From Limnohabitans sp. 2KL-51 (GTDB taxonomy: Bacteria > Pseudomonadota > Gammaproteobacteria > Burkholderiales > Burkholderiaceae_C), in the NCBI RefSeq assembly GCF_003063645.1, contig NZ_NESJ01000022.1, positions 1-64,000 on the forward strand: a DNA stretch of 64,000 nt, given 5' to 3'. Positions 1 through 64,000 of the stretch are shown here, piece by piece (positions within the stretch are counted from its first letter, which is position 1; each line of letters begins with the position of its first letter). The position numbers and the translations under genes are program-made. The notes beneath the pieces are model-generated. The model saw only the letters and a list, made by a program, of their open reading frames with translations, was not told the DNA's origin and searched no databases.

Positions 1-2
1 CC

Positions 3-1100
3 CTGGTGCCCGCTGCGGCGCTGTCGTGGCACCGCGTCGAGCTGCCCGCAGGTCTGAACAAACAGGCCCAGCGCGTGCAAGCGGCCTTGCAAGGCGTGTT
101 GGAAGACCGCCTGCTCGACGACTCCGAACACATGCACCTGGCCTTGCAAGCCGACTGGGCCAACAACCCCCGCCCCTGGGTGGCTGCGTGCGACCGAGCC
201 TGGCTGAGCGCCCACCTGCAAGCCCTCGAACAAGCCGGCTTGACCGTGCACCGCATCGTGCCCGAGCTCTCACCGGGCACGCCCGACAGCCCGGTGCAGC
301 TCACGGCCTTGGGCGATGCCGACACCGGCTGGCTGTGGGTCAGCCACCCCGAACGCGGCGTCTGGGGCCAACCCTGGCCTGCCCTGCGCCCAGCCGGCTT
401 GGCGACCCACGAACGACTGGGGCTGTCCGAGTCCGAGCAGGCCACAGCCTCGCTGCAGGCCGAACCCGGTGCCGTGGCCTTGGCCACGGAACTGCTGGGC
501 TCTGGTGTGCGACTCATGCCCCCGGCCCAGCATTGGTTGACCGCCCTGGCCGGTGATTGGGACCTGGCCCAATTTGAGCTGCGCGCCAACGCCCGCAGCC
601 GCCAACTGAAAAACTGGCAACGCACCGCCAGCAGCCTGTGGTACAGCCCCACCTGGCGACCAGCACGCTGGGGCTTTTGGCTCTTGCTCGCCGCGCAATT
701 GGTGGGCCTGAACGCCTGGGCCTGGAAAACCCGCGCCGACTGGCAAGCTCAGCAAAGCAGCTGGGCCCAGGTGCTGCGCGAGACCTTCCCGAAAACCACC
801 TTGGTGGTCGATGCGCCGCTGCAAATGGGCCAACAAGTCGAGCGCCTGCGCCAAGGCTCGGGCCAGCTCGGTGCGGACGACCTCGAAGCCATGCTGGCCG
901 CGCTGGGCCAAGCCCTGCCGCCCGGGCTGGCCGCGCCGCGCCAATGGGCTTACCAAACGGGCCAGATGCGCCTGCAAGACTTTCAGCCCGATGCCGCCCA
1001 GCAGCAAGCCTTGACACAAAGCCTGAGCGCCTTGGGCTATGCCTGGCGCACTCAAGGCGACGGCTGGTTGATGACTGCCCAAGCGCAGGCCAAACCATGA
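3..1100 (+). CDS. gspL: Type II secretion protein GspL, 5' end outside window
   Basis: GspL is the inner-membrane assembly-platform protein that links the secretion ATPase GspE to GspM. The reading frame is open from the first bases of the window, so the true start lies upstream; a GTG at 6 is only the first in-frame start inside the window. About 365 residues are visible. A cytoplasmic actin-like part is followed by one membrane segment near residues 220-240 (WGFWLLLAAQLVGLNAW) and a periplasmic ferredoxin-like tail, as expected for the family. The stop codon overlaps the gspM start (ATGA at 1097-1100). Identification rests on this architecture plus the following gspM, N, D, E and F. Confidence 0.88.
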   Translation: MVPAAALSWHRVELPAGLNKQAQRVQAALQGVLEDRLLDDSEHMHLALQADWANNPRPWVAACDRAWLSAHLQALEQAGLTVHRIVPELSPGTPDSPVQLTALGDADTGWLWVSHPERGVWGQPWPALRPAGLATHERLGLSESEQATASLQAEPGAVALATELLGSGVRLMPPAQHWLTALAGDWDLAQFELRANARSRQLKNWQRTASSLWYSPTWRPARWGFWLLLAAQLVGLNAWAWKTRADWQAQQSSWAQVLRETFPKTTLVVDAPLQMGQQVERLRQGSGQLGADDLEAMLAALGQALPPGLAAPRQWAYQTGQMRLQDFQPDAAQQQALTQSLSALGYAWRTQGDGWLMTAQAQAKP

Positions 1101-1612
1101 GCCCAAACACCCTGACCGCTCAAATGCGCAGCGGCTGGCAAGCTGCTTGGACCCGGCGCAGCCAGAGAGAAAAACAGTTGCTCAGCATCGGCATCTGGGT
1201 GCTCGGCCTGGCCGCGCTGTGGATGCTGGCCCTGGCCCCGGCGCTGCGCACTTGGCAAGAGGCCCCGGCCCGCCAGGCCCTGCTCGACGCCCAAAGCCAG
1301 CGCATGCGCCAGCTGCAAGCGCAAGCCCAAAGCCTGCAAAAGCCTGTGACCATCTCCCGCGCCGATGCCGCCAAGTGGCTGGAGAAAAGCCTGACGGAAC
1401 TTGGCCCCAACGCGCGCATCAGCATACAGGGTGAAACCGCCACCCTGAGCCTGCAAGCCGCCCCGGCCGCTGCACTGGCCCGCTGGCTGAGCCAAGCGCG
1501 TGACAACGCCCAATCCTTGCCCACACAAGCCCAGCTGCAACACGCCAGCCCCCCCGGCCCCAACAGCTTGGATGTCACCTGGCGCGGCAGCCTGGTGCTG
1601 CGCCTGCCATGA
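1097..1612 (+). CDS. gspM: Type II secretion protein GspM
   Basis: A 171-residue bitopic inner-membrane protein that partners GspL in the secretion platform. It has a short basic cytoplasmic N terminus (RRSQREKQ), one membrane segment near residues 28-46 (LLSIGIWVLGLAALWMLAL), then a periplasmic coiled region rich in Gln and Ala and a compact C-terminal domain, which is the normal GspM layout. I chose the ATG at 1097 because it overlaps the gspL stop by 4 bases. A longer open frame extends upstream into gspL but has no homology value. It ends in another ATGA overlap with gspN. Confidence 0.88.
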   Translation: MSPNTLTAQMRSGWQAAWTRRSQREKQLLSIGIWVLGLAALWMLALAPALRTWQEAPARQALLDAQSQRMRQLQAQAQSLQKPVTISRADAAKWLEKSLTELGPNARISIQGETATLSLQAAPAAALARWLSQARDNAQSLPTQAQLQHASPPGPNSLDVTWRGSLVLRLP

Positions 1613-2442
1613 CATCCACCCAGACCATGAAAGCCCTGCGCCGCGCCAACGCAATCAGTCCGGTGCATGCGCCTTGGTCTCTTGCATGGCTCGGCGTGCT
1701 CTTGGGCCTGGTTCTGGCTCTGTTGGTGTGGGCCCCTGCACGCTGGCTGGCTTGGGGCGTGGCAGAGGCCAGTCAAGGCCAGGTGCAATGGCTCAACCCC
1801 CGAGGCACGGTGTGGCAAGGCTCGGCCCAACTGCTGCTCAGCGGCGGCCCGGGCAGCCGCCAGCCGCAAGCCCTGCCCGGCCGACTGCATTGGACCCTGT
1901 CACCTGCCTGGTCCGGCCTGCGCTTGGGTTGGCGGGCTGACTGCTGCATGACCCAAGCCGCCAGCGTGCAAGCCGCTCTGGGCTGGAACACCCTGCACCT
2001 GCAAGCCAGCGACCACCGCTCCAACTGGCCGGCCGCCCTGCTCACGGGCCTGGGCGCACCCTGGAACACCTTGCAGGCCGAAGGCCAGTTGCAGCTGCGC
2101 ACCGAAGCACTGCAACTGCACTGGGCCCAAGGCCGTCTGCAAATGCAAGGCCTGCTGGAGCTGAGCCTTCAAGGCATGTCCTCGCGCCTGAGCCCCGTCA
2201 AGCCCATGGGCAGCTACCGCATCGCCCTGACCGGCACGCCCGAAGGCACGCCCACACCCAGCTTGGCCCTGAGCACGCTGCAAGGCCCCTTGCTGCTGTC
2301 GGGCCAAGGCCAATGGGTGGGCCAGCGCCTGCGTTTTACCGGAGAAGCCAGTGCGGCCGAAGGCCAAGAGGCCGCGTTCGATAATTTGCTCAACATCCTG
2401 GGCCGCCGCCAAGGCGCGCGCAGCTTGCTGTCTTTGGGATAA
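1609..2442 (+). CDS. gspN: Type II secretion protein GspN
   Basis: A 277-residue inner-membrane accessory protein of the type II secretion system. GspN is not present in every type II locus, but it is usual in Burkholderiales between gspM and gspD, as here. One N-terminal membrane segment (about residues 23-45, LAWLGVLLGLVLALLVWAP) precedes a periplasmic beta-rich domain with the motif WLNPRGTVWQGSA, typical of the family. The start overlaps the gspM stop (ATGA). About 90 bases separate it from gspD, the largest gap among the gspL-gspE genes. Confidence 0.85.
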   Translation: MTSTQTMKALRRANAISPVHAPWSLAWLGVLLGLVLALLVWAPARWLAWGVAEASQGQVQWLNPRGTVWQGSAQLLLSGGPGSRQPQALPGRLHWTLSPAWSGLRLGWRADCCMTQAASVQAALGWNTLHLQASDHRSNWPAALLTGLGAPWNTLQAEGQLQLRTEALQLHWAQGRLQMQGLLELSLQGMSSRLSPVKPMGSYRIALTGTPEGTPTPSLALSTLQGPLLLSGQGQWVGQRLRFTGEASAAEGQEAAFDNLLNILGRRQGARSLLSLG

Positions 2443-2532
2443 ACCCGGTTTAATCTCAGTCCTCATGACCAGCCCCAACCTTCAACCCTTACTGCAACCA
2501 GCCTGCACCCCCTGTTTCAAGACCTGAACACC

Positions 2533-4716
2533 ATGAACGACTTAGCTCACATGCGCCCCTTGAACCGTGCCCGCTGGCCCCACAGCGCTTTGGCCACGGC
2601 CTGCCTCGCGACCCTAGGCTGGATCGCGCCCTTGGTGAATGCCCAAAGCACGGACAAACCCGCAGCCAACCCGGTGGTCAATCCAATTGCGAACCCGCCC
2701 GCCCTCAAGGCCCCGCGCCGTGAACCCGTCACGCTCAATTTTGTGAACGCCGAGATCGAGGCTGTGGCCCGCACCCTGGCCACTTTGTCGGGTGCGAACG
2801 TGGTGGTTGACCCGCGTGTGAAGGGCACGATGTCGCTGTCCAGCACCGTGCCCGTGCCTCCGGCACAGGCCCTGCGGCTGTTTGCTGCTCAGCTGCGCAC
2901 CCAAGGCTTTGCGCTGGTGGAGTCGGCCGGGCTCTACACCGTGGTGCCCGAGGCCGAAGCCAAGCTGCAAAGCAGTGCCGTGTCGGCCGGGGCCGTGCCG
3001 GCCGGGACCGGGCAAATCGTCACGCAGATCTTCAAACTCAACCACGAAAACGTGAACAACCTGGTGCCGGTGCTGCGCCCCCTGATCAGCCCCAACAACA
3101 CCATCAACGTCAACCCCGGCACCAACGCTCTGATCATCACCGACTACAGCGACAACCTACAGCGCCTGGGCCGCATCATCGCGGCGCTTGACGTGTCCAA
3201 CGCCACAGGCGTCGAGGTGCTGCGACTTCGCCACGCCATCGCGGGTGACCTGGCCCCCATGGTGCAGCGCCTGATCGAATCGGGCGCTGCCGCTGCCCCA
3301 GCCGCCCAAGGCCAATCGGACAACTCGTTTAAAACCACCGTCATCCCCGAGGTGCGCACCAACTCACTCATCGTGCGGGCGGCCAACCCGGCGCGTCTGG
3401 CGCTGGTGCGCAGTTTGGTCGACCAACTCGACCAGCCCAGCGCCACCGGCGCGGGCGCGGCCAGCGGCAACATCCATGTGGTGTATCTGAAAAATGCAGA
3501 TGCGACCAAACTGGCCGCTACGTTGCGCGCTGCCATCGCGGGCGAAGCGCGCAGTGGTGGGGTGACCAGCGGGCCAGGTACCAACCCAGCTGCAGCGAGT
3601 GCGGGTGCGGGTGCGGGTGCGACGGCGGCCAGCGCCAGCCCCTCGGCCCAGCCTTCCACCGGCGGCCAGATCCAGGCCGACCCAGCCACCAACGCGCTCA
3701 TCATCACCGCGCCCGAGCCGCAATACCGCCAGCTGCGCAGCGTGATCGACATGCTCGACCAGCGCCGCGCCCAGGTGTTTGTGGAGAGCCTGATCGCCGA
3801 GGTCAGCGCCGACAAGGCCGCCGAGTTTGGTGTGCAGTGGATGAGCGGCACCGGCACCAACGGAAGCCTTGTGGGATTGTTGGGCACCAATTTTGCAGTG
3901 GGTGGTACCAACTTGCTGACCCTGGCTGCAGGAGCCGCTTCGGGTAATTACACGGCGTCGACAGGCTTGAACGTGGCTGTTGGTGCACAACGCAACGGTG
4001 CCTTGGCCCTCGGTGCTTTGGCGCGGTTTTTACAGTCAAACGGCGATGCCAACGTGCTGTCCACGCCCAACTTGCTCACGCTGGACAATGAAGAAGCCAA
4101 GATCGTGATTGGCCAAAACGTGCCCTTTGTGACCGGCTCCTTCGCAGGAGCAGCGGTGGGCACGACCAACCCCTTCACCACCGTTGAGCGCAAAGATGTC
4201 GGCCTGACACTGCGCGTCAGACCGCAGATCAGTGAAAACGGCACGATCAAGATGCAGGTCTACCAAGAAGTCAGCAACGTCGACGCCAAATCCGTTGGCT
4301 CCAAAGATGGTCTCATCACCAACAAGCGCTCCATTGAAACCAACGTGCTGGTGAATGACGGCTCCATTGTCGTGCTGGGCGGATTGCTGCAAGACGACAC
4401 CAGCACCAGCCAGGAAAAAGTACCCGGCCTGGGCGACATCCCTTTGTTTGGCAATTTGTTCAAGTCAGAAGCCCGCAGCCGCAAAAAAACCAACCTCATG
4501 GTGTTCCTGCGGCCCGTGGTGGTGCGCGACGGTGCAGCCACAGAAGCCCTGTCGATGGGGCGTTATGAGCAAATGCGCCTGGACCAGCAGGGCTTCCAGC
4601 CTGCCGCAACGGGCCCCTTGCCGGTCAATGGTTCTGCCGTGCTGCCGTCAATGGGGGCGGGCGGTGCGACTCCCCCTGCACCCCATCCCGCAGCAACCCA
4701 GTCCCGCCAGCCCTGA
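2533..4716 (+). CDS. gspD: Type II secretion secretin GspD
   Basis: A 727-residue outer-membrane secretin that forms the multimeric exit channel. Residues 1-38 form a signal peptide ending in VNAQ. The N0 domain (VTLNFVNAEIEAVARTLATLSGANVVVDPRVKG, given here only as a landmark by its first residues VTLNFVNAEIEAV) is followed by N1-N3 repeats. N3 carries an Ala/Gly/Ser linker (positions 3590-3650 of the DNA). The C-terminal secretin domain has the VPGLGDIPLFGNLFK and NLMVFLRPVVV motifs. An ATG at 2551 is an alternative start that would shorten the leader by six residues. No pilotin-binding S-domain is obvious; the tail is Pro/Ala-rich. Confidence 0.93.
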   Translation: MNDLAHMRPLNRARWPHSALATACLATLGWIAPLVNAQSTDKPAANPVVNPIANPPALKAPRREPVTLNFVNAEIEAVARTLATLSGANVVVDPRVKGTMSLSSTVPVPPAQALRLFAAQLRTQGFALVESAGLYTVVPEAEAKLQSSAVSAGAVPAGTGQIVTQIFKLNHENVNNLVPVLRPLISPNNTINVNPGTNALIITDYSDNLQRLGRIIAALDVSNATGVEVLRLRHAIAGDLAPMVQRLIESGAAAAPAAQGQSDNSFKTTVIPEVRTNSLIVRAANPARLALVRSLVDQLDQPSATGAGAASGNIHVVYLKNADATKLAATLRAAIAGEARSGGVTSGPGTNPAAASAGAGAGATAASASPSAQPSTGGQIQADPATNALIITAPEPQYRQLRSVIDMLDQRRAQVFVESLIAEVSADKAAEFGVQWMSGTGTNGSLVGLLGTNFAVGGTNLLTLAAGAASGNYTASTGLNVAVGAQRNGALALGALARFLQSNGDANVLSTPNLLTLDNEEAKIVIGQNVPFVTGSFAGAAVGTTNPFTTVERKDVGLTLRVRPQISENGTIKMQVYQEVSNVDAKSVGSKDGLITNKRSIETNVLVNDGSIVVLGGLLQDDTSTSQEKVPGLGDIPLFGNLFKSEARSRKKTNLMVFLRPVVVRDGAATEALSMGRYEQMRLDQQGFQPAATGPLPVNGSAVLPSMGAGGATPPAPHPAATQSRQP

Positions 4717-4725
4717 TTGACTAAC

Positions 4726-6132
4726 ATGCGCCACCCTTTGCCCTACGCCTTTGCCCGAACCAGCAAACTGCTGCTGGAGGGGGATGGCGACCGCCTGACC
4801 CTGAGCTGGTGTGACGCCAGTGACCGTTCGGCTTTGTCCGAGGTAGCGCGCAAATTTGCAGGTCCCAGCCTTCAGATGCAAATCGTGAAGGCCGCCGACC
4901 TGAGCCAACGCATCCACGAGGCGTATTCGGGTGGTCAGGCGCATGGCGCGTCCACCGCCGCTGCCGTGGTCAGCGAGGTTGAGTCCGAAGCCGACCTCTC
5001 GCGCATGATGCAGGACCTGCCCGCCGTAGAAGACCTGCTCGAAGCCAGCGACGACGCGCCCATCATCCGCATGCTCAACGCTTTGCTCACCCAGGCCACA
5101 CGCGACGGGGCCAGCGACATCCACATCGAGCCCTACGAACGCCACTCGAGTGTGCGTTTCCGCATAGACGGCACCCTGCGCGAAGTTGTACAACCGAACC
5201 GGGCGCTGCATGCCGCATTGATTTCGCGCCTGAAAATCATGGCCGAACTCGACATCGCAGAAAAAAGACTGCCGCAAGACGGCCGCATCAGCCTGCGCTT
5301 GGGCGCACGCGCGGTCGATGTGCGCGTGTCCACCCTGCCCAGTGCGCATGGCGAACGCGCCGTGCTGCGCTTGCTCGACAAAAGTGAAGCGCGCCTGACC
5401 CTGGAGGCCGTGGGCATGCAAGGCACGGTGCTGCAACAGTTAGACCAACTCATCCACCAACCGCACGGCATTTTGCTGGTAACAGGGCCGACGGGTTCGG
5501 GCAAAACCACCAGCCTTTATGCGGCGCTGCAGCGCCTGGACGCCACGCGCCACAACATCATGACGGTGGAAGACCCCATCGAATACGAGCTGCCCGGAGT
5601 GGGCCAAACGCAGGTGAATGCCAAGATCGACCTGACGTTTGCCAAGGCACTGCGTGCCATCCTGCGGCAAGACCCAGACGTGATCATGATCGGCGAGATC
5701 CGCGACTTTGAAACCGCGCAAATCGCGATACAGGCCTCGCTCACCGGCCACCTGGTGCTGGCCACGCTGCACACCAACGACGCTGCCAGCGCCGTCAACC
5801 GTCTGATCGACATGGGCGTCGAGCCGTTCTTGCTCAGCTCATCGCTTTTGGGCGTACTGGCCCAGCGTCTGGTGCGCAAGCGCTGCAACGCTTGCCAGGG
5901 TGCGGGTTGCGCTGTCTGCGGCCTAACCGGCTATGCCGGGCGCACCGGCATTTTTGAGCTGCTGGTGGCCACCGACGAGATCCGCGCCCAAATCCACCAC
6001 CGCGCCGCTGAAGCCGAGCTGCGCACCACAGCCCTGGCCCAAGGCATGGTGCTGATGCGCAGCGATGGCCAACGCCTGGTGGATGCAGGCATCACCAGCG
6101 CCGAAGAGCTGCTGCGCGTCACGCGGGACTGA
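4726..6132 (+). CDS. gspE: Type II secretion ATPase GspE
   Basis: The 468-residue cytoplasmic hexameric ATPase that powers pseudopilus assembly. It has a short N1E/N2E region, Walker A GPTGSGKTTSLYA, an Asp box, Walker B DPDVIMIGEIRD and a His box (LATLHTNDA). The zinc-binding element is CNACQGAGCAVCGLTGY: the two Cys pairs are present, but the loop between them is far shorter than in classical GspE. A TTG at 4717 is in frame and abuts the gspD stop; I prefer the ATG at 4726. The gene ends at the junction with the REP-rich segment that separates it from gspF. Confidence 0.93.
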   Translation: MRHPLPYAFARTSKLLLEGDGDRLTLSWCDASDRSALSEVARKFAGPSLQMQIVKAADLSQRIHEAYSGGQAHGASTAAAVVSEVESEADLSRMMQDLPAVEDLLEASDDAPIIRMLNALLTQATRDGASDIHIEPYERHSSVRFRIDGTLREVVQPNRALHAALISRLKIMAELDIAEKRLPQDGRISLRLGARAVDVRVSTLPSAHGERAVLRLLDKSEARLTLEAVGMQGTVLQQLDQLIHQPHGILLVTGPTGSGKTTSLYAALQRLDATRHNIMTVEDPIEYELPGVGQTQVNAKIDLTFAKALRAILRQDPDVIMIGEIRDFETAQIAIQASLTGHLVLATLHTNDAASAVNRLIDMGVEPFLLSSSLLGVLAQRLVRKRCNACQGAGCAVCGLTGYAGRTGIFELLVATDEIRAQIHHRAAEAELRTTALAQGMVLMRSDGQRLVDAGITSAEELLRVTRD

Positions 6133-6217
6133 TGCCGCATGCTGCACCCATGTTCTCCCAGTGCAACCCCTGTGCATCGCGCACCTGCGGTGGCCGAGGG
6201 CTGTGGTGCGCCAGGCA

Positions 6218-6335
6218 GCGCCCACAGGGGTGCGCTCCTGCAAAGTGCACGACCACTCCCTCGTAGGAGACCACCCCTGTGGGCAATCCATACTGGTCCA
6301 ATCTCCCGTAGGAGCCCACCCCTGTGGGCGATGGG
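6218..6335. repeat. Cluster of three REP-like palindromes upstream of the mipA-like gene
   Basis: Three GTAG-headed palindromic units occur here. An inverted copy lies at about 6218-6241 (GCGCCCACAGGGGTGCGCTC), and forward copies lie at 6263-6289 and 6308-6335. The forward unit reads GTAGGAG, then stem CCCAC, a short loop, GTGGG and CGATGG. The flanking sequences conserved in the three composite repeats elsewhere in the window are missing, so this is a REP cluster rather than a full element. The last unit contains the ATG at 6331 that probably starts the MipA/OmpV-like gene. Confidence 0.85.
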
Positions 6336-7173
6336 CGTTTGGGCTTGGCTGGTGTGGGCCGCTTTCAACATCAACGTGGCCCAGGCGCAAGCGACTGACA
6401 CCAAGGGCCCGTCCTCGGTAGATCAACCCCAAACAGCAGCCGACCCCCAGCCGCCAGAAGCCACCCCCAAAGATGTGACCGCCAAGCGCTGGCGCTACGC
6501 CCTGGGCCTGAAACTCAAAACCCGCGAATTGGCCAATGGCCACACCGATCTGGCGCTGCGTCCGGTACTCGGTGTGCGCTATGGGCGGTGGCGTTTAGGC
6601 CATGCGACGGGCGACGAATGGTTGACCTTCAGCGGTTACCGCAAAGAGTCAAATCTGGCCTACCAGCTGCGCGACGATGAACGCCTGAAAGTGGCGCTTT
6701 CCCTGCGCGTCCAGAACCTGCAGGACAACAGCAGCTTTGACGGTTTTTCTTCGGGCAAGAACACCTTGCGTGCCCGTGTGAGCGCGAACTACCAACTCAA
6801 CAAACGCTGGTCGGTGGGCACCGACGTGACGCAAGACCTGATGGACCGTGGCGACGGCACCACCTTGTCGGTGGGCGCGTCTTATGGCCTGCCGCTGAGC
6901 GAGCGCAGCGCGCTTAGCCTGAGCGGCGGCGTCGAATGGGCCACAGCCGACCACTGGGCTACTCAGCTGCGCCTGCTACCCCCTCCACCTGGGGGCTGGC
7001 ACTCTGGCTTGGGCTCGGTGGGTCTGGGCATGAGTTACCGTTATGCCTTCACGCCGCAATGGGCCTGGTTTGGCTCGGTGGGCAGCTCGCGCCATTTGGG
7101 CCAAGTCAATGCCGTCAGCCCCAGCGCCTTGAGCTGGAGTGGCCAGGTCGGCGTCCTTTATTTCAGCCGCTGA
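6331..7173 (+). CDS. MipA/OmpV-family outer-membrane protein (probable)
   Basis: A 280-residue predicted outer-membrane beta-barrel. The ATG at 6331 gives a convincing signal peptide (MGVWAWLVWAAFNINVAQAQA). The rest alternates amphipathic strands ending in aromatic residues, including LRPVLGVRYGRWRLG, RARVSANYQLNKRWSVGTDV and a C-terminal QVGVLYFSR that fits a barrel terminus. MipA/OmpV is the best family match by style; some members scaffold peptidoglycan enzymes, but function here is not shown. The gene sits between gspE and gspF, where it is not normally found, so it may be an insertion or a secretion-linked outer-membrane protein. The start codon lies inside a REP palindrome; a purine-rich GTAGGAG is 17 bases upstream, farther than usual for a ribosome-binding site. 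Confidence 0.65.
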   Translation: MGVWAWLVWAAFNINVAQAQATDTKGPSSVDQPQTAADPQPPEATPKDVTAKRWRYALGLKLKTRELANGHTDLALRPVLGVRYGRWRLGHATGDEWLTFSGYRKESNLAYQLRDDERLKVALSLRVQNLQDNSSFDGFSSGKNTLRARVSANYQLNKRWSVGTDVTQDLMDRGDGTTLSVGASYGLPLSERSALSLSGGVEWATADHWATQLRLLPPPPGGWHSGLGSVGLGMSYRYAFTPQWAWFGSVGSSRHLGQVNAVSPSALSWSGQVGVLYFSR

Positions 7174-7183
7174 CACCTCAAAT

Positions 7184-8422
7184 ATGCCCGCCTACCGTTT
7201 TGAAGCCCTGCAAGCCGATGGTGCCCTGCGCAAAGGCACGCTCGAAGCCGACAGCCTGAAAACCGCCCGCACCCAGTTGCGCACGCAGCAGCTCGTGCCC
7301 CTGCTGGTGGAGGCCATCGCCTCGGGCTCGGCCAACGAAGCGGCCAGCGCCCTGCCCTGGTGGCAGCGCCCCATTGGCGGAGGTCGCGCCTTCAGCACCA
7401 GCGAACGCGCCGTGTGGACTCGTCAGCTCGCCGGTCTGGTGGGCAGCGGCTTGCCGGTCGAACGCGCCTTGGCCGCTTTGAGCGAAGAGGTCGAGGACGA
7501 CAAGCAGCGCCACCTGCTGGCCGCCATCCGCGCCGACATCAACTCGGGCAGCACGCTGGGTCGGGCGCTGGCGCAATTTCCACAAGAGTTTCCGGCCATC
7601 GACCGCGCCGTGATCGCGGCAGGCGAACAAAGCGGCCACTTGTCGGACGTGCTCAACCAGCTGGCCAATGACCTGGAAGACCAACAAGTGTTGCGCGCCA
7701 AACTGCTGTCGGCCTCGCTGTACCCGGCCATCGTCAGCCTCGTGGCGCTGGCCATTGTGATTTTTCTGGTCACCTCGGTGGTGCCCCAAGTGGCCGGAGT
7801 GTTTGCGGGCACCAAACGGCAATTGCCGGGCCTGACCGTGGCCATGCTGGCCATCAGCGACTTTGTGCGCAACTGGGGCTGGTTCATGCTGTTGTTGTTG
7901 GCGGGCGGAGTGCTGGCTTTTCGGGTGGCCATGCGCCAAGAGGCGCTGCGCCTGCGCTTTGACGCGGCTTGGCTGCGCCTGCCCCTGATTGGCCGATTGG
8001 CGCGCGGCTACAACAGCGCCCGCTTTGCCTCCACATTGGCCATGCTCACGGCCGCTGGCGTGCCCATCCTCAAAGCGCTGCAGGCGGCGGCCGACACCTT
8101 GTCCAACCAAGCCCTGCGGGCCGACGCCCTCGAAGCCCTGGTGCGCGTGCGCGAAGGCGCGCCGCTGGGCACCGCGCTGGCGCAAAACGCCCGCTTTCCG
8201 GGCCTGCTGTCTATGTTTGCGCGGCTGGGCGAACAAACCGGCCAATTGCCGGTGATGCTGCAACGCGCGGCGCAGCAAATGTCGGGGGAGGTACAGCGCC
8301 GCGCCATGGCCTTGGCCACCGTGCTGGAGCCCCTGCTCATCGTGGCCATGGGCGGCATGGTCATGCTGATTGTGTTGGCCGTGTTGATGCCCATCATGCA
8401 GCTGAACCAGTTCATCAAGTGA
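7184..8422 (+). CDS. gspF: Type II secretion inner-membrane platform protein GspF
   Basis: A 412-residue polytopic protein at the centre of the secretion platform, contacting GspE and GspL. The start MPAYRFEALQADG is the conserved GspF/PilC N terminus, so the ATG at 7184 is preferred over an upstream in-frame ATG at 7139 that lies inside the mipA-like gene. Two T2SSF repeats are visible, each with helices ending in hydrophobic segments: IVSLVALAIVIFLVTSVVPQ near residue 180 and LLIVAMGGMVMLIVLAVLMP at the C terminus. The motif GEQSGHLSDVLNQLA and its repeat GEQTGQLPVMLQRAA mark the two copies. Confidence 0.93.
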   Translation: MPAYRFEALQADGALRKGTLEADSLKTARTQLRTQQLVPLLVEAIASGSANEAASALPWWQRPIGGGRAFSTSERAVWTRQLAGLVGSGLPVERALAALSEEVEDDKQRHLLAAIRADINSGSTLGRALAQFPQEFPAIDRAVIAAGEQSGHLSDVLNQLANDLEDQQVLRAKLLSASLYPAIVSLVALAIVIFLVTSVVPQVAGVFAGTKRQLPGLTVAMLAISDFVRNWGWFMLLLLAGGVLAFRVAMRQEALRLRFDAAWLRLPLIGRLARGYNSARFASTLAMLTAAGVPILKALQAAADTLSNQALRADALEALVRVREGAPLGTALAQNARFPGLLSMFARLGEQTGQLPVMLQRAAQQMSGEVQRRAMALATVLEPLLIVAMGGMVMLIVLAVLMPIMQLNQFIK

Positions 8423-8464
8423 GCCGCATGCCCATGACCCTCACATTGTCCAAAGGAGCCCTCG

Positions 8465-9364
8465 ATGCCCGCTTCACTTGAAGGCCAGTTGGTGGTGGCG
8501 ATTTCGTCTCGCGCCTTGTTCGACTTCGAAGAAGAAAACCAGGTGTTCGAACAAGGCGACGACCGCGCTTACATGAAGCTGCAGCTCGAGCGCCTGGAAG
8601 CGCCGGCCAAACCCGGCGTGGCCTTTTCTTTGGTGCGCAAGTTGCTGGCTTTCAACGACGCAGATGCACAACGCGTCGAAGTCGTCATCCTCTCGCGCAA
8701 CGACCCGGTCTCGGGCATGCGGGTGTTTCGCTCGGCGCAGCACTACGGCCTGCCCATCCAGCGGGGCAGCTTCACACGCGGGCAGCCGCCATGGCGCTAC
8801 CTGCGGCCGCTCAATGCCAACCTGTTTTTGTCGACCCATTTGTCGGATGTGCGTGCTGCGCTCGATGCCGGTGTGCCTGCAGCCCAGGTCTACCCGCACT
8901 CGGCGCTGGCGTCAGAGGCGCACCCGCACGAGGTACGCATCGCTTTTGACGGCGACGCCGTGCTGTTTTCGGACGAAGCCGAACGCGTGTTTCAAGCACA
9001 AGGCCTGTCGGCATTTCAAAAGCACGAAAGCGACAGGGCCGGGCAACCCCTGCTGGCCGGGCCTTTCAAACCCCTGCTGCAAGCGCTGCAGCAGTTACAG
9101 CAAGCAGGCACACCGGCCATGCGTATCCGCACTGCACTGGTCACGGCCCGCAGCGCCCCGGCGCACGAACGCGCCATCCGAACCCTGATGGACTGGAACA
9201 TCGAAGTCGATGAAGCCATGTTCTTGGGGGGCTTGCCCAAGGGCGAATTTCTGCGCGAATTTGAGCCCGACTTTTTCTTTGATGACCAAACTGGCCATAT
9301 CGAATCGGCGGCGCGTCATGTTCCCTCAGGGCATGTGGCCTCGGGGGTCTCCAATCCGGAGTGA
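8465..9364 (+). CDS. 5'-nucleotidase (cytosolic NT5C1-like family)
   Basis: A 299-residue soluble protein matching the bacterial 5'-nucleotidase family related to eukaryotic cytosolic 5'-nucleotidase I. It is predicted to dephosphorylate nucleoside monophosphates. Landmarks are VAISSRALFDFEEEN near the N terminus, VVILSRNDPVSGMRVF, FLSTHLSDVRAALDAGVPAA, the HAD-like acidic motif FDGDAVLFSDEAE, and FLGGLPKGEFLREFEPDFFFDDQ near the end. An AAGGAG ribosome-binding site lies 6 bases before the ATG. It follows gspF in the same direction but looks functionally unrelated. Its stop directly abuts the stop of the convergent DUF3299 gene. Confidence 0.85.
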   Translation: MPASLEGQLVVAISSRALFDFEEENQVFEQGDDRAYMKLQLERLEAPAKPGVAFSLVRKLLAFNDADAQRVEVVILSRNDPVSGMRVFRSAQHYGLPIQRGSFTRGQPPWRYLRPLNANLFLSTHLSDVRAALDAGVPAAQVYPHSALASEAHPHEVRIAFDGDAVLFSDEAERVFQAQGLSAFQKHESDRAGQPLLAGPFKPLLQALQQLQQAGTPAMRIRTALVTARSAPAHERAIRTLMDWNIEVDEAMFLGGLPKGEFLREFEPDFFFDDQTGHIESAARHVPSGHVASGVSNPE

Positions 9365-9994
9365 TCAGCGCTTTTTGACCTGGTAAGGCGTGACCGCCTT
9401 GCCGTCGATGCGGTAACTGGCCACGCCCATGTGCGAGTCGGTCTTGGTGGCACTCAAGGGGCCGGACACCCAGACCACGTCCATGAGGCGCAGGTTTTTA
9501 ACAGGTTTGTCCAAGAGCACGTGCACGATCTGGTTGGCGGGGGGCGGGGGCGAATGCACGCAAGCGCCGAAGTAAGGCACCAGCAAAAACTCTTTGATGC
9601 CAGCAGCCAGGTCTTCCAGCGGCACCACATAGCCCGGCAGGCGCACGCCCTGACCGAGGATCAGGGGGTTGATGGGCGCGTTGTCCCACATTTGGCGCAT
9701 TTTTTTCAGCGCCTCGTCGGCCTTGGGGTCGTTGTCTTTCAAACTGTCGAGGTTGAGCGCCTTGAGGTCTTTGTAGGGGTCCCAGCCCGCTGGAATCAGT
9801 TGCTCCCAGCCAATGGTGCGTGTGGCACCCGACACGCTGGAACCGGGCGGCGGGGCTTCGGCCGACAAGGCTGGCTGGACTTGGGGCACGGTGTCTCGCA
9901 CGGTCTCGCGAACGCTTTGCGCCTGCGCAGCCGAGGCCCACAGTACGGCCAATAACAGACCCGAGGTCGACCAACACCTTGTGACTTGTTTCAT
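9365..9994 (-). CDS. DUF3299 periplasmic protein
   Basis: A 209-residue exported protein with a signal peptide (residues 1-25, ending in ASAAQAQ). The DUF3299 core includes IGWEQLIPAGWDPYKDL, VRLPGYVVPLED, FLLVPYFGACVHSPPPPANQ and the C-terminal VASYRIDGKAVTPYQ. Biochemical function is unknown. DUF3299 genes often sit with an FtsX-like permease and an ABC ATPase in metal-linked clusters such as zrg of Vibrio. The same trio occurs here, but a composite repeat of about 194 bp now separates this gene from the permease. Confidence 0.8.
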   Translation of the reverse strand: MKQVTRCWSTSGLLLAVLWASAAQAQSVRETVRDTVPQVQPALSAEAPPPGSSVSGATRTIGWEQLIPAGWDPYKDLKALNLDSLKDNDPKADEALKKMRQMWDNAPINPLILGQGVRLPGYVVPLEDLAAGIKEFLLVPYFGACVHSPPPPANQIVHVLLDKPVKNLRLMDVVWVSGPLSATKTDSHMGVASYRIDGKAVTPYQVKKR

Positions 9995-10027
9995 CCCTAA
10001 CCTTCCATTCTCGTTGTCGTTTTAACC

Positions 10028-10221
10028 TATTGATCTGGTCCCTTGGAGTTTTGAACAACATGCAAGGGCTCGCTTTTTTGCAGGAGCCCACCCCTGTGGG
10101 CGATGGGCGTCGAACACGCCCCGAAAACCTTCGCCCACAGGGTGGGCTCCTACAAAGACAACCATATCGGCATGCTGGGCACCAACACGGGCCATTCAAA
10201 CTTCATCGGACCGGTTCTATA
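10028..10221 (+). repeat. Composite REP element, copy A (194 bp)
   Basis: This is the cleanest copy of the dispersed element. Its ends are imperfect inverted repeats: TATTGATCTGGTCC at 10028-10041 and GGACCGGTTCTATA at 10208-10221. Inside, a forward REP core (10081-10108) and an inverted core (10131-10153) can fold into a long hairpin. Left flank (TTGAACAACATGCAAGG) and right flank (ACAAAGACAACCATATCGGC, then GGGCCATTCAAAC) are shared with copies at 18.5 and 62.7 kb. It lies in the 262-bp gap between the DUF3299 gene and the FtsX-type permease, both on the minus strand. Confidence 0.85.
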
Positions 10222-10256
10222 TTTTGCAGGAAGCACTTGGACTACCAGCCCACACC

Positions 10257-11552
10257 TCACACGCGAGGCGACAAACCATCGGCCAAGGACAAGCGGTAAG
10301 CCCGCCAGGCGGGACCCAGACTGGCCAGCAATCCGGCCAGCAAGACCGCGCCTGCCAAAGCCAGCTGCGTGGGCAAAGGCGCGGCCAGTTGCAAACGGAT
10401 GCCCAGCGACTGCTGCAGCCAGGGTGTGGCCAAGGCCATGCCCGCGTGGGCGAGCAGCACTCCCAACACCACCCCGGCGCAGGTGACCCACAGCCCTTCG
10501 AGCGTGAGCAAGCCCAGCACATGGCGCGGCGCGGCCCCCACGGCACGCAGCACGGCCAGTTCGCGGCGGCGCTCGTTCAGGCCCGCCAACACCACCGCCA
10601 CCAGCGAGACCACACTCACCAAAGCCACCAAGGCTGACACAGCCAGCAAGGCGTTTTCGCCCAACCCCAGCACCGACCACAGCTCACCCAGCGCCACGCC
10701 AGGCATGACGCCCATCAGCGCTTCTTCTTCGTAAAAATTCACAAAGCGCTGCACATTGAACACCGCCGCCCGGCTTTTCAGGCCCACCAGGGCAGCCGTG
10801 ACTTCTTCGGGCTCCAGGTTGAATTTGCGCGCCTGGTCGGCCGGGATGTGTCCGCCCGGCATAGGCGTACCTGCGACCCAGTCGAGGTGGATGGCTTCGA
10901 GGGCCTTGAGGCTCACCTGCACCGAACGGTCCACCGGGGTGCCCGTGGGGGCCAGAATGCCGACCACCTTGAAGGGCTTGTCGGCGTGCTCATCGGCTTG
11001 CTCGCCTTTGTGGTCATGGTCATGGTCGTGCAGCCCATGGCCCAGCGTGATGCTTTGGCCCAAGCCATAACCCATCTTGCGCGCCACTTCGGCCCCGATC
11101 ACCGCCTCGTACAAACCATCCAGCGTATCGGCAAACGCCGCGCCTTGCTGCAAGACCAGCGGCTGTTTGTCGCCATAAGCAAAGTGCTGAAAAAACGCGG
11201 GCGTGGTGCCCAGCACCGGAAAGCCCCGGTGCGAGTCCCCCAGACTCAGAGGCACCACCCAAGACACCGAGCGGTGCTGCGCCAGCTTGTGCACGCTGTC
11301 CATGGACATGCTTTGCGGCACGCTGCCGATGTGGAACACCGAAAACAGCATCAGCTGCACCGGGCTGCTGCGCGCACCCACAATCAAATCGACCCCGCTG
11401 ACCGATTGCGAAAAACTGTGGCGGATGTCGTGACGCAAACGCTCCAGCGTCCACAACAAGGCGGTGGCCAGCGCCAGCGACACCACCACCCACACCAAGG
11501 TGCTGCGCCGGTTCCAGGCGCTGCTGCGGGCCATGCTCCAAAGGCTGTTCAT
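10257..11552 (-). CDS. FtsX/MacB-type ABC permease with a histidine-rich periplasmic loop
   Basis: A 431-residue ABC permease of the MacB/LolC/FtsX type. It has one N-terminal membrane helix (LVWVVVSLALATALLWTL), a large periplasmic domain, and three C-terminal helices preceding the coupling motif RRRELAVLRAVGAAPRHV. The periplasmic domain contains a His/Asp run (HDHDHDH) that suggests metal binding. The ATG at 11552 overlaps the stop of the ATPase gene by 4 bases, so the two are translationally coupled. With the ATPase and DUF3299 neighbours this resembles the Zrg-type zinc-linked system; no DUF2796 substrate-binding gene is visible in the window. Confidence 0.85.
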   Translation of the reverse strand: MNSLWSMARSSAWNRRSTLVWVVVSLALATALLWTLERLRHDIRHSFSQSVSGVDLIVGARSSPVQLMLFSVFHIGSVPQSMSMDSVHKLAQHRSVSWVVPLSLGDSHRGFPVLGTTPAFFQHFAYGDKQPLVLQQGAAFADTLDGLYEAVIGAEVARKMGYGLGQSITLGHGLHDHDHDHKGEQADEHADKPFKVVGILAPTGTPVDRSVQVSLKALEAIHLDWVAGTPMPGGHIPADQARKFNLEPEEVTAALVGLKSRAAVFNVQRFVNFYEEEALMGVMPGVALGELWSVLGLGENALLAVSALVALVSVVSLVAVVLAGLNERRRELAVLRAVGAAPRHVLGLLTLEGLWVTCAGVVLGVLLAHAGMALATPWLQQSLGIRLQLAAPLPTQLALAGAVLLAGLLASLGPAWRAYRLSLADGLSPRV

Positions 11553-12238
11553 GCGCTCACCCCCGCTTGCTGCAAGGCGGGCAAAGACCATTGCACATCA
11601 AAGCGCACGGCTTGCTGCTCGTCGTGGCTCACGCACACCAAGGTGCTGCCCGCGTCGCGTGCGGCCTGCAGCAGCAAATCCATGAAGCCCTGACGCAAAG
11701 CCGCGTCAAGGGCCGAGGTGGGCTCATCGGCCAGGATCAATTCGGGCTGACCCATCAGGGCACGCGCAGCGGCCACGCGTTGCTGCTGGCCCACCGACAA
11801 GGCGTCGGCGCGGCGGCTCCACAGCGCCTCGGACAAGCCCATGCGCTGCAACCAGCTTTGGGCCGTGGCCTCGGGGCCACCGACGGCTTGGCAACGCTGA
11901 CGGCGCAAGGCCGAAAAGCGGCAAGGCAAGGTCACGTTGTCCAGCACGCTCAGATAAGGCAGCAAATTGAATTGCTGAAAAATCACGCCCACATGGTCGG
12001 CCCGAAAAGCGTCTCGCTGACCGGCCTTCAACGCGGCCCAGTCTTGCCCCAGCAAAGAAACACGCCCTTGGCGGGGTGACAACACCCCCGCCAGCAAACC
12101 GAGCAAAGTGCTTTTGCCGCAGCCGCTGGGGCCGTGCAAAAAAACGGTTTGACCACGGTCCACCTGCAGGCGGCCCAGCAGCAGTGTGTCAGGCCCGCCC
12201 CGGGTCCAGGCAAAGCGCAATGGCTCGATGTCGATCAC
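11549..12238 (-). CDS. ABC transporter ATP-binding protein (LolD/MacB class)
   Basis: A 229-residue ATPase partner of the downstream FtsX-type permease. Walker A is GPSGCGKST, the Q-loop is FQQFNLLPYLSVLDNV, the signature is LSVGQQQRV, Walker B is LILADEPTSALD and the H-loop is CVSHDE. I chose a GTG start at 12238 because GGGAGAA lies 5 bases upstream and the protein then begins just before the nucleotide-binding fold; a longer open frame upstream is antisense to the EamA gene region. The gene ends in an ATGA overlap with the permease. Confidence 0.87.
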   Translation of the reverse strand: MIDIEPLRFAWTRGGPDTLLLGRLQVDRGQTVFLHGPSGCGKSTLLGLLAGVLSPRQGRVSLLGQDWAALKAGQRDAFRADHVGVIFQQFNLLPYLSVLDNVTLPCRFSALRRQRCQAVGGPEATAQSWLQRMGLSEALWSRRADALSVGQQQRVAAARALMGQPELILADEPTSALDAALRQGFMDLLLQAARDAGSTLVCVSHDEQQAVRFDVQWSLPALQQAGVSA

Positions 12239-12273
12239 ACAGTTCTCCCTGTTGAGCAGGGCAATATACCCCG

Positions 12274-13221
12274 TCAATCGGGCACAACGACTTTTCTCCG
12301 GCCTTCTCTGCGGGCAATCCAGACGGTGGCACCCAGGATGACCAGGGCCCCGGCCCAAGTCCACTGGCTGGGTACATCGCCAAACACCAGCCAACCCAGG
12401 ATCGAGGCCCAGACCAGATCCAGAAAGCGCAACGACTGGGTGGCCGAAATGTCGGCCAGCGCGAAGGCCCGTGTCAGGCAATAGTGGGCCAGAGTGCCCA
12501 ACACGCCCGTGGCGGCAAAGCCGATCCACTGCATCAGGGTGGGCGCTTGCCAGTTGGGCAGCGCCATCGGCAAGCTCAAAACAGAAACCGTCAGGGCTTG
12601 CCACAGCACAATCACGCCCGCTTTTTCGTAGCGGGTCAGGGCTTTGGTGATGAGGAAGGACGCCGCAAACACCGGCGACGAGGCCAGCATGACCAGGTTG
12701 AACCAGCCGCCCTCACCCGACATCTTGGGCAAGACCACCACCAGCACACCTGCAAAACCGATGATGGCGGCGATCCAGCGGTCCCGGCGCATCGGCTCGC
12801 CCAAAAACCAGGCCGCGCCGATCATGATGAAAATCGGACCGGTAAAGCCAATCGCGGTAATGTCGGCCAGCGGAATCTTGGGCAAGGCCGTGAACCACAA
12901 CACCAGCCCCAGCGTGTGCACCCCGCCGCGCCAGAACTGGCCCACTATGTTCACCGGCATATAAGCCCGCCAGCCATCACGCCAAACCCAAGGCAACATG
13001 AACAACAAGCCAAACAAGTAACGCAAGAACTGCGATTGGTAGACGTCCAGCTGCAGCGTCAGCTCACGGGCGATGGTGTTGAGGAAAGAAAACAGCAGTC
13101 CAGCCACCACCATCCAGACCATGCCACGAACGGCCGCTGGCCAGGCTTCAAAGGTCCGCCTGCTGCGGTGCTGCGCAAGCGACCAATGGCGGGATGGGGA
13201 CCAAGGCTTGCGCGGTTTCAT
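12274..13221 (-). CDS. EamA/DMT-family membrane transporter
   Basis: A 315-residue drug/metabolite-transporter superfamily protein with ten predicted membrane helices in two EamA repeats. The first begins at MVWMVVAGLLFSFLNTIAREL and the second at LVMLASSPVFAASFLITKAL. The second repeat ends in FLDLVWASILGWLVFGDVPS. The first 33 residues are basic and soluble. Substrate is unknown; the family includes exporters of amino acids, riboflavin and S-adenosylmethionine. It is transcribed in the same direction as the ABC pair but is 35 bases upstream, so co-transcription is possible. Confidence 0.85.
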   Translation of the reverse strand: MKPRKPWSPSRHWSLAQHRSRRTFEAWPAAVRGMVWMVVAGLLFSFLNTIARELTLQLDVYQSQFLRYLFGLLFMLPWVWRDGWRAYMPVNIVGQFWRGGVHTLGLVLWFTALPKIPLADITAIGFTGPIFIMIGAAWFLGEPMRRDRWIAAIIGFAGVLVVVLPKMSGEGGWFNLVMLASSPVFAASFLITKALTRYEKAGVIVLWQALTVSVLSLPMALPNWQAPTLMQWIGFAATGVLGTLAHYCLTRAFALADISATQSLRFLDLVWASILGWLVFGDVPSQWTWAGALVILGATVWIARREGRRKVVVPD

Positions 13222-13320
13222 ACCGCTGCTCTTTTGAAGGGGTGAATCACCCGATCATCTTAAGGGCAATGAGCATCCTCGCAGGTCGCTTGCGTTACCA
13301 GCACAGACCCCCTCGCCACT

Positions 13321-14532
13321 TCAGGTCGGCGGCAGGGGTGGCAAGTACCTGGCTGCCGGGTTGGCAGCCGGAGCGGGCGCAGTGGCTGGTGCCGCCGACG
13401 GCGGTGCCAGCGGCACCGTTGGTGTCGCCTGGGCTGGTGGTGCAGCAGCAGGTGCCACTGCTGCAGGTGCTGCAGGTGCTGCAGGCACGGCTGCCGGTGC
13501 CACAGGTGCTGCCGGAGTGGCAGGTTTGGGCGTTTCCTGCGGCTTGGCTTCGGGTGCAGGCACACCTTTGATCTTGTCGATCTGCCTGAAGACCCAATTT
13601 TTCTCTTGCGCGGCCAGCGCTTTTTCTTCGGCAATTTGCACCTTCAAGGCCGCGATCTTGTCTTGCAGCGCAAGCTGCTCGGCCGCCTTGGCCTCTTGAG
13701 CTTTTTGCTCGGCCTTCAGCTGGGCGTCTTTGATGGCCTGCAGTTTGGCCGCCTCTTCAGCGGCCTCGCGGGCCACACGGTCTTTTTCCTGCTGGATGCG
13801 CGAGGTCCTGACCGATGCGATCTCACGCACCCCGGAGCTCCAAGGCAAATTTTGCAATTGCATTTGAATGGCCGCTTCGCGCGAAATCGTCTGAACCTTG
13901 CCGTTCACGCTGGCCGAGAAAAAGCCTTCACAACGGGTTTTGACGCCCGCCACGGTGCAGGCATGGCTTTGCGGGCTTTGCGTGCCCCAGGCTTTGGGTC
14001 GAGCCAAAAAAGCCTCGCATTGGACAAAAGCCCGGTCAATTCTGGCGTCCTCAACGCTGGGCTGCGGATCATTGAAGTCAAACCACTCGGGCCGCACCCG
14101 GTCCAACTCGAACGCGGTACGCACGCATTCGGCCTTGGCAGGCGTCAATTGCGCCTGCATGCCGGCCCACACGGCGCGGGTCAAAGCGTTGCTGCTGACC
14201 ACCTTGAAGCGGGTTTCGCCTTGCGTGGGGCAGCCATTGACCACCTGGTCATTGATGCGACGGGACTGGCCTTGCCAACGCACCGTGACAGACTCTTCAT
14301 TCAGCGGTGTGATGGCCATGGCCGTGTCAAAAAACGGGGCCTGCACCACACGCTCCACATCGGCCTGACCGGGCACGCTGATGCGCAAATTGCAGCGGGT
14401 CTCGCCATTGACCACCCGCGCAGCCACTGGAACGGTCTGGGTCTGTCCGGCCTGCAGTACGTACTGGCCCGCCCATGCCCAAGGCGCAGCGCACAGCCAC
14501 AGCAACCCAGCCCAGCCAACACTTGTTCTCAT
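13321..14532 (-). CDS. Exported protein of unknown function with coiled coil and Ala/Pro tail
   Basis: A 403-residue protein that I do not recognise. The ATG at 14532 gives a clear signal peptide (MRTSVGWAGLLWLCAAPWAWA). A globular part with six or more Cys residues (for example NGETRCNLRI, NGCPTQGE, HACTVAGVKTRCEGFF) runs to about residue 235. A charged Ala/Lys/Glu/Gln coiled coil follows (about 245-320). The last 80 residues are almost only Ala and Pro, a low-complexity tail that could span the periplasm or cell wall. The paired cysteines suggest disulfides. An in-frame ATG at 14610 would bury the signal peptide and is rejected. Confidence 0.6.
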   Translation of the reverse strand: MRTSVGWAGLLWLCAAPWAWAGQYVLQAGQTQTVPVAARVVNGETRCNLRISVPGQADVERVVQAPFFDTAMAITPLNEESVTVRWQGQSRRINDQVVNGCPTQGETRFKVVSSNALTRAVWAGMQAQLTPAKAECVRTAFELDRVRPEWFDFNDPQPSVEDARIDRAFVQCEAFLARPKAWGTQSPQSHACTVAGVKTRCEGFFSASVNGKVQTISREAAIQMQLQNLPWSSGVREIASVRTSRIQQEKDRVAREAAEEAAKLQAIKDAQLKAEQKAQEAKAAEQLALQDKIAALKVQIAEEKALAAQEKNWVFRQIDKIKGVPAPEAKPQETPKPATPAAPVAPAAVPAAPAAPAAVAPAAAPPAQATPTVPLAPPSAAPATAPAPAANPAARYLPPLPPT

Positions 14533-14678
14533 CGCACACCCGTCCACAGAAAAAAGACATTCCACAGACTGTATCGGTCGCAAAGCGCCCAACTTGATAG
14601 CGCGGCGCACAGGCGTGAAAGGGCGGCACGGGCACGGGCGCAGGCCCGGTGAACGTTCGGCGCAGATGAGGCAGCCGA

Positions 14679-15467
14679 TCAGCGGCCAGTAAAGACCGGC
14701 GTGCGGCGCTGGGCAAAGGCCGCCCGGCCTTCGGCAAAGTCTGCACTTTGGCTGGCGCGCTGTGCGCGCTCGCGCATGCGGTTCACGTCCCCCAGTCCAG
14801 CCTCAATTTCGCGAATCGATTGCTTGGTGTCTTGCAAGGCCAGGGGGGCCAGCGCCAAAAGGTCGCGCACCAAGGCCTGCTGGGTGGCTGCCCAGTCGTC
14901 AGCGCTGACCAGGGCCTCGAACAGGCCCAGGGCATCGAGTTGCCGGTCGGTAAAAGGACGCGCCGTCAAAAAAGCCCTTTTGGTGGCGGCCAGACCGAAA
15001 CGGCTGACATAACGCTGCAAGCCGCTGGGGTAATAGTGCAAACCCAACGCGGTGGCAGGCATGCGCCACTCGATGCCCTGCAAGCCGATGCGCAGGTCGC
15101 AAGCCAACACCACATCGGTCGCGCCGCCGTACACGCTGCCGTTCAACCCGCAAATGGTCACGGGACGCATGGCAGCCAGGGCATCGGGAATTTCTTCAAA
15201 AAGGGGCGCACCATGACCGGACTCGTCAAAGCCGCCGATGTCGAAGCCAGCGCAAAACACAGGCCGGGGCTGCCCTGCCGTGTTGGCCGTCAGCACCATC
15301 ACGCGCACCTCGGGGTCGAGGTTCACAGCGTCAAAGTGCGCCAACAAAGCCGTGAGGTCGGCATTTTCCAGTCGGTTGCGCTGGGCCGGGCGGTTCAGGG
15401 TGATGGTGGCCACACCGCTCTCTATTTGCAAAACGGGAACAGAAGCTGGCGTGAGAACTGGTGACAT
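14679..15467 (-). CDS. Enoyl-CoA hydratase/isomerase-family protein lacking the usual catalytic glutamates
   Basis: A 262-residue crotonase-fold protein. The fold markers are present: ITLNRPAQRN, the oxyanion-hole region FCAGFDIGGF, and NGSVYGGATDVVLACDLRIG. The two glutamates of classical hydratases are not conserved: the GGxxE position reads GGATD, and the second position reads RMPATALGLHYYPSG. It may therefore be an isomerase, hydrolase or other crotonase rather than a hydratase. The start used is the Met at 15467; an upstream Met at 15485 would sit on top of the phasin terminator. It is separated from the upstream phasin gene by that terminator. Confidence 0.75.
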   Translation of the reverse strand: MSPVLTPASVPVLQIESGVATITLNRPAQRNRLENADLTALLAHFDAVNLDPEVRVMVLTANTAGQPRPVFCAGFDIGGFDESGHGAPLFEEIPDALAAMRPVTICGLNGSVYGGATDVVLACDLRIGLQGIEWRMPATALGLHYYPSGLQRYVSRFGLAATKRAFLTARPFTDRQLDALGLFEALVSADDWAATQQALVRDLLALAPLALQDTKQSIREIEAGLGDVNRMRERAQRASQSADFAEGRAAFAQRRTPVFTGR

Positions 15468-15481
15468 GTGGGCAATCCAAA

Positions 15482-15506
15482 ACAAAAAGGGTGTCCGAAG
15501 ACACCC
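15482..15506 (-). terminator. Rho-independent terminator of the phasin gene
   Basis: On the minus strand GGGTGTC pairs with GACACCC around a stable TTCG tetraloop (15489-15506), followed by TTTTTG. This is a textbook intrinsic terminator 50 bases after the phasin stop. It also lies only about 15 bases before the start codon of the enoyl-CoA hydratase-like gene. Confidence 0.85.
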
Positions 15507-15557
15507 CGATTGTAAGTAACCGCCCCTGTGTTCAGGGCCGGCTCATGAAGTCAAAGC

Positions 15558-16115
15558 TCAAGCCTTGGCTTTGGCCTTGCCCATGGCGGCCTTGACCGAA
15601 GCTTCGGCTTGGGCGGTGGCGGCCTTCACGCTGGCTTCGGCGCTGTCAGCGGCTTGCTTGGCCACTTTTTTCAGGGTCTCGGCAGCGGTTTGGCTGGCTT
15701 CGTAGGCGGTCTTGATCACGGCCACGGCGGCCTCAGAACCGGCGGGGGCGTTCTTCAGGCTGGTTTCAACCAGGCTTTTGACGGCTTGCTCGGACTCGGC
15801 CATTTTGCTTTCGACGGCCTTGCTCAACTGGGCACCGGTGCTGTTGACGATGTCAGCGATGTGACGGCCGTAAGAGACCGACTTTTCGAACGCAGGCTGC
15901 ACCAGAGCGGCTTGCACAGCCATCAGGTCTTGAGGCGACTTGGCGGCCATCAGGGCTTGCATGTTGGCGAAAGACTCGCCCACAGCGGCTTTGCCAGCGG
16001 CCATGTTCAGCTCGACCAGGCGCTCGAAACTGGCGAAAGCCGATTGCGACAGGCCAGAGGCTGCGGTCAGGTTGGCTTGTTGGGTAGCGGTGAATTGCTC
16101 AGCATTGAAGTTCAT
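15558..16115 (-). CDS. phaP: Phasin (polyhydroxyalkanoate granule-associated protein)
   Basis: A 185-residue amphipathic helical protein of the phasin family. It begins MNFNAEQFTATQQANL and has the phasin core FERLVELNMAAGKAAV and SYGRHIADIVNSTGAQL. The C-terminal third is an Ala/Lys-rich segment with repeats of AEASVKAA. Phasins coat PHA granules and control their size, so the strain probably makes PHA. The ATG at 16115 is preceded by AAAGGA 8 bases upstream. A GGGTTTTCCC palindrome lies 67-76 bases before the start, and an intrinsic terminator follows the gene. Confidence 0.9.
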   Translation of the reverse strand: MNFNAEQFTATQQANLTAASGLSQSAFASFERLVELNMAAGKAAVGESFANMQALMAAKSPQDLMAVQAALVQPAFEKSVSYGRHIADIVNSTGAQLSKAVESKMAESEQAVKSLVETSLKNAPAGSEAAVAVIKTAYEASQTAAETLKKVAKQAADSAEASVKAATAQAEASVKAAMGKAKAKA

Positions 16116-16181
16116 GGTTTTTTCCTTTGGGAAGTTTTGTTGCAATGCAGCAATTGGAACAGCATGAACCACCTATGGCAA

Positions 16182-16191
16182 GGGAAAACCC
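16182..16191 (-). promoter_or_regulatory. GGGTTTTCCC palindrome upstream of phasin
   Basis: On the minus strand it reads GGGTTTTCCCTTGC. The same 14 bases occur upstream of the TRAP gene dctP at 25.7 kb. It is a candidate operator for an unidentified regulator. The rest of the 236-base gap between the phasin and the divergent hypothetical gene holds nothing else I recognise. Confidence 0.4.
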
Positions 16192-16351
16192 GCACTTTAG
16201 AGTCCGCTCTCCAAATCGGGGGGGTGCGCAGCTTCGCTGATGCGTCGCGCCCATGGGGGTGCCATGGGCGAGGCAAGGTTTTTGAGCGACCTCTGCGCCG
16301 GGCTCACTACACTTGGCGATTCGGCCAATTCGGCCCCTTCACCTTGTATGT

Positions 16352-16951
16352 ATGGAATTCATCAGCCTGTTCTTCATTTTGGCCATGGGCATCCACTGGC
16401 TCAACCTCCAGGGCCAACGCAAACGTACCGCCTTGCTGGCCGAGCAATTGCGCCCTTTTCAGATCGAAAAAAACATGGCCCAACTCACCGGTGCTTACAT
16501 GCGGGCGCTGGGCGAGTCTGACTTGGCGCGGCAGCAACAGATCATGCAACTGCAAGAACAAGCCGAGCAACAGATGGCCCACGAGTTCCAAAACCTGGCG
16601 CGCGAGTTTGCCAAACTGCCCGCGCCCACGTCACGTGGCTTCAAAGTGGCGCTGCCCTACATCGACCAACTCTCGCCCAAATTCACGTTTGACATGCGCC
16701 GCATGCTGGAAGTACACGCCCAAGGCATTGAGCGGGCGGTGCACAACCTGCAAGGCCTGTCCACCAAAGAGCGCTCGTTTCGCATGATGGGCGAGATGTT
16801 TTTGATGCAGCACAGCTGCCACTGGTTTTGCCGCTCCAAGACCATCGCCTCGGCCCGCATGGTGACCCAGCACCAAACCCGCTACGAGCAAGCGCTGGAC
16901 GCCGTCAGCCCCGAAACACGCCAGGCTTATATGGCCGTGGTGCAAGGCTGA
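16352..16951 (+). CDS. Membrane-anchored protein of unknown function
   Basis: A 199-residue protein that I do not recognise. A single N-terminal hydrophobic segment (MEFISLFFILAMGIHWL) is followed by a predicted mostly helical soluble region with many Gln and Arg residues, then FRMMGEMFLMQHSCHWFCRSK. I chose the ATG at 16352 because it places the membrane anchor at the N terminus; an in-frame ATG at 16313 adds 13 residues without benefit. It stands alone, divergent from phasin and convergent with the downstream esterase gene. Confidence 0.6.
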   Translation: MEFISLFFILAMGIHWLNLQGQRKRTALLAEQLRPFQIEKNMAQLTGAYMRALGESDLARQQQIMQLQEQAEQQMAHEFQNLAREFAKLPAPTSRGFKVALPYIDQLSPKFTFDMRRMLEVHAQGIERAVHNLQGLSTKERSFRMMGEMFLMQHSCHWFCRSKTIASARMVTQHQTRYEQALDAVSPETRQAYMAVVQG

Positions 16952-16961
16952 TCAGGTCTGA

Positions 16962-17897
16962 TTAGCCCTGCTTCCAAGCGGTGCGCAGCGCGTGGGCGCA
17001 TAAGGCCACCGCCGTGTTGGCCTCTTGCAGCACTCGGCCCATGGTGATGAAGCCGTGGATCTGCCGCTCAAAGCAGATGTACTGCGATGAAACACCTGCC
17101 CGGCTCAAGGCGTCGGCGTACATGAGGCCCTCGTCGCGCAAAGGATCAAACCCTGCCGTCAACACAAAGGCGGGTGGCAAGTGGGCATGGCTTGTGGCCA
17201 ACTGCGGGGAGGCGCGCCAGTCCTGAGCGTCTTGTGGCCCGCGCAGGTAGTTGCCCGAATACCAGGCCATCGACTCACGCGTGAGCATGTAGCCTTGGCC
17301 GTTGGCTTGGTACGAAGCGGTGTCGGGGGCCATCAGGGTGCTGGGGTAAATCAACAACTGCATGACCGGTTTGAGGCCCAGATCACGCAACCCCAGGCAA
17401 GCCGCAGCGGCCAAGTTGCCCCCCGCGCTGTCGCCGCCGATGGCGAGGCGTGCAGGGTCAATGCCCAAAGTGGCCGCTTGCGAGGCCACCCACTGCCACG
17501 CAGCCACCGCATCGTCGTAGGCGGCCGGAAACTTGTGCTCTGGCCCCATGCGGTAATCCACCGCGACCACCACGCCACCGGCTTGCTGGCACAGCGAGCG
17601 GCACAGCACATCGTGCGTGTCCAGATCGCCAATGGTCCAGCCGCCGCCATGCAGGTAAACCAAGGCGGGCATGGCCTGGGTGGCCGCAATCGGGTGGTAC
17701 ACCCGCACAGCAATGTCCACGCCCGAATGGTGGAACTGCAAGTCTTGCACACGCCCCACCTCGGGCGCATCGGGCTGGGTAAATGTTCGCCGCGCCCGGT
17801 AAGAAGCGCGGGCTTCGACCGGCGTTTGCGTGTAAACCGGAGGAATGCCCTTTTCGCTCAGGAGAGTCATCAGGGCTTGGGCTTGCGGGTCGAGCAT
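16962..17897 (-). CDS. Alpha/beta hydrolase, hormone-sensitive-lipase family esterase
   Basis: A 311-residue serine hydrolase. The HSL oxyanion motif HGGGW and the nucleophile motif GDSAGG are present, with the acid in the GFDPLRDEG segment and His in RQIHGFITMG. This is the complete catalytic set of bacterial family IV esterases. It lacks a signal peptide and is probably cytoplasmic, acting on short-chain carboxylic esters. It is not in an obvious operon. Confidence 0.88.
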   Translation of the reverse strand: MLDPQAQALMTLLSEKGIPPVYTQTPVEARASYRARRTFTQPDAPEVGRVQDLQFHHSGVDIAVRVYHPIAATQAMPALVYLHGGGWTIGDLDTHDVLCRSLCQQAGGVVVAVDYRMGPEHKFPAAYDDAVAAWQWVASQAATLGIDPARLAIGGDSAGGNLAAAACLGLRDLGLKPVMQLLIYPSTLMAPDTASYQANGQGYMLTRESMAWYSGNYLRGPQDAQDWRASPQLATSHAHLPPAFVLTAGFDPLRDEGLMYADALSRAGVSSQYICFERQIHGFITMGRVLQEANTAVALCAHALRTAWKQG

Positions 17898-17985
17898 GGG
17901 GCAACTCCGGGGGAGAATGTAGGGACAACGGATTAAGGGTGGGCTAGCTTTACCCGAACTTCATGTCGGGTAGACACTGGCTTGT

Positions 17986-18309
17986 TCAGGCCGCCAACTT
18001 TGCGCTGGCAAGGCGGTTCAGGCTGACGCCCTGTTCGGCAGCCAACAGTGCCAGATTGCGGTGAACAAGCGGCGCAATGCGGACACGGAACTCACCGCTG
18101 TAGCTTTTGTCGGCCAGCGCCACCGGGACGGGCTCGCCATTCGACAGCATGTCGGCAACGACATCGCCCACCAACTTTTGAATGCCTTTGAGCGCAGCTT
18201 CGGGCGTTTTTGCCAACCAGCTCAGAGAAGCAAACTCGGTGCACAAGCCCACATGCTCGCCATCTTCTGGCGACCATGTCACGCGGTAGGTGTAGTGTTG
18301 AATGTTCAT
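17986..18309 (-). CDS. HicB-type antitoxin-like protein
   Basis: A 107-residue protein with the HicB fold: an N-terminal partial RNase H-like part (YRVTWSPEDGEHVGLCTEFASLSWLAKTPEAALKGI, positions about 8-43) and a C-terminal ribbon-helix-helix-like segment (FRVRIAPLVHRNLALLA, then LNRLASAKLA). Such proteins normally neutralise a HicA RNase toxin and autoregulate. Here the gene overlaps by 4 bases (ATGA) a 57-codon upstream ORF that lacks HicA hallmarks. A TACCCGA/TCGGGTA hairpin (17951-17972) lies just after the stop. Confidence 0.75.
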   Translation of the reverse strand: MNIQHYTYRVTWSPEDGEHVGLCTEFASLSWLAKTPEAALKGIQKLVGDVVADMLSNGEPVPVALADKSYSGEFRVRIAPLVHRNLALLAAEQGVSLNRLASAKLAA

Positions 18310-18479
18310 GATGAGTTGCCTAATTTTTCGATCGCTTGAAGCACTTGTCTGACTTGATAAGGCTTTGCCTTGCCTTTGGCGTTCTGGATGTTAACGCGTG
18401 GATCGCCTGGCCAAGGCGTCTTGATAACAAGGGTGCCATGACTGACAAAACGCGTCAACAAAGACAAAGACCTATTCAT
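18306..18479 (-). CDS. 57-residue ORF coupled to the HicB-like gene, unrecognised
   Basis: A short open frame starting MNRSLSLLTRFVSHGTLVIK and ending QVLQAIEKLGNSS. Its TGA overlaps the HicB-like ATG, so the two are translationally coupled, the usual arrangement of a toxin ahead of its antitoxin. It lacks the GSHH motif of HicA and I cannot assign it. The ATG lies inside the terminal repeat of the composite REP element, and an in-frame stop lies 15-18 bases upstream within that element. The ORF may therefore be the remnant of a longer gene whose 5' end was replaced. Confidence 0.45.
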   Translation of the reverse strand: MNRSLSLLTRFVSHGTLVIKTPWPGDPRVNIQNAKGKAKPYQVRQVLQAIEKLGNSS

Positions 18480-18706
18480 CCGGCCCGATGAAGTTTATAT
18501 GGCCCTTTTGGGTGCCGAGCATGCCGATATTGTTGTCTTTGTAAGAGCCCACCCTGTGGGCGATGGTTTGCAGGGCGTGTTCCACACCCATCGCCCACAG
18601 GGGTGGGCTCCCACAAAAAAGTCCATCGCCCACAGGGGTGGGCTCCTACAAAAAATGATCCCTTGCCTGTTGTTCAAGGCTTCAAGAATCCGGATCAATA
18701 GGGGTC
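18469..18706 (-). repeat. Composite REP element, copy B (about 236 bp, three REP cores)
   Basis: This copy is in reverse orientation to copy A. Its ends pair as GACCTATTCATCCGG (18469-18483) and CCGGATCAATAGGGGTC (18690-18706). It carries one forward core (18541-18566) and two inverted cores (18588-18613 and 18623-18649), one more than copies A and C, which accounts for most of its extra length. Conserved flanks match copy A (GCATGCCGATATTGTTGTCT on this strand). It fills almost the whole 252-base gap between the 57-residue ORF and the end of the E1 dehydrogenase gene. Confidence 0.85.
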
Positions 18707-18731
18707 TCAGCGCACCACGCTCAATGTCGAG

Positions 18732-21359
18732 TCAAGCGGCCAAAGCCCGCAGCGCCGCTTGCGCAATGCTCTGCGCGTCCACCGCAAAGAAGCGGCGCAG
18801 CGCAGCCCGCGTGTCGCTGCGGCCGAAGCCGTCGGTGCCCAGCGTGCGGTAGCGGCGACCCTCGGGCACGGAGGCGCGCACGCACTCGGGTACGGCGCGC
18901 ACGTAGTCGGTGGCGGCGATGATGGGGCCTTGGGTGGCCGACAACAGACTTGCCAAATGTCCAACGCCAGCACCCGCCGCTGGAACCGCATCTGCCAGAC
19001 GCTCAAGCGCCATGCCGTCGCGCGCCAACTCGCTCCAACTGGTGATGCTCAGCACCTCCACCCCCACGCCTTGCGCGGCCAGTAGCTGCGCGGCTTTGAC
19101 CACTTCGGTCAGGATCGCGCCGGAGCCCAGCAAGGTCACGCGCTGGGCCGCATCGCTGGGGCCGTACACGCCAAATCGGTAGCCTCCGCGCAGCACATCG
19201 GCCTCCACACCCGCAGGCAAGTCGGGCTGGGCGTAGTTTTCGTTCATCAAGGTCACGTAATAAAACACGTCGGCTTGCTGCTCGACCATCTCGCGCATGC
19301 CCGCGTCCAGAATCACCGCCAGCTCGCCCGCAAAGGCCGGGTCGTAGGCCTTGCAGTTGGGGATGGTGGCCGCCACCAAATGGCTGCTGCCGTCCTGGTG
19401 CTGCAAGCCCTCGCCGCCCAAGGTGGTGCGGCCCGATGTCGCACCCAACAAAAAGCCCCGCGCCCGCTGGTCAGCTGCGGCCCAAATGGCGTCGCCCACG
19501 CGCTGAAAGCCGAACATCGAGTAATAAATGTAGAAGGGCAGCATGGCCAGGCCGTGCACGCTGTAGCTGGTGGCCGCTGCCGTCCAGCTGGCGATCGCGC
19601 CCGCTTCGCTGATGCCTTCTTCGAGAATCTGGCCATCGGTGGCTTCGCGGTAACTCAGCACCGAGCCGATGTCTTCGGGCGCGTAGCGCTGGCCCACGCT
19701 GCTGTAAATGCCCACCTGCTTGAACAGGTTGGCCATGCCGAAAGTGCGCGCCTCGTCGGCCACGATGGGCACGATGCGCGGGCCGAGTTGCGGGTCTTTG
19801 AGCAGGTTGCCCAGCATGCGCACATAGGCCATGGTGGTGCTCATCTCTTTGCCGTCGGCCTGCAGCGCAAACTGCCCGTAGCTGCCGAGTGCGGGCACAG
19901 GCAAGCGGTCGCAAGTCGTCTCGCGCTTGGGCAAGCTGCCGCCCAAGCGGGTGCGGTGCTCGCGCAGGTAACGCATCTCGGCGCTGTCGTCGGCGGGTTT
20001 GTAAAAGGCCAAGCCCTTGGCTTGCTCGTCGCTCAGCGGCAGGTCAAAGCGGTTGCGGTAGTCGATCAGGTCTTGCTCGTCGAACTTCTTTTGGCTGTGC
20101 GTGGTCATCTTGCCCTGGCCCGCGCTGCCCATGCCAAAGCCTTTTTTGGTGTGCGCCAGGATCACCGTGGGCTGGCCACGGTGCGCGGCCGCTGAGGCAT
20201 ACGCCGCGTGGATTTTCACGATGTCGTGACCACCGCGCTTGAGCCGGTCGATCTGCTCGTCGGTCATGCCCTGCGCCAGCCGCGCCAGCTCTTCGTTTTG
20301 GCCAAAGAAGTTGTCGCGGTTGTAGCGCCCGTCCTTGGCCGCAAAGGTCTGCATTTGCCCGTCCACCGTGTTTGCAAAAGCGCGCAGCAAAGCGCCTGAG
20401 GTGTCGCGCGCCAGCAGGCCATCCCAGTCGCTGCCCCAGACCAGCTTGATCACGTTCCAGCCTGCACCCGCAAACAGCTTTTCCAGCTCGTCGATGATGC
20501 GGCTGTTGCCGCGCACCGGACCGTCCAGGCGCTGCAAATTGCAGTTGACCACCCACACCAGGTTGTCGAGTTTTTCTCGCGCGGCCAAGGTCAGGGCGCT
20601 CATGCTCTCGGGCTCGTCCATCTCGCCGTCGCCAAACACGCCCCACACCTTGCGGGCACTGCAGTCCTGCAACTGGCGGTGCGTCAGGTAGCGCATGAAG
20701 CGGGCATGGTAGATCGAGCTGATCGGCCCCAAGCCCATGGAGCCCGTGGGGAACTGCCAGAAGTCGGGCATCAGCCACGGGTGCGGGTAGCTCGACAAAC
20801 CGCGTGCGCCGCTGTCGGGCGCAGTGATCTCCTGGCGGTAATGCATCAGGTCCGCCTCGCTCAAGCGGCCTTCCAGAAAAGCGCGGGCATACACCCCGGG
20901 TGCGCTGTGCGGCTGGAAGAACACCAAGTCACCCTTGTGTTGCTCGGTGCGCGCATGAAAAAAATGGTGAAACCCGGTCTCGAACAAATCGGCCACGCTG
21001 GCGTAACTGGCGATGTGCCCGCCCAACTCGCCATAGGCCTGGTTGGCGCGCACCACCATGGCCAGCGCGTTCCAACGCATGATGGCCACCAGCCGCTCTT
21101 CGGTGGCCAAGTCGCCTGGAAACACCGGCTGCTCGTCGACGGCGATGGTGTTCATGTAAGGCGTGTTCAGCTCGGGCTGCCAGCCTGTGCGCTGCTGCCG
21201 CGCCACGATGGCCAGCTCGTCCAGAATCTGGCGGGCCCGCTCTGGGCCTTGCGAGCCGATCAGCGACAGCAAAGCCTCGCGCCATTCGGCGGTCTCTTCG
21301 GGGTCGATGTCGCCAGTGTTCATCAGGGTGCGGAGCAAAGGTTCGAAAGGTGCGTTCAT
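18732..21359 (-). CDS. aceE: Homodimeric 2-oxoacid dehydrogenase E1 (AceE-type)
   Basis: An 875-residue thiamine-diphosphate enzyme of the AceE family, the E1 that decarboxylates pyruvate and acylates lipoyl-E2. The ThDP motif is GDGEMDEP through NCN, followed by LQRLDGPVRGN. Also visible are YPHPWLMPDFWQFPTGSMGL and DEARTFGM. The start MNAPFEPLL at 21359 removes a spurious 16-residue extension. No E2 or E3 gene is adjacent, and the gene is divergent from an Lrp/AsnC regulator. The layout recalls mdeR-mdeB of Pseudomonas, where the E1 acts on 2-oxobutyrate, so the substrate may not be pyruvate. Confidence 0.85.
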   Translation of the reverse strand: MNAPFEPLLRTLMNTGDIDPEETAEWREALLSLIGSQGPERARQILDELAIVARQQRTGWQPELNTPYMNTIAVDEQPVFPGDLATEERLVAIMRWNALAMVVRANQAYGELGGHIASYASVADLFETGFHHFFHARTEQHKGDLVFFQPHSAPGVYARAFLEGRLSEADLMHYRQEITAPDSGARGLSSYPHPWLMPDFWQFPTGSMGLGPISSIYHARFMRYLTHRQLQDCSARKVWGVFGDGEMDEPESMSALTLAAREKLDNLVWVVNCNLQRLDGPVRGNSRIIDELEKLFAGAGWNVIKLVWGSDWDGLLARDTSGALLRAFANTVDGQMQTFAAKDGRYNRDNFFGQNEELARLAQGMTDEQIDRLKRGGHDIVKIHAAYASAAAHRGQPTVILAHTKKGFGMGSAGQGKMTTHSQKKFDEQDLIDYRNRFDLPLSDEQAKGLAFYKPADDSAEMRYLREHRTRLGGSLPKRETTCDRLPVPALGSYGQFALQADGKEMSTTMAYVRMLGNLLKDPQLGPRIVPIVADEARTFGMANLFKQVGIYSSVGQRYAPEDIGSVLSYREATDGQILEEGISEAGAIASWTAAATSYSVHGLAMLPFYIYYSMFGFQRVGDAIWAAADQRARGFLLGATSGRTTLGGEGLQHQDGSSHLVAATIPNCKAYDPAFAGELAVILDAGMREMVEQQADVFYYVTLMNENYAQPDLPAGVEADVLRGGYRFGVYGPSDAAQRVTLLGSGAILTEVVKAAQLLAAQGVGVEVLSITSWSELARDGMALERLADAVPAAGAGVGHLASLLSATQGPIIAATDYVRAVPECVRASVPEGRRYRTLGTDGFGRSDTRAALRRFFAVDAQSIAQAALRALAA

Positions 21360-21387
21360 GCCCTTCACTTTACAGAAGGAGGCGGCG

Positions 21388-21448
21388 CATATGCTGCGTA
21401 TTTGCACCCCTCAGACCTGCATTTAAAGCACAATATGCTGAAAATATG
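21388..21448. promoter_or_regulatory. aceE/lrp divergent control region with two ATATGCTG motifs
   Basis: The 102-base intergenic region contains CATATGCTGCGTATTTGC (21388-21405) and CAATATGCTGAAAATATG (21431-21448). Each is an AT-rich imperfect dyad with ATATGCTG in common, and their starts are 43 bases apart, about four helical turns. This suits binding by the divergently encoded Lrp-type octamer. It is inferred from pattern only. Confidence 0.4.
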
Positions 21449-21461
21449 AAAGGTTCAGCAC

Positions 21462-21929
21462 ATGGTTCTGGACAACGTGGATTTGAAGATACTGAACGAG
21501 TTGCAGCGCGACGGCGCACTGTCCAACGTGACCTTGGCCAAGCGCATTGGCCTGTCGCCCTCGCCCTGCCTGGCGCGTGTCAAGGCTTTGGAGAGCAACG
21601 GCGTGATTCAGCGCTATGTGGCGCTGGCCAGTGCGGCGGCGTTGGGGCTGGGCCTGACGGTGTTCATCTCGATCAGCCTCAAGACCCAAAGCAAAGCCAC
21701 CTTGGCCGACTTTGAGGCGCACATCGCGCGGCACGACGAAGTGATGGAGTGCTATTTGATGACCGGCGACAGCGACTACCTGCTGCGCGTGGCGGTGCGC
21801 GACATGGCCGCGCTCGAGCGCTTCATTTTGGAACAGCTCTCACCCATTCCCGGTGTCGAGAAAATCCGCTCCAGCTTTGCGCTCAAACAAGTGCGCTACA
21901 AAACGGCGCTGCCGCTGGGTTTGGGCTGA
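21462..21929 (+). CDS. Lrp/AsnC-family transcriptional regulator
   Basis: A 155-residue regulator with an N-terminal helix-turn-helix (LDNVDLKILNELQRDGALSN, then LAKRIGLSPSPCLARVKALE) and a C-terminal RAM ligand-binding domain (VMECYLMTGDSDYLLRVAV). It is divergent from the E1 dehydrogenase gene with 102 bases between the starts, so it probably controls that gene in response to an amino acid or oxoacid. The MdeR-MdeB pair is a precedent for this layout. Confidence 0.88.
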   Translation: MVLDNVDLKILNELQRDGALSNVTLAKRIGLSPSPCLARVKALESNGVIQRYVALASAAALGLGLTVFISISLKTQSKATLADFEAHIARHDEVMECYLMTGDSDYLLRVAVRDMAALERFILEQLSPIPGVEKIRSSFALKQVRYKTALPLGLG

Positions 21930-21986
21930 GTGATCAGACGCAAGTTGATGTAACCACTTGGCCTGCTGGATTTACCCCAAGCCCAT

Positions 21987-22778
21987 TCAAGCCCGGATCG
22001 AGAACCCGCCGTCCACGGCCAGGCATTGGCCGGTGATGTACTGGGCTTCGTCAGACGCCAAAAAAGCCGCTGCCATGGCAATGTCCCAGCCCGTGCCCAT
22101 GCGGCCGGTGGGGCACAACGCATTGCGCTTTTCCACCATCTCTTCGTGCGAGGCGTACTGGCCTGCAATGGCTTTGTAAATGTGGGGCGTGTCCATCATG
22201 CCGGGCATGATGGCGTTGACCCGAATACCCTTGCGCGCGTATTCGAGTGCCATCGACGCGGTCAGGTGGTTCACCGCCGCCTTGCTGGCGTAATAAGCCG
22301 GATAAGGGTAGCCGGTGTAACGGATGGCGGCCAGCGATGAAATGTTGACAATCGCGCCCTTGCCCTGCCGCACCATGACGGGCAACACCGCCTGGCAAGT
22401 GAGGAAGACACTCTTGAGGTTCACATCCATCGCGTGGTCCCACTCCCCCTCGCTGAGTGTTTCCATGGTGCCCATGGCAGGCAGGCCCACGTTGTTGTGC
22501 AACACATCAATGCGTCCAAAATGCGCCACGATCTCGGCCATGACCGCGTTCACCTGGTCGCGTTGGGTCACATCGCAGCGCCAGGCCACCGCTGTGCCAC
22601 CTTCAGCGACGATCAGGTCCACCGTGGCCTGCGCTGCCGCCAGATCGATGTCGATGGCTGCTATCGTCGCCCCGTCTCGCGCATATTGCACCGCCGCCGC
22701 TTTGCCATTGCCCCAACCAGGTCCGACAGAGCCAGCACCGCACACCACAGCCACACGGCCATCAAAACGACGAGTCAT
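21987..22778 (-). CDS. Short-chain dehydrogenase/reductase
   Basis: A 263-residue NAD(P)-dependent oxidoreductase of the classical SDR type. The nucleotide-binding glycine motif is a variant (GAGSVGPGWGNGKAAA) with an insertion compared with TGxxxGxG. The Asp after strand 2 (AAIDIDLAAA) favours NAD. The active site has NNVG, Ser in NISSLAAIRYTG and YxxxK as YYASK. It is the last gene of a minus-strand set dctP-dctQ-dctM-SDR, so its substrate is likely the organic acid imported by that transporter or a product of it. Confidence 0.85.
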   Translation of the reverse strand: MTRRFDGRVAVVCGAGSVGPGWGNGKAAAVQYARDGATIAAIDIDLAAAQATVDLIVAEGGTAVAWRCDVTQRDQVNAVMAEIVAHFGRIDVLHNNVGLPAMGTMETLSEGEWDHAMDVNLKSVFLTCQAVLPVMVRQGKGAIVNISSLAAIRYTGYPYPAYYASKAAVNHLTASMALEYARKGIRVNAIMPGMMDTPHIYKAIAGQYASHEEMVEKRNALCPTGRMGTGWDIAMAAAFLASDEAQYITGQCLAVDGGFSIRA

Positions 22779-22817
22779 GTCTTGTACTCCTTGAAAATTC
22801 GGGAAAGTGAATACCGA

Positions 22818-24104
22818 TCAGCGCCCACCAATCAGCCCAGGCAACCACAAGGACACGGCAGGCACAAAGGTAATCAGCATCACCACCCCAATGGCGGCCG
22901 CCAGAAATGGCAAAACTTCCCGATTGACCTCATCCGAACGCGCCCCTGCAATGAGTGCGCCAATGGACAGGCTGATCGCTACCGGCGGCGTGATCAAACC
23001 GATCAGCAAATTGATGCCGACGATCATTGAGAAATGGTAAGGGTCAATGCCGAACTTGGCGGCCACCGGGTACAGCACCGGGCACAGCAGCACCAAAGAC
23101 GGGCCATTTTCCATGAAGGTGCCCACCAACAGCAGCAGCAGGTTGACCAGCAACAGGAACACGATGGGGCTGCCGATGGAGCCGAGCATCCACTCGGCAA
23201 TGCGCTGGGGTGCTTGCTCGTAAGCCAAAAACCACGACACCACCTGCGCTCCGCCCAAAATGATCATGATCACCGCCGTGCCGCGTGCCGAGCTCACCAG
23301 TGCCAGCCAAATCTTGCGCCAATTCAGTTCGCGGTGAATGAAAAGACCCACCATCAGCGCATACACCACCGCTACCGCCGATGACTCGGTCACGTTGAAA
23401 ACGCCTGTGCGGATGCCCACGATCAAAAAGATGGGCATCGCCAACGCCCAGAACGCCAGCTTGAACTCACGCCAGACCCCGGGCAAATTCACCACCGCTG
23501 CCGCCGGGTAGCCACGGCGCCTGCTGATCACCACCGCCACCAGCATGATCGCGCTGGCGTACAGCACGCCCGGAATCACCGCAGCCATAAATAGCTTGAG
23601 CGGTGACAAATTGGTCAACACGCTGATCATCAAAAACGTGATGGAAGGCGGAATGATCGGACCCACCACATTTGCCGCTGCGGTCAGCGCGGCAGAAAAT
23701 CCCCGTCCATAACCCGCCTTGATCATGGCCGGAATCAGCACCTTGCCCAGCGCCGAAGTGTCCGCAATGGCCGAGCCAGAAATCCCGGACATCAAGGTGG
23801 CCGAAGCCACGTTGGTCATGGCCAAGCCGCCCCGAAAGCGGCCAAAAACGGCATTGCAAAAACCCAGCAAACGGTCCGTCATGCCGCCCTGCGACATGAG
23901 CTCCCCGGCCAGTAAAAACAAAGGTATGGCCAGCAACAAAAAGCTGTCCAGCCCCTGATACACCTGTTGGGGCACGATCATCAGGTCAATGTCACCGACA
24001 AACACCACCGCAATCGTGGCCGACAGCACCAGTGCAAACGCAACCGGCACCGCCAAAAGCAACAGCACTGCCAAGGACAGCAACAGCACACCAAGCATCG
24101 TCAT
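22818..24104 (-). CDS. dctM: TRAP transporter large permease (DctM family)
   Basis: A 428-residue polytopic permease that forms the sodium-driven core of a tripartite TRAP carboxylate importer. Typical DctM segments are visible: LLAIPLFLLAGELMSQGGM, SGISGSAIADTSALGKVLIP, NVVGPIIPPSI and GLITPPVAISL. The start at 24104 begins MTMLGVLLLSL, just after the dctQ stop. The neighbours are dctQ and dctP upstream and an SDR downstream, 39 bases away. Confidence 0.92.
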   Translation of the reverse strand: MTMLGVLLLSLAVLLLLAVPVAFALVLSATIAVVFVGDIDLMIVPQQVYQGLDSFLLLAIPLFLLAGELMSQGGMTDRLLGFCNAVFGRFRGGLAMTNVASATLMSGISGSAIADTSALGKVLIPAMIKAGYGRGFSAALTAAANVVGPIIPPSITFLMISVLTNLSPLKLFMAAVIPGVLYASAIMLVAVVISRRRGYPAAAVVNLPGVWREFKLAFWALAMPIFLIVGIRTGVFNVTESSAVAVVYALMVGLFIHRELNWRKIWLALVSSARGTAVIMIILGGAQVVSWFLAYEQAPQRIAEWMLGSIGSPIVFLLLVNLLLLLVGTFMENGPSLVLLCPVLYPVAAKFGIDPYHFSMIVGINLLIGLITPPVAISLSIGALIAGARSDEVNREVLPFLAAAIGVVMLITFVPAVSLWLPGLIGGR

Positions 24105-24111
24105 GGGATTC

Positions 24112-24651
24112 TCAATCGGTTGAGGACAGCGAGTCGACCGGAGGTGTCTCACCCCCCATGCGGGCCAAGGTGAGCATCAGCGCCAGCAACACCGCGCCAA
24201 TGCCCATCGCCGAATAAGGGATGGCCATGGAAATTTCGAGTGCAGGGGAGTCCTGCGTCGCGTTCATGTCGGCGAAACGTGCGCCCGACCAAGCCAAAAC
24301 GGCGGCTGTGGTCATGATGCACAAATCCCGAACAGCCAGCAGCCAACTGCGAACAGATGGGGGCACGGCGTTGACCAATGCCCCCACAGCAATGTGCCCA
24401 CCATCGCGCAGGCAGGCGGCAGCCCCAAGCATGGCCATCCAGGCCACCAGCATGCGGGCAACCTCTTCGGTCCACCCAGGCGCTTTACCGATGACATACC
24501 GGCCAAACACTTGGTAAAACAAAGACAAGGCCAAGGCCAGCAGCATCAGTCCCAACAAGATGTTGAGGGTTTTTTCGATGCGCACGGCCCAGGCAATGGC
24601 CAACCGGGACAAGCCCTTCGGCGCCCCAGTTTCAGAGGCTCGCTCGCTCAC
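24112..24651 (-). CDS. dctQ: TRAP transporter small permease (DctQ family)
   Basis: A 179-residue membrane subunit with four predicted helices, including ILLGLMLLALALSLFYQVFGRYV and the conserved WTEEVARMLVAWMAMLGAA. I chose the GTG at 24651 because it overlaps the dctP stop as GTGA; an upstream in-frame ATG at 24678 would lie within dctP coding sequence. It is the small partner of the adjacent DctM. Confidence 0.87.
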   Translation of the reverse strand: MSERASETGAPKGLSRLAIAWAVRIEKTLNILLGLMLLALALSLFYQVFGRYVIGKAPGWTEEVARMLVAWMAMLGAAACLRDGGHIAVGALVNAVPPSVRSWLLAVRDLCIMTTAAVLAWSGARFADMNATQDSPALEISMAIPYSAMGIGAVLLALMLTLARMGGETPPVDSLSSTD

Positions 24652-25637
24652 TTGACGTTCGCGAACTTGATGGCCCAAGGTGCCAAGTCAGGGAACTCCT
24701 TGCCAATGTCGGCCACGCGGGCTTTCATGGCCACGGTGTCAATGGCGTTGAACTTCATGCCGTGGCCTTCGAGCTTCTTGCGTAAGGCGCCTTCTGTCGA
24801 CACCATGGTGTCGGTCGCCTCCAGCATCACACGCTCGCCTTCGTCTTTCAGGAGTTTCTGCACGTCAGCAGGCAGACGCTTGAAGCGTGCGTCCGAATAA
24901 ATCCAGGTCATGGCGCCGATCACATGGCGCGTGTCGATGGCGTACTTCTGCACTTCGTAGTACTTCATCGTGTCGATGATCTCCAGCGGGTTTTCCTGCC
25001 CGTCAACCACGCCCTGCTGCATAGAAGTGAACATCTCGGCCATACCCATGGGCACCGGGCTGGCACCCAGCAACTCCCAGGTCATGCGGTACATCTTGAG
25101 CGGGGGCACGCGCAGCTTCAAGCCCTTGATGTCGGCCACCGATGCCACAGGCTTGTTAGAGCTGAGCCAGCGTGCGCCACGGTAGCCCGCACCAATGATG
25201 CGGAAAGAACTCTTTTTGGCCACTTCTTCCATGAACTCGGCACCCACAGGGCCGTAGTAAACCTTCTTGAAGTGGTCGACATCGCGCACCAGATAAGGAT
25301 AAGCCTCTAGGCCTGGCAGCACGTTGTAACGGTCGAGCGTACCGATGGACTGGAGCACGATGTCGTTGGTGCCGATCTTCAGGCCTTCGATCGAGGCAGG
25401 CCAATCGCCGGTCGAGCCGCTGGCCGCGATCTGGATCTTGACCTTGCCACCCGACTTGGTTTCTACCGCCTTGGCATAAGACTCAGCGGCATTGAACCAG
25501 ATGTTGCCAGGGTTGTAAATGTGCGCCATTTTCAGGACGATCGGGGCCTGCGCCCAAGCAGGGCCTGCAGACATGCCTGCCACCATGGCTGCAGCACCAA
25601 GTGCCTTGAGCATTGCGCGTTTGTTCGTCTTTAACAT
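24648..25637 (-). CDS. dctP: TRAP transporter substrate-binding protein (DctP family)
   Basis: A 329-residue periplasmic solute-binding protein. The signal peptide is residues 1-29 (MLKTNKRAMLKALGAAAMVA start, ending PAWAQ). The DctP fold shows LKMAHIYNPGNIWFNAAESYAKAVE, GARWLSSNKPVASVADIKGLKLRVP with the usual carboxylate-binding Arg, and GVVDGQENPLEIIDTMKYYEVQKY. The precise ligand is unknown. RBS GGAGAC is 10 bases upstream. It heads the operon with dctQ, dctM and an SDR. Confidence 0.92.
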   Translation of the reverse strand: MLKTNKRAMLKALGAAAMVAGMSAGPAWAQAPIVLKMAHIYNPGNIWFNAAESYAKAVETKSGGKVKIQIAASGSTGDWPASIEGLKIGTNDIVLQSIGTLDRYNVLPGLEAYPYLVRDVDHFKKVYYGPVGAEFMEEVAKKSSFRIIGAGYRGARWLSSNKPVASVADIKGLKLRVPPLKMYRMTWELLGASPVPMGMAEMFTSMQQGVVDGQENPLEIIDTMKYYEVQKYAIDTRHVIGAMTWIYSDARFKRLPADVQKLLKDEGERVMLEATDTMVSTEGALRKKLEGHGMKFNAIDTVAMKARVADIGKEFPDLAPWAIKFANVK

Positions 25638-25732
25638 CTTGAAAGTCTCCTGGATGGGGTGAATGATTTCGTGGCAGCCACCATGTTCTTGCTGCTCGAA
25701 TCAGTATGTCACCCGACACCCACACGCCCGCA

Positions 25733-25744
25733 AGGGAAAACCCT
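25733..25744 (-). promoter_or_regulatory. AGGGTTTTCCCT palindrome upstream of dctP
   Basis: A perfect 12-bp palindrome about 96 bases before the dctP start. On the minus strand it continues as GGGTTTTCCCTTGC, identical over 14 bases to the site upstream of phasin. The remainder of the 343-base gap to the exonuclease gene is fairly AT-rich near 25800-25930 and contains no other feature I can support. Confidence 0.4.
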
Positions 25745-25980
25745 AGTACCTACGCCCGCCAGCACGGATGCAGTTACCTGCGTGACACGCCGCCTGAAAA
25801 CCCCAGCCGGTTAAATTGAAATGGCGCTGGTCGTGGGTATTGGCATTTGAGCTTTTTTTCAGCTTTGAAAAACAGCGTAAACATTTGCCAAAGGCGAGTT
25901 TTCCCCAGTTTTTTCGGAACTTTTTGCAACGTTGAATGGAGATCGGGATGCGACTTTTCTTCGCGCCTCCATGGCTGTGC

Positions 25981-26592
25981 TCAACCACCTGCATGCTGCC
26001 TCAAATACGGCCCCACCAAATGCCGACTGGTGCGTTGCAGGCCCATCAGCAAAGCGTGGTCGGGCTGCTGGCAGCCGTAGCGGTTTTTCAGGTCATGCTG
26101 CATTTGCGCCAACAAATGCGCAGCCATCTCGGCATCGGCCAAGGCCCGGTGGGCGCGGCCTGACGACGGCAAATGGTGCAAAGCGGCCAGCGTGCCCAGC
26201 TTGTGGTTGGGTGCTTGCGGATACAGGCGGCGCGACAGCAGCACGGTGCATGCAAAGGGGTGCGAGCCGTCCTCGCCGCAGCGCGCCAACTCGGCTTGCC
26301 AAAACTTTTTGTCGAATGACGCGTTGTGCGCCACCATCGGCCTGCCCGCCACAAACCGAGCCGCCTCGCGCATCACCTGGTCTGCCGGCGGCGCGGCTTG
26401 CACCATCTCGTTGGTGATGCCAGTGAGCAGCGTGATAAAACTGTTCACCCGAACCCCGGCGTTCATCAGGCTTTGGTAACGGTCCACCACCTGCCCACCC
26501 TCCAGCATCACCACCGCCACCTCGGTGGCGCGGTCGCCCATGCCCGGCGAAATGCCCGTGGTTTCAAAGTCGATGATGGCGATGGCGCTCAC
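25981..26592 (-). CDS. DnaQ-like 3'-5' exonuclease (DEDDh)
   Basis: A 203-residue exonuclease of the DnaQ superfamily. Exo I is IIDFETTGIS, Exo II includes AHNASFDKKFW, and Exo III is HRALADAEM, giving the DEDDh set of four acidic residues and a general-base His. The short length and lack of polymerase domains fit a stand-alone proofreading-like or repair exonuclease rather than the replicative epsilon subunit. It is divergent from the Old Yellow Enzyme gene. Confidence 0.87.
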   Translation of the reverse strand: MSAIAIIDFETTGISPGMGDRATEVAVVMLEGGQVVDRYQSLMNAGVRVNSFITLLTGITNEMVQAAPPADQVMREAARFVAGRPMVAHNASFDKKFWQAELARCGEDGSHPFACTVLLSRRLYPQAPNHKLGTLAALHHLPSSGRAHRALADAEMAAHLLAQMQHDLKNRYGCQQPDHALLMGLQRTSRHLVGPYLRQHAGG

Positions 26593-26652
26593 GGTGTGGT
26601 CCGGCTTGGAGGGGGAGCATCATTATCAATGGACCTTCATCACCAGCCATGG

Positions 26653-26674
26653 ATCCCGGATCGGAGTCCGGGAT
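26653..26674. repeat. Dispersed-type palindrome ATCCCGGA-N6-TCCGGGAT
   Basis: A perfect 8-bp inverted repeat with a 6-base loop, embedded in TGGATCCCGGA and TCCGGGATGACGG. This pattern resembles a short intergenic palindrome common in many proteobacterial genomes. Only one copy occurs in the window, so the repeat status comes from general knowledge. It lies between the divergent exonuclease and alkene-reductase genes. Confidence 0.5.
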
Positions 26675-26765
26675 GACGGATAAGTGGTTGCCGGATCAAC
26701 AGGTATCAGTTCAAACCATAATCAACGCATCCGTTTTGAACCCTCTGCCTTGCAAAGCCCACCCC

Positions 26766-27854
26766 ATGACCGACACCCTTGCCCAGCTCTTCCAACCCAC
26801 CCGCATCGGCGACATCGAGATGGCCAACCGCGTGGTCATGGCCCCGCTGACCCGTTGCCGCGCCGACGAGCCCGCCGGCGACATCCCCGGCAGCGCCATG
26901 AACATCGAGTACTACCGCCAGCGCAGCAACGCGGGCCTGATCATCAGCGAGGGCACGCAGGTCTCGCCCGGGGGCAAAGGCTATGTGGCCACGCCCGGCA
27001 TTCACTCAGACGCGCAGGTCGAAGGCTGGAAGCCGATCACCCAGGCTGTGCACGCGGCCGGCGGAAAAATCATTGCGCAAATCTGGCATGTGGGCCGCAT
27101 CTCGCACCCCGATTTGACCGGCGGCGCTGAACCCATCGCCCCCTCGGCCGTGGCCGCCAAAGTGATGGCCTACGGCCGCAACGGCAAAGTGCCCGCCCCG
27201 GTGCCACACGCCCTGAGCGCGGAAGAAATCAAAGAGGTGGTGCAGCAATACCGCCAGGGCGCGGCCAACGCCATGCGCGCTGGTTTTGACGGCGTGGAAA
27301 TCCACGGAGCCAACGGCTACCTGATCGACCAGTTCTTGCGCGACAGCACCAACTTGCGCACCGACGGCTACGGCGGCTCGCCGCAAAACCGCATCCGCTT
27401 TGCACTCGAAGTGGTCGACGCTGTGGCCGCCGAAATCGGCTCAGGCCGCACCGGCATCCGCCTGTCGCCCGTCTCGCCCGCCAACGACTCGGCCGAGAGC
27501 AATCCCCAGGCTGTGTTCGGCCCGCTGGTCGAAGCGCTCAGCCAACGCGGCATCGCCTTCATCCACTTTGTGGAAGGCGCCACCGGTGGCCCGCGCGACC
27601 TGACCGGCTTTGACTTTGCGTGGGCACGCCAGACCTTTAAAGGCGCTTATATCGCCAACAACGGCTACACCCGCGACATGGCCATCGACGCCATCGCCTC
27701 AGGCAGCGCCGACGCCGTGGCCTTTGGCCGCGCCTACATCTCCAACCCCGACCTGGTGCAACGCCTCAAAGCCAACGCCCCATTGGTCAAAGCGAACTCC
27801 AGCACCTTTTACGCGCCGGGGCCTGAGGGGTACATCGACTATCCAGCGATGTGA
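26766..27854 (+). CDS. nemA: Old Yellow Enzyme-family alkene reductase
   Basis: A 362-residue FMN oxidoreductase that reduces activated C=C bonds or N-ethylmaleimide-like compounds with NAD(P)H. OYE motifs are LFQPTRIGDIEMANRVVMAPLTR near the N terminus, IIAQIWHVGRISHP, GFDGVEIHGANGYLIDQFL, and TDGYGGSPQNRIRF. A C-terminal phosphate-binding region AVAFGRAYISNPDL is also present. The start at 26766 gives MTDTLAQLF; the open frame extends 39 codons upstream across the dispersed palindrome and is not credible there. It stands alone. Confidence 0.9.
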   Translation: MTDTLAQLFQPTRIGDIEMANRVVMAPLTRCRADEPAGDIPGSAMNIEYYRQRSNAGLIISEGTQVSPGGKGYVATPGIHSDAQVEGWKPITQAVHAAGGKIIAQIWHVGRISHPDLTGGAEPIAPSAVAAKVMAYGRNGKVPAPVPHALSAEEIKEVVQQYRQGAANAMRAGFDGVEIHGANGYLIDQFLRDSTNLRTDGYGGSPQNRIRFALEVVDAVAAEIGSGRTGIRLSPVSPANDSAESNPQAVFGPLVEALSQRGIAFIHFVEGATGGPRDLTGFDFAWARQTFKGAYIANNGYTRDMAIDAIASGSADAVAFGRAYISNPDLVQRLKANAPLVKANSSTFYAPGPEGYIDYPAM

Positions 27855-27881
27855 AGGCAGCCAAGTCAATCGGATAGCAGA

Positions 27882-28172
27882 TCAGTGATAGTCCTGCTCT
27901 CGCTGATGCCGCAAGGCCAGTACGAACACGACATCAGCATCAGCGTCAAAAACATACAAAGCCAGATAGCCAGAACGTCCTCGTGAAATCACCAACTCAC
28001 GCATGCCTTGGGGCACAGGGCGGCCCATGAGTGGGTGACGCTCCAACACAGACAAAGCGTCCAGCACCAAGTCCACCGTTTCAACTGCGTATTCAGGCCG
28101 GTTGAGACGCAAAAAATCCACCAGCTCTTCGAGGTCCTGAGCAGCCTCGGGCGAGTGCACCAGACGCGTCAT
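27882..28172 (-). CDS. ParE/RelE-superfamily toxin
   Basis: A 96-residue small basic protein of the RelE/ParE fold: MTRLVHSPEAAQDLEELVDF, VLERHPLMGRPVPQGMREL and a C-terminal VVFVLALRHQREQDY. It likely poisons gyrase (ParE type) or cleaves ribosome-bound mRNA (RelE type); sequence alone does not decide. It overlaps the upstream antitoxin gene by 4 bases, the normal order for antitoxin then toxin. Confidence 0.87.
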   Translation of the reverse strand: MTRLVHSPEAAQDLEELVDFLRLNRPEYAVETVDLVLDALSVLERHPLMGRPVPQGMRELVISRGRSGYLALYVFDADADVVFVLALRHQREQDYH

Positions 28173-28471
28173 GAACGCGGGGCCAGCAATTGCTCCAGCC
28201 CCTGCACGGGCGGGCGTTGGCTGTCGATGCCGCGCACCTTGTCCTTGAGGTAGGCCGCCATGGCCTGCCCATCCACACCCAAGCCGGTTTGCAGCAAGTT
28301 TTGCCTGGCCAGCAGTGCCTTGGCCACCCAGGCTTCATCCTCCGTCGAGCGGGTGACCGCCGACTCGATGGCCTGCACCATGAACGCGTGCGGCGTGACC
28401 CCACGCTGGCTTGCGGCCAGCTGCACTTTGGCTCGGGCTTGATCATCCAATTTGACGGAAAAGGTGGGCAT
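28169..28471 (-). CDS. Ribbon-helix-helix antitoxin
   Basis: A 100-residue partner of the ParE/RelE-type toxin. The N terminus MPTFSVKLDDQARAKVQLAA followed by GVTPHAFMVQAIESAV is a CopG-like ribbon-helix-helix DNA-binding unit. The C-terminal half should wrap the toxin. A good ribosome-binding site (AGGAG) is 8 bases upstream. A GGTGTT/AACACC dyad about 35 bases upstream is a likely autoregulatory operator. Confidence 0.85.
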   Translation of the reverse strand: MPTFSVKLDDQARAKVQLAASQRGVTPHAFMVQAIESAVTRSTEDEAWVAKALLARQNLLQTGLGVDGQAMAAYLKDKVRGIDSQRPPVQGLEQLLAPRS

Positions 28472-28503
28472 GTGATGACTCCTGTTTCCTTCAGTATAGC
28501 TGC

Positions 28504-28523
28504 GGTGTTACTTAATAAACACC
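28504..28523 (-). promoter_or_regulatory. Probable toxin-antitoxin operator
   Basis: GGTGTT-N8-AACACC forms a 6-bp perfect dyad in an AT-rich stretch (GGTGTTACTTAATAAACACC) located in the antitoxin promoter region. Ribbon-helix-helix antitoxins usually bind such dyads to repress their own operon. Confidence 0.45.
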
Positions 28524-28587
28524 TCATATCACATGCAGCACATCATCGATTCGGCGATGTGAGTCGGTTTTTACGGTCTTGCATCAA

Positions 28588-28605
28588 ATTAAAGAATGCT
28601 TTAAT
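28588..28605 (+). promoter_or_regulatory. Palindrome upstream of fic
   Basis: ATTAAAG-N4-CTTTAAT is a perfect 7-bp dyad 39 bases before the fic start. A half-site CTTTAAT recurs at 28629-28635, 30 bases downstream. The Fic protein has a C-terminal winged-helix-like domain, so autoregulation through these sites is possible. Confidence 0.4.
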
Positions 28606-28643
28606 GTGTGACCTTGTATTCAAGCAAACTTTAATCACTTGCC

Positions 28644-29795
28644 ATGCGCGTCACCGGGTCATACGTCATATCCACCACCCTTGGAGAGAGTGTGCGGGCG
28701 TTCGTACCGCACGCCCTGCCGCCTGCGACGCCCGTGCTCGACGCCTCCAGCTATGCCGAGCTCAACCGCACGGCCGAACTGTCGTTGGCGCGTCTTCAAG
28801 GGGTTGCCGGGCTGGTGCCGTCCATTGACTGGCTGCTCTACAGCGCCATTCGCCAAGAAGCCCTCCTCACCTCTCAGATTGAAGGCACCCAAGCGACGCT
28901 GATCGACCTGTTTGACAAAGAAGCTGGGCTGACGGTCAGCAACACCGATGATGTGGAAGAGGTGACCAATTACCTGCGTGCCTTTCGCTGGACACAAGAC
29001 ACCTTGCGCGACCCCAAAGGCCTGCCCATGAGCGTGCGCCTGATGCGCCAAGCACACCGCCTGCTCATGGACGGAGCTCGCGGCGCAGGCCGCCAACCCG
29101 GCGAATTACGAAAGTCTCAGAACTGGATTGGCGGCACGCGCCCCGGCAACGCCGTGTTTGTGCCTGCACCGCCAGAACATGTCTCGGCGCTGCTGGCTGA
29201 TCTGGAAAGCTTCATTCACCAAGTAGACACACAAGACACCTTGCCCCCCTTGGTACGGATCGGACTGGTCCACGCCCAGTTTGAAACCATTCACCCATTT
29301 CTGGATGGCAACGGCCGTATTGGCCGTTTGCTCATTGCTGCACTCATGGAACAGTGGGGCTTGCTGTCACAGCCCTTGGTTTACGTCAGCGCCTACCTCA
29401 AGCAGCATCAATCCGAGTACTACCAACGACTTTCCGCAGTCCGCACTGATGGCGACTGGGAGGGCTGGGTGGCCTTCTTTCTTGAAGGCGTTGCCCGTGC
29501 AGCAGACACGGCAGAACGCGGCATTGTTGCACTGGCCAGCCTGATCAATACCGACAGACGTCGCTTGTTGCAGGCCCCCAAAATCACCCCAGCCAGTCTT
29601 CGCCTGTTTGAACTCTTGCCACTGATGCCCATCTTTTCCATCGACCAAGTCTGCGAACGCCTGAACACCACCTTCCCCACGGCCACCGCAGCAGTCAAGA
29701 CACTGGAGGCGCTGGGTATCGTGGTGGAGCAGACTGGACAAAAAAAGAACCGCCATTTCAGCTACCAAGCCTATGTGCAATTGCTGAGCAGTTGA
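28644..29795 (+). CDS. Fic-domain protein with built-in inhibitory helix and C-terminal winged helix
   Basis: A 383-residue Fic protein, predicted to AMPylate or otherwise modify a target protein. The catalytic loop HPFLDGNGRIGR (residues 217-228) is complete, with His217. An inhibitory motif TSQIEGT (near residues 76-82) precedes it, the class II arrangement in which Glu80 blocks ATP binding. The C-terminal 90 residues look like a winged helix (IFSIDQVCERLNTTFPTATA, AVKTLEALGIVVEQ), as in many chromosomal Fic proteins. It is 7 bases upstream of a metallophosphoesterase gene and divergent from the toxin-antitoxin pair. Confidence 0.9.
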   Translation: MRVTGSYVISTTLGESVRAFVPHALPPATPVLDASSYAELNRTAELSLARLQGVAGLVPSIDWLLYSAIRQEALLTSQIEGTQATLIDLFDKEAGLTVSNTDDVEEVTNYLRAFRWTQDTLRDPKGLPMSVRLMRQAHRLLMDGARGAGRQPGELRKSQNWIGGTRPGNAVFVPAPPEHVSALLADLESFIHQVDTQDTLPPLVRIGLVHAQFETIHPFLDGNGRIGRLLIAALMEQWGLLSQPLVYVSAYLKQHQSEYYQRLSAVRTDGDWEGWVAFFLEGVARAADTAERGIVALASLINTDRRRLLQAPKITPASLRLFELLPLMPIFSIDQVCERLNTTFPTATAAVKTLEALGIVVEQTGQKKNRHFSYQAYVQLLSS

Positions 29796-29802
29796 CGCCC
29801 CC

Positions 29803-30480
29803 ATGCACCCCGGCCCCATCCTCTTTTGCGGCGACCCGCACGGCCAATGGCAGCACATCATCGATGCCGCCTTGCAAACACGCGTCCGCGCCGTGATCCT
29901 GCTCGGCGACCTGGAGCCGGCCCGGCCGCTGCACATCGAGCTGGAAGCGATTTGGGAGCGCGTCTGGTTCATCCACGGCAACCACGACACCGACCATGCG
30001 GACAACTTTGCCAACGTGTGGCACGACGATGTGAGCGAGCGCAACTTGCACGGCCGCGTCGTCACCCTGCCCTGCGGCACGCGCATTGGCGGGCTGGGCG
30101 GCGTGTTTCGTGGTGCGGTGTGGTACCCCAAAGACGCACAAGCCCCCAAGTTTCGCAACCGCGAAGAACACACCCGCATCACCCCACGCCAAGACCGCTG
30201 GCAAGGCGGCGTGCACCTCAAGCACTGGTCCAGCATCTACCCCGACGAAGTCGAACAACTGGCCGCGCTGCAGGCCGACATCCTCATCACCCACGAAGCC
30301 CCCGGCTACCACGAACACGGATTCCACGAGCTGGACGAACTGGCGCGCCGCATGGGCGTGCGCACCACGGTGCATGGCCACCAGCACGACTGCATCGACA
30401 GCAGCGCGCGCTGGGCTGAGCAGGGGTTTGAAAGTTATGGGGTGGGGCTGCGGGGGGTGATGGCGTGGCCTAGAGGGTGA
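29803..30480 (+). CDS. Calcineurin-like metallophosphoesterase
   Basis: A 225-residue phosphoesterase. The motifs are FCGDPHGQ, VILLGDLEP (the usual GDxxD region altered), FIHGNHDTDH, ILITHEAP and VHGHQHD, giving most of the dimetal ligands. The first motif reads D-P-H, so metal ligands D and H are kept. It follows fic by 7 bases and probably shares its transcript. Whether it reverses or complements the Fic modification is unknown. Confidence 0.83.
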   Translation: MHPGPILFCGDPHGQWQHIIDAALQTRVRAVILLGDLEPARPLHIELEAIWERVWFIHGNHDTDHADNFANVWHDDVSERNLHGRVVTLPCGTRIGGLGGVFRGAVWYPKDAQAPKFRNREEHTRITPRQDRWQGGVHLKHWSSIYPDEVEQLAALQADILITHEAPGYHEHGFHELDELARRMGVRTTVHGHQHDCIDSSARWAEQGFESYGVGLRGVMAWPRG

Positions 30481-30518
30481 TGCCCCGATGGCGAAGTGTT
30501 TCGAAAACAAGGGGTAGC

Positions 30519-30528
30519 GGGTAAACCC
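30519..30528 (+). promoter_or_regulatory. GGGTAAACCC palindrome upstream of the second dctP
   Basis: A variant of the GGGTTTTCCC palindrome found upstream of the other dctP and of phasin. It lies 114 bases before the dctP start. Confidence 0.35.
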
Positions 30529-30541
30529 CTAAAAAAGTCAA

Positions 30542-30564
30542 CAACCAAACGATTGTTTTGTCGG
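30542..30564 (+). promoter_or_regulatory. Candidate TetR operator, site 1
   Basis: The 23-base site begins CAACCAAAC and ends TTTTGTCGG. It has a central AAAC/GTTT dyad and matches 18 of 23 bases of the site at 42677-42699. It lies about 80 bases upstream of the dctP start. Inferred target of the TetR regulator at 37.7 kb. Confidence 0.5.
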
Positions 30565-30642
30565 ACCTCAATCGATAGCATGAAGGGGGCACACATCAAT
30601 TTCCACCATGTGGCAACTTTGAAAAACGACTTGGAGTCACCG

Positions 30643-31677
30643 ATGAAGAAACATTTTTTGGTTACCTGCGCTGCACTGGCACTTGCACTACCCTCGCAAG
30701 CTCAAGATTACCCATCCTTGTCACTGAAGATGGCACACCCTCTGGCGCAAACTTTTCCGGGTGCCGAATGGGACAAGTGGTTTGCTGAAGAGATTGAAAA
30801 ACGATCTGGCGGAAAGATCAAAATTCAAATTTTCTGGTCTGGTCAGCTGGGTGGCCTCACAGAAATTAAAAACCTCGTCGGCAATGGCGCTGTTGACATC
30901 GGCGTATTCGCTCAAGCTGTTCATGCTTCTGAGCTTCCATTAACTTCTGTTTCAGCCGGTCTTCTCAACAGGGTATCGGCTGATGCGAAGACAGGCTCCG
31001 AATTGGCGCGTGCCAGCTACGCGACCAAAACTGTGACCGATGAACTCCAGGCTCAAAACCTCAAAGTCATCAAGTGGACAGTACCCTCCCCTTACAAACT
31101 ACTTTGTAACAAGGCGGTCAACACATCCGCCGACCTCAAAGGATTGAAAGTCAGAGCGGTTGGTGGCGCCTATGTGCCCATTTGGATGGAGGCTTATGGC
31201 ATGGTGCCAACGCGGGTTCAAGCGACGGAAATCCGCGAAGGTCTGCAGCGTGGAACGCTCGATTGCAACTTCGGCCCCATCGAATGGACGCCTTTTTCAG
31301 ATCTGCAAAAAGTCGCGCCGTATCTTTCAGATTTGAATACGGGCTCCTTCACAACATTCCAGATGTATGTGCCCGCCAAGGCTTACAACGCATGGCCACG
31401 CTCGGTACAGACATTGTTCACGCAAGTGGCTCAAGAAGCCATGCAAAAAGACCTGGCGGCTCTGCCCAAAGTCGAAGCCGATGCGATGGACAAATTCAAA
31501 GCCACAGGTGGCAGCATCGTTCAGATGAAAGATCTGCAAAATTTCATCGCGCGTTCGCCTGACATGATCCAAATCTGGGTGGACAAGTCCACGAAAGACG
31601 GCCTGGGCGAGAAGATCAAAGAATTGATTCCCCTGCAAAGGAAAGCTGCTCAAAGCTTTGCAAACTCGCGCAACTGA
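30643..31677 (+). CDS. dctP: TRAP transporter substrate-binding protein of the catabolic island
   Basis: A 344-residue periplasmic binding protein. The signal peptide is MKKHFLVTCAALALALPSQA. DctP-family segments are LSLKMAHPLAQTFPGAEWD, IKIQIFWSGQLGGLTEIKNLV, and the ligand-binding region KLLCNKAVNTSADLKGLKVR. The ATG at 30643 has GGAG 8 bases upstream. It starts the operon dctP-dctQ-dctM-acyl-CoA ligase. Codon use is more AT-rich than in flanking core genes, which suggests transfer. Ligand unknown; only modest resemblance to the DctP at 25 kb. Confidence 0.9.
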   Translation: MKKHFLVTCAALALALPSQAQDYPSLSLKMAHPLAQTFPGAEWDKWFAEEIEKRSGGKIKIQIFWSGQLGGLTEIKNLVGNGAVDIGVFAQAVHASELPLTSVSAGLLNRVSADAKTGSELARASYATKTVTDELQAQNLKVIKWTVPSPYKLLCNKAVNTSADLKGLKVRAVGGAYVPIWMEAYGMVPTRVQATEIREGLQRGTLDCNFGPIEWTPFSDLQKVAPYLSDLNTGSFTTFQMYVPAKAYNAWPRSVQTLFTQVAQEAMQKDLAALPKVEADAMDKFKATGGSIVQMKDLQNFIARSPDMIQIWVDKSTKDGLGEKIKELIPLQRKAAQSFANSRN

Positions 31678-31689
31678 TCTCAGTTGAAG

Positions 31690-32184
31690 ATGAATAAATT
31701 AATTCAATGGATTGAAAAAGCAGCACTTGCAGTTTGCGCAAGTGCTGTGCTCATCATGATGGTTATTGGTTCAATAGACATCGTGATGGGCAACGTTCTG
31801 GGCTTTTACATATCGTACAAAGTAGAGCTGTCCGGGACGCTTTTAGCGACCAGTATTTTCTTGGCATGCAGTCCTGTTCAAAGAGGCAATGAACATATTC
31901 GAGTGGATTTATTCGAACATTACATGGGTGACAAAACCAGAAAAATGACCGCTTTCCTTGGTAATTTGTGCGGGCTTTTATTTGTAGGCTTGATTAGCTA
32001 TGGGCTATGGAATCAGGCATTCAAAAGTGTGATGATTTTTGAGGCATCTGCAGACACATCAGGGTTTTTAATTTGGCCCTGGAAATTAGCATGCCCCATT
32101 GGGACGAGTCTTTGCGTTCTGACCATCGGGGGTCAATTGATTCAGCAAATTTTCACTTCCTCATCATTGAAGGAAAGCAAGTGA
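31690..32184 (+). CDS. dctQ: TRAP transporter small permease of the catabolic island
   Basis: A 164-residue membrane protein with four predicted helices (ALAVCASAVLIMMVIGSIDIV; LLATSIFLACSPVQRGNEHI; AFLGNLCGLLFVGLISYGL; and a C-terminal pair). The RGNEHIRVDLF motif is typical of DctQ. The gene is among the most AT-rich in the window. It ends in a GTGA overlap with dctM. Confidence 0.85.
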   Translation: MNKLIQWIEKAALAVCASAVLIMMVIGSIDIVMGNVLGFYISYKVELSGTLLATSIFLACSPVQRGNEHIRVDLFEHYMGDKTRKMTAFLGNLCGLLFVGLISYGLWNQAFKSVMIFEASADTSGFLIWPWKLACPIGTSLCVLTIGGQLIQQIFTSSSLKESK

Positions 32185-33479
32185 CGGTAGGTTTAATAGG
32201 TTTTGTAGCCATGCTCGTTCTGTTGGGTCTTGGCATCCCAGTAGCCTACTCAGTTGGAACCGTTGCGATTGTTGGCATTTTTTATGCCATTGGCCCCACT
32301 TTTTTGTTGTCCACGATCCAGTCACTGCCCTATGCCTTCGCAAGTGACTACAACTTTGTTGTTGTTCCATTGTTCGTTTTGATGGGCACTTTGGCATCAC
32401 GAGCCGGGATCATCACTGATCTGTACAAAGCTGCGTTCCAGTTAACAAGTGGAATTCGTGGAAGCCTGATGATGGCGACGGTGATGGCGCAAGCCATGTT
32501 TGCAGCCATATCGGGCTCGACAACCGTCGCAGCAAGCATCTTCACGCGCATGGCTTTGCCAGAAATGATCCGCTATGGGTACAACCCTGGCGTGTCTGCT
32601 GGCTGTGTTGCTGCTGCTGGCACTCTGGCAGGGCTCATTCCACCCTCTATTGCCATGGTGCTTTTTGCAGTGCTGACGGGAGAACCTATTGGCAAGTTGC
32701 TGATCGCCGGCATCTTGCCCGGTGTCATGACCGCAGTGGGCTATATCGTGGGCATTCGGATCATGCTGATCTACAGACCCGAATGGGCTCCTATGATCAG
32801 TGAAAGATTCAGCTTGAAGCAAAAGCTGCAGGGCATTTCAAAAGCTTGGGCTGTTTTCTTGTTGATTGGCTTGGTTGTTGGCGGCATTTACACAGGCACG
32901 TTTCCGCCTTCAGCTGCAGGAGCCGTTGGCGCCACGGGTGTTCTTCTGATTGCCCTTTCTACCAAGCGTTTGCCCAAGGGTGCTCTTTGGGAAAGTCTCA
33001 TTGAAAGTGCACGCATCTCCGCTGTACTTTTCTTGATCGTCATGGCAGGTCTCTTGTTCAGTCGATTCCTGCTGATCAGCGGCTTCATCGGCGACCTCAA
33101 AGCATTGGTGGTCACCCTCGAAATGAGTGCCTTCGTGTTTATTGCCTTGGTGGTCATCCTGTATTTGATCTTGGGTTGCTTCGTGGACAGTGTGTCTTTG
33201 ATGATCATCACGCTGCCGTTCCTATATCCCATTTCCACGTCCTTGGGCATCAATGGCATCTGGTTTGGTGTGCTCATCATCAAGCTCATCGAGATTGCCG
33301 CCATCACGCCACCCGTGGGTCTGAATTTGTTTGCAGTTTTGTCATCGGGCAAGGGACTCGTCAATTCGCGTCAATTGTTTGCAGGTGTCATGCCCTTCCT
33401 CGTCATGGAGGCGGTGTTGCTGGCATTGCTGATGGGTTTCCCTGCCATCGCCACCATCTTGCCCGAATTGATGGACTGA
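32181..33479 (+). CDS. dctM: TRAP transporter large permease of the catabolic island
   Basis: A 432-residue DctM-type permease. Landmarks are VVVPLFVLMGTLASRAGI, MFAAISGSTTVAASIFTRMALPEMIRYGY (positions 130-160), GTLAGLIPPSI and EIAAITPPVGLNLFAV. The GTG start at 32181 overlaps the dctQ stop (GTGA). It leads directly, after 16 bases, into an acyl-CoA ligase gene, tying import to CoA activation. Confidence 0.92.
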   Translation: MTVGLIGFVAMLVLLGLGIPVAYSVGTVAIVGIFYAIGPTFLLSTIQSLPYAFASDYNFVVVPLFVLMGTLASRAGIITDLYKAAFQLTSGIRGSLMMATVMAQAMFAAISGSTTVAASIFTRMALPEMIRYGYNPGVSAGCVAAAGTLAGLIPPSIAMVLFAVLTGEPIGKLLIAGILPGVMTAVGYIVGIRIMLIYRPEWAPMISERFSLKQKLQGISKAWAVFLLIGLVVGGIYTGTFPPSAAGAVGATGVLLIALSTKRLPKGALWESLIESARISAVLFLIVMAGLLFSRFLLISGFIGDLKALVVTLEMSAFVFIALVVILYLILGCFVDSVSLMIITLPFLYPISTSLGINGIWFGVLIIKLIEIAAITPPVGLNLFAVLSSGKGLVNSRQLFAGVMPFLVMEAVLLALLMGFPAIATILPELMD

Positions 33480-33495
33480 AAATCAGGAGAAGAAT

Positions 33496-35046
33496 ATGAG
33501 GGCGACAGACGCGCTGGACAAAGCGGGCTTGAGAACGCCTAACGCCATCTTCGTCCAGCAGGGCGGCATGTCCGTGAGCTACCAAGAGGCGGTCTCGATG
33601 TCCCATCGGATCGCTGCAAAAATCCAGCATATGGGCGTTGCGCCGGGTACACGTGTCGCCTTTTTGTCCCCCAACGATTGGCGTGGCTTGATTTTCATGT
33701 ACGGCCTCTGGCGCGCAGGCATGGTCTTGGTGCCCGTCAATGTCAGAAACAGTCCCATCCTTAATGCCGGCATTTTGCGGCAGCACAAACCCACGGCCAT
33801 GGTGCATCACAGCCTGGTCGGCACGCTGGCGGCACATGTGAAAGCAGAACTGCACGCACTGTCCCAATGGTGCTGTCTCGACCAACAAGATGGCGAAATC
33901 CCTTCACTCATGGATTGGATGGCGCCTGCGGGATCGATCGCCAAAGAACTGCCCAACGACCCTTTGGCGCCTTGGACGCTGTATTCCACCAGCGGAACCA
34001 CGGGCAGCTCCAAAGGGGTTTTGCACACACACCTGTCCAACTACGTGACCAGCGTCGACATGCTGTTTGCCATGCGCGCGCACGAAGCCAAACGTCACTT
34101 GGTTGTGGCGCCCATGACCCACTTTGCGGGCAGCTTCATCTTCGCACTCACCATGACAGGGTCCACGCATGTGTTGCTGGACAAGGCTGACCCCCTGGAA
34201 ATCCTGGAAACCATCGAGAAAGAAAAAATTCAAATCCTCTTTCTGCCACCCACCGTGATTTACATGCTGCTGGCCTCTGAAAAAATCAAATCATTTGATT
34301 ACGGAACGCTGGAACATTTTGTTTATGCCGCAGCGCCCATGGCCGAAGAACCCCTGAAACAGGCCCTGTCGGTTTTTGGTCCCGTCATGGTGAACATGTA
34401 TGGTCAAGCAGAAGCCATCGGTCCCATCACCTCTTTGTCACCCACCGATCACATGCAAGGCGCAACACCTGCGCCTGCGAACGTCTTGCGATCGATTGGC
34501 ACGCCCTCCATCAGTCGACAAGCACGGGTCATGCGCGAAGATGGCCAATGGTGCGAAACAGGCGAGCCCGGTGAAATCGTCTTACGCGACTGGGTCAGCA
34601 ATGCCGCCTATCTGGACGATGAACCCGCAACTGCTTTGGTGCACCGATATGGCTGGTACCACACAGGTGACGTGGGTGCCATGGATCAAGACGGCCGCAT
34701 CACTTTGCTGGACCGGAAAAAAGACGTGATCATTTCAGGTGGTTTCAACATCTACTCTGCAGGTGTAGAGCAAGCTTTGATGACGCATCCCGCCGTACAG
34801 GAAGCATGTGTCTTTGGCATCCCAGACGACAAGTGGGGTGAATCGGTACACGCCGTCTTGGAACTCAAGCCCAACTGCGTGGTCGACGCTGTTGAACTTC
34901 AAAACTTGGTGAAAGCGCAAATCGGATCGGTCAGTTCACCCAAGTCCCTGGAGTTCACAGACAGTCTGCCCAGAAGCGCAACGGGAAAAGTGCTCAAACG
35001 GGAACTGCGAATGCGCTACTGGCAGGGCAAAGACAGGGCGATATGA
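33496..35046 (+). CDS. Acyl-CoA ligase (ANL superfamily), first copy
   Basis: A 516-residue AMP-forming ligase that probably converts the imported acid to its CoA thioester. The P-loop is YSTSGTTGSSKGV, the A5 motif is NMYGQAEA, the A7 motif is GWYHTGDVG, the hinge region is LDRKKDVIISGGFN, and the catalytic Lys is in PRSATGKVLKREL. It is the fourth gene of the TRAP operon, 16 bases after dctM, with an AGGAGAAG ribosome-binding site. It is convergent with the flavoprotein gene that follows. Confidence 0.9.
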   Translation: MRATDALDKAGLRTPNAIFVQQGGMSVSYQEAVSMSHRIAAKIQHMGVAPGTRVAFLSPNDWRGLIFMYGLWRAGMVLVPVNVRNSPILNAGILRQHKPTAMVHHSLVGTLAAHVKAELHALSQWCCLDQQDGEIPSLMDWMAPAGSIAKELPNDPLAPWTLYSTSGTTGSSKGVLHTHLSNYVTSVDMLFAMRAHEAKRHLVVAPMTHFAGSFIFALTMTGSTHVLLDKADPLEILETIEKEKIQILFLPPTVIYMLLASEKIKSFDYGTLEHFVYAAAPMAEEPLKQALSVFGPVMVNMYGQAEAIGPITSLSPTDHMQGATPAPANVLRSIGTPSISRQARVMREDGQWCETGEPGEIVLRDWVSNAAYLDDEPATALVHRYGWYHTGDVGAMDQDGRITLLDRKKDVIISGGFNIYSAGVEQALMTHPAVQEACVFGIPDDKWGESVHAVLELKPNCVVDAVELQNLVKAQIGSVSSPKSLEFTDSLPRSATGKVLKRELRMRYWQGKDRAI

Positions 35047-35072
35047 ACTGCCGAACAGATGGAGCCAGTGGT

Positions 35073-35993
35073 TTATCGGGCGACACCTTCAGTGGCCTGA
35101 AGCCATTCTTGATGCAATATTTCAACCCTTCGGGCCACTGTCTCCACCGCACCAACAGAGGCCACCCCTTGGCCTGCACTCCACGCGGTTTTCCAACTGG
35201 CCAAATCGCTCGACCCCTTGGGCAGCAAACTGCCATCGGCTTGCATGATGCCTTGCGCCAACAGGGACGATTTCAAAAAGTTGGCAGGAATGCCCGTCAC
35301 CGCATCGGTCTTCACAATGTCATCGGCACCCGCACTCGCCAAGGCCTCTTTGTAAGCTGGCAACGCCATGCTTTCGGGCGTGGCGATGAATGGCGTTCCA
35401 ATGTAGGCCATGTCAGCCCCCGCCACTTGAATGGCTCTGACTTGACGCCCGGTGCTCAAACAACCCGCAACGGCCAAGGGGCCCGACCAAAAGCCACGGA
35501 CCTCCTCGATGAAGGCAAAGGGATTGATCCATCCCGTATTGCCACCCGCGCCTGCCGTCAAAAGAACCAGCATGTCAACGCCCGCCTGTATTGCCTTTCG
35601 AGCATGCCTGACGGTGGCCACGTCTGCCAACACCTGACCGCCATAGGCATGAACGCGCTCGACCACATTGACGGGCGACCCAACGGAAGTGATGACCCAA
35701 GGAACACGGTGGTTGATCACGATGTCCAAATCGTCATCCCGCCTTCCATTGGATGGATGCAGGATCAGGTTGGCCGCAAAAAGCCCGCTCGCGCCGCGGG
35801 TTCGGTCCTTGATTTCTGCCAGCCAAGCATCCAGCAAACCGGGCGTTCGGGCGTTGAGCGTTGGAAACGATCCCACAATGCCTGCATTGGCCGCGGCCAC
35901 CACCAGCTCGATACCGCTGACCAAAAACATGGGCGCGGCAACCACTGGAACCTTGAATAAAGAAATCGCTTTTGTATCCATGCTGACCGACAT
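35073..35993 (-). CDS. Nitronate monooxygenase / 2-nitropropane dioxygenase-like flavoprotein
   Basis: A 306-residue TIM-barrel FMN protein. It has VPVVAAPMFLVSG at the N terminus, DMLVLLTAGAGGNTGW and the FMN phosphate site GADMAYIGTPFIAT. Members include nitronate monooxygenases and enoyl reductases of the FabK type. In a fatty-acid-like catabolic island a C=C or unusual acyl oxidoreductase role is as likely as nitronate oxidation. It is antisense to both ligase genes and lies alone on the minus strand. Confidence 0.83.
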   Translation of the reverse strand: MSVSMDTKAISLFKVPVVAAPMFLVSGIELVVAAANAGIVGSFPTLNARTPGLLDAWLAEIKDRTRGASGLFAANLILHPSNGRRDDDLDIVINHRVPWVITSVGSPVNVVERVHAYGGQVLADVATVRHARKAIQAGVDMLVLLTAGAGGNTGWINPFAFIEEVRGFWSGPLAVAGCLSTGRQVRAIQVAGADMAYIGTPFIATPESMALPAYKEALASAGADDIVKTDAVTGIPANFLKSSLLAQGIMQADGSLLPKGSSDLASWKTAWSAGQGVASVGAVETVARRVEILHQEWLQATEGVAR

Positions 35994-36075
35994 AAAGTTT
36001 CAAAGAGAAGATCCGTGAACCACGGATGCAGTGTTTCAACCTGACAAGCCATCTGCCAAGACAAGCCAAATTACC

Positions 36076-37659
36076 ATGAATTCACCGAAGGAGAAAACCT
36101 TGTTATCCCTTGACCATGCCGAGATCACAATACCTGACATCTTCAGCAGCCACGGTAAGTTTCGCAAACACCAAGAAGCTGTGGTGTGCGGCTCAGTCAG
36201 ACGCACTTGGGGCGATTTCAACGACAACATGAACCGTGTGGCCAACGCACTTTTGGCATCCGGCGCTTCGAGAGGTGACCGGGTTGTGGTCATGATGGGC
36301 AACTCGGTGGAGATACTCGAGGTCATGTTCGGTATTGTCAAAGCAGGCTGCTGTGTGGTTCCGCTTTCCGGTTTACTCACAGGTCAACAACTGGCTTCCT
36401 TGATCAACGATTGCGGGGCCACACAGGCATTTGCAACCACGGACTTCATCGAGCGCCTGCGTCCATATCAAGATGAACTCGTGCATCTTCAAGAAAACCA
36501 GCGCTATGTTGTCCACGGTCAGGCTCAGGGATGGAAGGATTACCGCGCCTTGACCGATGCCCAGCCCACGGACACCCCGAATGTGGTCTACCGCTCTGAG
36601 GATGCCTTCAACATCATCTACAGCTCGGGCACAACAGGCTTACCCAAAGGCATCATGCAAAGTCACCGGGCCAGAGTGCATTGGGCCATTTCCAACGCCA
36701 TAGAAATGCGGTTCAGTGACCGCAGCCGCGCACTGACCACCACTTCACTTTATTCCAACGGCACATGGCTCATGATGCTGCCCGTTCTGTTCAGTGGTGG
36801 CACCTGCGTCGTCATGCCTGCTTTCGATCCGATGGCATTTTCAAAAATGGTGGAGGATGAAAAAATCACACACACCTTCATGGTGCCTGCTCAGTTCATT
36901 GCGCTGCTGCAGACCGATATGGACCCGTATGACCTGAGCACCTTGGAAGTGATCCTTTGTGCAGGCTCGCCACTGAGACGTGAAACCAAACGCCAAGTCA
37001 TCGAACGCATGGGTGACAAACTCATCGAACTGTATGGCTTCAGTGAAGGCTTTGCGACGATGCTCAAACCGGGTGCACCTGCCGACAAATTTGACACCGT
37101 GGGCATCCCCGTCCTGGGTTTTGAGGTGCGCATTCTGGATGAATCGGGGCTGGTTCTTGGCCCCGGAGAAATTGGTGAAATTGCAGGTTATGGGCCAGGC
37201 ATGATGTCTGGCTACCACGGCAAAGCTGGTGAAACAGCAGAGCTGATTTGGCAGGACGAAAGAGGGCGAACATTCATTCGCTCGGGCGACATAGGGCGCC
37301 AAGATGAAGATGGCTATCTCACATTGGTGGACCGCAAAAAGGACATGATCATTTCCGGCGGCTTCAATGTTTTCCCTGCAGATCTGGAAGAAATTTTGGG
37401 TCAACACGCCGACGTCCTGGATGCCACGGTCATTGGCGTTCCGCATGAGCGCTGGGGAGAAACACCATTGGCTTTGGTCATCCTCAGGCCTGGTGCCATT
37501 TTTGATTCACCCTCCATGCTGTCTTGGTGCAATGAACGCTTGGCCAAACACCAAAGACTCTCCAACATCGAAACGAGACCAGACTTCCCGCGCAATGCTT
37601 TGGGAAAGGTCTTGAAGCGGATCTTGCGTGAGCCCTACTGGGTGAATGCCAAAACCTGA
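36076..37659 (+). CDS. Acyl-CoA ligase (ANL superfamily), second copy
   Basis: A 527-residue AMP-forming ligase. Motifs are IIYSSGTTGLPKGI, ELYGFSEG, FIRSGDIGRQDEDGYL, LVDRKKDMIISGGFN and FPRNALGKVLKRIL. The ATG at 36076 lacks a good ribosome-binding site. An in-frame TTG at 36100 has AAGGAG 6 bases upstream (36088-36093) and may be the true start, shortening the protein by eight residues. It lies 69 bases before the TetR gene. Its substrate probably differs from that of the first ligase, for instance a later pathway intermediate. Confidence 0.88.
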   Translation: MNSPKEKTLLSLDHAEITIPDIFSSHGKFRKHQEAVVCGSVRRTWGDFNDNMNRVANALLASGASRGDRVVVMMGNSVEILEVMFGIVKAGCCVVPLSGLLTGQQLASLINDCGATQAFATTDFIERLRPYQDELVHLQENQRYVVHGQAQGWKDYRALTDAQPTDTPNVVYRSEDAFNIIYSSGTTGLPKGIMQSHRARVHWAISNAIEMRFSDRSRALTTTSLYSNGTWLMMLPVLFSGGTCVVMPAFDPMAFSKMVEDEKITHTFMVPAQFIALLQTDMDPYDLSTLEVILCAGSPLRRETKRQVIERMGDKLIELYGFSEGFATMLKPGAPADKFDTVGIPVLGFEVRILDESGLVLGPGEIGEIAGYGPGMMSGYHGKAGETAELIWQDERGRTFIRSGDIGRQDEDGYLTLVDRKKDMIISGGFNVFPADLEEILGQHADVLDATVIGVPHERWGETPLALVILRPGAIFDSPSMLSWCNERLAKHQRLSNIETRPDFPRNALGKVLKRILREPYWVNAKT

Positions 37660-37728
37660 AAATACATCAAGCCGCAATGAACACTGAATTTAAGGTTTAA
37701 CATCCTGACAACACATGCGCGCAACGAG

Positions 37729-38391
37729 ATGAAACCCATCACCACACCCAGTCCCAAAGCGAAAAAGCCACCCCAAAGTGCCAGTGTCACTCCCTCAAAG
37801 ACCAAAGACACGGCTGAGGGGGCTATTGGCGACAGAAGGGCGGAGTTGATTGAGAAAGCAGCGCAATTGTTCGGTGAACGGGGGTATGCCAACACGTCGA
37901 TGCGGGATATATCGGCTGCATTTGGCATTTTGCATGGATCGATTTACCACCACTTTGGATCCAAGGAAGAACTGTTCATCACGGTTTACGCCTCTGGGGT
38001 GGATCGTTTCGTCAACGACGTCGAAAAAGCCATCGAACCCTTGACCGACCCTTGGCAAAGACTTGAAGCGGCTTGCATTGCGCATCTAGAGGCCTTACTC
38101 ATGCGGGAAAGTCCTGCGGCGACCGTTCTGGCCGATTGGTCTGCCAATTATTCAGACAGCATGCGCACTGCATTGGTGGCGCAACGTGACAAGTACGAAA
38201 AAGTGTTCTCCGAACTGACCGATGCCGTTGACTTGCCAGCGGGCATCAAAAGGCGCTACTTCCGTTTGGGCCTTCTGGGTGCTCTCAATGGCGCACTCAT
38301 GTGGTACCAACCGGGTGGTGACGCACCGGCCACCGTGGCCAAGCATCTTTTTTCTCTTTTCAGGAAAAGCGCAGAGACCCACCATCCTTGA
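37729..38391 (+). CDS. TetR-family transcriptional regulator
   Basis: A 220-residue repressor-like protein. A 35-residue Lys/Pro/Thr-rich leader precedes a TetR helix-turn-helix: RAELIEKAAQLFGERGYANT, then MRDISAAFGILHGSIYHHFGSKEELF. The C-terminal domain should bind a pathway metabolite, plausibly an acyl-CoA. It sits in the middle of the island and is the only regulator there, so it is the best candidate to bind the two similar dyads at 30542 and 42677. A shorter start further in cannot be excluded. Confidence 0.88.
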   Translation: MKPITTPSPKAKKPPQSASVTPSKTKDTAEGAIGDRRAELIEKAAQLFGERGYANTSMRDISAAFGILHGSIYHHFGSKEELFITVYASGVDRFVNDVEKAIEPLTDPWQRLEAACIAHLEALLMRESPAATVLADWSANYSDSMRTALVAQRDKYEKVFSELTDAVDLPAGIKRRYFRLGLLGALNGALMWYQPGGDAPATVAKHLFSLFRKSAETHHP

Positions 38392-38421
38392 ACCTGGCGG
38401 TCATCATCCGCCAAGCGGACA

Positions 38422-39678
38422 TCAATTTTGGCGTTGGAGAATGGTGATGGAGCAAGCGGCTTCATCAAAGCCAATCACCCCTCCACCATTTTCTGCCAGT
38501 GCAATGTTTGCGCCTTCAGATTGCCTGCTGCCAGCTTCACCCCGCAATTGGGTCACCAGCTCATAAATCATGGACAGCCCAGTGGCACCGACCGGGTGCC
38601 CTTTGGACACCAGCCCGCCCGACAAATTGATGGGCAGGTCTCCCCCCAAAGAAGTGGCACCACTGGCCACATAAGCGCCGCCCTGACCCACTTCACAAAA
38701 TCCCAGCATTTCTGCCTGGTAAATCTCACAAAACGATGTCGCGTCATGCACCTCGGCAATGTCGATGTCTGAAGGCGACAGACCTGCCTTTGCATAAGCC
38801 CGTTTGGCGGCCACATGCGACAGGCCCGGCTCGGCCAAGTCGCGGTACTTTCCACCGGTCAACACGCTGGCACTGACCGCAATGGCCCGCTCCTGAACAA
38901 GCTGGGGCAGTTCACGCAAAAAACGCTCCGAGCAAAGCAACGCAGCAGCCGCTCCATCACCCACGGGCGAACACATGGCGCGGGTCAGAGGCCAACTGAT
39001 CTCCCGATCATTGAGCACCTCCTCCGGTGTGATGGTGAACCGGTACTGCGCATTCGGATTCAAAGCCCCCATGGCGTGGTTTTTGGAAGATGCATAGGCG
39101 ATCTGCTCACGCGTCGTGCCGAAAGTCTTCATGTGGTACGCCGCCTGCATGGCATAGGTGTCCATGAACAAGGTCCCGCCGCCACTGTTGGTCACAAAAG
39201 GTTTGCCCGATTGCTCGCCGGCCTTCAGGTAATACGCCTGCCACTCGTGCGGATCAAGCTGGTCAATTCCACCCTGAAAAATTTCCATGGTGCGCTCAGG
39301 ATCGCCCGGGAAAAATGTTTTTTCGACACCCATGGCCAGCGACAAATCACACTCGCCAGAAAGGATGTCTTTGTATGCACCATGAAACGCCATGGAGGCT
39401 GTCGCACAGCCGCCTTCAACGTTGATGAGCGGCACCCTTTCCGGAAAAATGCCTTCGCGCACCAAAGGGGTAAAACACACCTGACCCCGGATATTGCGCT
39501 GCCCAAAGGTGCCCATGCCGCAATTGCCAAACCAGGCTTGCTGAATTTGATGCGCGACATCGGCCCCCGCATCAGAGAGCAGCCCCATGAATGCTTCTCG
39601 GGTGAGGTCTTTGAATGTTTTGTCAGCCTGCTTGCCAAAGGGCGTGCACGAAACACCAATCACATAAACATCGCTCAT
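38422..39678 (-). CDS. SCP2-type thiolase (acetyl-CoA acetyltransferase-like)
   Basis: A 418-residue thiolase-superfamily protein. The nucleophile Cys is in NVEGGCATASMAFHGA, and the C-terminal active-site regions are EVHDATSFCEI and SKGHPVGATGLSM, with the GENGGG-like AENGGGVIGFDE near the end. This form resembles SCP-x/SCP2 thiolases, which cleave branched or bulky 3-oxoacyl-CoA. A partner OB-fold protein (DUF35) that such enzymes often need is absent nearby. The start at 39678 has GGAGGTTCC upstream. It is the last gene of the SDR-reductase-P450-thiolase operon. Confidence 0.87.
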   Translation of the reverse strand: MSDVYVIGVSCTPFGKQADKTFKDLTREAFMGLLSDAGADVAHQIQQAWFGNCGMGTFGQRNIRGQVCFTPLVREGIFPERVPLINVEGGCATASMAFHGAYKDILSGECDLSLAMGVEKTFFPGDPERTMEIFQGGIDQLDPHEWQAYYLKAGEQSGKPFVTNSGGGTLFMDTYAMQAAYHMKTFGTTREQIAYASSKNHAMGALNPNAQYRFTITPEEVLNDREISWPLTRAMCSPVGDGAAAALLCSERFLRELPQLVQERAIAVSASVLTGGKYRDLAEPGLSHVAAKRAYAKAGLSPSDIDIAEVHDATSFCEIYQAEMLGFCEVGQGGAYVASGATSLGGDLPINLSGGLVSKGHPVGATGLSMIYELVTQLRGEAGSRQSEGANIALAENGGGVIGFDEAACSITILQRQN

Positions 39679-39704
39679 GAGGAACCTCCAGAGATCAAAC
39701 CGGT

Positions 39705-40919
39705 TTAACCGAGAACCAAGGGCAATTGCGTGGGGCCGCGCATGACCAAGGCATCCAACCACTTCACCTCGCCTTGCCCAAAGCGCATGGCAGGGTATTG
39801 GGCCACCAGTGACCCGATGCACACCTTGGCCTCGAGCCTCGCCAAAGGAGCGCCAAGACAAAAGTGAAGACCTTGACCAAAGGTCAAATGCCGATTGGGG
39901 GTGCGGTTCAGAATCAACTCATGAGGCCGATCAAATCGACGCGGGTCTCTGTTGGCTGCATTGATCATTGCAAACACACGATCACCGGCCACCAATTTTT
40001 TACCATGCAACTCATGGTCGACCGCAGCCACGCGCGCAATGCTGTTGCTGGGCCCGTCGTAGCGCAGAAACTCCTCAACGGCAGCATCAATCAGCGCGGG
40101 GTCATCGTGCAGTTTTTGCTTTTGCTCCGGGTGCTGAATCAGTGCCACCACGGCACTGCCCAGCAAACTGGTCGTCGTTTCATGCCCCCCAAACAAGACG
40201 AGCATGCACATGGCCACCAACTCATCCTCGCTCAAAGCGCCATTCGCATCCTTGGCATTCACCATGGCGGTGATGACATCATCGCTGGGAGCGCTGCGCC
40301 TTTGTGCAATCACGTCCCGGAAATAAGAAGACATGCGATCGGCACCATCTCTGGCCTTCCTGTATTTGTCTTCTTCTGAACGCGATGTGCCAATGAACAA
40401 ACGTAAATCGTCGGACCATTGCTTGATTTCAGCAAAGTCCTCACGCGGCAAACCCATCATGTCCAAAATGACGTAAGCGGGCAGCAGCACAGCGACTTTT
40501 TCCATGAAATCCACTTCGTTCGATGGATCCACGGCTTCCAGCAATTGCTCCACCGTCTTTCGGATAGCGACTTCTCGCGACTGAATCAGCTGGAGCGAGA
40601 AGACCACATTCATCATCTTTCGAAGCCGGGTGTGTTCAGGCGGCGCCTTGAACACCAGCCACTCATTGAGGTAGCGCATCACACCAGAAAGAATGTCACG
40701 TCGCTCGTCTTTCAAGGCCTCGTAAAAAGGCCGCAAGCGATCCGATGACATGTTGGACGACATGGCCACCTGCCTGACATCGTCATAGCGCGTGATGATC
40801 CAGCTTTTGATCGCCGGGCTCCAGTGCACCGGATCCCGTTCTTGCAATGCCTCGTAGAAAGGAAAGGGATTGGTTCTGATCGCCTCGTTGGACGGATCGT
40901 AGACAAGGGGTTCAGTCAT
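39705..40919 (-). CDS. Cytochrome P450
   Basis: A 404-residue soluble bacterial P450. The I-helix is GGHETT (residues 244-249), the K-helix ExxR is Glu283-Arg286, and the heme-binding loop is FGQGLHFCLGAPLAR with Cys354. It is expected to hydroxylate an organic substrate using electrons from the adjacent reductase. The ATG at 40919 overlaps the reductase stop (ATGA), so the two are translationally coupled. I cannot assign a CYP family. The position in an operon with an HSD10-like dehydrogenase and a thiolase suggests it oxidises an acyl chain or ring before beta-oxidation. Confidence 0.92.
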   Translation of the reverse strand: MTEPLVYDPSNEAIRTNPFPFYEALQERDPVHWSPAIKSWIITRYDDVRQVAMSSNMSSDRLRPFYEALKDERRDILSGVMRYLNEWLVFKAPPEHTRLRKMMNVVFSLQLIQSREVAIRKTVEQLLEAVDPSNEVDFMEKVAVLLPAYVILDMMGLPREDFAEIKQWSDDLRLFIGTSRSEEDKYRKARDGADRMSSYFRDVIAQRRSAPSDDVITAMVNAKDANGALSEDELVAMCMLVLFGGHETTTSLLGSAVVALIQHPEQKQKLHDDPALIDAAVEEFLRYDGPSNSIARVAAVDHELHGKKLVAGDRVFAMINAANRDPRRFDRPHELILNRTPNRHLTFGQGLHFCLGAPLARLEAKVCIGSLVAQYPAMRFGQGEVKWLDALVMRGPTQLPLVLG

Positions 40920-41905
40920 AGATCCAGCACCAAACAACGGGTTAAGGAACGAGAGCAACAGGGCGTGAAAGCGTCATTTTTTTCATGCTCTTCGGGCAAC
41001 ATGAATTGATCACGGTGGTCTGGCGTGCCCTCGAGAACCGGCGTCAAACAAGACCCGCAATGCCCCTGTTCACACGACACCAGCACCTCAATGCCCGCCG
41101 CCGAAAGTGCCTGAACTGCCGTCTGGCCCACGGGCACCTCCACCATGGCACCCGTTGATTGAATCTTGATGGTGAATGCCTGATCCATTGGTACAGATCC
41201 TCCTGAAATTGGCGCTGTCGATCCGCCAAAAAGTTCTGTTCTGATTTTTGTGTCTTGCACACCTGCCGCTTTGGCAGCACCCATCACCGCAGTCATGAAG
41301 CCTGCCGGGCCACAGGTATAAAGCCATGCATGCGCATCTGCATCAGAGAAAATTTGTGCAATGCTTGAAGAATTCTCGTCATCAAATGAAAAAGTCACGT
41401 CGCTGGCGTAACTTGAGGACTTGAGCTCCTCAACGAATGCCGCACTCGCATGGCTTCGGGCATGGTAGTGAAGACGGAATTTTCTTTTTTGCGCACTGAG
41501 GGTCTCAGCCATGGCCAAGATGGGGGTGATGCCTATCCCCCCGGCAACCAACACAACCAGGTGGTCATCTGATGGCAAAGCAAACAGGTTGCGTGGACCA
41601 CGCGCTTGCAGTCTTTGTCCGGCCTTGATGTCGTTTTGAAGATTCAGCGATGCACCACTGCCATGGGGATCACCCAGTACCGCAATGCGCCAATGCTTCT
41701 CGCCGTGGCGGCTGCACAAGGAATACTGCCGGACCACCTCATGGCCCATGCGATCGGTCGCCTGGATGTCGATGTGTGCTCCTGCTTCCCAGTTGGGAAG
41801 CTCAGTTCCATCAAGGCTTGAGAGTTCAGCGACCAGCACATTGGCACCCTGAATGGACCAATTCACCACGGCCAATTCGGTAAAGCCTGCCGCTGCTGCA
41901 TTCAT
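40916..41905 (-). CDS. FMN / 2Fe-2S oxidoreductase, probable P450 electron donor
   Basis: A 329-residue phthalate-dioxygenase-reductase-type protein. It has an FMN domain (RQYSLCS at residues 59-65), an NAD domain (VAGGIGITPILAMA; TCGPAGFM) and a C-terminal plant-type ferredoxin with Cys278, Cys283, Cys286 and Cys316 (C-x4-C-x2-C-x29-C), ending in LVLDL. The domain order matches the reductase part of the self-sufficient CYP116B fusions. Here it is a separate gene coupled by 4-base overlaps to the SDR upstream and the P450 downstream, so it very probably reduces the P450. Confidence 0.9.
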   Translation of the reverse strand: MNAAAAGFTELAVVNWSIQGANVLVAELSSLDGTELPNWEAGAHIDIQATDRMGHEVVRQYSLCSRHGEKHWRIAVLGDPHGSGASLNLQNDIKAGQRLQARGPRNLFALPSDDHLVVLVAGGIGITPILAMAETLSAQKRKFRLHYHARSHASAAFVEELKSSSYASDVTFSFDDENSSSIAQIFSDADAHAWLYTCGPAGFMTAVMGAAKAAGVQDTKIRTELFGGSTAPISGGSVPMDQAFTIKIQSTGAMVEVPVGQTAVQALSAAGIEVLVSCEQGHCGSCLTPVLEGTPDHRDQFMLPEEHEKNDAFTPCCSRSLTRCLVLDL

Positions 41906-42651
41906 AGCGGGGGCATCCGGAGACCGCCATCGAGTCGAATGGTTTCCCCATTGACCATGGGGTTGGCTGCGACAGCCATCACAAAATCTGCAAACTCTTC
42001 TGGCTTACCCGGGCGCTGGGGCCAAGCAGCGTTTTGCAACAAGCCATCGAGCACGTCCTGCGAGACATGGGCTTCCACCATGGGCGTCATGAAAACGCCC
42101 GGGCAAATGGTGACGACACGTATCGCGTGCTTTCCCAACTCTCTGGCCAGTGGCAAGGTCATGCCTGCGACCGCCGCTTTGGAAGCAGAATACGCAGCCT
42201 GTCCGATCTGCCCATCAAACGCAGCGATTGAGGAAATGTTGATGATCACCCCCCTTTGACCGTTTTCAGTCAATGGCAGGTCGATCATCTGTTCGGCCGC
42301 CAGTCGCAGCACATTGAACGTGCCCAGCACATTCACCTCCATGACTTCGCGAAAGAGCTCCAGGGTGTGGACACCCTTGCGTCCAATCAATCGGGCGTTT
42401 TTGCCAACACCCGCGCAGTTCACGATCAGCCGAGCAGCCCCGAATTGCTCTGCCGACTCGCTCAAGGCCTTTTTCACTTCAGCTTCTGAAGTGACATCAC
42501 ACATCACATACCGGACGGATGCATGGGGGGGGCCGTCATGCCGATCCAAAACAGTCACCTTCACGCCGTTGGCGCTCAACTTGCTCACCAACGCTTGGCC
42601 AAGACCCGATGCGCCACCGGTCACCACTGCGGTATTGAATAACTCTTTCAT
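41902..42651 (-). CDS. HSD10-like 3-hydroxyacyl-CoA dehydrogenase (SDR)
   Basis: A 249-residue SDR very like type II 3-hydroxyacyl-CoA dehydrogenase (HSD17B10). Shared features are TGGASGLGQA, DVTSEAEVKKAL, the GTFNVLRLAAEQM segment, GQRGVIINISSIAAFDGQIG, YSASK and NGETIRLDGGLRM. It should oxidise a 3-hydroxyacyl-CoA or 3-hydroxy-2-methylacyl-CoA with NAD. It is the first gene of the minus-strand operon with the reductase, P450 and thiolase, and overlaps the reductase gene by 4 bases. Confidence 0.87.
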   Translation of the reverse strand: MKELFNTAVVTGGASGLGQALVSKLSANGVKVTVLDRHDGPPHASVRYVMCDVTSEAEVKKALSESAEQFGAARLIVNCAGVGKNARLIGRKGVHTLELFREVMEVNVLGTFNVLRLAAEQMIDLPLTENGQRGVIINISSIAAFDGQIGQAAYSASKAAVAGMTLPLARELGKHAIRVVTICPGVFMTPMVEAHVSQDVLDGLLQNAAWPQRPGKPEEFADFVMAVAANPMVNGETIRLDGGLRMPPL

Positions 42652-42676
42652 GCTGGTAAGCTTAGCAGAATGACAT

Positions 42677-42699
42677 CAACCAAACAAGTGGTTGGTTGG
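42677..42699. promoter_or_regulatory. Candidate TetR operator, site 2
   Basis: This 23-base dyad begins CAACCAAAC and ends GGTTGGTTGG, with CAACCA and TGGTTG as outer arms. It lies in the 133-base divergent promoter region between the HSD10-like gene and the enoyl-CoA hydratase gene, and matches site 1 at 18 of 23 bases. Confidence 0.55.
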
Positions 42700-42784
42700 C
42701 AGTTTTCCGCAAACATTTTGTGCCGCCATCAGCCCCCTTGCCAAGACTTTTTGAATCACCGTTGAAACCGACTGGAGCACCCGC

Positions 42785-43627
42785 ATGCAAACCTCTCAAG
42801 CAGACTGGACAGGCTCACGCCTGTCCTTGACCCGACAAGGCACCACTGCCGTCGTTCGTCTTTTCAACCCACCTCACGGTTGCATGGACGAGGCGATGGA
42901 GTCCGAACTGATGCAAGCGCTGGACACGCTGGAGAATTGGAAAGATGGGCGCGTGGTGGTGATCACAGGCGCAGAGCCCGGCATGTTCGTTCGGCATTAC
43001 GACGTGGCCATCCTTCAAAAACGATCCAAGGCCATGCTTGAACGCGGCAAATCGTTTTCAATGGAGCGCCCTGTCCCGAAAAGCGTCATTCACCACTGCA
43101 TTGAGCGCATCGAAAACAGCCCCTTGATTTTCATTGCAGCCCTCAACGGGACCACCATGGGCGGTGGCTTTGAACTGGCACTGGGGTGCGACATTCGACT
43201 GGCACAAAACGGCAACCACCAACTGGGACTGCCCGAGCTGAATTTGGGCTTGCTGCCTGGCGCTGGTGGCACACAGGCCATGGCCTCGCTGATCGGGACA
43301 GGCCCCGCACTTTTCAATCTGCTGACCGCCAAGGTTTTCAGCCCCCAAGAGCTGCTTTCGGCGGGATTGGTCTCATCGTGCACCGATGACGTGATGGCAG
43401 AAGCCATGCGACTTGCAGGCCAAATAGAGGCCGTCCCCTTCAGAGCCTGTGCCAACATCAAAAAACTGGTCAGGAACGCACCACGCTGGAGCCACGATGA
43501 AGGCATGGCAGCAGAACGCACCCTTTTTTGCGACTGTATGGTCGACCCCACGGCACAACCCCTGATGGACGATGTGGTCAGCGGAAAGCGAACGATTGCA
43601 GAGCCACCAGCGCCCCTCAAGCCCTGA
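42785..43627 (+). CDS. Enoyl-CoA hydratase/isomerase
   Basis: A 280-residue crotonase-family protein. Both catalytic glutamates are present: GGGFELALGCDIRLA and LGLPELNLGLLPGAGGTQ. It should hydrate a 2-enoyl-CoA in the island pathway. The gene is divergent from the HSD10-like dehydrogenase, which would act on its product, and both promoters share one TetR-like dyad. It is followed after 66 bases by an enoyl-thioester reductase gene in the same direction. Confidence 0.88.
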   Translation: MQTSQADWTGSRLSLTRQGTTAVVRLFNPPHGCMDEAMESELMQALDTLENWKDGRVVVITGAEPGMFVRHYDVAILQKRSKAMLERGKSFSMERPVPKSVIHHCIERIENSPLIFIAALNGTTMGGGFELALGCDIRLAQNGNHQLGLPELNLGLLPGAGGTQAMASLIGTGPALFNLLTAKVFSPQELLSAGLVSSCTDDVMAEAMRLAGQIEAVPFRACANIKKLVRNAPRWSHDEGMAAERTLFCDCMVDPTAQPLMDDVVSGKRTIAEPPAPLKP

Positions 43628-43693
43628 AGCCGCCTTGGCAACCTCTTACCGCTGCAGCATCGACTCTAAAACCCGATAGAAAACCCTCAAACC

Positions 43694-44740
43694 ATGCGTC
43701 ACCCTTCGCCAGAAACACCCCTGCCCCGTGCCGTTGAGGTCATCAGCACATCGCCGGGCAGACCGCTGGCAGAGCGCATTCGGATTCGCGAGAATGATCG
43801 CGCGCCCCTTGCGCCAACGGAAGTCCGCATTGGCATGTTGGTCATGAATATTCTCCCGGCAGACCTGCTGCAAATGAATCAGCAGTATGGCCATCAACCC
43901 GAGCTGCCCTATGTGCCGGGACATGAGGGGGTGGCAGTCGTGCTGGAAACAGGGAACGAAGTTGCGGACTTGAAAACGGGTGAACGGGTGCTGCCCATTG
44001 GCGTATTCGGTGTCTGGTCCGATGAACTGGTGGTGCAAAGGCGCTCACTGGTCCCGGTGCCATCCGATGCCCCTGTGCTGCAGCAAGCCATGCTCGTCGC
44101 CAACCCGGCAACGGCTTGGGTGCTCCTGCAGCATCAAGTCAGCATCCAGCCCGGTCAATGGGTCATTCAAAATGCCGCCAATTCAGCCGTGGGCCAATGC
44201 ACTCGGCAGCTGGCATCTCACTTGGGCATCCAGCTGATCAATGTGGTGCGCAGGCCTGAGGCGGTGGCGTCGGACGAAGGCGGTCACTGGTTGGTCGATG
44301 ACGGCCAAGACCCTGATGCACTCCAGCACAGCGTGCGCCAAATCACCCAGGGCGAACCCGTCGTGCTGGGCCTGGACGCGATTGGTGGCAAAGCCTCTCA
44401 GGCATTGGCCGCCAGCTTGAGCCCACAAGGCCGCTTGGTTCACTATGGCCTGCTGAGCGGTGAGCCCTGCAGCATCTCTGCGCACGACCTGATTTTTCGG
44501 AATATCCATGTCCAAGGCTTCTGGCTGGCCAACTGGTTCAGCAACCCCGACAACCGCCAAAAGGCCAAGACCGTTTACCCCGCCTTGATGGCATTGGCCG
44601 CGCAAAACGTGCTGCGCATGAGCGTGGAAAAAGTTTATGAATTGAGCGACATCCATGCAGCGATTACCCACTCGGCACAAGCCGGGAGACAAGGCAAAGT
44701 GCTCTTGAAGGGGGTTCATTTTCAGAGTGAGCAGGTCTAG
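43694..44740 (+). CDS. MDR-family 2-enoyl-thioester reductase
   Basis: A 348-residue zinc-free medium-chain reductase of the ETR/MECR type. Typical features are NQQYGHQPELPYVPGHEG (with the Tyr that protonates the substrate), ANPATAW, and the NADPH motif WVIQNAANSAVGQ followed by LINVVRR. It should reduce a trans-2-enoyl-CoA or the reverse reaction. It closes the catabolic island, and a 278-base gap separates it from recG. Confidence 0.83.
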   Translation: MRHPSPETPLPRAVEVISTSPGRPLAERIRIRENDRAPLAPTEVRIGMLVMNILPADLLQMNQQYGHQPELPYVPGHEGVAVVLETGNEVADLKTGERVLPIGVFGVWSDELVVQRRSLVPVPSDAPVLQQAMLVANPATAWVLLQHQVSIQPGQWVIQNAANSAVGQCTRQLASHLGIQLINVVRRPEAVASDEGGHWLVDDGQDPDALQHSVRQITQGEPVVLGLDAIGGKASQALAASLSPQGRLVHYGLLSGEPCSISAHDLIFRNIHVQGFWLANWFSNPDNRQKAKTVYPALMALAAQNVLRMSVEKVYELSDIHAAITHSAQAGRQGKVLLKGVHFQSEQV

Positions 44741-44909
44741 CCAGTTGGTCGATGGCTTGACCGTCCGCAATCCTGAAAACCACCAAATGGCGGCCTTTTC
44801 AGCCAACCGAACTAACCATGCCGGACTCTTTGGACAGTGCTCACTTTGGCAGCAATGCCCTGCAAGTGATCGCGCAAGCCTTGCTTGGTGTTGCCACCAA
44901 ATTAACATT

Positions 44910-44950
44910 GACCATGAAAATCGATCATGTGATGAGGGATTTTCATGGTC
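44910..44950. repeat. Perfect 13-bp inverted repeat after the catabolic island
   Basis: GACCATGAAAATC (44910-44922) and GATTTTCATGGTC (44938-44950) are exact inverse copies around a 15-base loop, followed by TTTAAATATA on the plus strand. It could be a terminator for the enoyl reductase transcript, a large operator, or the remains of a mobile-element end. The rest of the gap (44741-45018) holds no gene I can support. Confidence 0.7.
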
Positions 44951-45018
44951 TTTAAATATAGAAACTCCCCCCGCCAGGAGCAGGTGTCAAACCGGGTCAC
45001 ACACGGCACAATCAGGCC

Positions 45019-47088
45019 ATGCCCGACAAAGCCCACTCGCCTGCCGCCAAAACGCTCAGCGCTCCGCAAAAGGCGCTGATCAAGCTCGGCCTCAAGCGCG
45101 ACATTGATCTGGCGCTGCACCTGCCGCTGCGTTACGAGGACGAGACGCGCATCGTCAAGCTGCGCGATGCGCGTGAGGGTGATACCGCGCAGATCGAGGC
45201 CACGGTCACGGCGTGCGAGATCACCCAGCGCCCACGCAGGCAGCTGCTGGTGACGGTGGATGACGGATCGGACACCTGCGTGATGCGGTTTTTCAGCTTT
45301 TACCCCTCGCACCAGAAGGCGCTGGCGGTGGGCAACCGCATTCGGGCGCGGGGCGAGGTCAAGGGCGGCTTCATGGGGCTGACCATGATGCACCCGACGT
45401 TCAAGGCGGCGGGTGGCAACCTGGCCGAGGCGCTGACACCGGTGTACCCGACCGTGGCGGGCTTGGCGCAGGCGTATTTGCGCCGCGCCGTGATCATCGG
45501 TTTGAACCATGCCGACTTGAGCGAGACCCTGCCCCCGGGCATTGCTTGGCCCGACCCGCGTGGGGCCTGGTCGCTGCGCGATGCGCTGCAGTTTTTGCAC
45601 CACCCCACGCCCGATGTGTCGCTGGCCGCTTTGGAGGACCGCAGCCACCCGGCTTGGGTTCGCCTGAAGTGCGAGGAGTTGTTGGCACAGCAGTTGTCGC
45701 AACTCACGGCCAAGCGCGAGCGCGATTTGTTGCGCGCCCCAGCCTTGCAGCTCAAGGACCAAGGTTTGCATGGCCAGCTGTTGGCCGCTTTGCCCTTCGC
45801 CTTGACGAATGCGCAGCAGCGCGTGGGCCGCGAGATCGCCAAAGACTTGACCCGCAACGTGCCCATGCACCGTTTGCTACAAGGTGATGTGGGCGCAGGC
45901 AAAACGGTGGTGGCCGCTTTGGCGGCCATGGTCGCCGTTGAGGCAGGCTGGCAATGCGCCCTGATGGCCCCCACCGAGATTTTGGCGACCCAGCACTTTG
46001 CCAAGCTGGTGGGTTGGCTCGAGCCTTTGGGCGTGAAGGTGGCTTGGCTGATTGGCAGCCAAAAGAAAAAAGAGCGCGCCACCATGTTGGCCTTGATCGA
46101 GTCGGGCGAAGCGGCGTTGGTGGTGGGCACGCATGCGGTGATTCAAGAGCACGTCAAGTTCAAGTGCTTGGGGCTGGCGGTCATTGACGAGCAGCACCGT
46201 TTTGGTGTGGCCCAGCGCCTGGCCTTGCGCGGCAAGATGCAGGCAGAGGGCATGGAGCCGCACATGCTGATGATGACGGCCACGCCGATTCCGCGCACGC
46301 TGGCCATGAGCTATTACGCGGATCTGGATGTGTCGGTGATTGACGAGCTACCACCCGGGCGCACGCCCATCGTGACCCGCGTGGTGTCTGACCACCGCCG
46401 CCACGAAGTGGTGTCACGCATTGGGGCGCAGTTGCAAGAAGGGCGGCAGGTGTATTGGGTCTGCCCCTTGATTGAAGAAAGCGAAGCGCTGGACCTGACC
46501 AACGCCACCGAGACCCACGCCGACCTGAGCGAGGCCTTGCCAGGCGTGATGGTGGGCCTGCTGCACTCGCGCATGCCTGTGGCTGAGAAAAAGGCAGTGA
46601 TGGAGCTCTTCACCGCAGGCGTGATGGGTGTGCTGGTCAGCACCACGGTGATCGAGGTGGGGGTGGATGTGCCCAATGCCTCGCTGATGGTGATCGAGCA
46701 TGCCGAGCGCTTTGGCCTGAGCCAGCTGCACCAGTTGCGTGGCCGGGTGGGCCGGGGTGCGGCGGCGTCGGCCTGTGTGTTGCTGTACGGCACGCCCGAG
46801 GGCGGACGCCTGAGCGAGACCGCACGCGAGCGCTTGCGGGCCATGGTGGAGACGAATGACGGCTTTGAAATCGCTAGGCGCGATTTGGAGATTCGGGGGC
46901 CAGGTGAATTTTTGGGGGCGCGGCAGTCGGGTGCGCCTTTGCTGCGCTTTGCCGACCTGGAGACCGATGGGCATTTGTTGGACTGGGCGCGGGCGCTGGC
47001 CCCCTTGATGCTGGACCGACACGCAGGCTTGGCCGAGCGCCACATAGGCCGTTGGCTGGGCGGAAAATCCGAATACCTCAAGGCTTGA
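45019..47088 (+). CDS. recG: ATP-dependent DNA helicase RecG
   Basis: A 689-residue branch-migrating helicase for stalled forks. The N-terminal wedge/OB domain has ALHLPLRYED. The helicase core has Walker A LLQGDVGAGKT, the DEQH box VIDEQHRFGV, motif III MMTATPIPRTLA, and the C-terminal QLRGRVGRG and RDLEIRGPGEFLGARQSG motifs. It is slightly shorter at the N terminus than E. coli RecG. It is followed 16 bases later by oxyR, an arrangement seen in many Burkholderiales. Confidence 0.95.
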   Translation: MPDKAHSPAAKTLSAPQKALIKLGLKRDIDLALHLPLRYEDETRIVKLRDAREGDTAQIEATVTACEITQRPRRQLLVTVDDGSDTCVMRFFSFYPSHQKALAVGNRIRARGEVKGGFMGLTMMHPTFKAAGGNLAEALTPVYPTVAGLAQAYLRRAVIIGLNHADLSETLPPGIAWPDPRGAWSLRDALQFLHHPTPDVSLAALEDRSHPAWVRLKCEELLAQQLSQLTAKRERDLLRAPALQLKDQGLHGQLLAALPFALTNAQQRVGREIAKDLTRNVPMHRLLQGDVGAGKTVVAALAAMVAVEAGWQCALMAPTEILATQHFAKLVGWLEPLGVKVAWLIGSQKKKERATMLALIESGEAALVVGTHAVIQEHVKFKCLGLAVIDEQHRFGVAQRLALRGKMQAEGMEPHMLMMTATPIPRTLAMSYYADLDVSVIDELPPGRTPIVTRVVSDHRRHEVVSRIGAQLQEGRQVYWVCPLIEESEALDLTNATETHADLSEALPGVMVGLLHSRMPVAEKKAVMELFTAGVMGVLVSTTVIEVGVDVPNASLMVIEHAERFGLSQLHQLRGRVGRGAAASACVLLYGTPEGGRLSETARERLRAMVETNDGFEIARRDLEIRGPGEFLGARQSGAPLLRFADLETDGHLLDWARALAPLMLDRHAGLAERHIGRWLGGKSEYLKA

Positions 47089-47104
47089 TGTTCAAATACA
47101 AACC

Positions 47105-48067
47105 ATGACCCTGACCGAACTCAAATACATCGTGGCCGTGGCCCGAGAAAAGCATTTTGGCAAAGCCGCCGAGGCCTGCTTTGTGTCTCAGCCCACGCTG
47201 TCGCTGGCCATCAAAAAGCTCGAAGAAGAGCTGGACATGAAGATTTTTGAACGCAGCGCCAGTGAAGTGTCCGTCACCGCTTTGGGCGAAGAGATCGTGC
47301 GCCAGGCGCAAAGCGTGCTGGAGCAGGCCGCCGAGATCAAGGAAATCGCCAAGCGCGGCAAAGACCCACTGTTGGGCACGATGCGGCTGGGCGTCATCTA
47401 CACCATCGGGCCGTATTTGCTGCCCGATCTGGTGCGCCAGATCATCACCGACCTGCCGCAAATGCCGCTGATGCTGCAAGAGAACTTCACCGTGCGCCTG
47501 CTGGAAATGCTGCGCACGGGCGAGCTCGATTGCGCCATCCTGGCCGAGCCTTTCCCCGAGTCGGGCCTGGCGATTGCGCCGCTGTACGACGAGACCTTCA
47601 TGGCCGCCCTGCCGCTGAACCACCCGCTGGCCAAAGAGGCTTTCATCACCCCCGATCAGCTCAAAAACGAGACCATGCTGCTGCTGGGCGCAGGGCATTG
47701 CTTTCGCGACCATGTGCTGGAGGTGTGCCCCGAATTTGCGCGCTACGCCAGCCAGACCGATGGCATTCGCAAGACGTTTGAAGGTTCGTCGCTGGAGACC
47801 ATCAAGCACATGGTGGCCGCAGGCATGGGCGTGACGCTGGTGCCGCGCATGTCGGTGCCCGACCTCAAGCCGGTGCACAAGCGCTCGGGCGGGCGACACG
47901 AATCGCCCGTGCGCTATTTGCCCATCGTCGACCCGGCGGGCGGCAAGCCACCCACGCGCCGTGTGGTGCTGGCCTGGCGGCGTAGCTACACCCGCTACGA
48001 AGCCATTGCCGCCGTGCGCAACGCCATTTATGCCTGCCCGCTGCCGGGTGTGACCCGCCTGTCCTGA
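47105..48067 (+). CDS. oxyR: Peroxide-sensing LysR regulator OxyR
   Basis: A 320-residue LysR-type activator. The N-terminal helix-turn-helix is KAAEACFVSQPTLSLAIKKL. The redox cysteines are at exactly the E. coli positions, Cys199 (LGAGHCF) and Cys208 (LEVCPEF), so it should sense hydrogen peroxide by disulfide formation. It follows recG in the same direction. Its 3' end overlaps the convergent EamA gene by 40 bases. Confidence 0.95.
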   Translation: MTLTELKYIVAVAREKHFGKAAEACFVSQPTLSLAIKKLEEELDMKIFERSASEVSVTALGEEIVRQAQSVLEQAAEIKEIAKRGKDPLLGTMRLGVIYTIGPYLLPDLVRQIITDLPQMPLMLQENFTVRLLEMLRTGELDCAILAEPFPESGLAIAPLYDETFMAALPLNHPLAKEAFITPDQLKNETMLLLGAGHCFRDHVLEVCPEFARYASQTDGIRKTFEGSSLETIKHMVAAGMGVTLVPRMSVPDLKPVHKRSGGRHESPVRYLPIVDPAGGKPPTRRVVLAWRRSYTRYEAIAAVRNAIYACPLPGVTRLS

Positions 48068-48906
48068 CCCGCCGACCAGGCCGTGCCCATGGAGGCGGCC
48101 ATCACCAGCGCAATGGCCAGCCCTTGCAGCAGCGTCAGGTGCTCGGACAGCACCAGCCATCCCGCCAGCGCACCCACGGCAGGCTCCAGGCTGAGCAAAA
48201 TGCTGAAGGTGTTTTTGGGCAGGTGGTTGAGCGAAAACATCTCGAGCGCGTAGGGGATGGCGCTTGACAGCAAGGCCACCGCCAGCCCCGCAACCAACAA
48301 GCGGGGGTCGAGCAAGGCGGTACCCGCATGAAAAATACCCACTGGGGCCACCACCAAAGCCGCCGCCAGCATGCCCATGGGCGTGGCCATGGCCCCGTAG
48401 CGCAGCGCCACGCGCTGACCAAACACGATGTAAAGCGCCCAACAAACGCCCGCCGCGAAGGCGAAAAACATGCCCAAGGGGTCAAGCGCTGTGGCTGCAT
48501 CGCCCCCGGGCAAAGGCAGCAGCAGCGCCAGGCCCGCGATGGCCAGTGTCACCCAGAGCCAGTCGCTGGCTTTTTTAGAGGTCCAGACGGCCACGCTCAG
48601 CGGGCCAATGAACTCGATGGTGATCGCCACGCCAAAGGGGATGGTCTTGATGGCGCTGTAAAACAGCAGGTTCATCACGCCCAGCGTGACGCCGTAGAGG
48701 CCCAGGGGCAGCGCATCGGCCCACACCCACTTGCGCCGCCAGGGCCGGAACACGGCCATCAGCATCAGCATGGCAAAAATGATGCGGTAAGCGGTGGTGC
48801 CCTCAGCGCCCAAAGCAGGAAACAGGCTTTTGGCAAACGAGGTGCCGACCGCCAAGGACACCAGGCTGACCAACAAGGCCAGCATGGCCCACAAACGCAG
48901 GTTCAA
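48028..48906 (-). CDS. EamA/RhtA-type exporter coupled to the nitrile hydratase operon
   Basis: A 292-residue ten-helix DMT transporter. RhtA-like markers are FAKSLFPALGAEGTTAYRI, GVAITIEFIGPLSVAV and SSAIPYALEMFSLNHLPKNTFSIL (positions about 215-240). RhtA exports threonine and homoserine. The ATG at 48906 overlaps the stop of the nitrile hydratase accessory gene as ATGA, so it is the fourth gene of that operon. It may export an amide, acid or amino acid linked to nitrile metabolism. Confidence 0.86.
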   Translation of the reverse strand: MNLRLWAMLALLVSLVSLAVGTSFAKSLFPALGAEGTTAYRIIFAMLMLMAVFRPWRRKWVWADALPLGLYGVTLGVMNLLFYSAIKTIPFGVAITIEFIGPLSVAVWTSKKASDWLWVTLAIAGLALLLPLPGGDAATALDPLGMFFAFAAGVCWALYIVFGQRVALRYGAMATPMGMLAAALVVAPVGIFHAGTALLDPRLLVAGLAVALLSSAIPYALEMFSLNHLPKNTFSILLSLEPAVGALAGWLVLSEHLTLLQGLAIALVMAASMGTAWSAGQDRRVTPGSGQA

Positions 48907-49304
48907 ACGGCGCCTCTTTCTGCGACATCCAGCACGATGGGCTGGCCATGAGGCGTGCGTTCGGCGGCGTCGGCCCAGGCGTGTTCCAAATCGTGGATTT
49001 CATCGGGCGTGCCCAGTTGGCGCTCGATCACCAGTTGCTCCAGTGCGTTGAGCCAGTGGGTGTAGTAAAGGCTGCCGTCGCTGGCTTCGCCGCGCGTTTG
49101 GCCAGCACGGATTTCGTGGGTCAGGGCGGTGGCCCATTCGGGCCAGGTGAAGACGCCTTTTTCGTGCAACTGCAAGGTCATGGCAAAGGCGTGGGCTTGC
49201 CAAGGTTCTTCAAACACGGCGCCGTTGTTGGCCGTAGCGGGCATGGGAAAGCCGTCGCCGCAGGCGCGGGCCAGGTCGTTCAGGTCGTGGATGGCGGTGT
49301 TCAT
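48903..49304 (-). CDS. Nitrile hydratase accessory (activator-like) protein
   Basis: A 133-residue protein like the N-terminal half of nitrile hydratase beta subunit: FEEPWQAHAFAMTLQLHEKGVFTWPEWATAL (positions about 31-61) and the SLYYTHWLNALEQLVIERQLG segment. Such proteins chaperone cobalt insertion through subunit swapping. The ATG at 49304 lies 11 bases after the nthB stop; a longer open frame upstream reads through nthB. It ends in an ATGA overlap with the EamA gene. Confidence 0.82.
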   Translation of the reverse strand: MNTAIHDLNDLARACGDGFPMPATANNGAVFEEPWQAHAFAMTLQLHEKGVFTWPEWATALTHEIRAGQTRGEASDGSLYYTHWLNALEQLVIERQLGTPDEIHDLEHAWADAAERTPHGQPIVLDVAERGAV

Positions 49305-49315
49305 GGGGGCGGCAA

Positions 49316-49993
49316 TCAAGATGGGAGCGCTTCCAGATAAGACTCCCAGGCGTCCACGCTCACTTGGTGCCCGGCTTCGGCTTGCGGCCCCCACAGCTCG
49401 GTGCCATCAAACACCACGGTGTAGAGGTGCTCGGCCGGGCCATCAAAAGGCGGCAGCATCTGGTTCACATGCTGGTCGGGCAAAACGTGGTTGCCGTGGT
49501 GCAGCACCACGGTGCCCACATGGCCACGCACATAGCGGGGCAAACGGGTGTGGCCTTGGGGGTTGAGGTTGAGGGCGCGCACGCGTTGGCCCACAGCAAA
49601 GCGCGGGACTTGGGTGCTGGGCCGATCGGTGGGGCTGCCTTTGGCCAGCGCCGCGTCCACTTGGGCGGCTTGCAGCACGCGCACACCGGCCACCGGAGGT
49701 GTGATGGGTTGGCCCTGGGCCAACTCCTCAGCCGTGATGAGGCCGCGTTCGATCAGCAGGTTTTGGAGCGCCTTAAGCCAAATGGCGTAGTAAGGGCCTT
49801 GCACATAGTCCAGCGGGGGCAAAGATTCGCGGGCCGAGCGAGCCAGGTCAATGTTCCACAGGCCACTGGCGCCCATGGCCACCGTCACGCCTAAAGCGCG
49901 GCGCTCCCAATCGCCGTGAAACAGCGGTTCGTTGGCTTCGATGGGCACCGGGCCATAGCCTTGCAGGCCGCCCATGTCGTGCACGCCGTTCAT
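49316..49993 (-). CDS. nthB: Nitrile hydratase beta subunit
   Basis: A 225-residue subunit beginning [16 protein letters not shown], the invariant N terminus of the family. It also has [39 protein letters not shown], and the C-terminal beta barrel with [14 protein letters not shown] and [14 protein letters not shown]. It pairs with NthA to hydrate nitriles to amides. The ATG at 49993 overlaps the nthA stop by 4 bases. Confidence 0.93.
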
Positions 49994-50643
49994 GCGACCT
50001 CCTTGGAATTGAACTGTGGGTTCAGGGCCAAGCCGGTGCCGATCATCGCGTCGCGGGTGACCAGGGTCGCCAGTTGTTCTTGGCTCCAGCCTTCGGTGCC
50101 TGCGGGTCTTTCGGGCAGCACCAAATAACGCACTTCGGCAGTGGAGTCCCAGACGCGGATGTTTTGACCCTCGGGCAGGGTGACGCCAAAATCGGCCAGC
50201 ACGGCACGCGGCTCTATCACGGTGCGCGAGCGGTAAGCGGCGCTTTTGTACCAAACCGGGGGCAGGCCCAAAACGGGCCAGGGGTAGCAGCTGCACAGGG
50301 TGCAGACCACCATGTTGTGCGTGTCGGGGGTGTTGGGCACGGCCACCATGTGCTCGCCTTGGCGGCCGGTGTAGTCCATGGAGGCGATGGCGGCGGTGGC
50401 GTCTTTCAGCAACCAGTCCCGGAAGTCCGGCTCTGCCCAGGCGCGGGCCACGACTTTGGCGCCGTTGTGCGGGCCCACATGCACCTCATAGGTTTCGATG
50501 ATGCGGTCCACAGCGGCGGGGTCCAGGTAGCCTTTTTGCGTCAACAGGGTTTCCAGAGCGCGCACCCGCAGATCCATCTCGCCCAGGGTGCTGTGCTCGT
50601 GGTCATGGTCATGGCCGTGTGGGTGGTTGTGTTCAGCTGGCAT
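49990..50643 (-). CDS. nthA: Nitrile hydratase alpha subunit, cobalt type
   Basis: A 217-residue metal-binding subunit. The metal site is CTLCSC at residues 114-119; Thr115 instead of Ser marks the cobalt rather than iron class. Following residues [14 protein letters not shown] are conserved. The N terminus is His/Asp-rich ([11 protein letters not shown]), possibly for metal capture. RBS AAGGAG lies 6 bases upstream. It heads a four-gene operon nthA-nthB-accessory-EamA. No amidase or aldoxime dehydratase gene is visible in the window. The operon is divergent from yajC across a 173-base region. Confidence 0.93.
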
Positions 50644-50816
50644 GGCGGTCTCCTTGGGGGGGGCTGGCGGGCACTTGAGGGGGCAACTTGAGGGCCTGAC
50701 CCTGTGCAGACGGGGCTTTTGGAAGTGATCATAGCGCCGCATACAATGGCGGCTTCGCCCGCAGGACGCCCAAGCGTCACCCGCACAACCCGAATTTGAC
50801 TTTCAGTGGAGTTCCC

Positions 50817-51149
50817 ATGTTCATTTCTTCTGCTTTTGCCCAAACCGCTCCCGCCGCCGCCTCTGGAGGCGACATGCAATCCACCCTGATGAGCATGCTG
50901 CCACTGCTGCTGATGTTTGTGGTGCTGTATTTCGTGATGATTCGCCCCCAGATGAAGAAGCAAAAAGAGCACCGCGCCATGATCGACGCGTTGGCCAAGG
51001 GCGACGAAGTCGTGACCGCCGGTGGCTTTTTGGGCAAGGTCAGCAAGTTGGGCGACGCTTATGTGGGCGTCGAGCTGGCGACCGGCGTGGAAGTGCAGAT
51101 GCAGCGCAGCGCCGTGGTGCAAGTGTTACCCAAAGGCACGATGAAGTAA
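50817..51149 (+). CDS. yajC: Sec translocon accessory protein YajC
   Basis: A 110-residue inner-membrane protein with one helix (SMLPLLLMFVVLYFVMI) followed by RPQMKKQKEHRAMIDALAKG and the DEVVTAGGFLGKV segment, all typical. It joins SecDF in the holotranslocon. The ATG at 50817 gives the usual short periplasmic N terminus. A TACAAT box at about 50741-50746 could be its -10. An intrinsic terminator lies between it and secD. Confidence 0.93.
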   Translation: MFISSAFAQTAPAAASGGDMQSTLMSMLPLLLMFVVLYFVMIRPQMKKQKEHRAMIDALAKGDEVVTAGGFLGKVSKLGDAYVGVELATGVEVQMQRSAVVQVLPKGTMK

Positions 51150-51169
51150 TTCTTACGGGTTTTGTCTGC

Positions 51170-51200
51170 GGGGTCTTGGTGATCAAGGCCCCCTTTTTAT
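51170..51200 (+). terminator. Intrinsic terminator between yajC and secD
   Basis: GGGGTCTTG (51170-51178) pairs with CAAGGCCCC (51184-51192) with one G-T pair, followed by CTTTTTATA. It ends 20 bases before the secD start, so secD-secF expression needs read-through or its own promoter. Confidence 0.75.
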
Positions 51201-51219
51201 ATTCTTTACGCGAGTCTTT

Positions 51220-53100
51220 ATGAACCGTTATCCGGTCTGGAAGTACGTGATCCTGGTCGTCGCATTGCTCTTGGGGGTGGTCTACACCCTTCCCAATTTC
51301 TTTGGTGAGGCCCCTGCGGTTCAGGTGTCCTCAGCCAAGGCGACCATCAAGGTGGACACGTCCACGCTGCAAAAGGTCGAAGACGCGCTCAAGACAGCAG
51401 GCACCACACCCCAAAGCGTGGTGCTCGAAGGCACGTCGATCCGTGCCCGGTTTGAGAACACCGACCAGCAGCTCAAGGCCAAGGACGCGATTCAGAAGGC
51501 CTTGATTCCGGACGCGGCTGACCCCAAATTCGTGGTCGCCCTGAACTTGGTCTCGCGCTCCCCTGCTTGGCTGACCGCCTTGCATGCCTCGCCCATGTAC
51601 CTGGGTCTGGATTTGCGCGGTGGTGTGCATTTCATGCTGCAGGTGGACATGCAGGCCGCGCTGACCCAGCGGATCGAATCGCTGACCGGGGACTTGCGCA
51701 GCATGATGCGCGAGAAAGACATTCGCCATGGCGGCATTGCCCGCAATGGCCAGAACATCGAAATCCGCGTGCGCGATGCGCAACAACAAGAAGCCGCCAA
51801 GCGCCTGATCACCGACCAGTTTGCCGATCTGCAAACGCGGGAAGTGAGCAATGGCACCGAACTCAGCCTGGTGGTGAGCATCAAGTCCGAAGCCGCTCGC
51901 AAAGTGCAAGAGCAGGCACTCAAGCAAAACATCACCACACTGCACAACCGGATCAACGAGCTGGGCGTGGCCGAGCCGGTGATTCAGCAGCAGGGTCTGG
52001 ACCGCATCGTGGTGCAGTTGCCCGGCGTGCAGGACACGGCCAAGGCGAAAGACATTCTGGGCCGCACTGCGACTCTTGAGGTTCGCATGGTCGACGAAAG
52101 CACCGAAGCGCGTGCCGCTGAGCAAGCCGGCGGCCTGGTGCCCTTTGGCACCGAGCGTTATCTGGAGAAAGACGGTCGCCCCTTGATCGTCAAAAAGCAA
52201 GTGGTCCTCACGGGTGACAACCTGACCGATGCCCAGCCTGGCTTTGACAGCCAGACGCAGGAACCCGTGGTCAACCTGACGCTGGACGCCAAGGGCGCCC
52301 GCATCTTCAAGGATGTGACGCGCGAAAGCGTGGGCAAGCGCATGGCCATCATCTTGTTTGAAAAGGGCAAGGGCGAAGTGGTCACGGCCCCTGTGATCCG
52401 CGCCGAGATTGGCGGCGGTCGCGTGCAGATTTCGGGCCGCATGACCACGGCAGAGGCCACCGACACGGCGCTGCTGCTGCGCGCAGGTTCATTGGCCGCA
52501 CCGATGGAGATCATCGAAGAGCGCACCATTGGCCCGAGCCTGGGTGCCGAAAACATCGCCAAAGGTTTCAACAGCGTGATCTGGGGATTTGTGGTGATCG
52601 TGGCCTTTATGGCGATTTATTACGCCATGTTTGGCCTGTTCTCCGGCGTCGCGTTGGGGGTCAATTTGCTGCTTCTGGTGGCTATTTTGTCGATGCTGCA
52701 AGCCACGCTGACCCTGCCCGGCATGGCCGCGATGGCGCTGGCTTTGGGCATGGCGATCGACTCGAACGTGCTGATCAACGAGCGTGTGCGGGAAGAGCTG
52801 CGCAACGGGGCCAGCCCGCAAGCGGCCATCCATGCAGGATACGACCGCGCCTGGGCCACGATTTTTGACTCCAACATCACCACGCTGATCGCGGGTGTAG
52901 CCCTTTTGGCTTTTGGCTCTGGCCCGGTGCGCGGCTTTGCGGTGGTGCACTGCATCGGCATTTTGACCAGCATGTTTTCGGCTGTGCTTTTCTCGCGTGG
53001 CCTGGTCAATCTTTGGTATGGCGGCCAAAAGAAACTCAAATCGGTGTCGATCGGCACCGTCTGGCGGCCCGAGGCTGGCACTGCGGTGAAAGCCGACTAA
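51220..53100 (+). CDS. secD: Protein translocase subunit SecD
   Basis: A 626-residue polytopic protein that uses the proton gradient to help pull secreted proteins across the membrane. The first helix (YVILVVALLLGVVYTLPNFF) is followed by a large periplasmic P1 domain, with DLRGGVHFMLQVD and the NITTLHNRINELGVAEPVIQ region, and then five C-terminal helices with FNSVIWGFVVIVAFMAIYY and the GMAIDSNVLINERVREE motif. secF follows after 12 bases. Confidence 0.95.
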   Translation: MNRYPVWKYVILVVALLLGVVYTLPNFFGEAPAVQVSSAKATIKVDTSTLQKVEDALKTAGTTPQSVVLEGTSIRARFENTDQQLKAKDAIQKALIPDAADPKFVVALNLVSRSPAWLTALHASPMYLGLDLRGGVHFMLQVDMQAALTQRIESLTGDLRSMMREKDIRHGGIARNGQNIEIRVRDAQQQEAAKRLITDQFADLQTREVSNGTELSLVVSIKSEAARKVQEQALKQNITTLHNRINELGVAEPVIQQQGLDRIVVQLPGVQDTAKAKDILGRTATLEVRMVDESTEARAAEQAGGLVPFGTERYLEKDGRPLIVKKQVVLTGDNLTDAQPGFDSQTQEPVVNLTLDAKGARIFKDVTRESVGKRMAIILFEKGKGEVVTAPVIRAEIGGGRVQISGRMTTAEATDTALLLRAGSLAAPMEIIEERTIGPSLGAENIAKGFNSVIWGFVVIVAFMAIYYAMFGLFSGVALGVNLLLLVAILSMLQATLTLPGMAAMALALGMAIDSNVLINERVREELRNGASPQAAIHAGYDRAWATIFDSNITTLIAGVALLAFGSGPVRGFAVVHCIGILTSMFSAVLFSRGLVNLWYGGQKKLKSVSIGTVWRPEAGTAVKAD

Positions 53101-53112
53101 GGGGAAAAGACC

Positions 53113-54063
53113 ATGGAATTGTTCAAAATCAGAAAAGACATCCCGTTCATGCGCCACGCGCTGGTGCTGAACGCGGTGTCCTTCATCACCTTCGCTCTGG
53201 CGGTATTTTTCCTGTTCAGCCGGGGCCTGCACCTGTCGGTGGAGTTCACAGGTGGCACTTTGATGGAAGTGAGCTACAGCCAGCCCGCTGACCTGCAGAA
53301 GGTGCGTGGCACGGTGGCTACGCTCGGCTTTTCAGAAGTGCAGGTGCAAAACTTCGGTTCGGCACGCGAAGTGTTGATCCGTTTGCCCGCGCAAAAAGGC
53401 GTGAGCTCGGCCCAGCAAAGCGAGAAAGTTTTGTCGGCGCTCAAAGCCAATGACCCTGATGTCACGCTGCGCCGCACCGAGTTTGTGGGCCCGCAAGTGG
53501 GTGACGAGTTGGTCGAAGATGGCCTCAAAGCACTGGCCTTTGTGGTGGGCGGCATCATGCTGTATTTGGCCATCCGATTCGAGTGGAAGTTCGCCGTTTC
53601 GGCCATCATCGCCAACTTGCATGACGTGATCATCATCCTGGGCTTTTTTGCCTTCTTCCAGTGGGAGTTTTCGCTGGCGGTGCTGGCGGCGGTGTTGGCG
53701 GTGCTGGGCTACTCGGTCAACGAATCGGTAGTGATTTTTGACCGGATCCGCGAGAACTTCCGCCGTTACCGCAAGATGAACACGGTCGAGATCATCGACA
53801 ACGCGATCACCTCCACCATCAGCCGCACCATCATCACCCACGGCTCGACCCAGATCATGGTGTTGTCGATGTTGTTTTTTGGCGGCGAAACACTGCACTA
53901 CTTCGCCATGGCGCTGACGATTGGTATTTGCTTTGGCATTTACTCGTCGGTCTTTGTGGCCGCTGCCATTGCGATGTGGTTGGGCATCCAGCGCGAAGAC
54001 CTGATCAAGCCGATCAAGAAAGACAACGACCCGAGCGACGAAAACTCGGGCGCGGTGGTTTAA
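53113..54063 (+). CDS. secF: Protein translocase subunit SecF
   Basis: A 316-residue partner of SecD. The N-terminal helix and GGTLMEVSYSQ strand, the P1 domain, and the last helices with VLGYSVNESVVIFDRIRENF, NAITSTISRTIITH and YSSVFVAAAIAMWLG are all typical. The AAGGGGAAAAGACC spacer provides its ribosome-binding site. A short AAGCCC/GGGCTT dyad lies at the convergent junction with the next gene. Confidence 0.95.
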   Translation: MELFKIRKDIPFMRHALVLNAVSFITFALAVFFLFSRGLHLSVEFTGGTLMEVSYSQPADLQKVRGTVATLGFSEVQVQNFGSAREVLIRLPAQKGVSSAQQSEKVLSALKANDPDVTLRRTEFVGPQVGDELVEDGLKALAFVVGGIMLYLAIRFEWKFAVSAIIANLHDVIIILGFFAFFQWEFSLAVLAAVLAVLGYSVNESVVIFDRIRENFRRYRKMNTVEIIDNAITSTISRTIITHGSTQIMVLSMLFFGGETLHYFAMALTIGICFGIYSSVFVAAAIAMWLGIQREDLIKPIKKDNDPSDENSGAVV

Positions 54064-54069
54064 GCCCGG

Positions 54070-54531
54070 TCAGGGCTTGAGGTCCAGCGGCACCTGCGCA
54101 TCTGCCGCAGCCTTGGCCCAGCGCCGGTTTTCGGCGGCGCGTTCGGCATAGCGGTTAAAGCGCCAAGAGTTGCCCTCCATGGTAATGCGGTGCCAGATGC
54201 CACGTTTTTCACCCGGGGTCATTTCGGTCCACAACTGCACCTCTTCAAAGCTCCGGCCACAGCCTTTGCAGGTTTCGTCGCCCTGGCTGGTGGAGCAAAT
54301 GGCGATGCAGGGCGTGTCGGGGGTGGTGGCGTACCAGTCCTGCCAGGCCTCGGCCGCTGCCAGGGGCAGGCTGAATTCGTCGGCCAGGTCCTGCTTCGAA
54401 TACACCATCAGCCCATAGACCTCGGCCAGCGCGCGCAACTCAGGCGGCAGCGACACCCCATCGGGTGAGGGGTTTTTGATGCGCCAGTGGTTGATGGCGG
54501 CTTCAATGTCGGTGATGTGGATTCCGGCCAT
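54070..54531 (-). CDS. DUF3717-DUF1289 two-domain protein
   Basis: A 153-residue soluble protein. The N-terminal DUF3717 domain (ITDIEAAINHWRIKNPSPDG, LAEVYGLMVYSKQD) is largely confined to Burkholderiales. The C-terminal DUF1289 domain has the cysteine pattern CIAICSTSQGDETCKGCGRSF, likely a small metal site. Function unknown. The ATG at 54531 begins MAGIHITDIE; a longer open frame upstream runs into the M48 protease gene and is discarded. It follows that protease gene by about 80 bases. Confidence 0.83.
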   Translation of the reverse strand: MAGIHITDIEAAINHWRIKNPSPDGVSLPPELRALAEVYGLMVYSKQDLADEFSLPLAAAEAWQDWYATTPDTPCIAICSTSQGDETCKGCGRSFEEVQLWTEMTPGEKRGIWHRITMEGNSWRFNRYAERAAENRRWAKAAADAQVPLDLKP

Positions 54532-54614
54532 GGTGTGTCTTGTGCAGGGAGCGGCGATCATAGCCCCTGAAGCCATCACCCGTGCCACGTTCAGGGTGAT
54601 CCAAAACGCTGGGC

Positions 54615-56201
54615 TCAGCGGGAGGTTGGAAATTGCGCTTGCACTTGACGCCAACGCGCTTGGACTTCTCGCAAACGGGTGTCCACGATCGAGGCTTCGA
54701 TGTGGTCTGCAGCTTTCAGCTGACTGCGCTTGGCCAACTCCTGCGCTGCCCGAAAGCGATCGAGCGCGCCTTCCCAATCGAGCCGGGCGACTTGGGCCTC
54801 GGCCTCGGCACGCAAGCCAGCCAGGTTCTGCCCTTGCGTGAACAGCAAACTGGCCAATAGGTTCCAGGCTTGGGCATCGTGGGGGGCGACAAACACCCGC
54901 TGACGAAGTTGCCCGGTGATGTCCGCCAGCAACGCATGCTGGGGCATGCGCTGCACGGCTTGCGCAGCAGCCATCAGCTCTGGGCGCGCCAGTTCGGGCA
55001 GCGCACCACCGGGCAGCAAGTGCTGCAGCGCGGCTTCAAAGCGGTCTTGCTTCATGGCCACTTCGGACGACAGCAAGCTCAGCCAGCGCCCCGCCGACAG
55101 CGCCAGGGGTGAGGCAGAGGTCTGAAGGCTTGACAAGTCTGTGGGTACTGACTTTTTCACCAATTCCCGCAGCGCCTGCAGACTGCGCTCGGCAGCGGCG
55201 ATGTTTCTTTGCTGCAAATAGGCCAGCGTGCCGGCATAGAGCTTGCCCGCCCGTTGGGCAGGGCCTTCCTGTGGCGAGGGCTGCTCGGCCTCCTGGGTCC
55301 ACGCCTTGAGCGCGTCAGGGGTGTTTTGCGACAAGACCCGCGCCCGCGCCGACATCAGGGCTTGGGCCATGTCGGGGGCGGGTACAGCGGCGGGCGTGTT
55401 CAGCTGCTGGCGGGCCTGCATGTCAGCGATGCGCTCGCTGGTCAAAGGGTGGCTGCGCAGGTAGGGGAAAGCGCCGTTGTCGTTCAGGCCCGCAGCTTGT
55501 TGCAGCTTGCCAAACATGCCCACAAAACCCCGGGGGTCGTAGCCCGCATCGACGAGGATGCCGTAACCCACGCGATCGGCCTCGCGCTCCATGTCGCGCG
55601 AATAGCTCAGCTGCGACTGAATGGCCGCAGCCTGACCGCCCACGATCAAGGCCTGGGCGCTTTGCGGGTTTTTGCTGGCGGCCAAGGCGCCCAAAATCAT
55701 GGCCCCAATCAGCAAGGGCGTAGAGCGGGCCTGTTCACTCATGCCGCGCGCAATGTGGCGCTGGCTGACGTGGCTCAATTCGTGTGCCAGCACCGAGGCC
55801 AGCTCATCGTGCGAGCCCACCACCGCGATCAGGCCCAGGTGCACCCCGAGGTAGCCGCCCGGCAAGGCAAAGGCATTGACCGAGCGGTCTCGCCCCAACA
55901 AAATGCGCCAAGCAAAACGCTCTTGCAACTCGGGCGACAACTCTCCCCGAGCCGCCGCAGCCCGGATCAGCGGGGCCCACAACAGCTGGATGTACTCATC
56001 GAGCACGGGGTCTTCCAGGTAATCGGGGTCGCGGTAGAGTTCGCGGGCGATGCGGTCACCCAGCTGCCGCTCCGCCCCCAGCGAGATGCCCTCGCCGTCG
56101 CCCAGCCCCGGCAAACCTGTGGTTTGAGCGCGCGCTGCGGGGTTGACCAGTGCAGCGGCAACCACAAATGGTAAAAAATGGTGTCGGAATATGTGTTTCA
56201 A
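54615..56201 (-). CDS. bepA: BepA-like M48 metalloprotease
   Basis: A 528-residue periplasmic zinc protease with TPR-like tail, probably for outer-membrane protein quality control. A signal peptide occupies residues 1-25. The zinc motif is HELSH (140-144), preceded by VLA and followed by the third ligand Glu in MEREADRVGYG. The C-terminal 250 residues are helical repeats, as in BepA. It is divergent from moaC with 80 bases between the starts. Confidence 0.88.
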   Translation of the reverse strand: MKHIFRHHFLPFVVAAALVNPAARAQTTGLPGLGDGEGISLGAERQLGDRIARELYRDPDYLEDPVLDEYIQLLWAPLIRAAAARGELSPELQERFAWRILLGRDRSVNAFALPGGYLGVHLGLIAVVGSHDELASVLAHELSHVSQRHIARGMSEQARSTPLLIGAMILGALAASKNPQSAQALIVGGQAAAIQSQLSYSRDMEREADRVGYGILVDAGYDPRGFVGMFGKLQQAAGLNDNGAFPYLRSHPLTSERIADMQARQQLNTPAAVPAPDMAQALMSARARVLSQNTPDALKAWTQEAEQPSPQEGPAQRAGKLYAGTLAYLQQRNIAAAERSLQALRELVKKSVPTDLSSLQTSASPLALSAGRWLSLLSSEVAMKQDRFEAALQHLLPGGALPELARPELMAAAQAVQRMPQHALLADITGQLRQRVFVAPHDAQAWNLLASLLFTQGQNLAGLRAEAEAQVARLDWEGALDRFRAAQELAKRSQLKAADHIEASIVDTRLREVQARWRQVQAQFPTSR

Positions 56202-56281
56202 AGCGGCTCCAGCCCTTCTCTAGCCCCGTATGATGCCCGCATCTTGTCAATTTTCTGTAAACCCTTTTTGCCCGTCTTGCC

Positions 56282-56773
56282 ATGAGCTCCTCTAACGACG
56301 CCCTGACCCACTTCGATGCCCAAGGCCAAGCCCACATGGTGGATGTCGGCCACAAGGCCAGCACGCGGCGTGTGGCGGTGGCCACCGGCAGCATCGTGAT
56401 GCTGGCTTCCACCTTGGCACTGATTGAGTCGGGCACGGCCAAAAAAGGCGATGTGCTGGGCATTGCCCGCATCGCGGGCATTCAAGGCGCCAAAAAAACC
56501 AGCGACCTGATTCCCTTGTGTCACCCCATTGGTCTGACGCGGGTCGCGGTCGAGTTTGAAGTCTTGTCGGCCTCATGCCGTGTGGTGTGCACCGCCACCG
56601 CCGAAGTGAACGGCCAAACAGGCGTTGAAATGGAAGCCCTCACCGCCGTGCAAGTGGCGCTGCTCACCATTTACGACATGTGCAAAGCCGTGGACCGGGG
56701 CATGACCATCACCGATGTGAAGTTGCTGGAAAAGCATGGCGGCAAATCGGGGAGCTTTGTGGCGTCCAGCTGA
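56282..56773 (+). CDS. moaC: Cyclic pyranopterin monophosphate synthase MoaC
   Basis: A 163-residue enzyme of molybdenum cofactor synthesis that converts the MoaA product to cyclic pyranopterin monophosphate. Typical motifs are [47 protein letters not shown] and the C-terminal [19 protein letters not shown]. No other moa gene is next to it. Confidence 0.95.
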
Positions 56774-56813
56774 TCGCCCATTGCACGCCACAAACAAAGA
56801 CGAATCAAAACGC

Positions 56814-58208
56814 ATGAACGCACTGCACCTTCCCACAGCTTATGTCATTGCAGGCGTTTTGTATCTGATCATGCCCTTGACCGTGTGGCAGATGCTGCGC
56901 AAGCAAGGCGTGGCCAGCAACACGCTGTGGTGCCTGGGCGGCATGGCCTTCGGGCTGAGCCTGGTGTTGCTGGGTTTGCGCAATCAATTGCCCGAGGCCC
57001 TGACCTACTACACAGCCATCTGGCTGCTGCTGCTGGGCCCCCTGCTGCGATCGGCTGCCTTGCGCATTGAACTGCACCGCCCAGTGCGTCTGGTCTGGGT
57101 GTTGCTGGGGTCTGTGCTTTTCATGGCCGTCTATGTTTTTTTTCACGCCATCCTGAACAACGCCGACCTGCGGTTTTTATGGGCCTCCTTTGTTGCATCG
57201 GCGGCTTTCATGTGGTTGGCCTGGCTGGCCAGAACCATTCACTTGCGCGATCGCAGCATCGGCTCACAGTGGATTTTTGTTTTTTACATGGCCATTGGCG
57301 TGCTTTTGGCTTTGCGCGTGCCGGTGGTTGTGCTCACTCACGGCACGCCCACGGCAATGACGCAAGACCCTGTGTCGGTGTTACTGATTTTTTTAGGTGT
57401 GACGAGCGCCGTCGTGAGCAACGTCGGCTTCTTGGGCATGTTCATTGAACGCATGAACCGCAAAGCCCTGGAGTCGGTCAAAATACAGGCGCGCCAGGAA
57501 GAGATGGCTCGACTGAGCGATCAAATCGCCCAACTCGACCGCCGCCGCAGTGTCGGTGAGATTGCAGCGTCTTTGGCCCACGAACTGAGCCAACCCCTGA
57601 CCAACATTTACCTGATTTCCGATCGACTGGAGTTGGAGCTGAAAATACGCAGCGACTCTTCGCTCGACATGTATTTCGCTGACCTGAACCGCAACGCCCA
57701 AAGTGCGGGCAATATCCTGGGGCGCATCCGCAGCTTCATAAGGTCCAAGGACATCGAGTTGGAACGCATTGAAATCGCTCAAGCCATCGCGGATGTGAAC
57801 GCTTTGATCCGCGACTTGGCCTACAACGAGTCGGTCGACATCCAGGTGTCTCTGCCCCCGCAAACTCTGGCCGTGCGTGCCGACACCGTGCAGCTGTCAC
57901 AAATATTCTTGAACGTCATACGCAACGCCATTCAGGCCACCCACGGCCAAGCCCAACGCCAACTGCATATTCAGGTTTGGCGAGAAGAGAACACGGCACA
58001 CATCAGCTTCACAGACAACGGCCCTGGCCTGCCGCCCGAAACAAGTGAACGGGTGGGCAGCGCGTTTTTCAGCACCAAACCCGATGGCCTGGGGGTAGGC
58101 TTGTCCATTTCCAAATCGATTGCCCTACTCCATGGCGGAAGTTTGAGCATTGGAAACAGCCCAAGCGCTGGAGCGGTCGTGCACTTGCAATTACCCGCGC
58201 TGGATTGA
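56814..58208 (+). CDS. Orphan sensor histidine kinase with seven membrane helices
   Basis: A 464-residue kinase. The N-terminal 230 residues hold seven predicted helices (for example YVIAGVLYLIMPLTVWQML and VWVLLGSVLFMAVYVFFHA). A short coiled linker leads to the phosphoacceptor helix SLAHELSQPLTNIYL and a HATPase domain with N-box NVIRNAIQA, G1 DNGPGLP and G2 GVGLSISK. The ATG at 56814 excludes an upstream open frame overlapping moaC. No response regulator gene is adjacent. The signal is unknown. Confidence 0.87.
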   Translation: MNALHLPTAYVIAGVLYLIMPLTVWQMLRKQGVASNTLWCLGGMAFGLSLVLLGLRNQLPEALTYYTAIWLLLLGPLLRSAALRIELHRPVRLVWVLLGSVLFMAVYVFFHAILNNADLRFLWASFVASAAFMWLAWLARTIHLRDRSIGSQWIFVFYMAIGVLLALRVPVVVLTHGTPTAMTQDPVSVLLIFLGVTSAVVSNVGFLGMFIERMNRKALESVKIQARQEEMARLSDQIAQLDRRRSVGEIAASLAHELSQPLTNIYLISDRLELELKIRSDSSLDMYFADLNRNAQSAGNILGRIRSFIRSKDIELERIEIAQAIADVNALIRDLAYNESVDIQVSLPPQTLAVRADTVQLSQIFLNVIRNAIQATHGQAQRQLHIQVWREENTAHISFTDNGPGLPPETSERVGSAFFSTKPDGLGVGLSISKSIALLHGGSLSIGNSPSAGAVVHLQLPALD

Positions 58209-58238
58209 CGTCCAGACGAATGCTGGCGCGCCCGCTGT

Positions 58239-58697
58239 TCAATCGGCCTCGTCTACGCCCTGAACCACCTGCCGCACGACCTCGGCACTAAAGCCGCGTG
58301 CGAGCAAAAAGCGCATGTGTTTGGCGCGGGTCTGGGGGTCCGTCGGCAGGCTGTCAAATTTCTTGCGCCACACTTCCTGGGCTCGGCTCAACTCGGTGTC
58401 TTTCAGGCCCGCCAGCGCCTCGGTCACCGCCTCGCCTGACAGACCCTTGAGGGCCAACTCTTGTTTGATGCGGGCACTGCCGAGCTTGCTCGCGCGGCGG
58501 TTGACCAGTGAGTCAACCGCCCGCCCATCGTTGATGAAGTCTCTCGCTTGCAAGTCATCGAGCGCTTTGGCCAGTTCGCCGGGCACCTCTTCGTGTTGTG
58601 CCAGTTTGCGTTCCAGTTCGGTGCGGGAGTGCTCGCGCTGGCTCAAAAGCCGCAGGGCGCGGCCTTTGAGCGAGGGTTGGAAACCGGGCTTGTTCAA
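58239..58697 (-). CDS. recX: Recombination regulatory protein RecX
   Basis: A 152-residue RecA modulator with three tandem three-helix repeats: LRLLSQREHSRTELERKLAQH, then FINDGRAVDSLVNRR with KLGSARIKQELALKGLSG, and MRFLLARGFSAEVVRQVVQG. It lies 24 bases downstream of recA on the same strand, the classical recA-recX order. It binds RecA filaments and limits their activity. Confidence 0.92.
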   Translation of the reverse strand: MNKPGFQPSLKGRALRLLSQREHSRTELERKLAQHEEVPGELAKALDDLQARDFINDGRAVDSLVNRRASKLGSARIKQELALKGLSGEAVTEALAGLKDTELSRAQEVWRKKFDSLPTDPQTRAKHMRFLLARGFSAEVVRQVVQGVDEAD

Positions 58698-58721
58698 GCT
58701 TTGTCTCCTGACGATGGCCTT

Positions 58722-59759
<1,038 letters not shown>

Positions 59760-59817
59760 GGGAATCTCCTTGAATATCAATGGGTTGGGGCACCTGGCTC
59801 AGCAGTGATGTGCTGTT

Positions 59818-59837
59818 TACTGGATGTGTGAACAGTA
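59818..59837 (-). promoter_or_regulatory. LexA/SOS box of recA
   Basis: TACTGG-N8-ACAGTA matches the proteobacterial LexA consensus TACTGT-N8-ACAGTA at all but one defined base, and lies about 60-78 bases upstream of recA. Two copies of ACTGTAAAC (59837-59845 and 59858-59866), 21 bases apart, lie next to it toward the divergent MarR-type gene and might serve another regulator. Confidence 0.65.
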
Positions 59838-59900
59838 CTGTAAACGAGCTGTATAAAACTGTAAACAGTATTTTTGGTCAGTTTGCCTTATCATTTGGGT

Positions 59901-60404
59901 ATGCCAAAAAACACCGATTTAAACCGCCTGAGCCCTCCCTTTTTGCAGGATGACCGCTGGCGAGAAACCCATCTGGGACGCTTGCTGGGCCACGCCATGC
60001 GGCGCTTTGACGAACGCGTGCTGCACCTGATGGCGGGCAACGAGGGCGTGCCACTGGCGCTGGCCAACTTGGCCGCGCGTGACCAAGTCAGCGCCGCGCA
60101 TGTGCACATCACGCGTCATCTGGCGTTGGAAGGCTCGCGCCTGACTGACTTGGCCCGTGCAGCGGGCATGAGCAAACAGGCCATGGGGGACTTGGTGGAC
60201 CAGTGCGACGCCTGGGGCTTGGTGCGGCGCGAAGCGGACCCGTTGGACGCCCGTGCCCGGCGTGTGGTGTTCACGCCGGTCGGCCTGGCTTGGTTGCAAG
60301 CCTTCAAGGACGCGGTGGCCCAGACCGAGGCTGAGTTCCGCGAAGCGGTGGGCAAAGATGTCGCCACCGTGGTGGCTCTGGGGCTAGAGGCCTATGCCCA
60401 TTGA
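59901..60404 (+). CDS. MarR-family-like winged-helix regulator
   Basis: A 167-residue regulator divergent from recA. The winged helix includes RDQVSAAHVHITRHLALEGSR, LTDLARAAGMSKQAMGDLVD and the wing RREADPLDARARRVVFT with LTEAG replaced by TPVGLAWL. Its ligand and targets are unknown. It shares a 141-base upstream region with recA, so it could bind the ACTGTAAAC direct repeats found there. Confidence 0.82.
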   Translation: MPKNTDLNRLSPPFLQDDRWRETHLGRLLGHAMRRFDERVLHLMAGNEGVPLALANLAARDQVSAAHVHITRHLALEGSRLTDLARAAGMSKQAMGDLVDQCDAWGLVRREADPLDARARRVVFTPVGLAWLQAFKDAVAQTEAEFREAVGKDVATVVALGLEAYAH

Positions 60405-60522
60405 GGCGAAGACCGCGTTCAGCGGGGCGCAAGGTACAAACCTGACACTAAAATGAAGCCGTCGGCACAGGCAGCTGCGAAAGACGGTGCCGCACCGGCA
60501 GCCACAACAACAGGAGACAGCC

Positions 60523-61197
60523 ATGCGCATTCTGATAGCCGAAGACGATCAAGTGCTTGCTGACGGTTTGTTGCGCACTTTGCGCAGCGCAGGCGCTGCA
60601 GTGGACCACGTAGCCAGTGGCAGCGAAGCCGATGCAGCCATGATGACCAACAGTGAATTCGATTTGCTGATTTTGGACTTGGGCTTGCCCAAAATGCATG
60701 GTCTCGAGGTGCTCAAGCGGCTGCGCGCTCGCGGCTCGACTCTGCCGGTCTTGATCCTCACCGCCGCCGACAGTGTCGAAGAACGCGTCAAAGGCCTGGA
60801 CTACGGGGCTGACGATTACATGGCCAAACCCTTCAGCCTGCACGAGCTTGAAGCCCGTGTGCGCGCGCTCACCCGCCGTGGCATGGGTGGAGCCACCTCG
60901 CAGATCAAACACGGCCCGTTGGTGTACGACCAGTCCGGTCGCGTGGCCACCATCGACGGCAAGATGGTCGAGCTGTCGGCCCGTGAGTTGGGCCTGCTGG
61001 AGGTATTGCTGCAACGCGCAGGCCGGTTGGTCAGCAAAGACCAATTGGTCGAGCGCCTGTGCGAGTGGGGCGAAGAGGTCAGCAACAATGCGATCGAGGT
61101 GTACATCCATCGCTTGCGCAAGAAAATCGAAAAAGGTCCGATCCGCATCGCCACGGTGCGCGGTCTGGGTTACTGCCTCGAAAAAATCCCGGGCTAA
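60523..61197 (+). CDS. OmpR-family response regulator
   Basis: A 224-residue regulator with receiver domain (RILIAEDD; phosphoacceptor Asp in LLILDLGLP; Lys in YMAKPFSLHEL) and a winged-helix DNA-binding domain (LSARELGLLEVLLQ; NNAIEVYIHRLRKKI; VRGLGYCLEK). It resembles TctD/QseB-like regulators of organic-acid or envelope responses. The start at 60523 follows AGGAGACAGCC. The cognate sensor gene starts 36 bases after its stop. Confidence 0.9.
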   Translation: MRILIAEDDQVLADGLLRTLRSAGAAVDHVASGSEADAAMMTNSEFDLLILDLGLPKMHGLEVLKRLRARGSTLPVLILTAADSVEERVKGLDYGADDYMAKPFSLHELEARVRALTRRGMGGATSQIKHGPLVYDQSGRVATIDGKMVELSARELGLLEVLLQRAGRLVSKDQLVERLCEWGEEVSNNAIEVYIHRLRKKIEKGPIRIATVRGLGYCLEKIPG

Positions 61198-61232
61198 GGT
61201 CTGGGCTCCCGCACGCATCAAGCCCTGAAACC

Positions 61233-62699
61233 ATGAAATCCAAGGGCTGGAACATGCGGGTCTTCAAGCGCGAGCAACGCTCGCTGTTTGGCGAAATCCT
61301 CGACTGGATGCTGACACCGCTGCTCTTGCTGTGGCCCATCAGTCTGGCGCTGACCTGGTTGGTGGCGCAAGGACTGGCCAACAAACCCTTCGACCGGGCC
61401 CTGGTCTACAACGTGCAAGCCCTGGCCCAACAGGTCCGCATGGGGCCCGATCAACAGGTGCAGTTCAGCCTGCCGCAACCGGCCAGCGAACTGCTGCGCG
61501 CCGACGAAACCGATCTGGTGTACTACCAAGTGCTGGGCGGCCGGGGCGAGCATCTGAGCGGCGACCGCGACCTGCCATTGCCCAAACCCAACCAGGTCAA
61601 AGGCACCAGTTACCAAGTGCACATTCGGGACGACGAAATCCGGGGTCTGGAAGTGCGCGTGGCCTACACCTGGATCCGGCTGGACGCCAAGGGCACACCA
61701 CCGGCCCTGGTGCAAGTGGCCGAGACACTCGAAAAACGCTCGGTGCTGGCCGCTGAAATCATCAAAGGCGTGATGTTGCCCCAGTTTGCCTTGCTGCCGC
61801 TGGCGGTGCTTTTGGTCTGGCTTGCCCTGGTGCACGGCATCAAGCCCCTGAAACAACTGGAAGAACGCATCCGTGAGCGCAAACCAGACGATCTGAGCCC
61901 ACTGGACGACAAAGCGGTGCCGATGGAGGTGGCCCCTCTGGTGGTCTCTGTCAACGATTTGCTGGAGCGCCTAAAAGACTCGATCTCCACGCAAAAACGT
62001 TTTTTGGCCGATGCCGCTCACCAACTGAAAACCCCCTTGGCTGGTTTGCGCATGCAGGCCGATTTGGCGCAACGCTCGGGTTCTAGCGAAGAAGACCTGA
62101 AAAAGTCACTGCAGCAAATTGGGCGCGCCAGCGTGCAGGCCACGCGCACGGTAAATCAATTGTTGTCGCTGGCCCGGGCAGAGGGCGGCGTCACCCACTT
62201 GCCCTTGCAATCGTGCGACATGGCGGCCCTGAGCAGCGATGTGCTGCAAGACTGTCTGGCAAGCGCCATGGACAAGGGGCTGGACCTGGGCTACGAAGGG
62301 GTTGCAGTGGGGACACCGGGCGCACAGGTGCAGGGCAATCCCACGCTGCTCAAGGAGATGGTGCGCAACCTGGTGGAAAACGCCATCCACTACACGCCCA
62401 GCACACCCGAGCGTCAAGGCGTGATCACGGTGCGGGTGTTGGTCGACCCCTACAGCAAGGCGTTGGTAATGCAGGTCGAAGACAACGGGCCTGGCATACC
62501 CTTGCCCGAGCGCGATTTGGTGTTCCAGCCCTTTTACCGCGCCCTGGGCACCAACGTGGACGGCTCCGGTCTGGGTCTGCCCATCGTTAAGGGCATTGCC
62601 CAGCAGCACGGTGCAACGGTCAGCATCGACATGGCCCACCCGGGCCAAACCTTGCCCGGTGCGTGCTTTACTTTGCGCTTTATTGATCCGGCCCTGTAA
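61233..62699 (+). CDS. Sensor histidine kinase, partner of the upstream regulator
   Basis: A 488-residue membrane kinase of the TctE/QseC type. Two membrane helices (WMLTPLLLLWPISLALTWLV and LLPLAVLLVWLALVHGI) flank a periplasmic sensor domain of about 130 residues. HisKA is RFLADAAHQLKTPLAGLRMQ, the N-box is MVRNLVENAIHYTP, G1 is DNGPGIP and G2 is GSGLGLPIVKGIA. The last codons, FIDPAL and the stop, lie inside the terminal repeat of composite REP copy C, so the protein end has been written by that element. Confidence 0.9.
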   Translation: MKSKGWNMRVFKREQRSLFGEILDWMLTPLLLLWPISLALTWLVAQGLANKPFDRALVYNVQALAQQVRMGPDQQVQFSLPQPASELLRADETDLVYYQVLGGRGEHLSGDRDLPLPKPNQVKGTSYQVHIRDDEIRGLEVRVAYTWIRLDAKGTPPALVQVAETLEKRSVLAAEIIKGVMLPQFALLPLAVLLVWLALVHGIKPLKQLEERIRERKPDDLSPLDDKAVPMEVAPLVVSVNDLLERLKDSISTQKRFLADAAHQLKTPLAGLRMQADLAQRSGSSEEDLKKSLQQIGRASVQATRTVNQLLSLARAEGGVTHLPLQSCDMAALSSDVLQDCLASAMDKGLDLGYEGVAVGTPGAQVQGNPTLLKEMVRNLVENAIHYTPSTPERQGVITVRVLVDPYSKALVMQVEDNGPGIPLPERDLVFQPFYRALGTNVDGSGLGLPIVKGIAQQHGATVSIDMAHPGQTLPGACFTLRFIDPAL

Positions 62700-62873
62700 A
62701 GTCTTGAACAACATTCAATGGATGGTTTTTTGTAGGAGCCAACCCCTGCGGGTGATGGCTTGCTTTGGCGGTTTGGATGCAATCGCCCACGGGGTGGGCT
62801 CCCACAAAGACAAAAAAATCTGCATGGCCAACAAAAACATGGGCCATTCAACCATCTACGGGCGGGGTCAATA
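62681..62873 (+). repeat. Composite REP element, copy C (193 bp)
   Basis: Ends pair as TATTGATCCGGCCC (62681-62694) and GGGCGGGGTCAATA (62860-62873). A forward REP core lies at 62732-62759 (GTAGGAGCCAACCCCTGCGG start, one compensated change) and an inverted core at 62782-62804. The right flank ACAAAGACAAAAAAATCTGC and GGGCCATTCAACC matches copies A and B. The left end covers the stop codon of the sensor kinase gene. Confidence 0.85.
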
Positions 62874-62920
62874 GGATGACCTGCGTTAACCGTTGTGAGG
62901 GTGAACGCGATGGGTTGGGT

Positions 62921-63580
62921 TCAGGCGGGTGTGCCCACGTTCAGCTGCAAGCGCTCACGCGCCATCACGCGGGTCACAGCAGGCTCTGCAGCAACCCTTT
63001 GAACAAATTCCCACAGGGCGGGATGCGCCTCAGGTGCGATGCCCGCCATGGTGCCCCAGCGGGTGAGCGTGAGGCTGTAGGCATCGAGTGGGCCCAAACG
63101 CTCACCGCTCAGCCAGGGCTGGCCTTTGCCGGCGGCGGCTTGAATCAGGCCTTGCAGCTCACCCAGCATGCTGCGAAAGAGCTGTGTGTTGTAAGGCTTG
63201 AGGGCGGCCTGCACCTCAGGCTGGTCCGAGAACTTTTGCGGCATGAAGATGTGCGTGAAGGTCGGGTGCACCGTGTTGTTCATCCAGGCCAGGGTGGACA
63301 GCGCCTGAGCCCGTGCCATGGGGTCGGTGGGTAAAAAGTTCATCTTCGGAAAAATTTGATCAAGGTGCAGCACGATGGCCAGAATTTGTGTGATCGGCTG
63401 ACCTGCATTCACCAGCACGGGCACCTGCGCGCGAGGGTTGATGGCTTGGTATTCGGCACTGTTTTGTTCGCCCTTGTGCAGTTTGACCATGCTGGGCTCG
63501 AAATCGGCACTACTCATCTCCAGCAACACATGGGGCACAAATGAACAGGCGCCTGGGGCAAAGTAAAGCTTCAAACTCAT
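62921..63580 (-). CDS. Glutathione S-transferase
   Basis: A 219-residue GST of the bacterial beta/theta-like type. The thioredoxin-fold N-terminal domain has MSLKLYFAPGACSFVPHVLL, with Ser/Cys in the usual activation site, and NPRAQVPVLVNAGQPITQILAI, the cis-Pro loop. The C-terminal helical domain includes PWLSGERLGPLDAY. Substrate unknown. It is downstream of, and in the same direction as, the small exported protein gene. Confidence 0.88.
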   Translation of the reverse strand: MSLKLYFAPGACSFVPHVLLEMSSADFEPSMVKLHKGEQNSAEYQAINPRAQVPVLVNAGQPITQILAIVLHLDQIFPKMNFLPTDPMARAQALSTLAWMNNTVHPTFTHIFMPQKFSDQPEVQAALKPYNTQLFRSMLGELQGLIQAAAGKGQPWLSGERLGPLDAYSLTLTRWGTMAGIAPEAHPALWEFVQRVAAEPAVTRVMARERLQLNVGTPA

Positions 63581-63604
63581 GGTTTCATCTCCGGGAAAAA
63601 AAGA

Positions 63605-63916
63605 TCATCGGGGTGCAGCCTGTGGGGCCGACACGGTGGGTGCGGACAACGCGGGCGCTGGGCTGGCGGCATCCGGGGCGCTGGCATCGGCGGCTGGGGG
63701 CAAGGCGTTGGCGTCTGGCAAGGCGGGTGGAGTGGCCGTTACTGAAGCAGGCGGCATGACCTCGAACTTCAGGGCTTCGGGACGCACTTGTTGCTGCAGC
63801 CGCTCGGGTTCGCGCTGTGCGTTGGGCCCATGCCCCCAGCGCGCAAAAGCGTCCCATTGCCACGCCAGCACAGCGGCATTGAGCAGCAGCAAAAGCACCA
63901 GCCAAAATTTCAACAT
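63605..63916 (-). CDS. Small membrane-anchored protein of unknown function
   Basis: A 103-residue protein. The ATG at 63916 places a hydrophobic anchor (LKFWLVLLLLLNAAVLAW) at the N terminus; a longer frame from 63997 adds a polar leader and is less likely. After WDAFARWGHGPNAQREPERLQQQVRPEALKF (positions about 20-50) the rest is Ala/Pro-rich and low complexity. Similar small proteins occur in Burkholderiales, but I cannot name a family. It is followed by the GST gene after 24 bases. Confidence 0.6.
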   Translation of the reverse strand: MLKFWLVLLLLLNAAVLAWQWDAFARWGHGPNAQREPERLQQQVRPEALKFEVMPPASVTATPPALPDANALPPAADASAPDAASPAPALSAPTVSAPQAAPR

Positions 63917-63930
63917 CTTGCAGTGTCCCG

Positions 63931-64000
63931 TCAGGTCAAGGGTCGTACGCTGATCTCGGCGCTGTGGATGTCCTGCTCGCCGAGTTCGGTTTGCCATCGT
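63931..64000 (-). CDS. 3' end of an unidentified gene entering the window
   Basis: On the minus strand one frame is open from the window edge to a TGA at 63931, reading RWQTELGEQDIHSAEISVRP then LT. It ends 14 bases before the ATG of the small membrane protein, a spacing normal for an operon. Only 22 residues are visible, so identity is open and it may not be coding. Confidence 0.35.
   Translation of the reverse strand, partial: RWQTELGEQDIHSAEISVRPLT

What the first reader, a model, noticed from the sequence alone, without database searches (positions are those of the whole stretch)
10028..10221. Dispersed composite element of about 194 bp with terminal inverted repeats around a REP hairpin
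Seen directly: loci at 10028-10221, 18469-18706 and 62681-62873 share imperfect terminal inverted repeats (TATTGATCYGG type), a left flank (TTGAACAACA), a right flank (ACAAAGACAA, ATATCGGCATGC, GGGCCAT) and an inner inverted pair of GTAG-headed palindromes with a CCCAC/GTGGG stem. Two copies are 193 and 194 bp; the third is about 40 bp longer and has one extra core. Known: paired REPs with a GTAG head (REPINs) are moved in trans by Y1 RAYT transposases. Inference: here the REPIN lies in a longer conserved frame with its own ends, so this may be a MITE-like or structured-RNA element not covered by the usual REPIN definition. No transposase is in the window.
Basis: partly seen in the sequence, partly recalled or inferred. 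Interest (0 to 1): 0.8.

Follow-up and report, generated by a model that had tools for sequence, protein, structure and literature searches.

The report
REPIN riding inside an IS630-type mini-transposon
The repeated 194-base element is a small, gene-less jumping element whose ends match a cut-and-paste transposon (IS630 family), and it carries in its middle a second kind of mobile repeat (a REPIN, the partner of a different transposase); the same end-frame carries at least four different REPIN types in related freshwater bacteria.

Summary
In the host (a Limnohabitans relative) 13 copies have both ends at the cut-off used; the 22-base end occurs 28 times, its reversed control 0 times. The frame is an IS630-family MITE: relative G036 holds three 99.8% identical 1117-bp IS630 elements with matching ends and three 98-99% identical 149-bp MITEs. 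Window copy 3 has clean empty sites in four relatives. The middle is a type A REPIN; two relatives have RAYT genes between such REPs. The same frame encloses REPIN types A-D, each with a RAYT in the genus, and a palindrome pair E. Plain MITEs occur in other genera. The searches found no IS630 transposase and no type A RAYT in the host. TA duplication is only partly shown (3 of 13 clean empty sites have TA). A structured-RNA reading is not supported. Known parts, new recurrent combination; a 2013 paper noted REP dimers inside palindromes without naming a transposase.

The parts
10028..10221 (+). Copy 1 of the composite element, TA to TA, 194 bp
10028..10049 (+). Copy 1 left IS630-type terminal inverted repeat
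10080..10153 (+). Copy 1 type A REPIN (two inverted REPs; head reads GCAG here)
10200..10221 (-). Copy 1 right terminal inverted repeat
18473..18700 (-). Copy 2 of the composite element, 228 bp, with one extra REP; an element follows the same left flank in three relatives (L114, L116, L119) with a single REPIN
18541..18614 (-). Copy 2 type A REPIN
18623..18652 (-). Copy 2 extra REP
62681..62873 (+). Copy 3 of the composite element, 193 bp; clean empty sites in four relatives (L237-L240)
62732..62805 (+). Copy 3 REPIN, variant loop subfamily

Best explanation
The 194-bp element is a non-autonomous IS630-family MITE. Its 22-28 bp terminal inverted repeats are the ends recognised by an IS630-type DDE transposase, which (inferred from the family) cuts the element out and pastes it into a TA, mostly YTAR, duplicating TA. 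Its cargo is a type A REPIN, itself (inferred from the family) a substrate of a Y1/HUH RAYT transposase. The REPIN therefore spreads in two ways: alone, by its RAYT, and as passenger of the MITE. In the present host neither engine was found, so the window copies look like relics of earlier activity. The same frame took up REPINs of at least four RAYT systems in this genus. Shown by sequence: ends shared with an open IS630 element, empty sites, RAYTs beside the same REPs in relatives, several REPIN types in one frame. Inferred: that this transposase moved these copies, and how the REPINs entered the frame.
For: G036 IS630: 3 copies of 1117 bp, 99.8% identical, ends TATAGATTCGGCCCATTGAAGTCTTGAA and TATTGCTCCGGCCCTTTGAAGTTTAA, different flanks; 345 aa, NF033545 IS630 248 bits, PF13358 124 bits. 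The type A left end matches the IS left end at 25 of 28 bases. Three further genera hold 1108-1127 bp units with the same ends (L279-L281) that match the G036 protein over its full length at 71-83% identity. Flanks of 79 TIR pairs: C/T before TA in 67 of 79, G/A after TA in 73 of 79. Empty sites: 13 of 20 fetched relatives align cleanly across the junction, 4 of them for window copy 3 and 4 for an IS copy inside an N6-methylase frame. Type A RAYTs L252 and L257 sit between type A REPs; the L252 product scores 138.6 bits for the RAYT model. MITE-borne and solo REPINs are separated on a tree of 47 own-genome cores: 6 changes versus a shuffled mean of 16.0, 0 of 500 shuffles as low.
Against: No transposase of either matching kind was found in the own genome, so the pairing is by ends and relatives, not by cohabitation here; the same holds for PF13358 in the six other element-bearing genomes searched besides G036. 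Of the 13 clean empty sites only 3 have TA at the junction (L228, L234, L237); 10 have T plus another base, so TA duplication rests on those 3, on the TA at both ends, and on the nested copy L186, whose base after TA differs from the consensus. 7 of 20 fetched empty-site candidates are diverged or gapped at the junction. The type A right end matches the IS ends at only 20 and 22 of 28 bases. Window copy 1 was not among the eight sites searched for empty alleles.
Confidence: 0.86

Rival explanations
1. The whole 194-bp unit is an extended REPIN moved only by the Y1 RAYT; the outer repeats are long RAYT recognition flanks.
For: RAYTs with cognate REPs exist in the genus; the published 'TIRYT' class shows that some Y1 transposases are flanked by long TIRs (abstract and passages of PMC3733652).
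Against: The outer ends match IS630 elements, are shared by elements with four different REPIN types, occur without a REP pair in G112 and G121, and many REPIN copies lack them.
Confidence: 0.05
2. On the origin: REPINs inserted repeatedly into pre-existing plain MITEs, perhaps because palindromic MITE DNA is a preferred RAYT target; the composites then multiplied by IS630. (Compatible with the best explanation.)
For: Plain 94-96 bp MITEs exist in other genera; REPIN-bearing ones in this genus are often 163-197 bp, about one REPIN longer; REP dimers lie in palindromic frames in Anabaena (PMC3733652 section 7).
Against: I saw no REPIN-less MITE with the same inner arms in the genus loci fetched; G036's short copies keep a type A REP hairpin and look like a deletion.
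Confidence: 0.4
3. A structured RNA or cis-regulatory element kept by selection, with mobility incidental.
For: Strong predicted folding of single copies; copy 3 alters the last codons of a sensor-kinase-like gene.
Against: No Rfam match, almost no covariation, unrelated interiors in the same frame, empty sites in relatives.
Confidence: 0.05
4. The frame similarity is a chance effect and only the REP core is repeated.
For: Many copies are REPIN-only and several have one arm.
Against: 28 versus 0 in the reversed-pattern control; 13 own copies with both ends.
Confidence: 0.01

Closest known systems
IS630-derived MITEs: RUP of Streptococcus pneumoniae (IS630-Spn1) and Correia/NEMIS of Neisseria
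   Same: Short gene-less units; RUP has TIRs like those of IS630-Spn1 and TA targets (passages of PMC2229807; both named as IS630-derived in a passage of PMC2817692).
   Different: Different species and TIR; no REP pair is mentioned for RUP in the passages I saw.
REPINs and RAYTs (Bertels and Rainey 2011, PMC3116915; Nunvar 2010, PMC2817692)
   Same: Inverted REP pair with GTAG head, dispersed copies, RAYT flanked by the same REPs in relatives.
   Different: Here the REPIN also sits inside a DDE-type frame and mostly descends with it; no cognate RAYT was found in the host. Passages only were read.
REP dimers inside palindromes in Anabaena variabilis, T. roseum and H. neapolitanus (Di Nocera 2013, PMC3733652; section 7 read whole)
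   Same: Many GTAG-15 dimers lie within palindromes beginning TATAGGA and ending TCCTATA; target palindromes without REP were not found in A. variabilis.
   Different: That section treats them as REP targets and names no transposase; here the frame has an IS630 partner, empty sites and several REPIN types.
MITEPsy1 of Pseudomonas syringae (PMC3189936)
   Same: Small MITE with IS-like ends and CTAG/YTAA targets (passages).
   Different: 100 bp, 4-nt duplication, attributed to ISPsy2; no REPIN cargo in the passages seen.

Membership tests
IS630-family MITE | Terminal inverted repeats shared with an autonomous IS630 element | tested here: met
   25/28 (type A left) and 22/28 (type A right) against the better-matching IS end; three IS copies in G036; same ends around IS630 frames in L279-L281
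IS630-family MITE | Target TA, duplicated on insertion | tested here: inconclusive
   TA at both ends and YTAR flanks; 3 of 13 clean empty sites show a single TA, 10 show T plus another base; nested copy L186 fits apart from one base
IS630-family MITE | Short, no transposase gene, dispersed copies | tested here: met
   193-228 bp in the window, 13 two-ended copies in the own genome
IS630-family MITE | Mobilised in trans by the IS630 transposase | not testable with these tools
   needs a transposition assay
REPIN | Inverted pair of REPs with GTAG-type head, also as solo dispersed copies | tested here: met
REPIN | Cognate RAYT flanked by the same REPs, in the genus | tested here: met
   type A: L252, L257; B: L246, L247, L249, L265; C: L253, L258, L263; D: L248, L251 (REP positions for eight loci); NF047646 137-178 bits for the four tested, one per type
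REPIN | Cognate RAYT in the same genome | tested here: not met
   own genome: one IS200 TnpA and one 254-aa Y1 protein (79 bits against cut-off 80 for NF047646) flanked by other repeats
Structured RNA family | Match to an Rfam family, or covariation of a fold | tested here: not met

The most novel reading that the evidence does not exclude
IS630-type MITEs and RAYT/REPIN systems form a recurrent two-transposase partnership in Burkholderiales: REPINs of unrelated RAYTs repeatedly become the core of the same MITE frame, because the frame and the hairpin help each other (dispersal for the REPIN, and perhaps a compact, gene-neutral core for the MITE). The palindromic frames noted around REP dimers in Anabaena would then be the same phenomenon in cyanobacteria.
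Probability: 0.3. Interest if true: 0.8.

Novelty: new variant of a known kind. Interest (0 to 1): 0.6.

Why it matters
REPINs are generally held to depend on their own RAYT (recalled; passages point that way). Here they also travel in a DDE transposon's vehicle, which would explain REPIN copies in a genome where no cognate RAYT was found and gives a route of REPIN dispersal that does not need RAYT. The recurrence with several REPIN types makes a testable case of cooperation or parasitism between two unrelated transposition systems, and offers a reading for the published REP-in-palindrome frames.

Tried and rejected
Looked for an autonomous element as widely spaced TIR pairs in five loci (L173-L177): these are separate neighbouring MITEs, or a REPIN array beside a gene. 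Considered IS21-type ends because of tandem TIR motifs in L175 and L071; dropped when the IS630 copies were found. Plasmid collection, distant mode, with the G036 element: no match. Rfam: no match. Inner-arm homology between types: of 36 pairs among nine arms only two reached 10 or fewer of 500 shuffles (A-left/B1 and B1/B2, both T-rich at the REP side), so no clear common inner arm; a resemblance by eye between the type A right arm and a type E arm did not pass that mark. My note that copy 3 fell in a stop codon was wrong: by reading frame it falls within the last codons.

Sampling limits: of the 79 TIR pairs some overlap or share an end, many loci were fetched with a type A query, and types were called by short motifs with one mismatch allowed, so some labels are soft (six rows carry two labels). 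Among the 20 loci that I picked from the TIR-pattern list (L173-L192) all 26 listed pairs, overlaps included, carry a REP motif; L174 and L183 gave no pair. The single pair of 79 without a motif is L169:1902-2044. The palindrome pairs in other genera are called REP-like by eye only, and no RAYT was sought for them. In one search the printed join for L047 used a wrong right end; it was not searched.

Full report
Host. The window lies in contig 15 of a 4.59-Mb genome in 76 contigs. A pattern scan of named genomes with the right arm hit two records, Limnohabitans sp. DM1 and a Burkholderiales MAG, so the host is taken as a Limnohabitans relative; the genome itself is unnamed.

Observation. The three loci are there and share the frame. 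blastn of copy 1 gives 87 matches in the own genome; they fall into two classes, those with arms and those limited to about positions 48-134, the REPIN. The 14-base end occurs 63 times against 7 for the reversed pattern, the 22-base end 28 against 0, and the REP head 219 against 24. Of the 79 TIR pairs found in all loci then held, 13 are own-genome copies; own copies with more worn ends, such as L012 and L021, fall outside that cut-off.

Ends. The alignment of 18 copies gives CnTATTGATCCGGCCCCTTGAAGTCTTGAACAACA... and ...GGGCCATTCAAACTTCATCGGGCCGGATCAATAG. Each end is an inverted repeat of 22-28 bp. Of 79 TIR pairs the base before TA is C or T in 67 and the base after TA is G or A in 73.

One frame, many interiors. 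A genus search with the end pattern at <=2 mismatches is positive in 36 of 90 genomes, with 242 sites in G003 and 172 in G008; the reversed control gave one site in all 90 together. Reading loci from it and shows the same ends around different REP pairs: type A (GTAGGAGCCCACCCC, the window), B (GTGGGAGCGGCGCCCTCG), C (GTAGGTCGGCACTCG and similar), D (GTGGGAGCTAGCCCTGC) and E (GTCATCCCGGGC). 78 of 79 TIR pairs carry one of these motifs; the sample is partly biased by type A queries, some pairs overlap, and the motifs are short. In a draw of 200 genomes of the family 23 were positive, 2 of them in the host's genus (the host and G002) and 21 outside. Of 14 short TIR pairs fetched there, 4 show no REP pair by eye (L266-L268, which have a 7-bp inverted repeat, and L278), 8 have a palindrome pair by eye (L269-L271, L274-L277, L283), and 2 are 467-476 bp with mixed content (L272, L273).

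The DDE engine. PF13358 was searched in eight genomes and found in one, G036, with four matches. Three are copies of a 1117-bp element, 99.8% identical, each bounded by TATAGATTCGGCCC... and ...GGGCCGGAGCAATA, with different flanks. The 345-aa product scores 248 bits for the IS630 equivalog and has DDE_3 and HTH domains. G036 also has three 149-bp MITEs, 98-99% identical, with a shortened REP hairpin. A protein search over 90 genus genomes found matches in 7: full-length in G036 and G082; partial in G071, G081, G016, G072 and G058, with stops inside matches in G071, G016, G072 and G058 and pieces at contig ends in G081. The own genome has none. L279, L280 and L281, from three other genera, are 1108-1127 bp units with the same ends and match the G036 protein over 345 residues at 71%, 71% and 83% identity.

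Empty sites. Eight joined flank pairs were searched in 90 genomes; 20 of the listed places were fetched and aligned. Clean across the junction: 4 for the IS copy in the N6-methylase frame (PF02384, 69 bits; hsdM model under its cut-off), 2 and 2 for two G036 MITEs, 1 for own L022 (2-base gap nearby), and 4 for window copy 3. Not clean: own L038 (2), L014 (4), L044 (1). Of the 13 clean ones 3 carry TA at the junction, the other 10 T plus another base. Window copy 2 has an element after the same left flank in G003, G008 and G057 (L114, L119, L116; 135/150, 130/146 and 131/150 identities); the right flank is matched in L114 and L119, not in L116. Copy 1 was not tested for an empty site.

The Y1 engine. 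PF01797 is found in 85 of 90 genus genomes; judged by open-frame length most have a long class (about 230-260 aa), which the own genome has too (L050). I fetched 20 further loci, picked mainly for shorter frames. REP matches of 20 or more (of 27-29) are type A in L252 and L257, B in L246, L247, L249 and L265, C in L253, L258 and L263, D in L248 and L251; the other nine (L250, L254-L256, L259-L262, L264) score 9-16 with all four, as does the control L050. L250, the G036 locus, is a broken relative of the long class. The four tested products, one per type, score 137-178 bits for the REP-associated tyrosine transposase model, cut-off 80. The own L050 product scores 79, and its flanking repeats are AATTGGGGTCAGATCC. 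So these searches show no RAYT with type A REPs in the own genome.

Unit of spread. 47 REPIN cores from the 40 own-genome places fetched labelled MITE-borne by arm similarity (cut-off 20), fall on a tree with 6 label changes, against a shuffled mean of 16.0 and 0 of 500 shuffles as low; many forks are unresolved, and shuffles show only that the label is clustered. MITE-borne REPINs thus mostly descend with their frame.

RNA reading. No Rfam match. The consensus fold is essentially the REPIN hairpin; the covariation term is -0.39 of -49.27.

Context. Copy 1 lies between two minus-strand open frames, copy 2 beside an AceE/AKGDH-type dehydrogenase gene, copy 3 at the 3' end of a sensor-kinase-like gene whose last codons it changes (the codon reading is mine).

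Literature. Limnohabitans with REP or MITE terms gave 0 papers; 'REPINs' with 'IS630' gave 1, whose passages concern MITEPsy1; RAYT with MITE spelled out gave 1, PMC3733652. PMC3733652 section 7 (read whole) reports REP dimers within palindromes in three species as a side note. In these searches and (20 of 264 listed; 12 of 16 listed) I saw no paper that names an IS630 MITE with REPIN cargo; the library holds only open-licence papers.

Verdict. An IS630-family MITE with REPIN cargo: both parts are known kinds; the recurrent combination is not described in what these searches showed me.

Noticed in passing
own genome contig ends L028, L029, L034 (C22 end, C13 start, C67 end): The same roughly 100-bp sequence abuts three different type A REPs at one fixed position (...CCATACC|AGGAGCCCACC): it looks like an insertion sequence with a fixed site inside REPs.
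   Followed up: partly
L104 (G036) and L014 (own): Elements sit at the same place between matching flanks (127/144 and 132/149 identities) but have different centres (149 versus 193 bp), while fetched relatives L241, L242, L244 and L245 lack them: gene conversion or parallel insertion.
   Followed up: partly
L035 (own C29:9202-9969): Tandem array of about eight type A REPINs with a period of about 92 bp.
   Followed up: no
L174 (G015:C5), 615-3591: A TIR, a tandem array of type B REPINs, an unrelated gene and a REPIN plus TIR span 3 kb.
   Followed up: no
L282 (G104:C1): A TIR pair 966 bp apart encloses frames that look by eye like an IS5-type transposase; no match to the IS630 protein.
   Followed up: partly
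L050 (own C76): A 254-aa Y1/RAYT-like gene flanked by AATTGGGGTCAGATCC repeats; its size class occurs in most genus genomes.
   Followed up: partly
L186 (G008:C2), 210-385: A type D element is nested in the REP head of a type C element (by eye).
   Followed up: partly
window 62676-62699: Copy 3 replaces the last codons of a sensor-kinase-like gene (own ending RFIDPAL, relative L237 ending RFRMT, by reading frame).
   Followed up: partly
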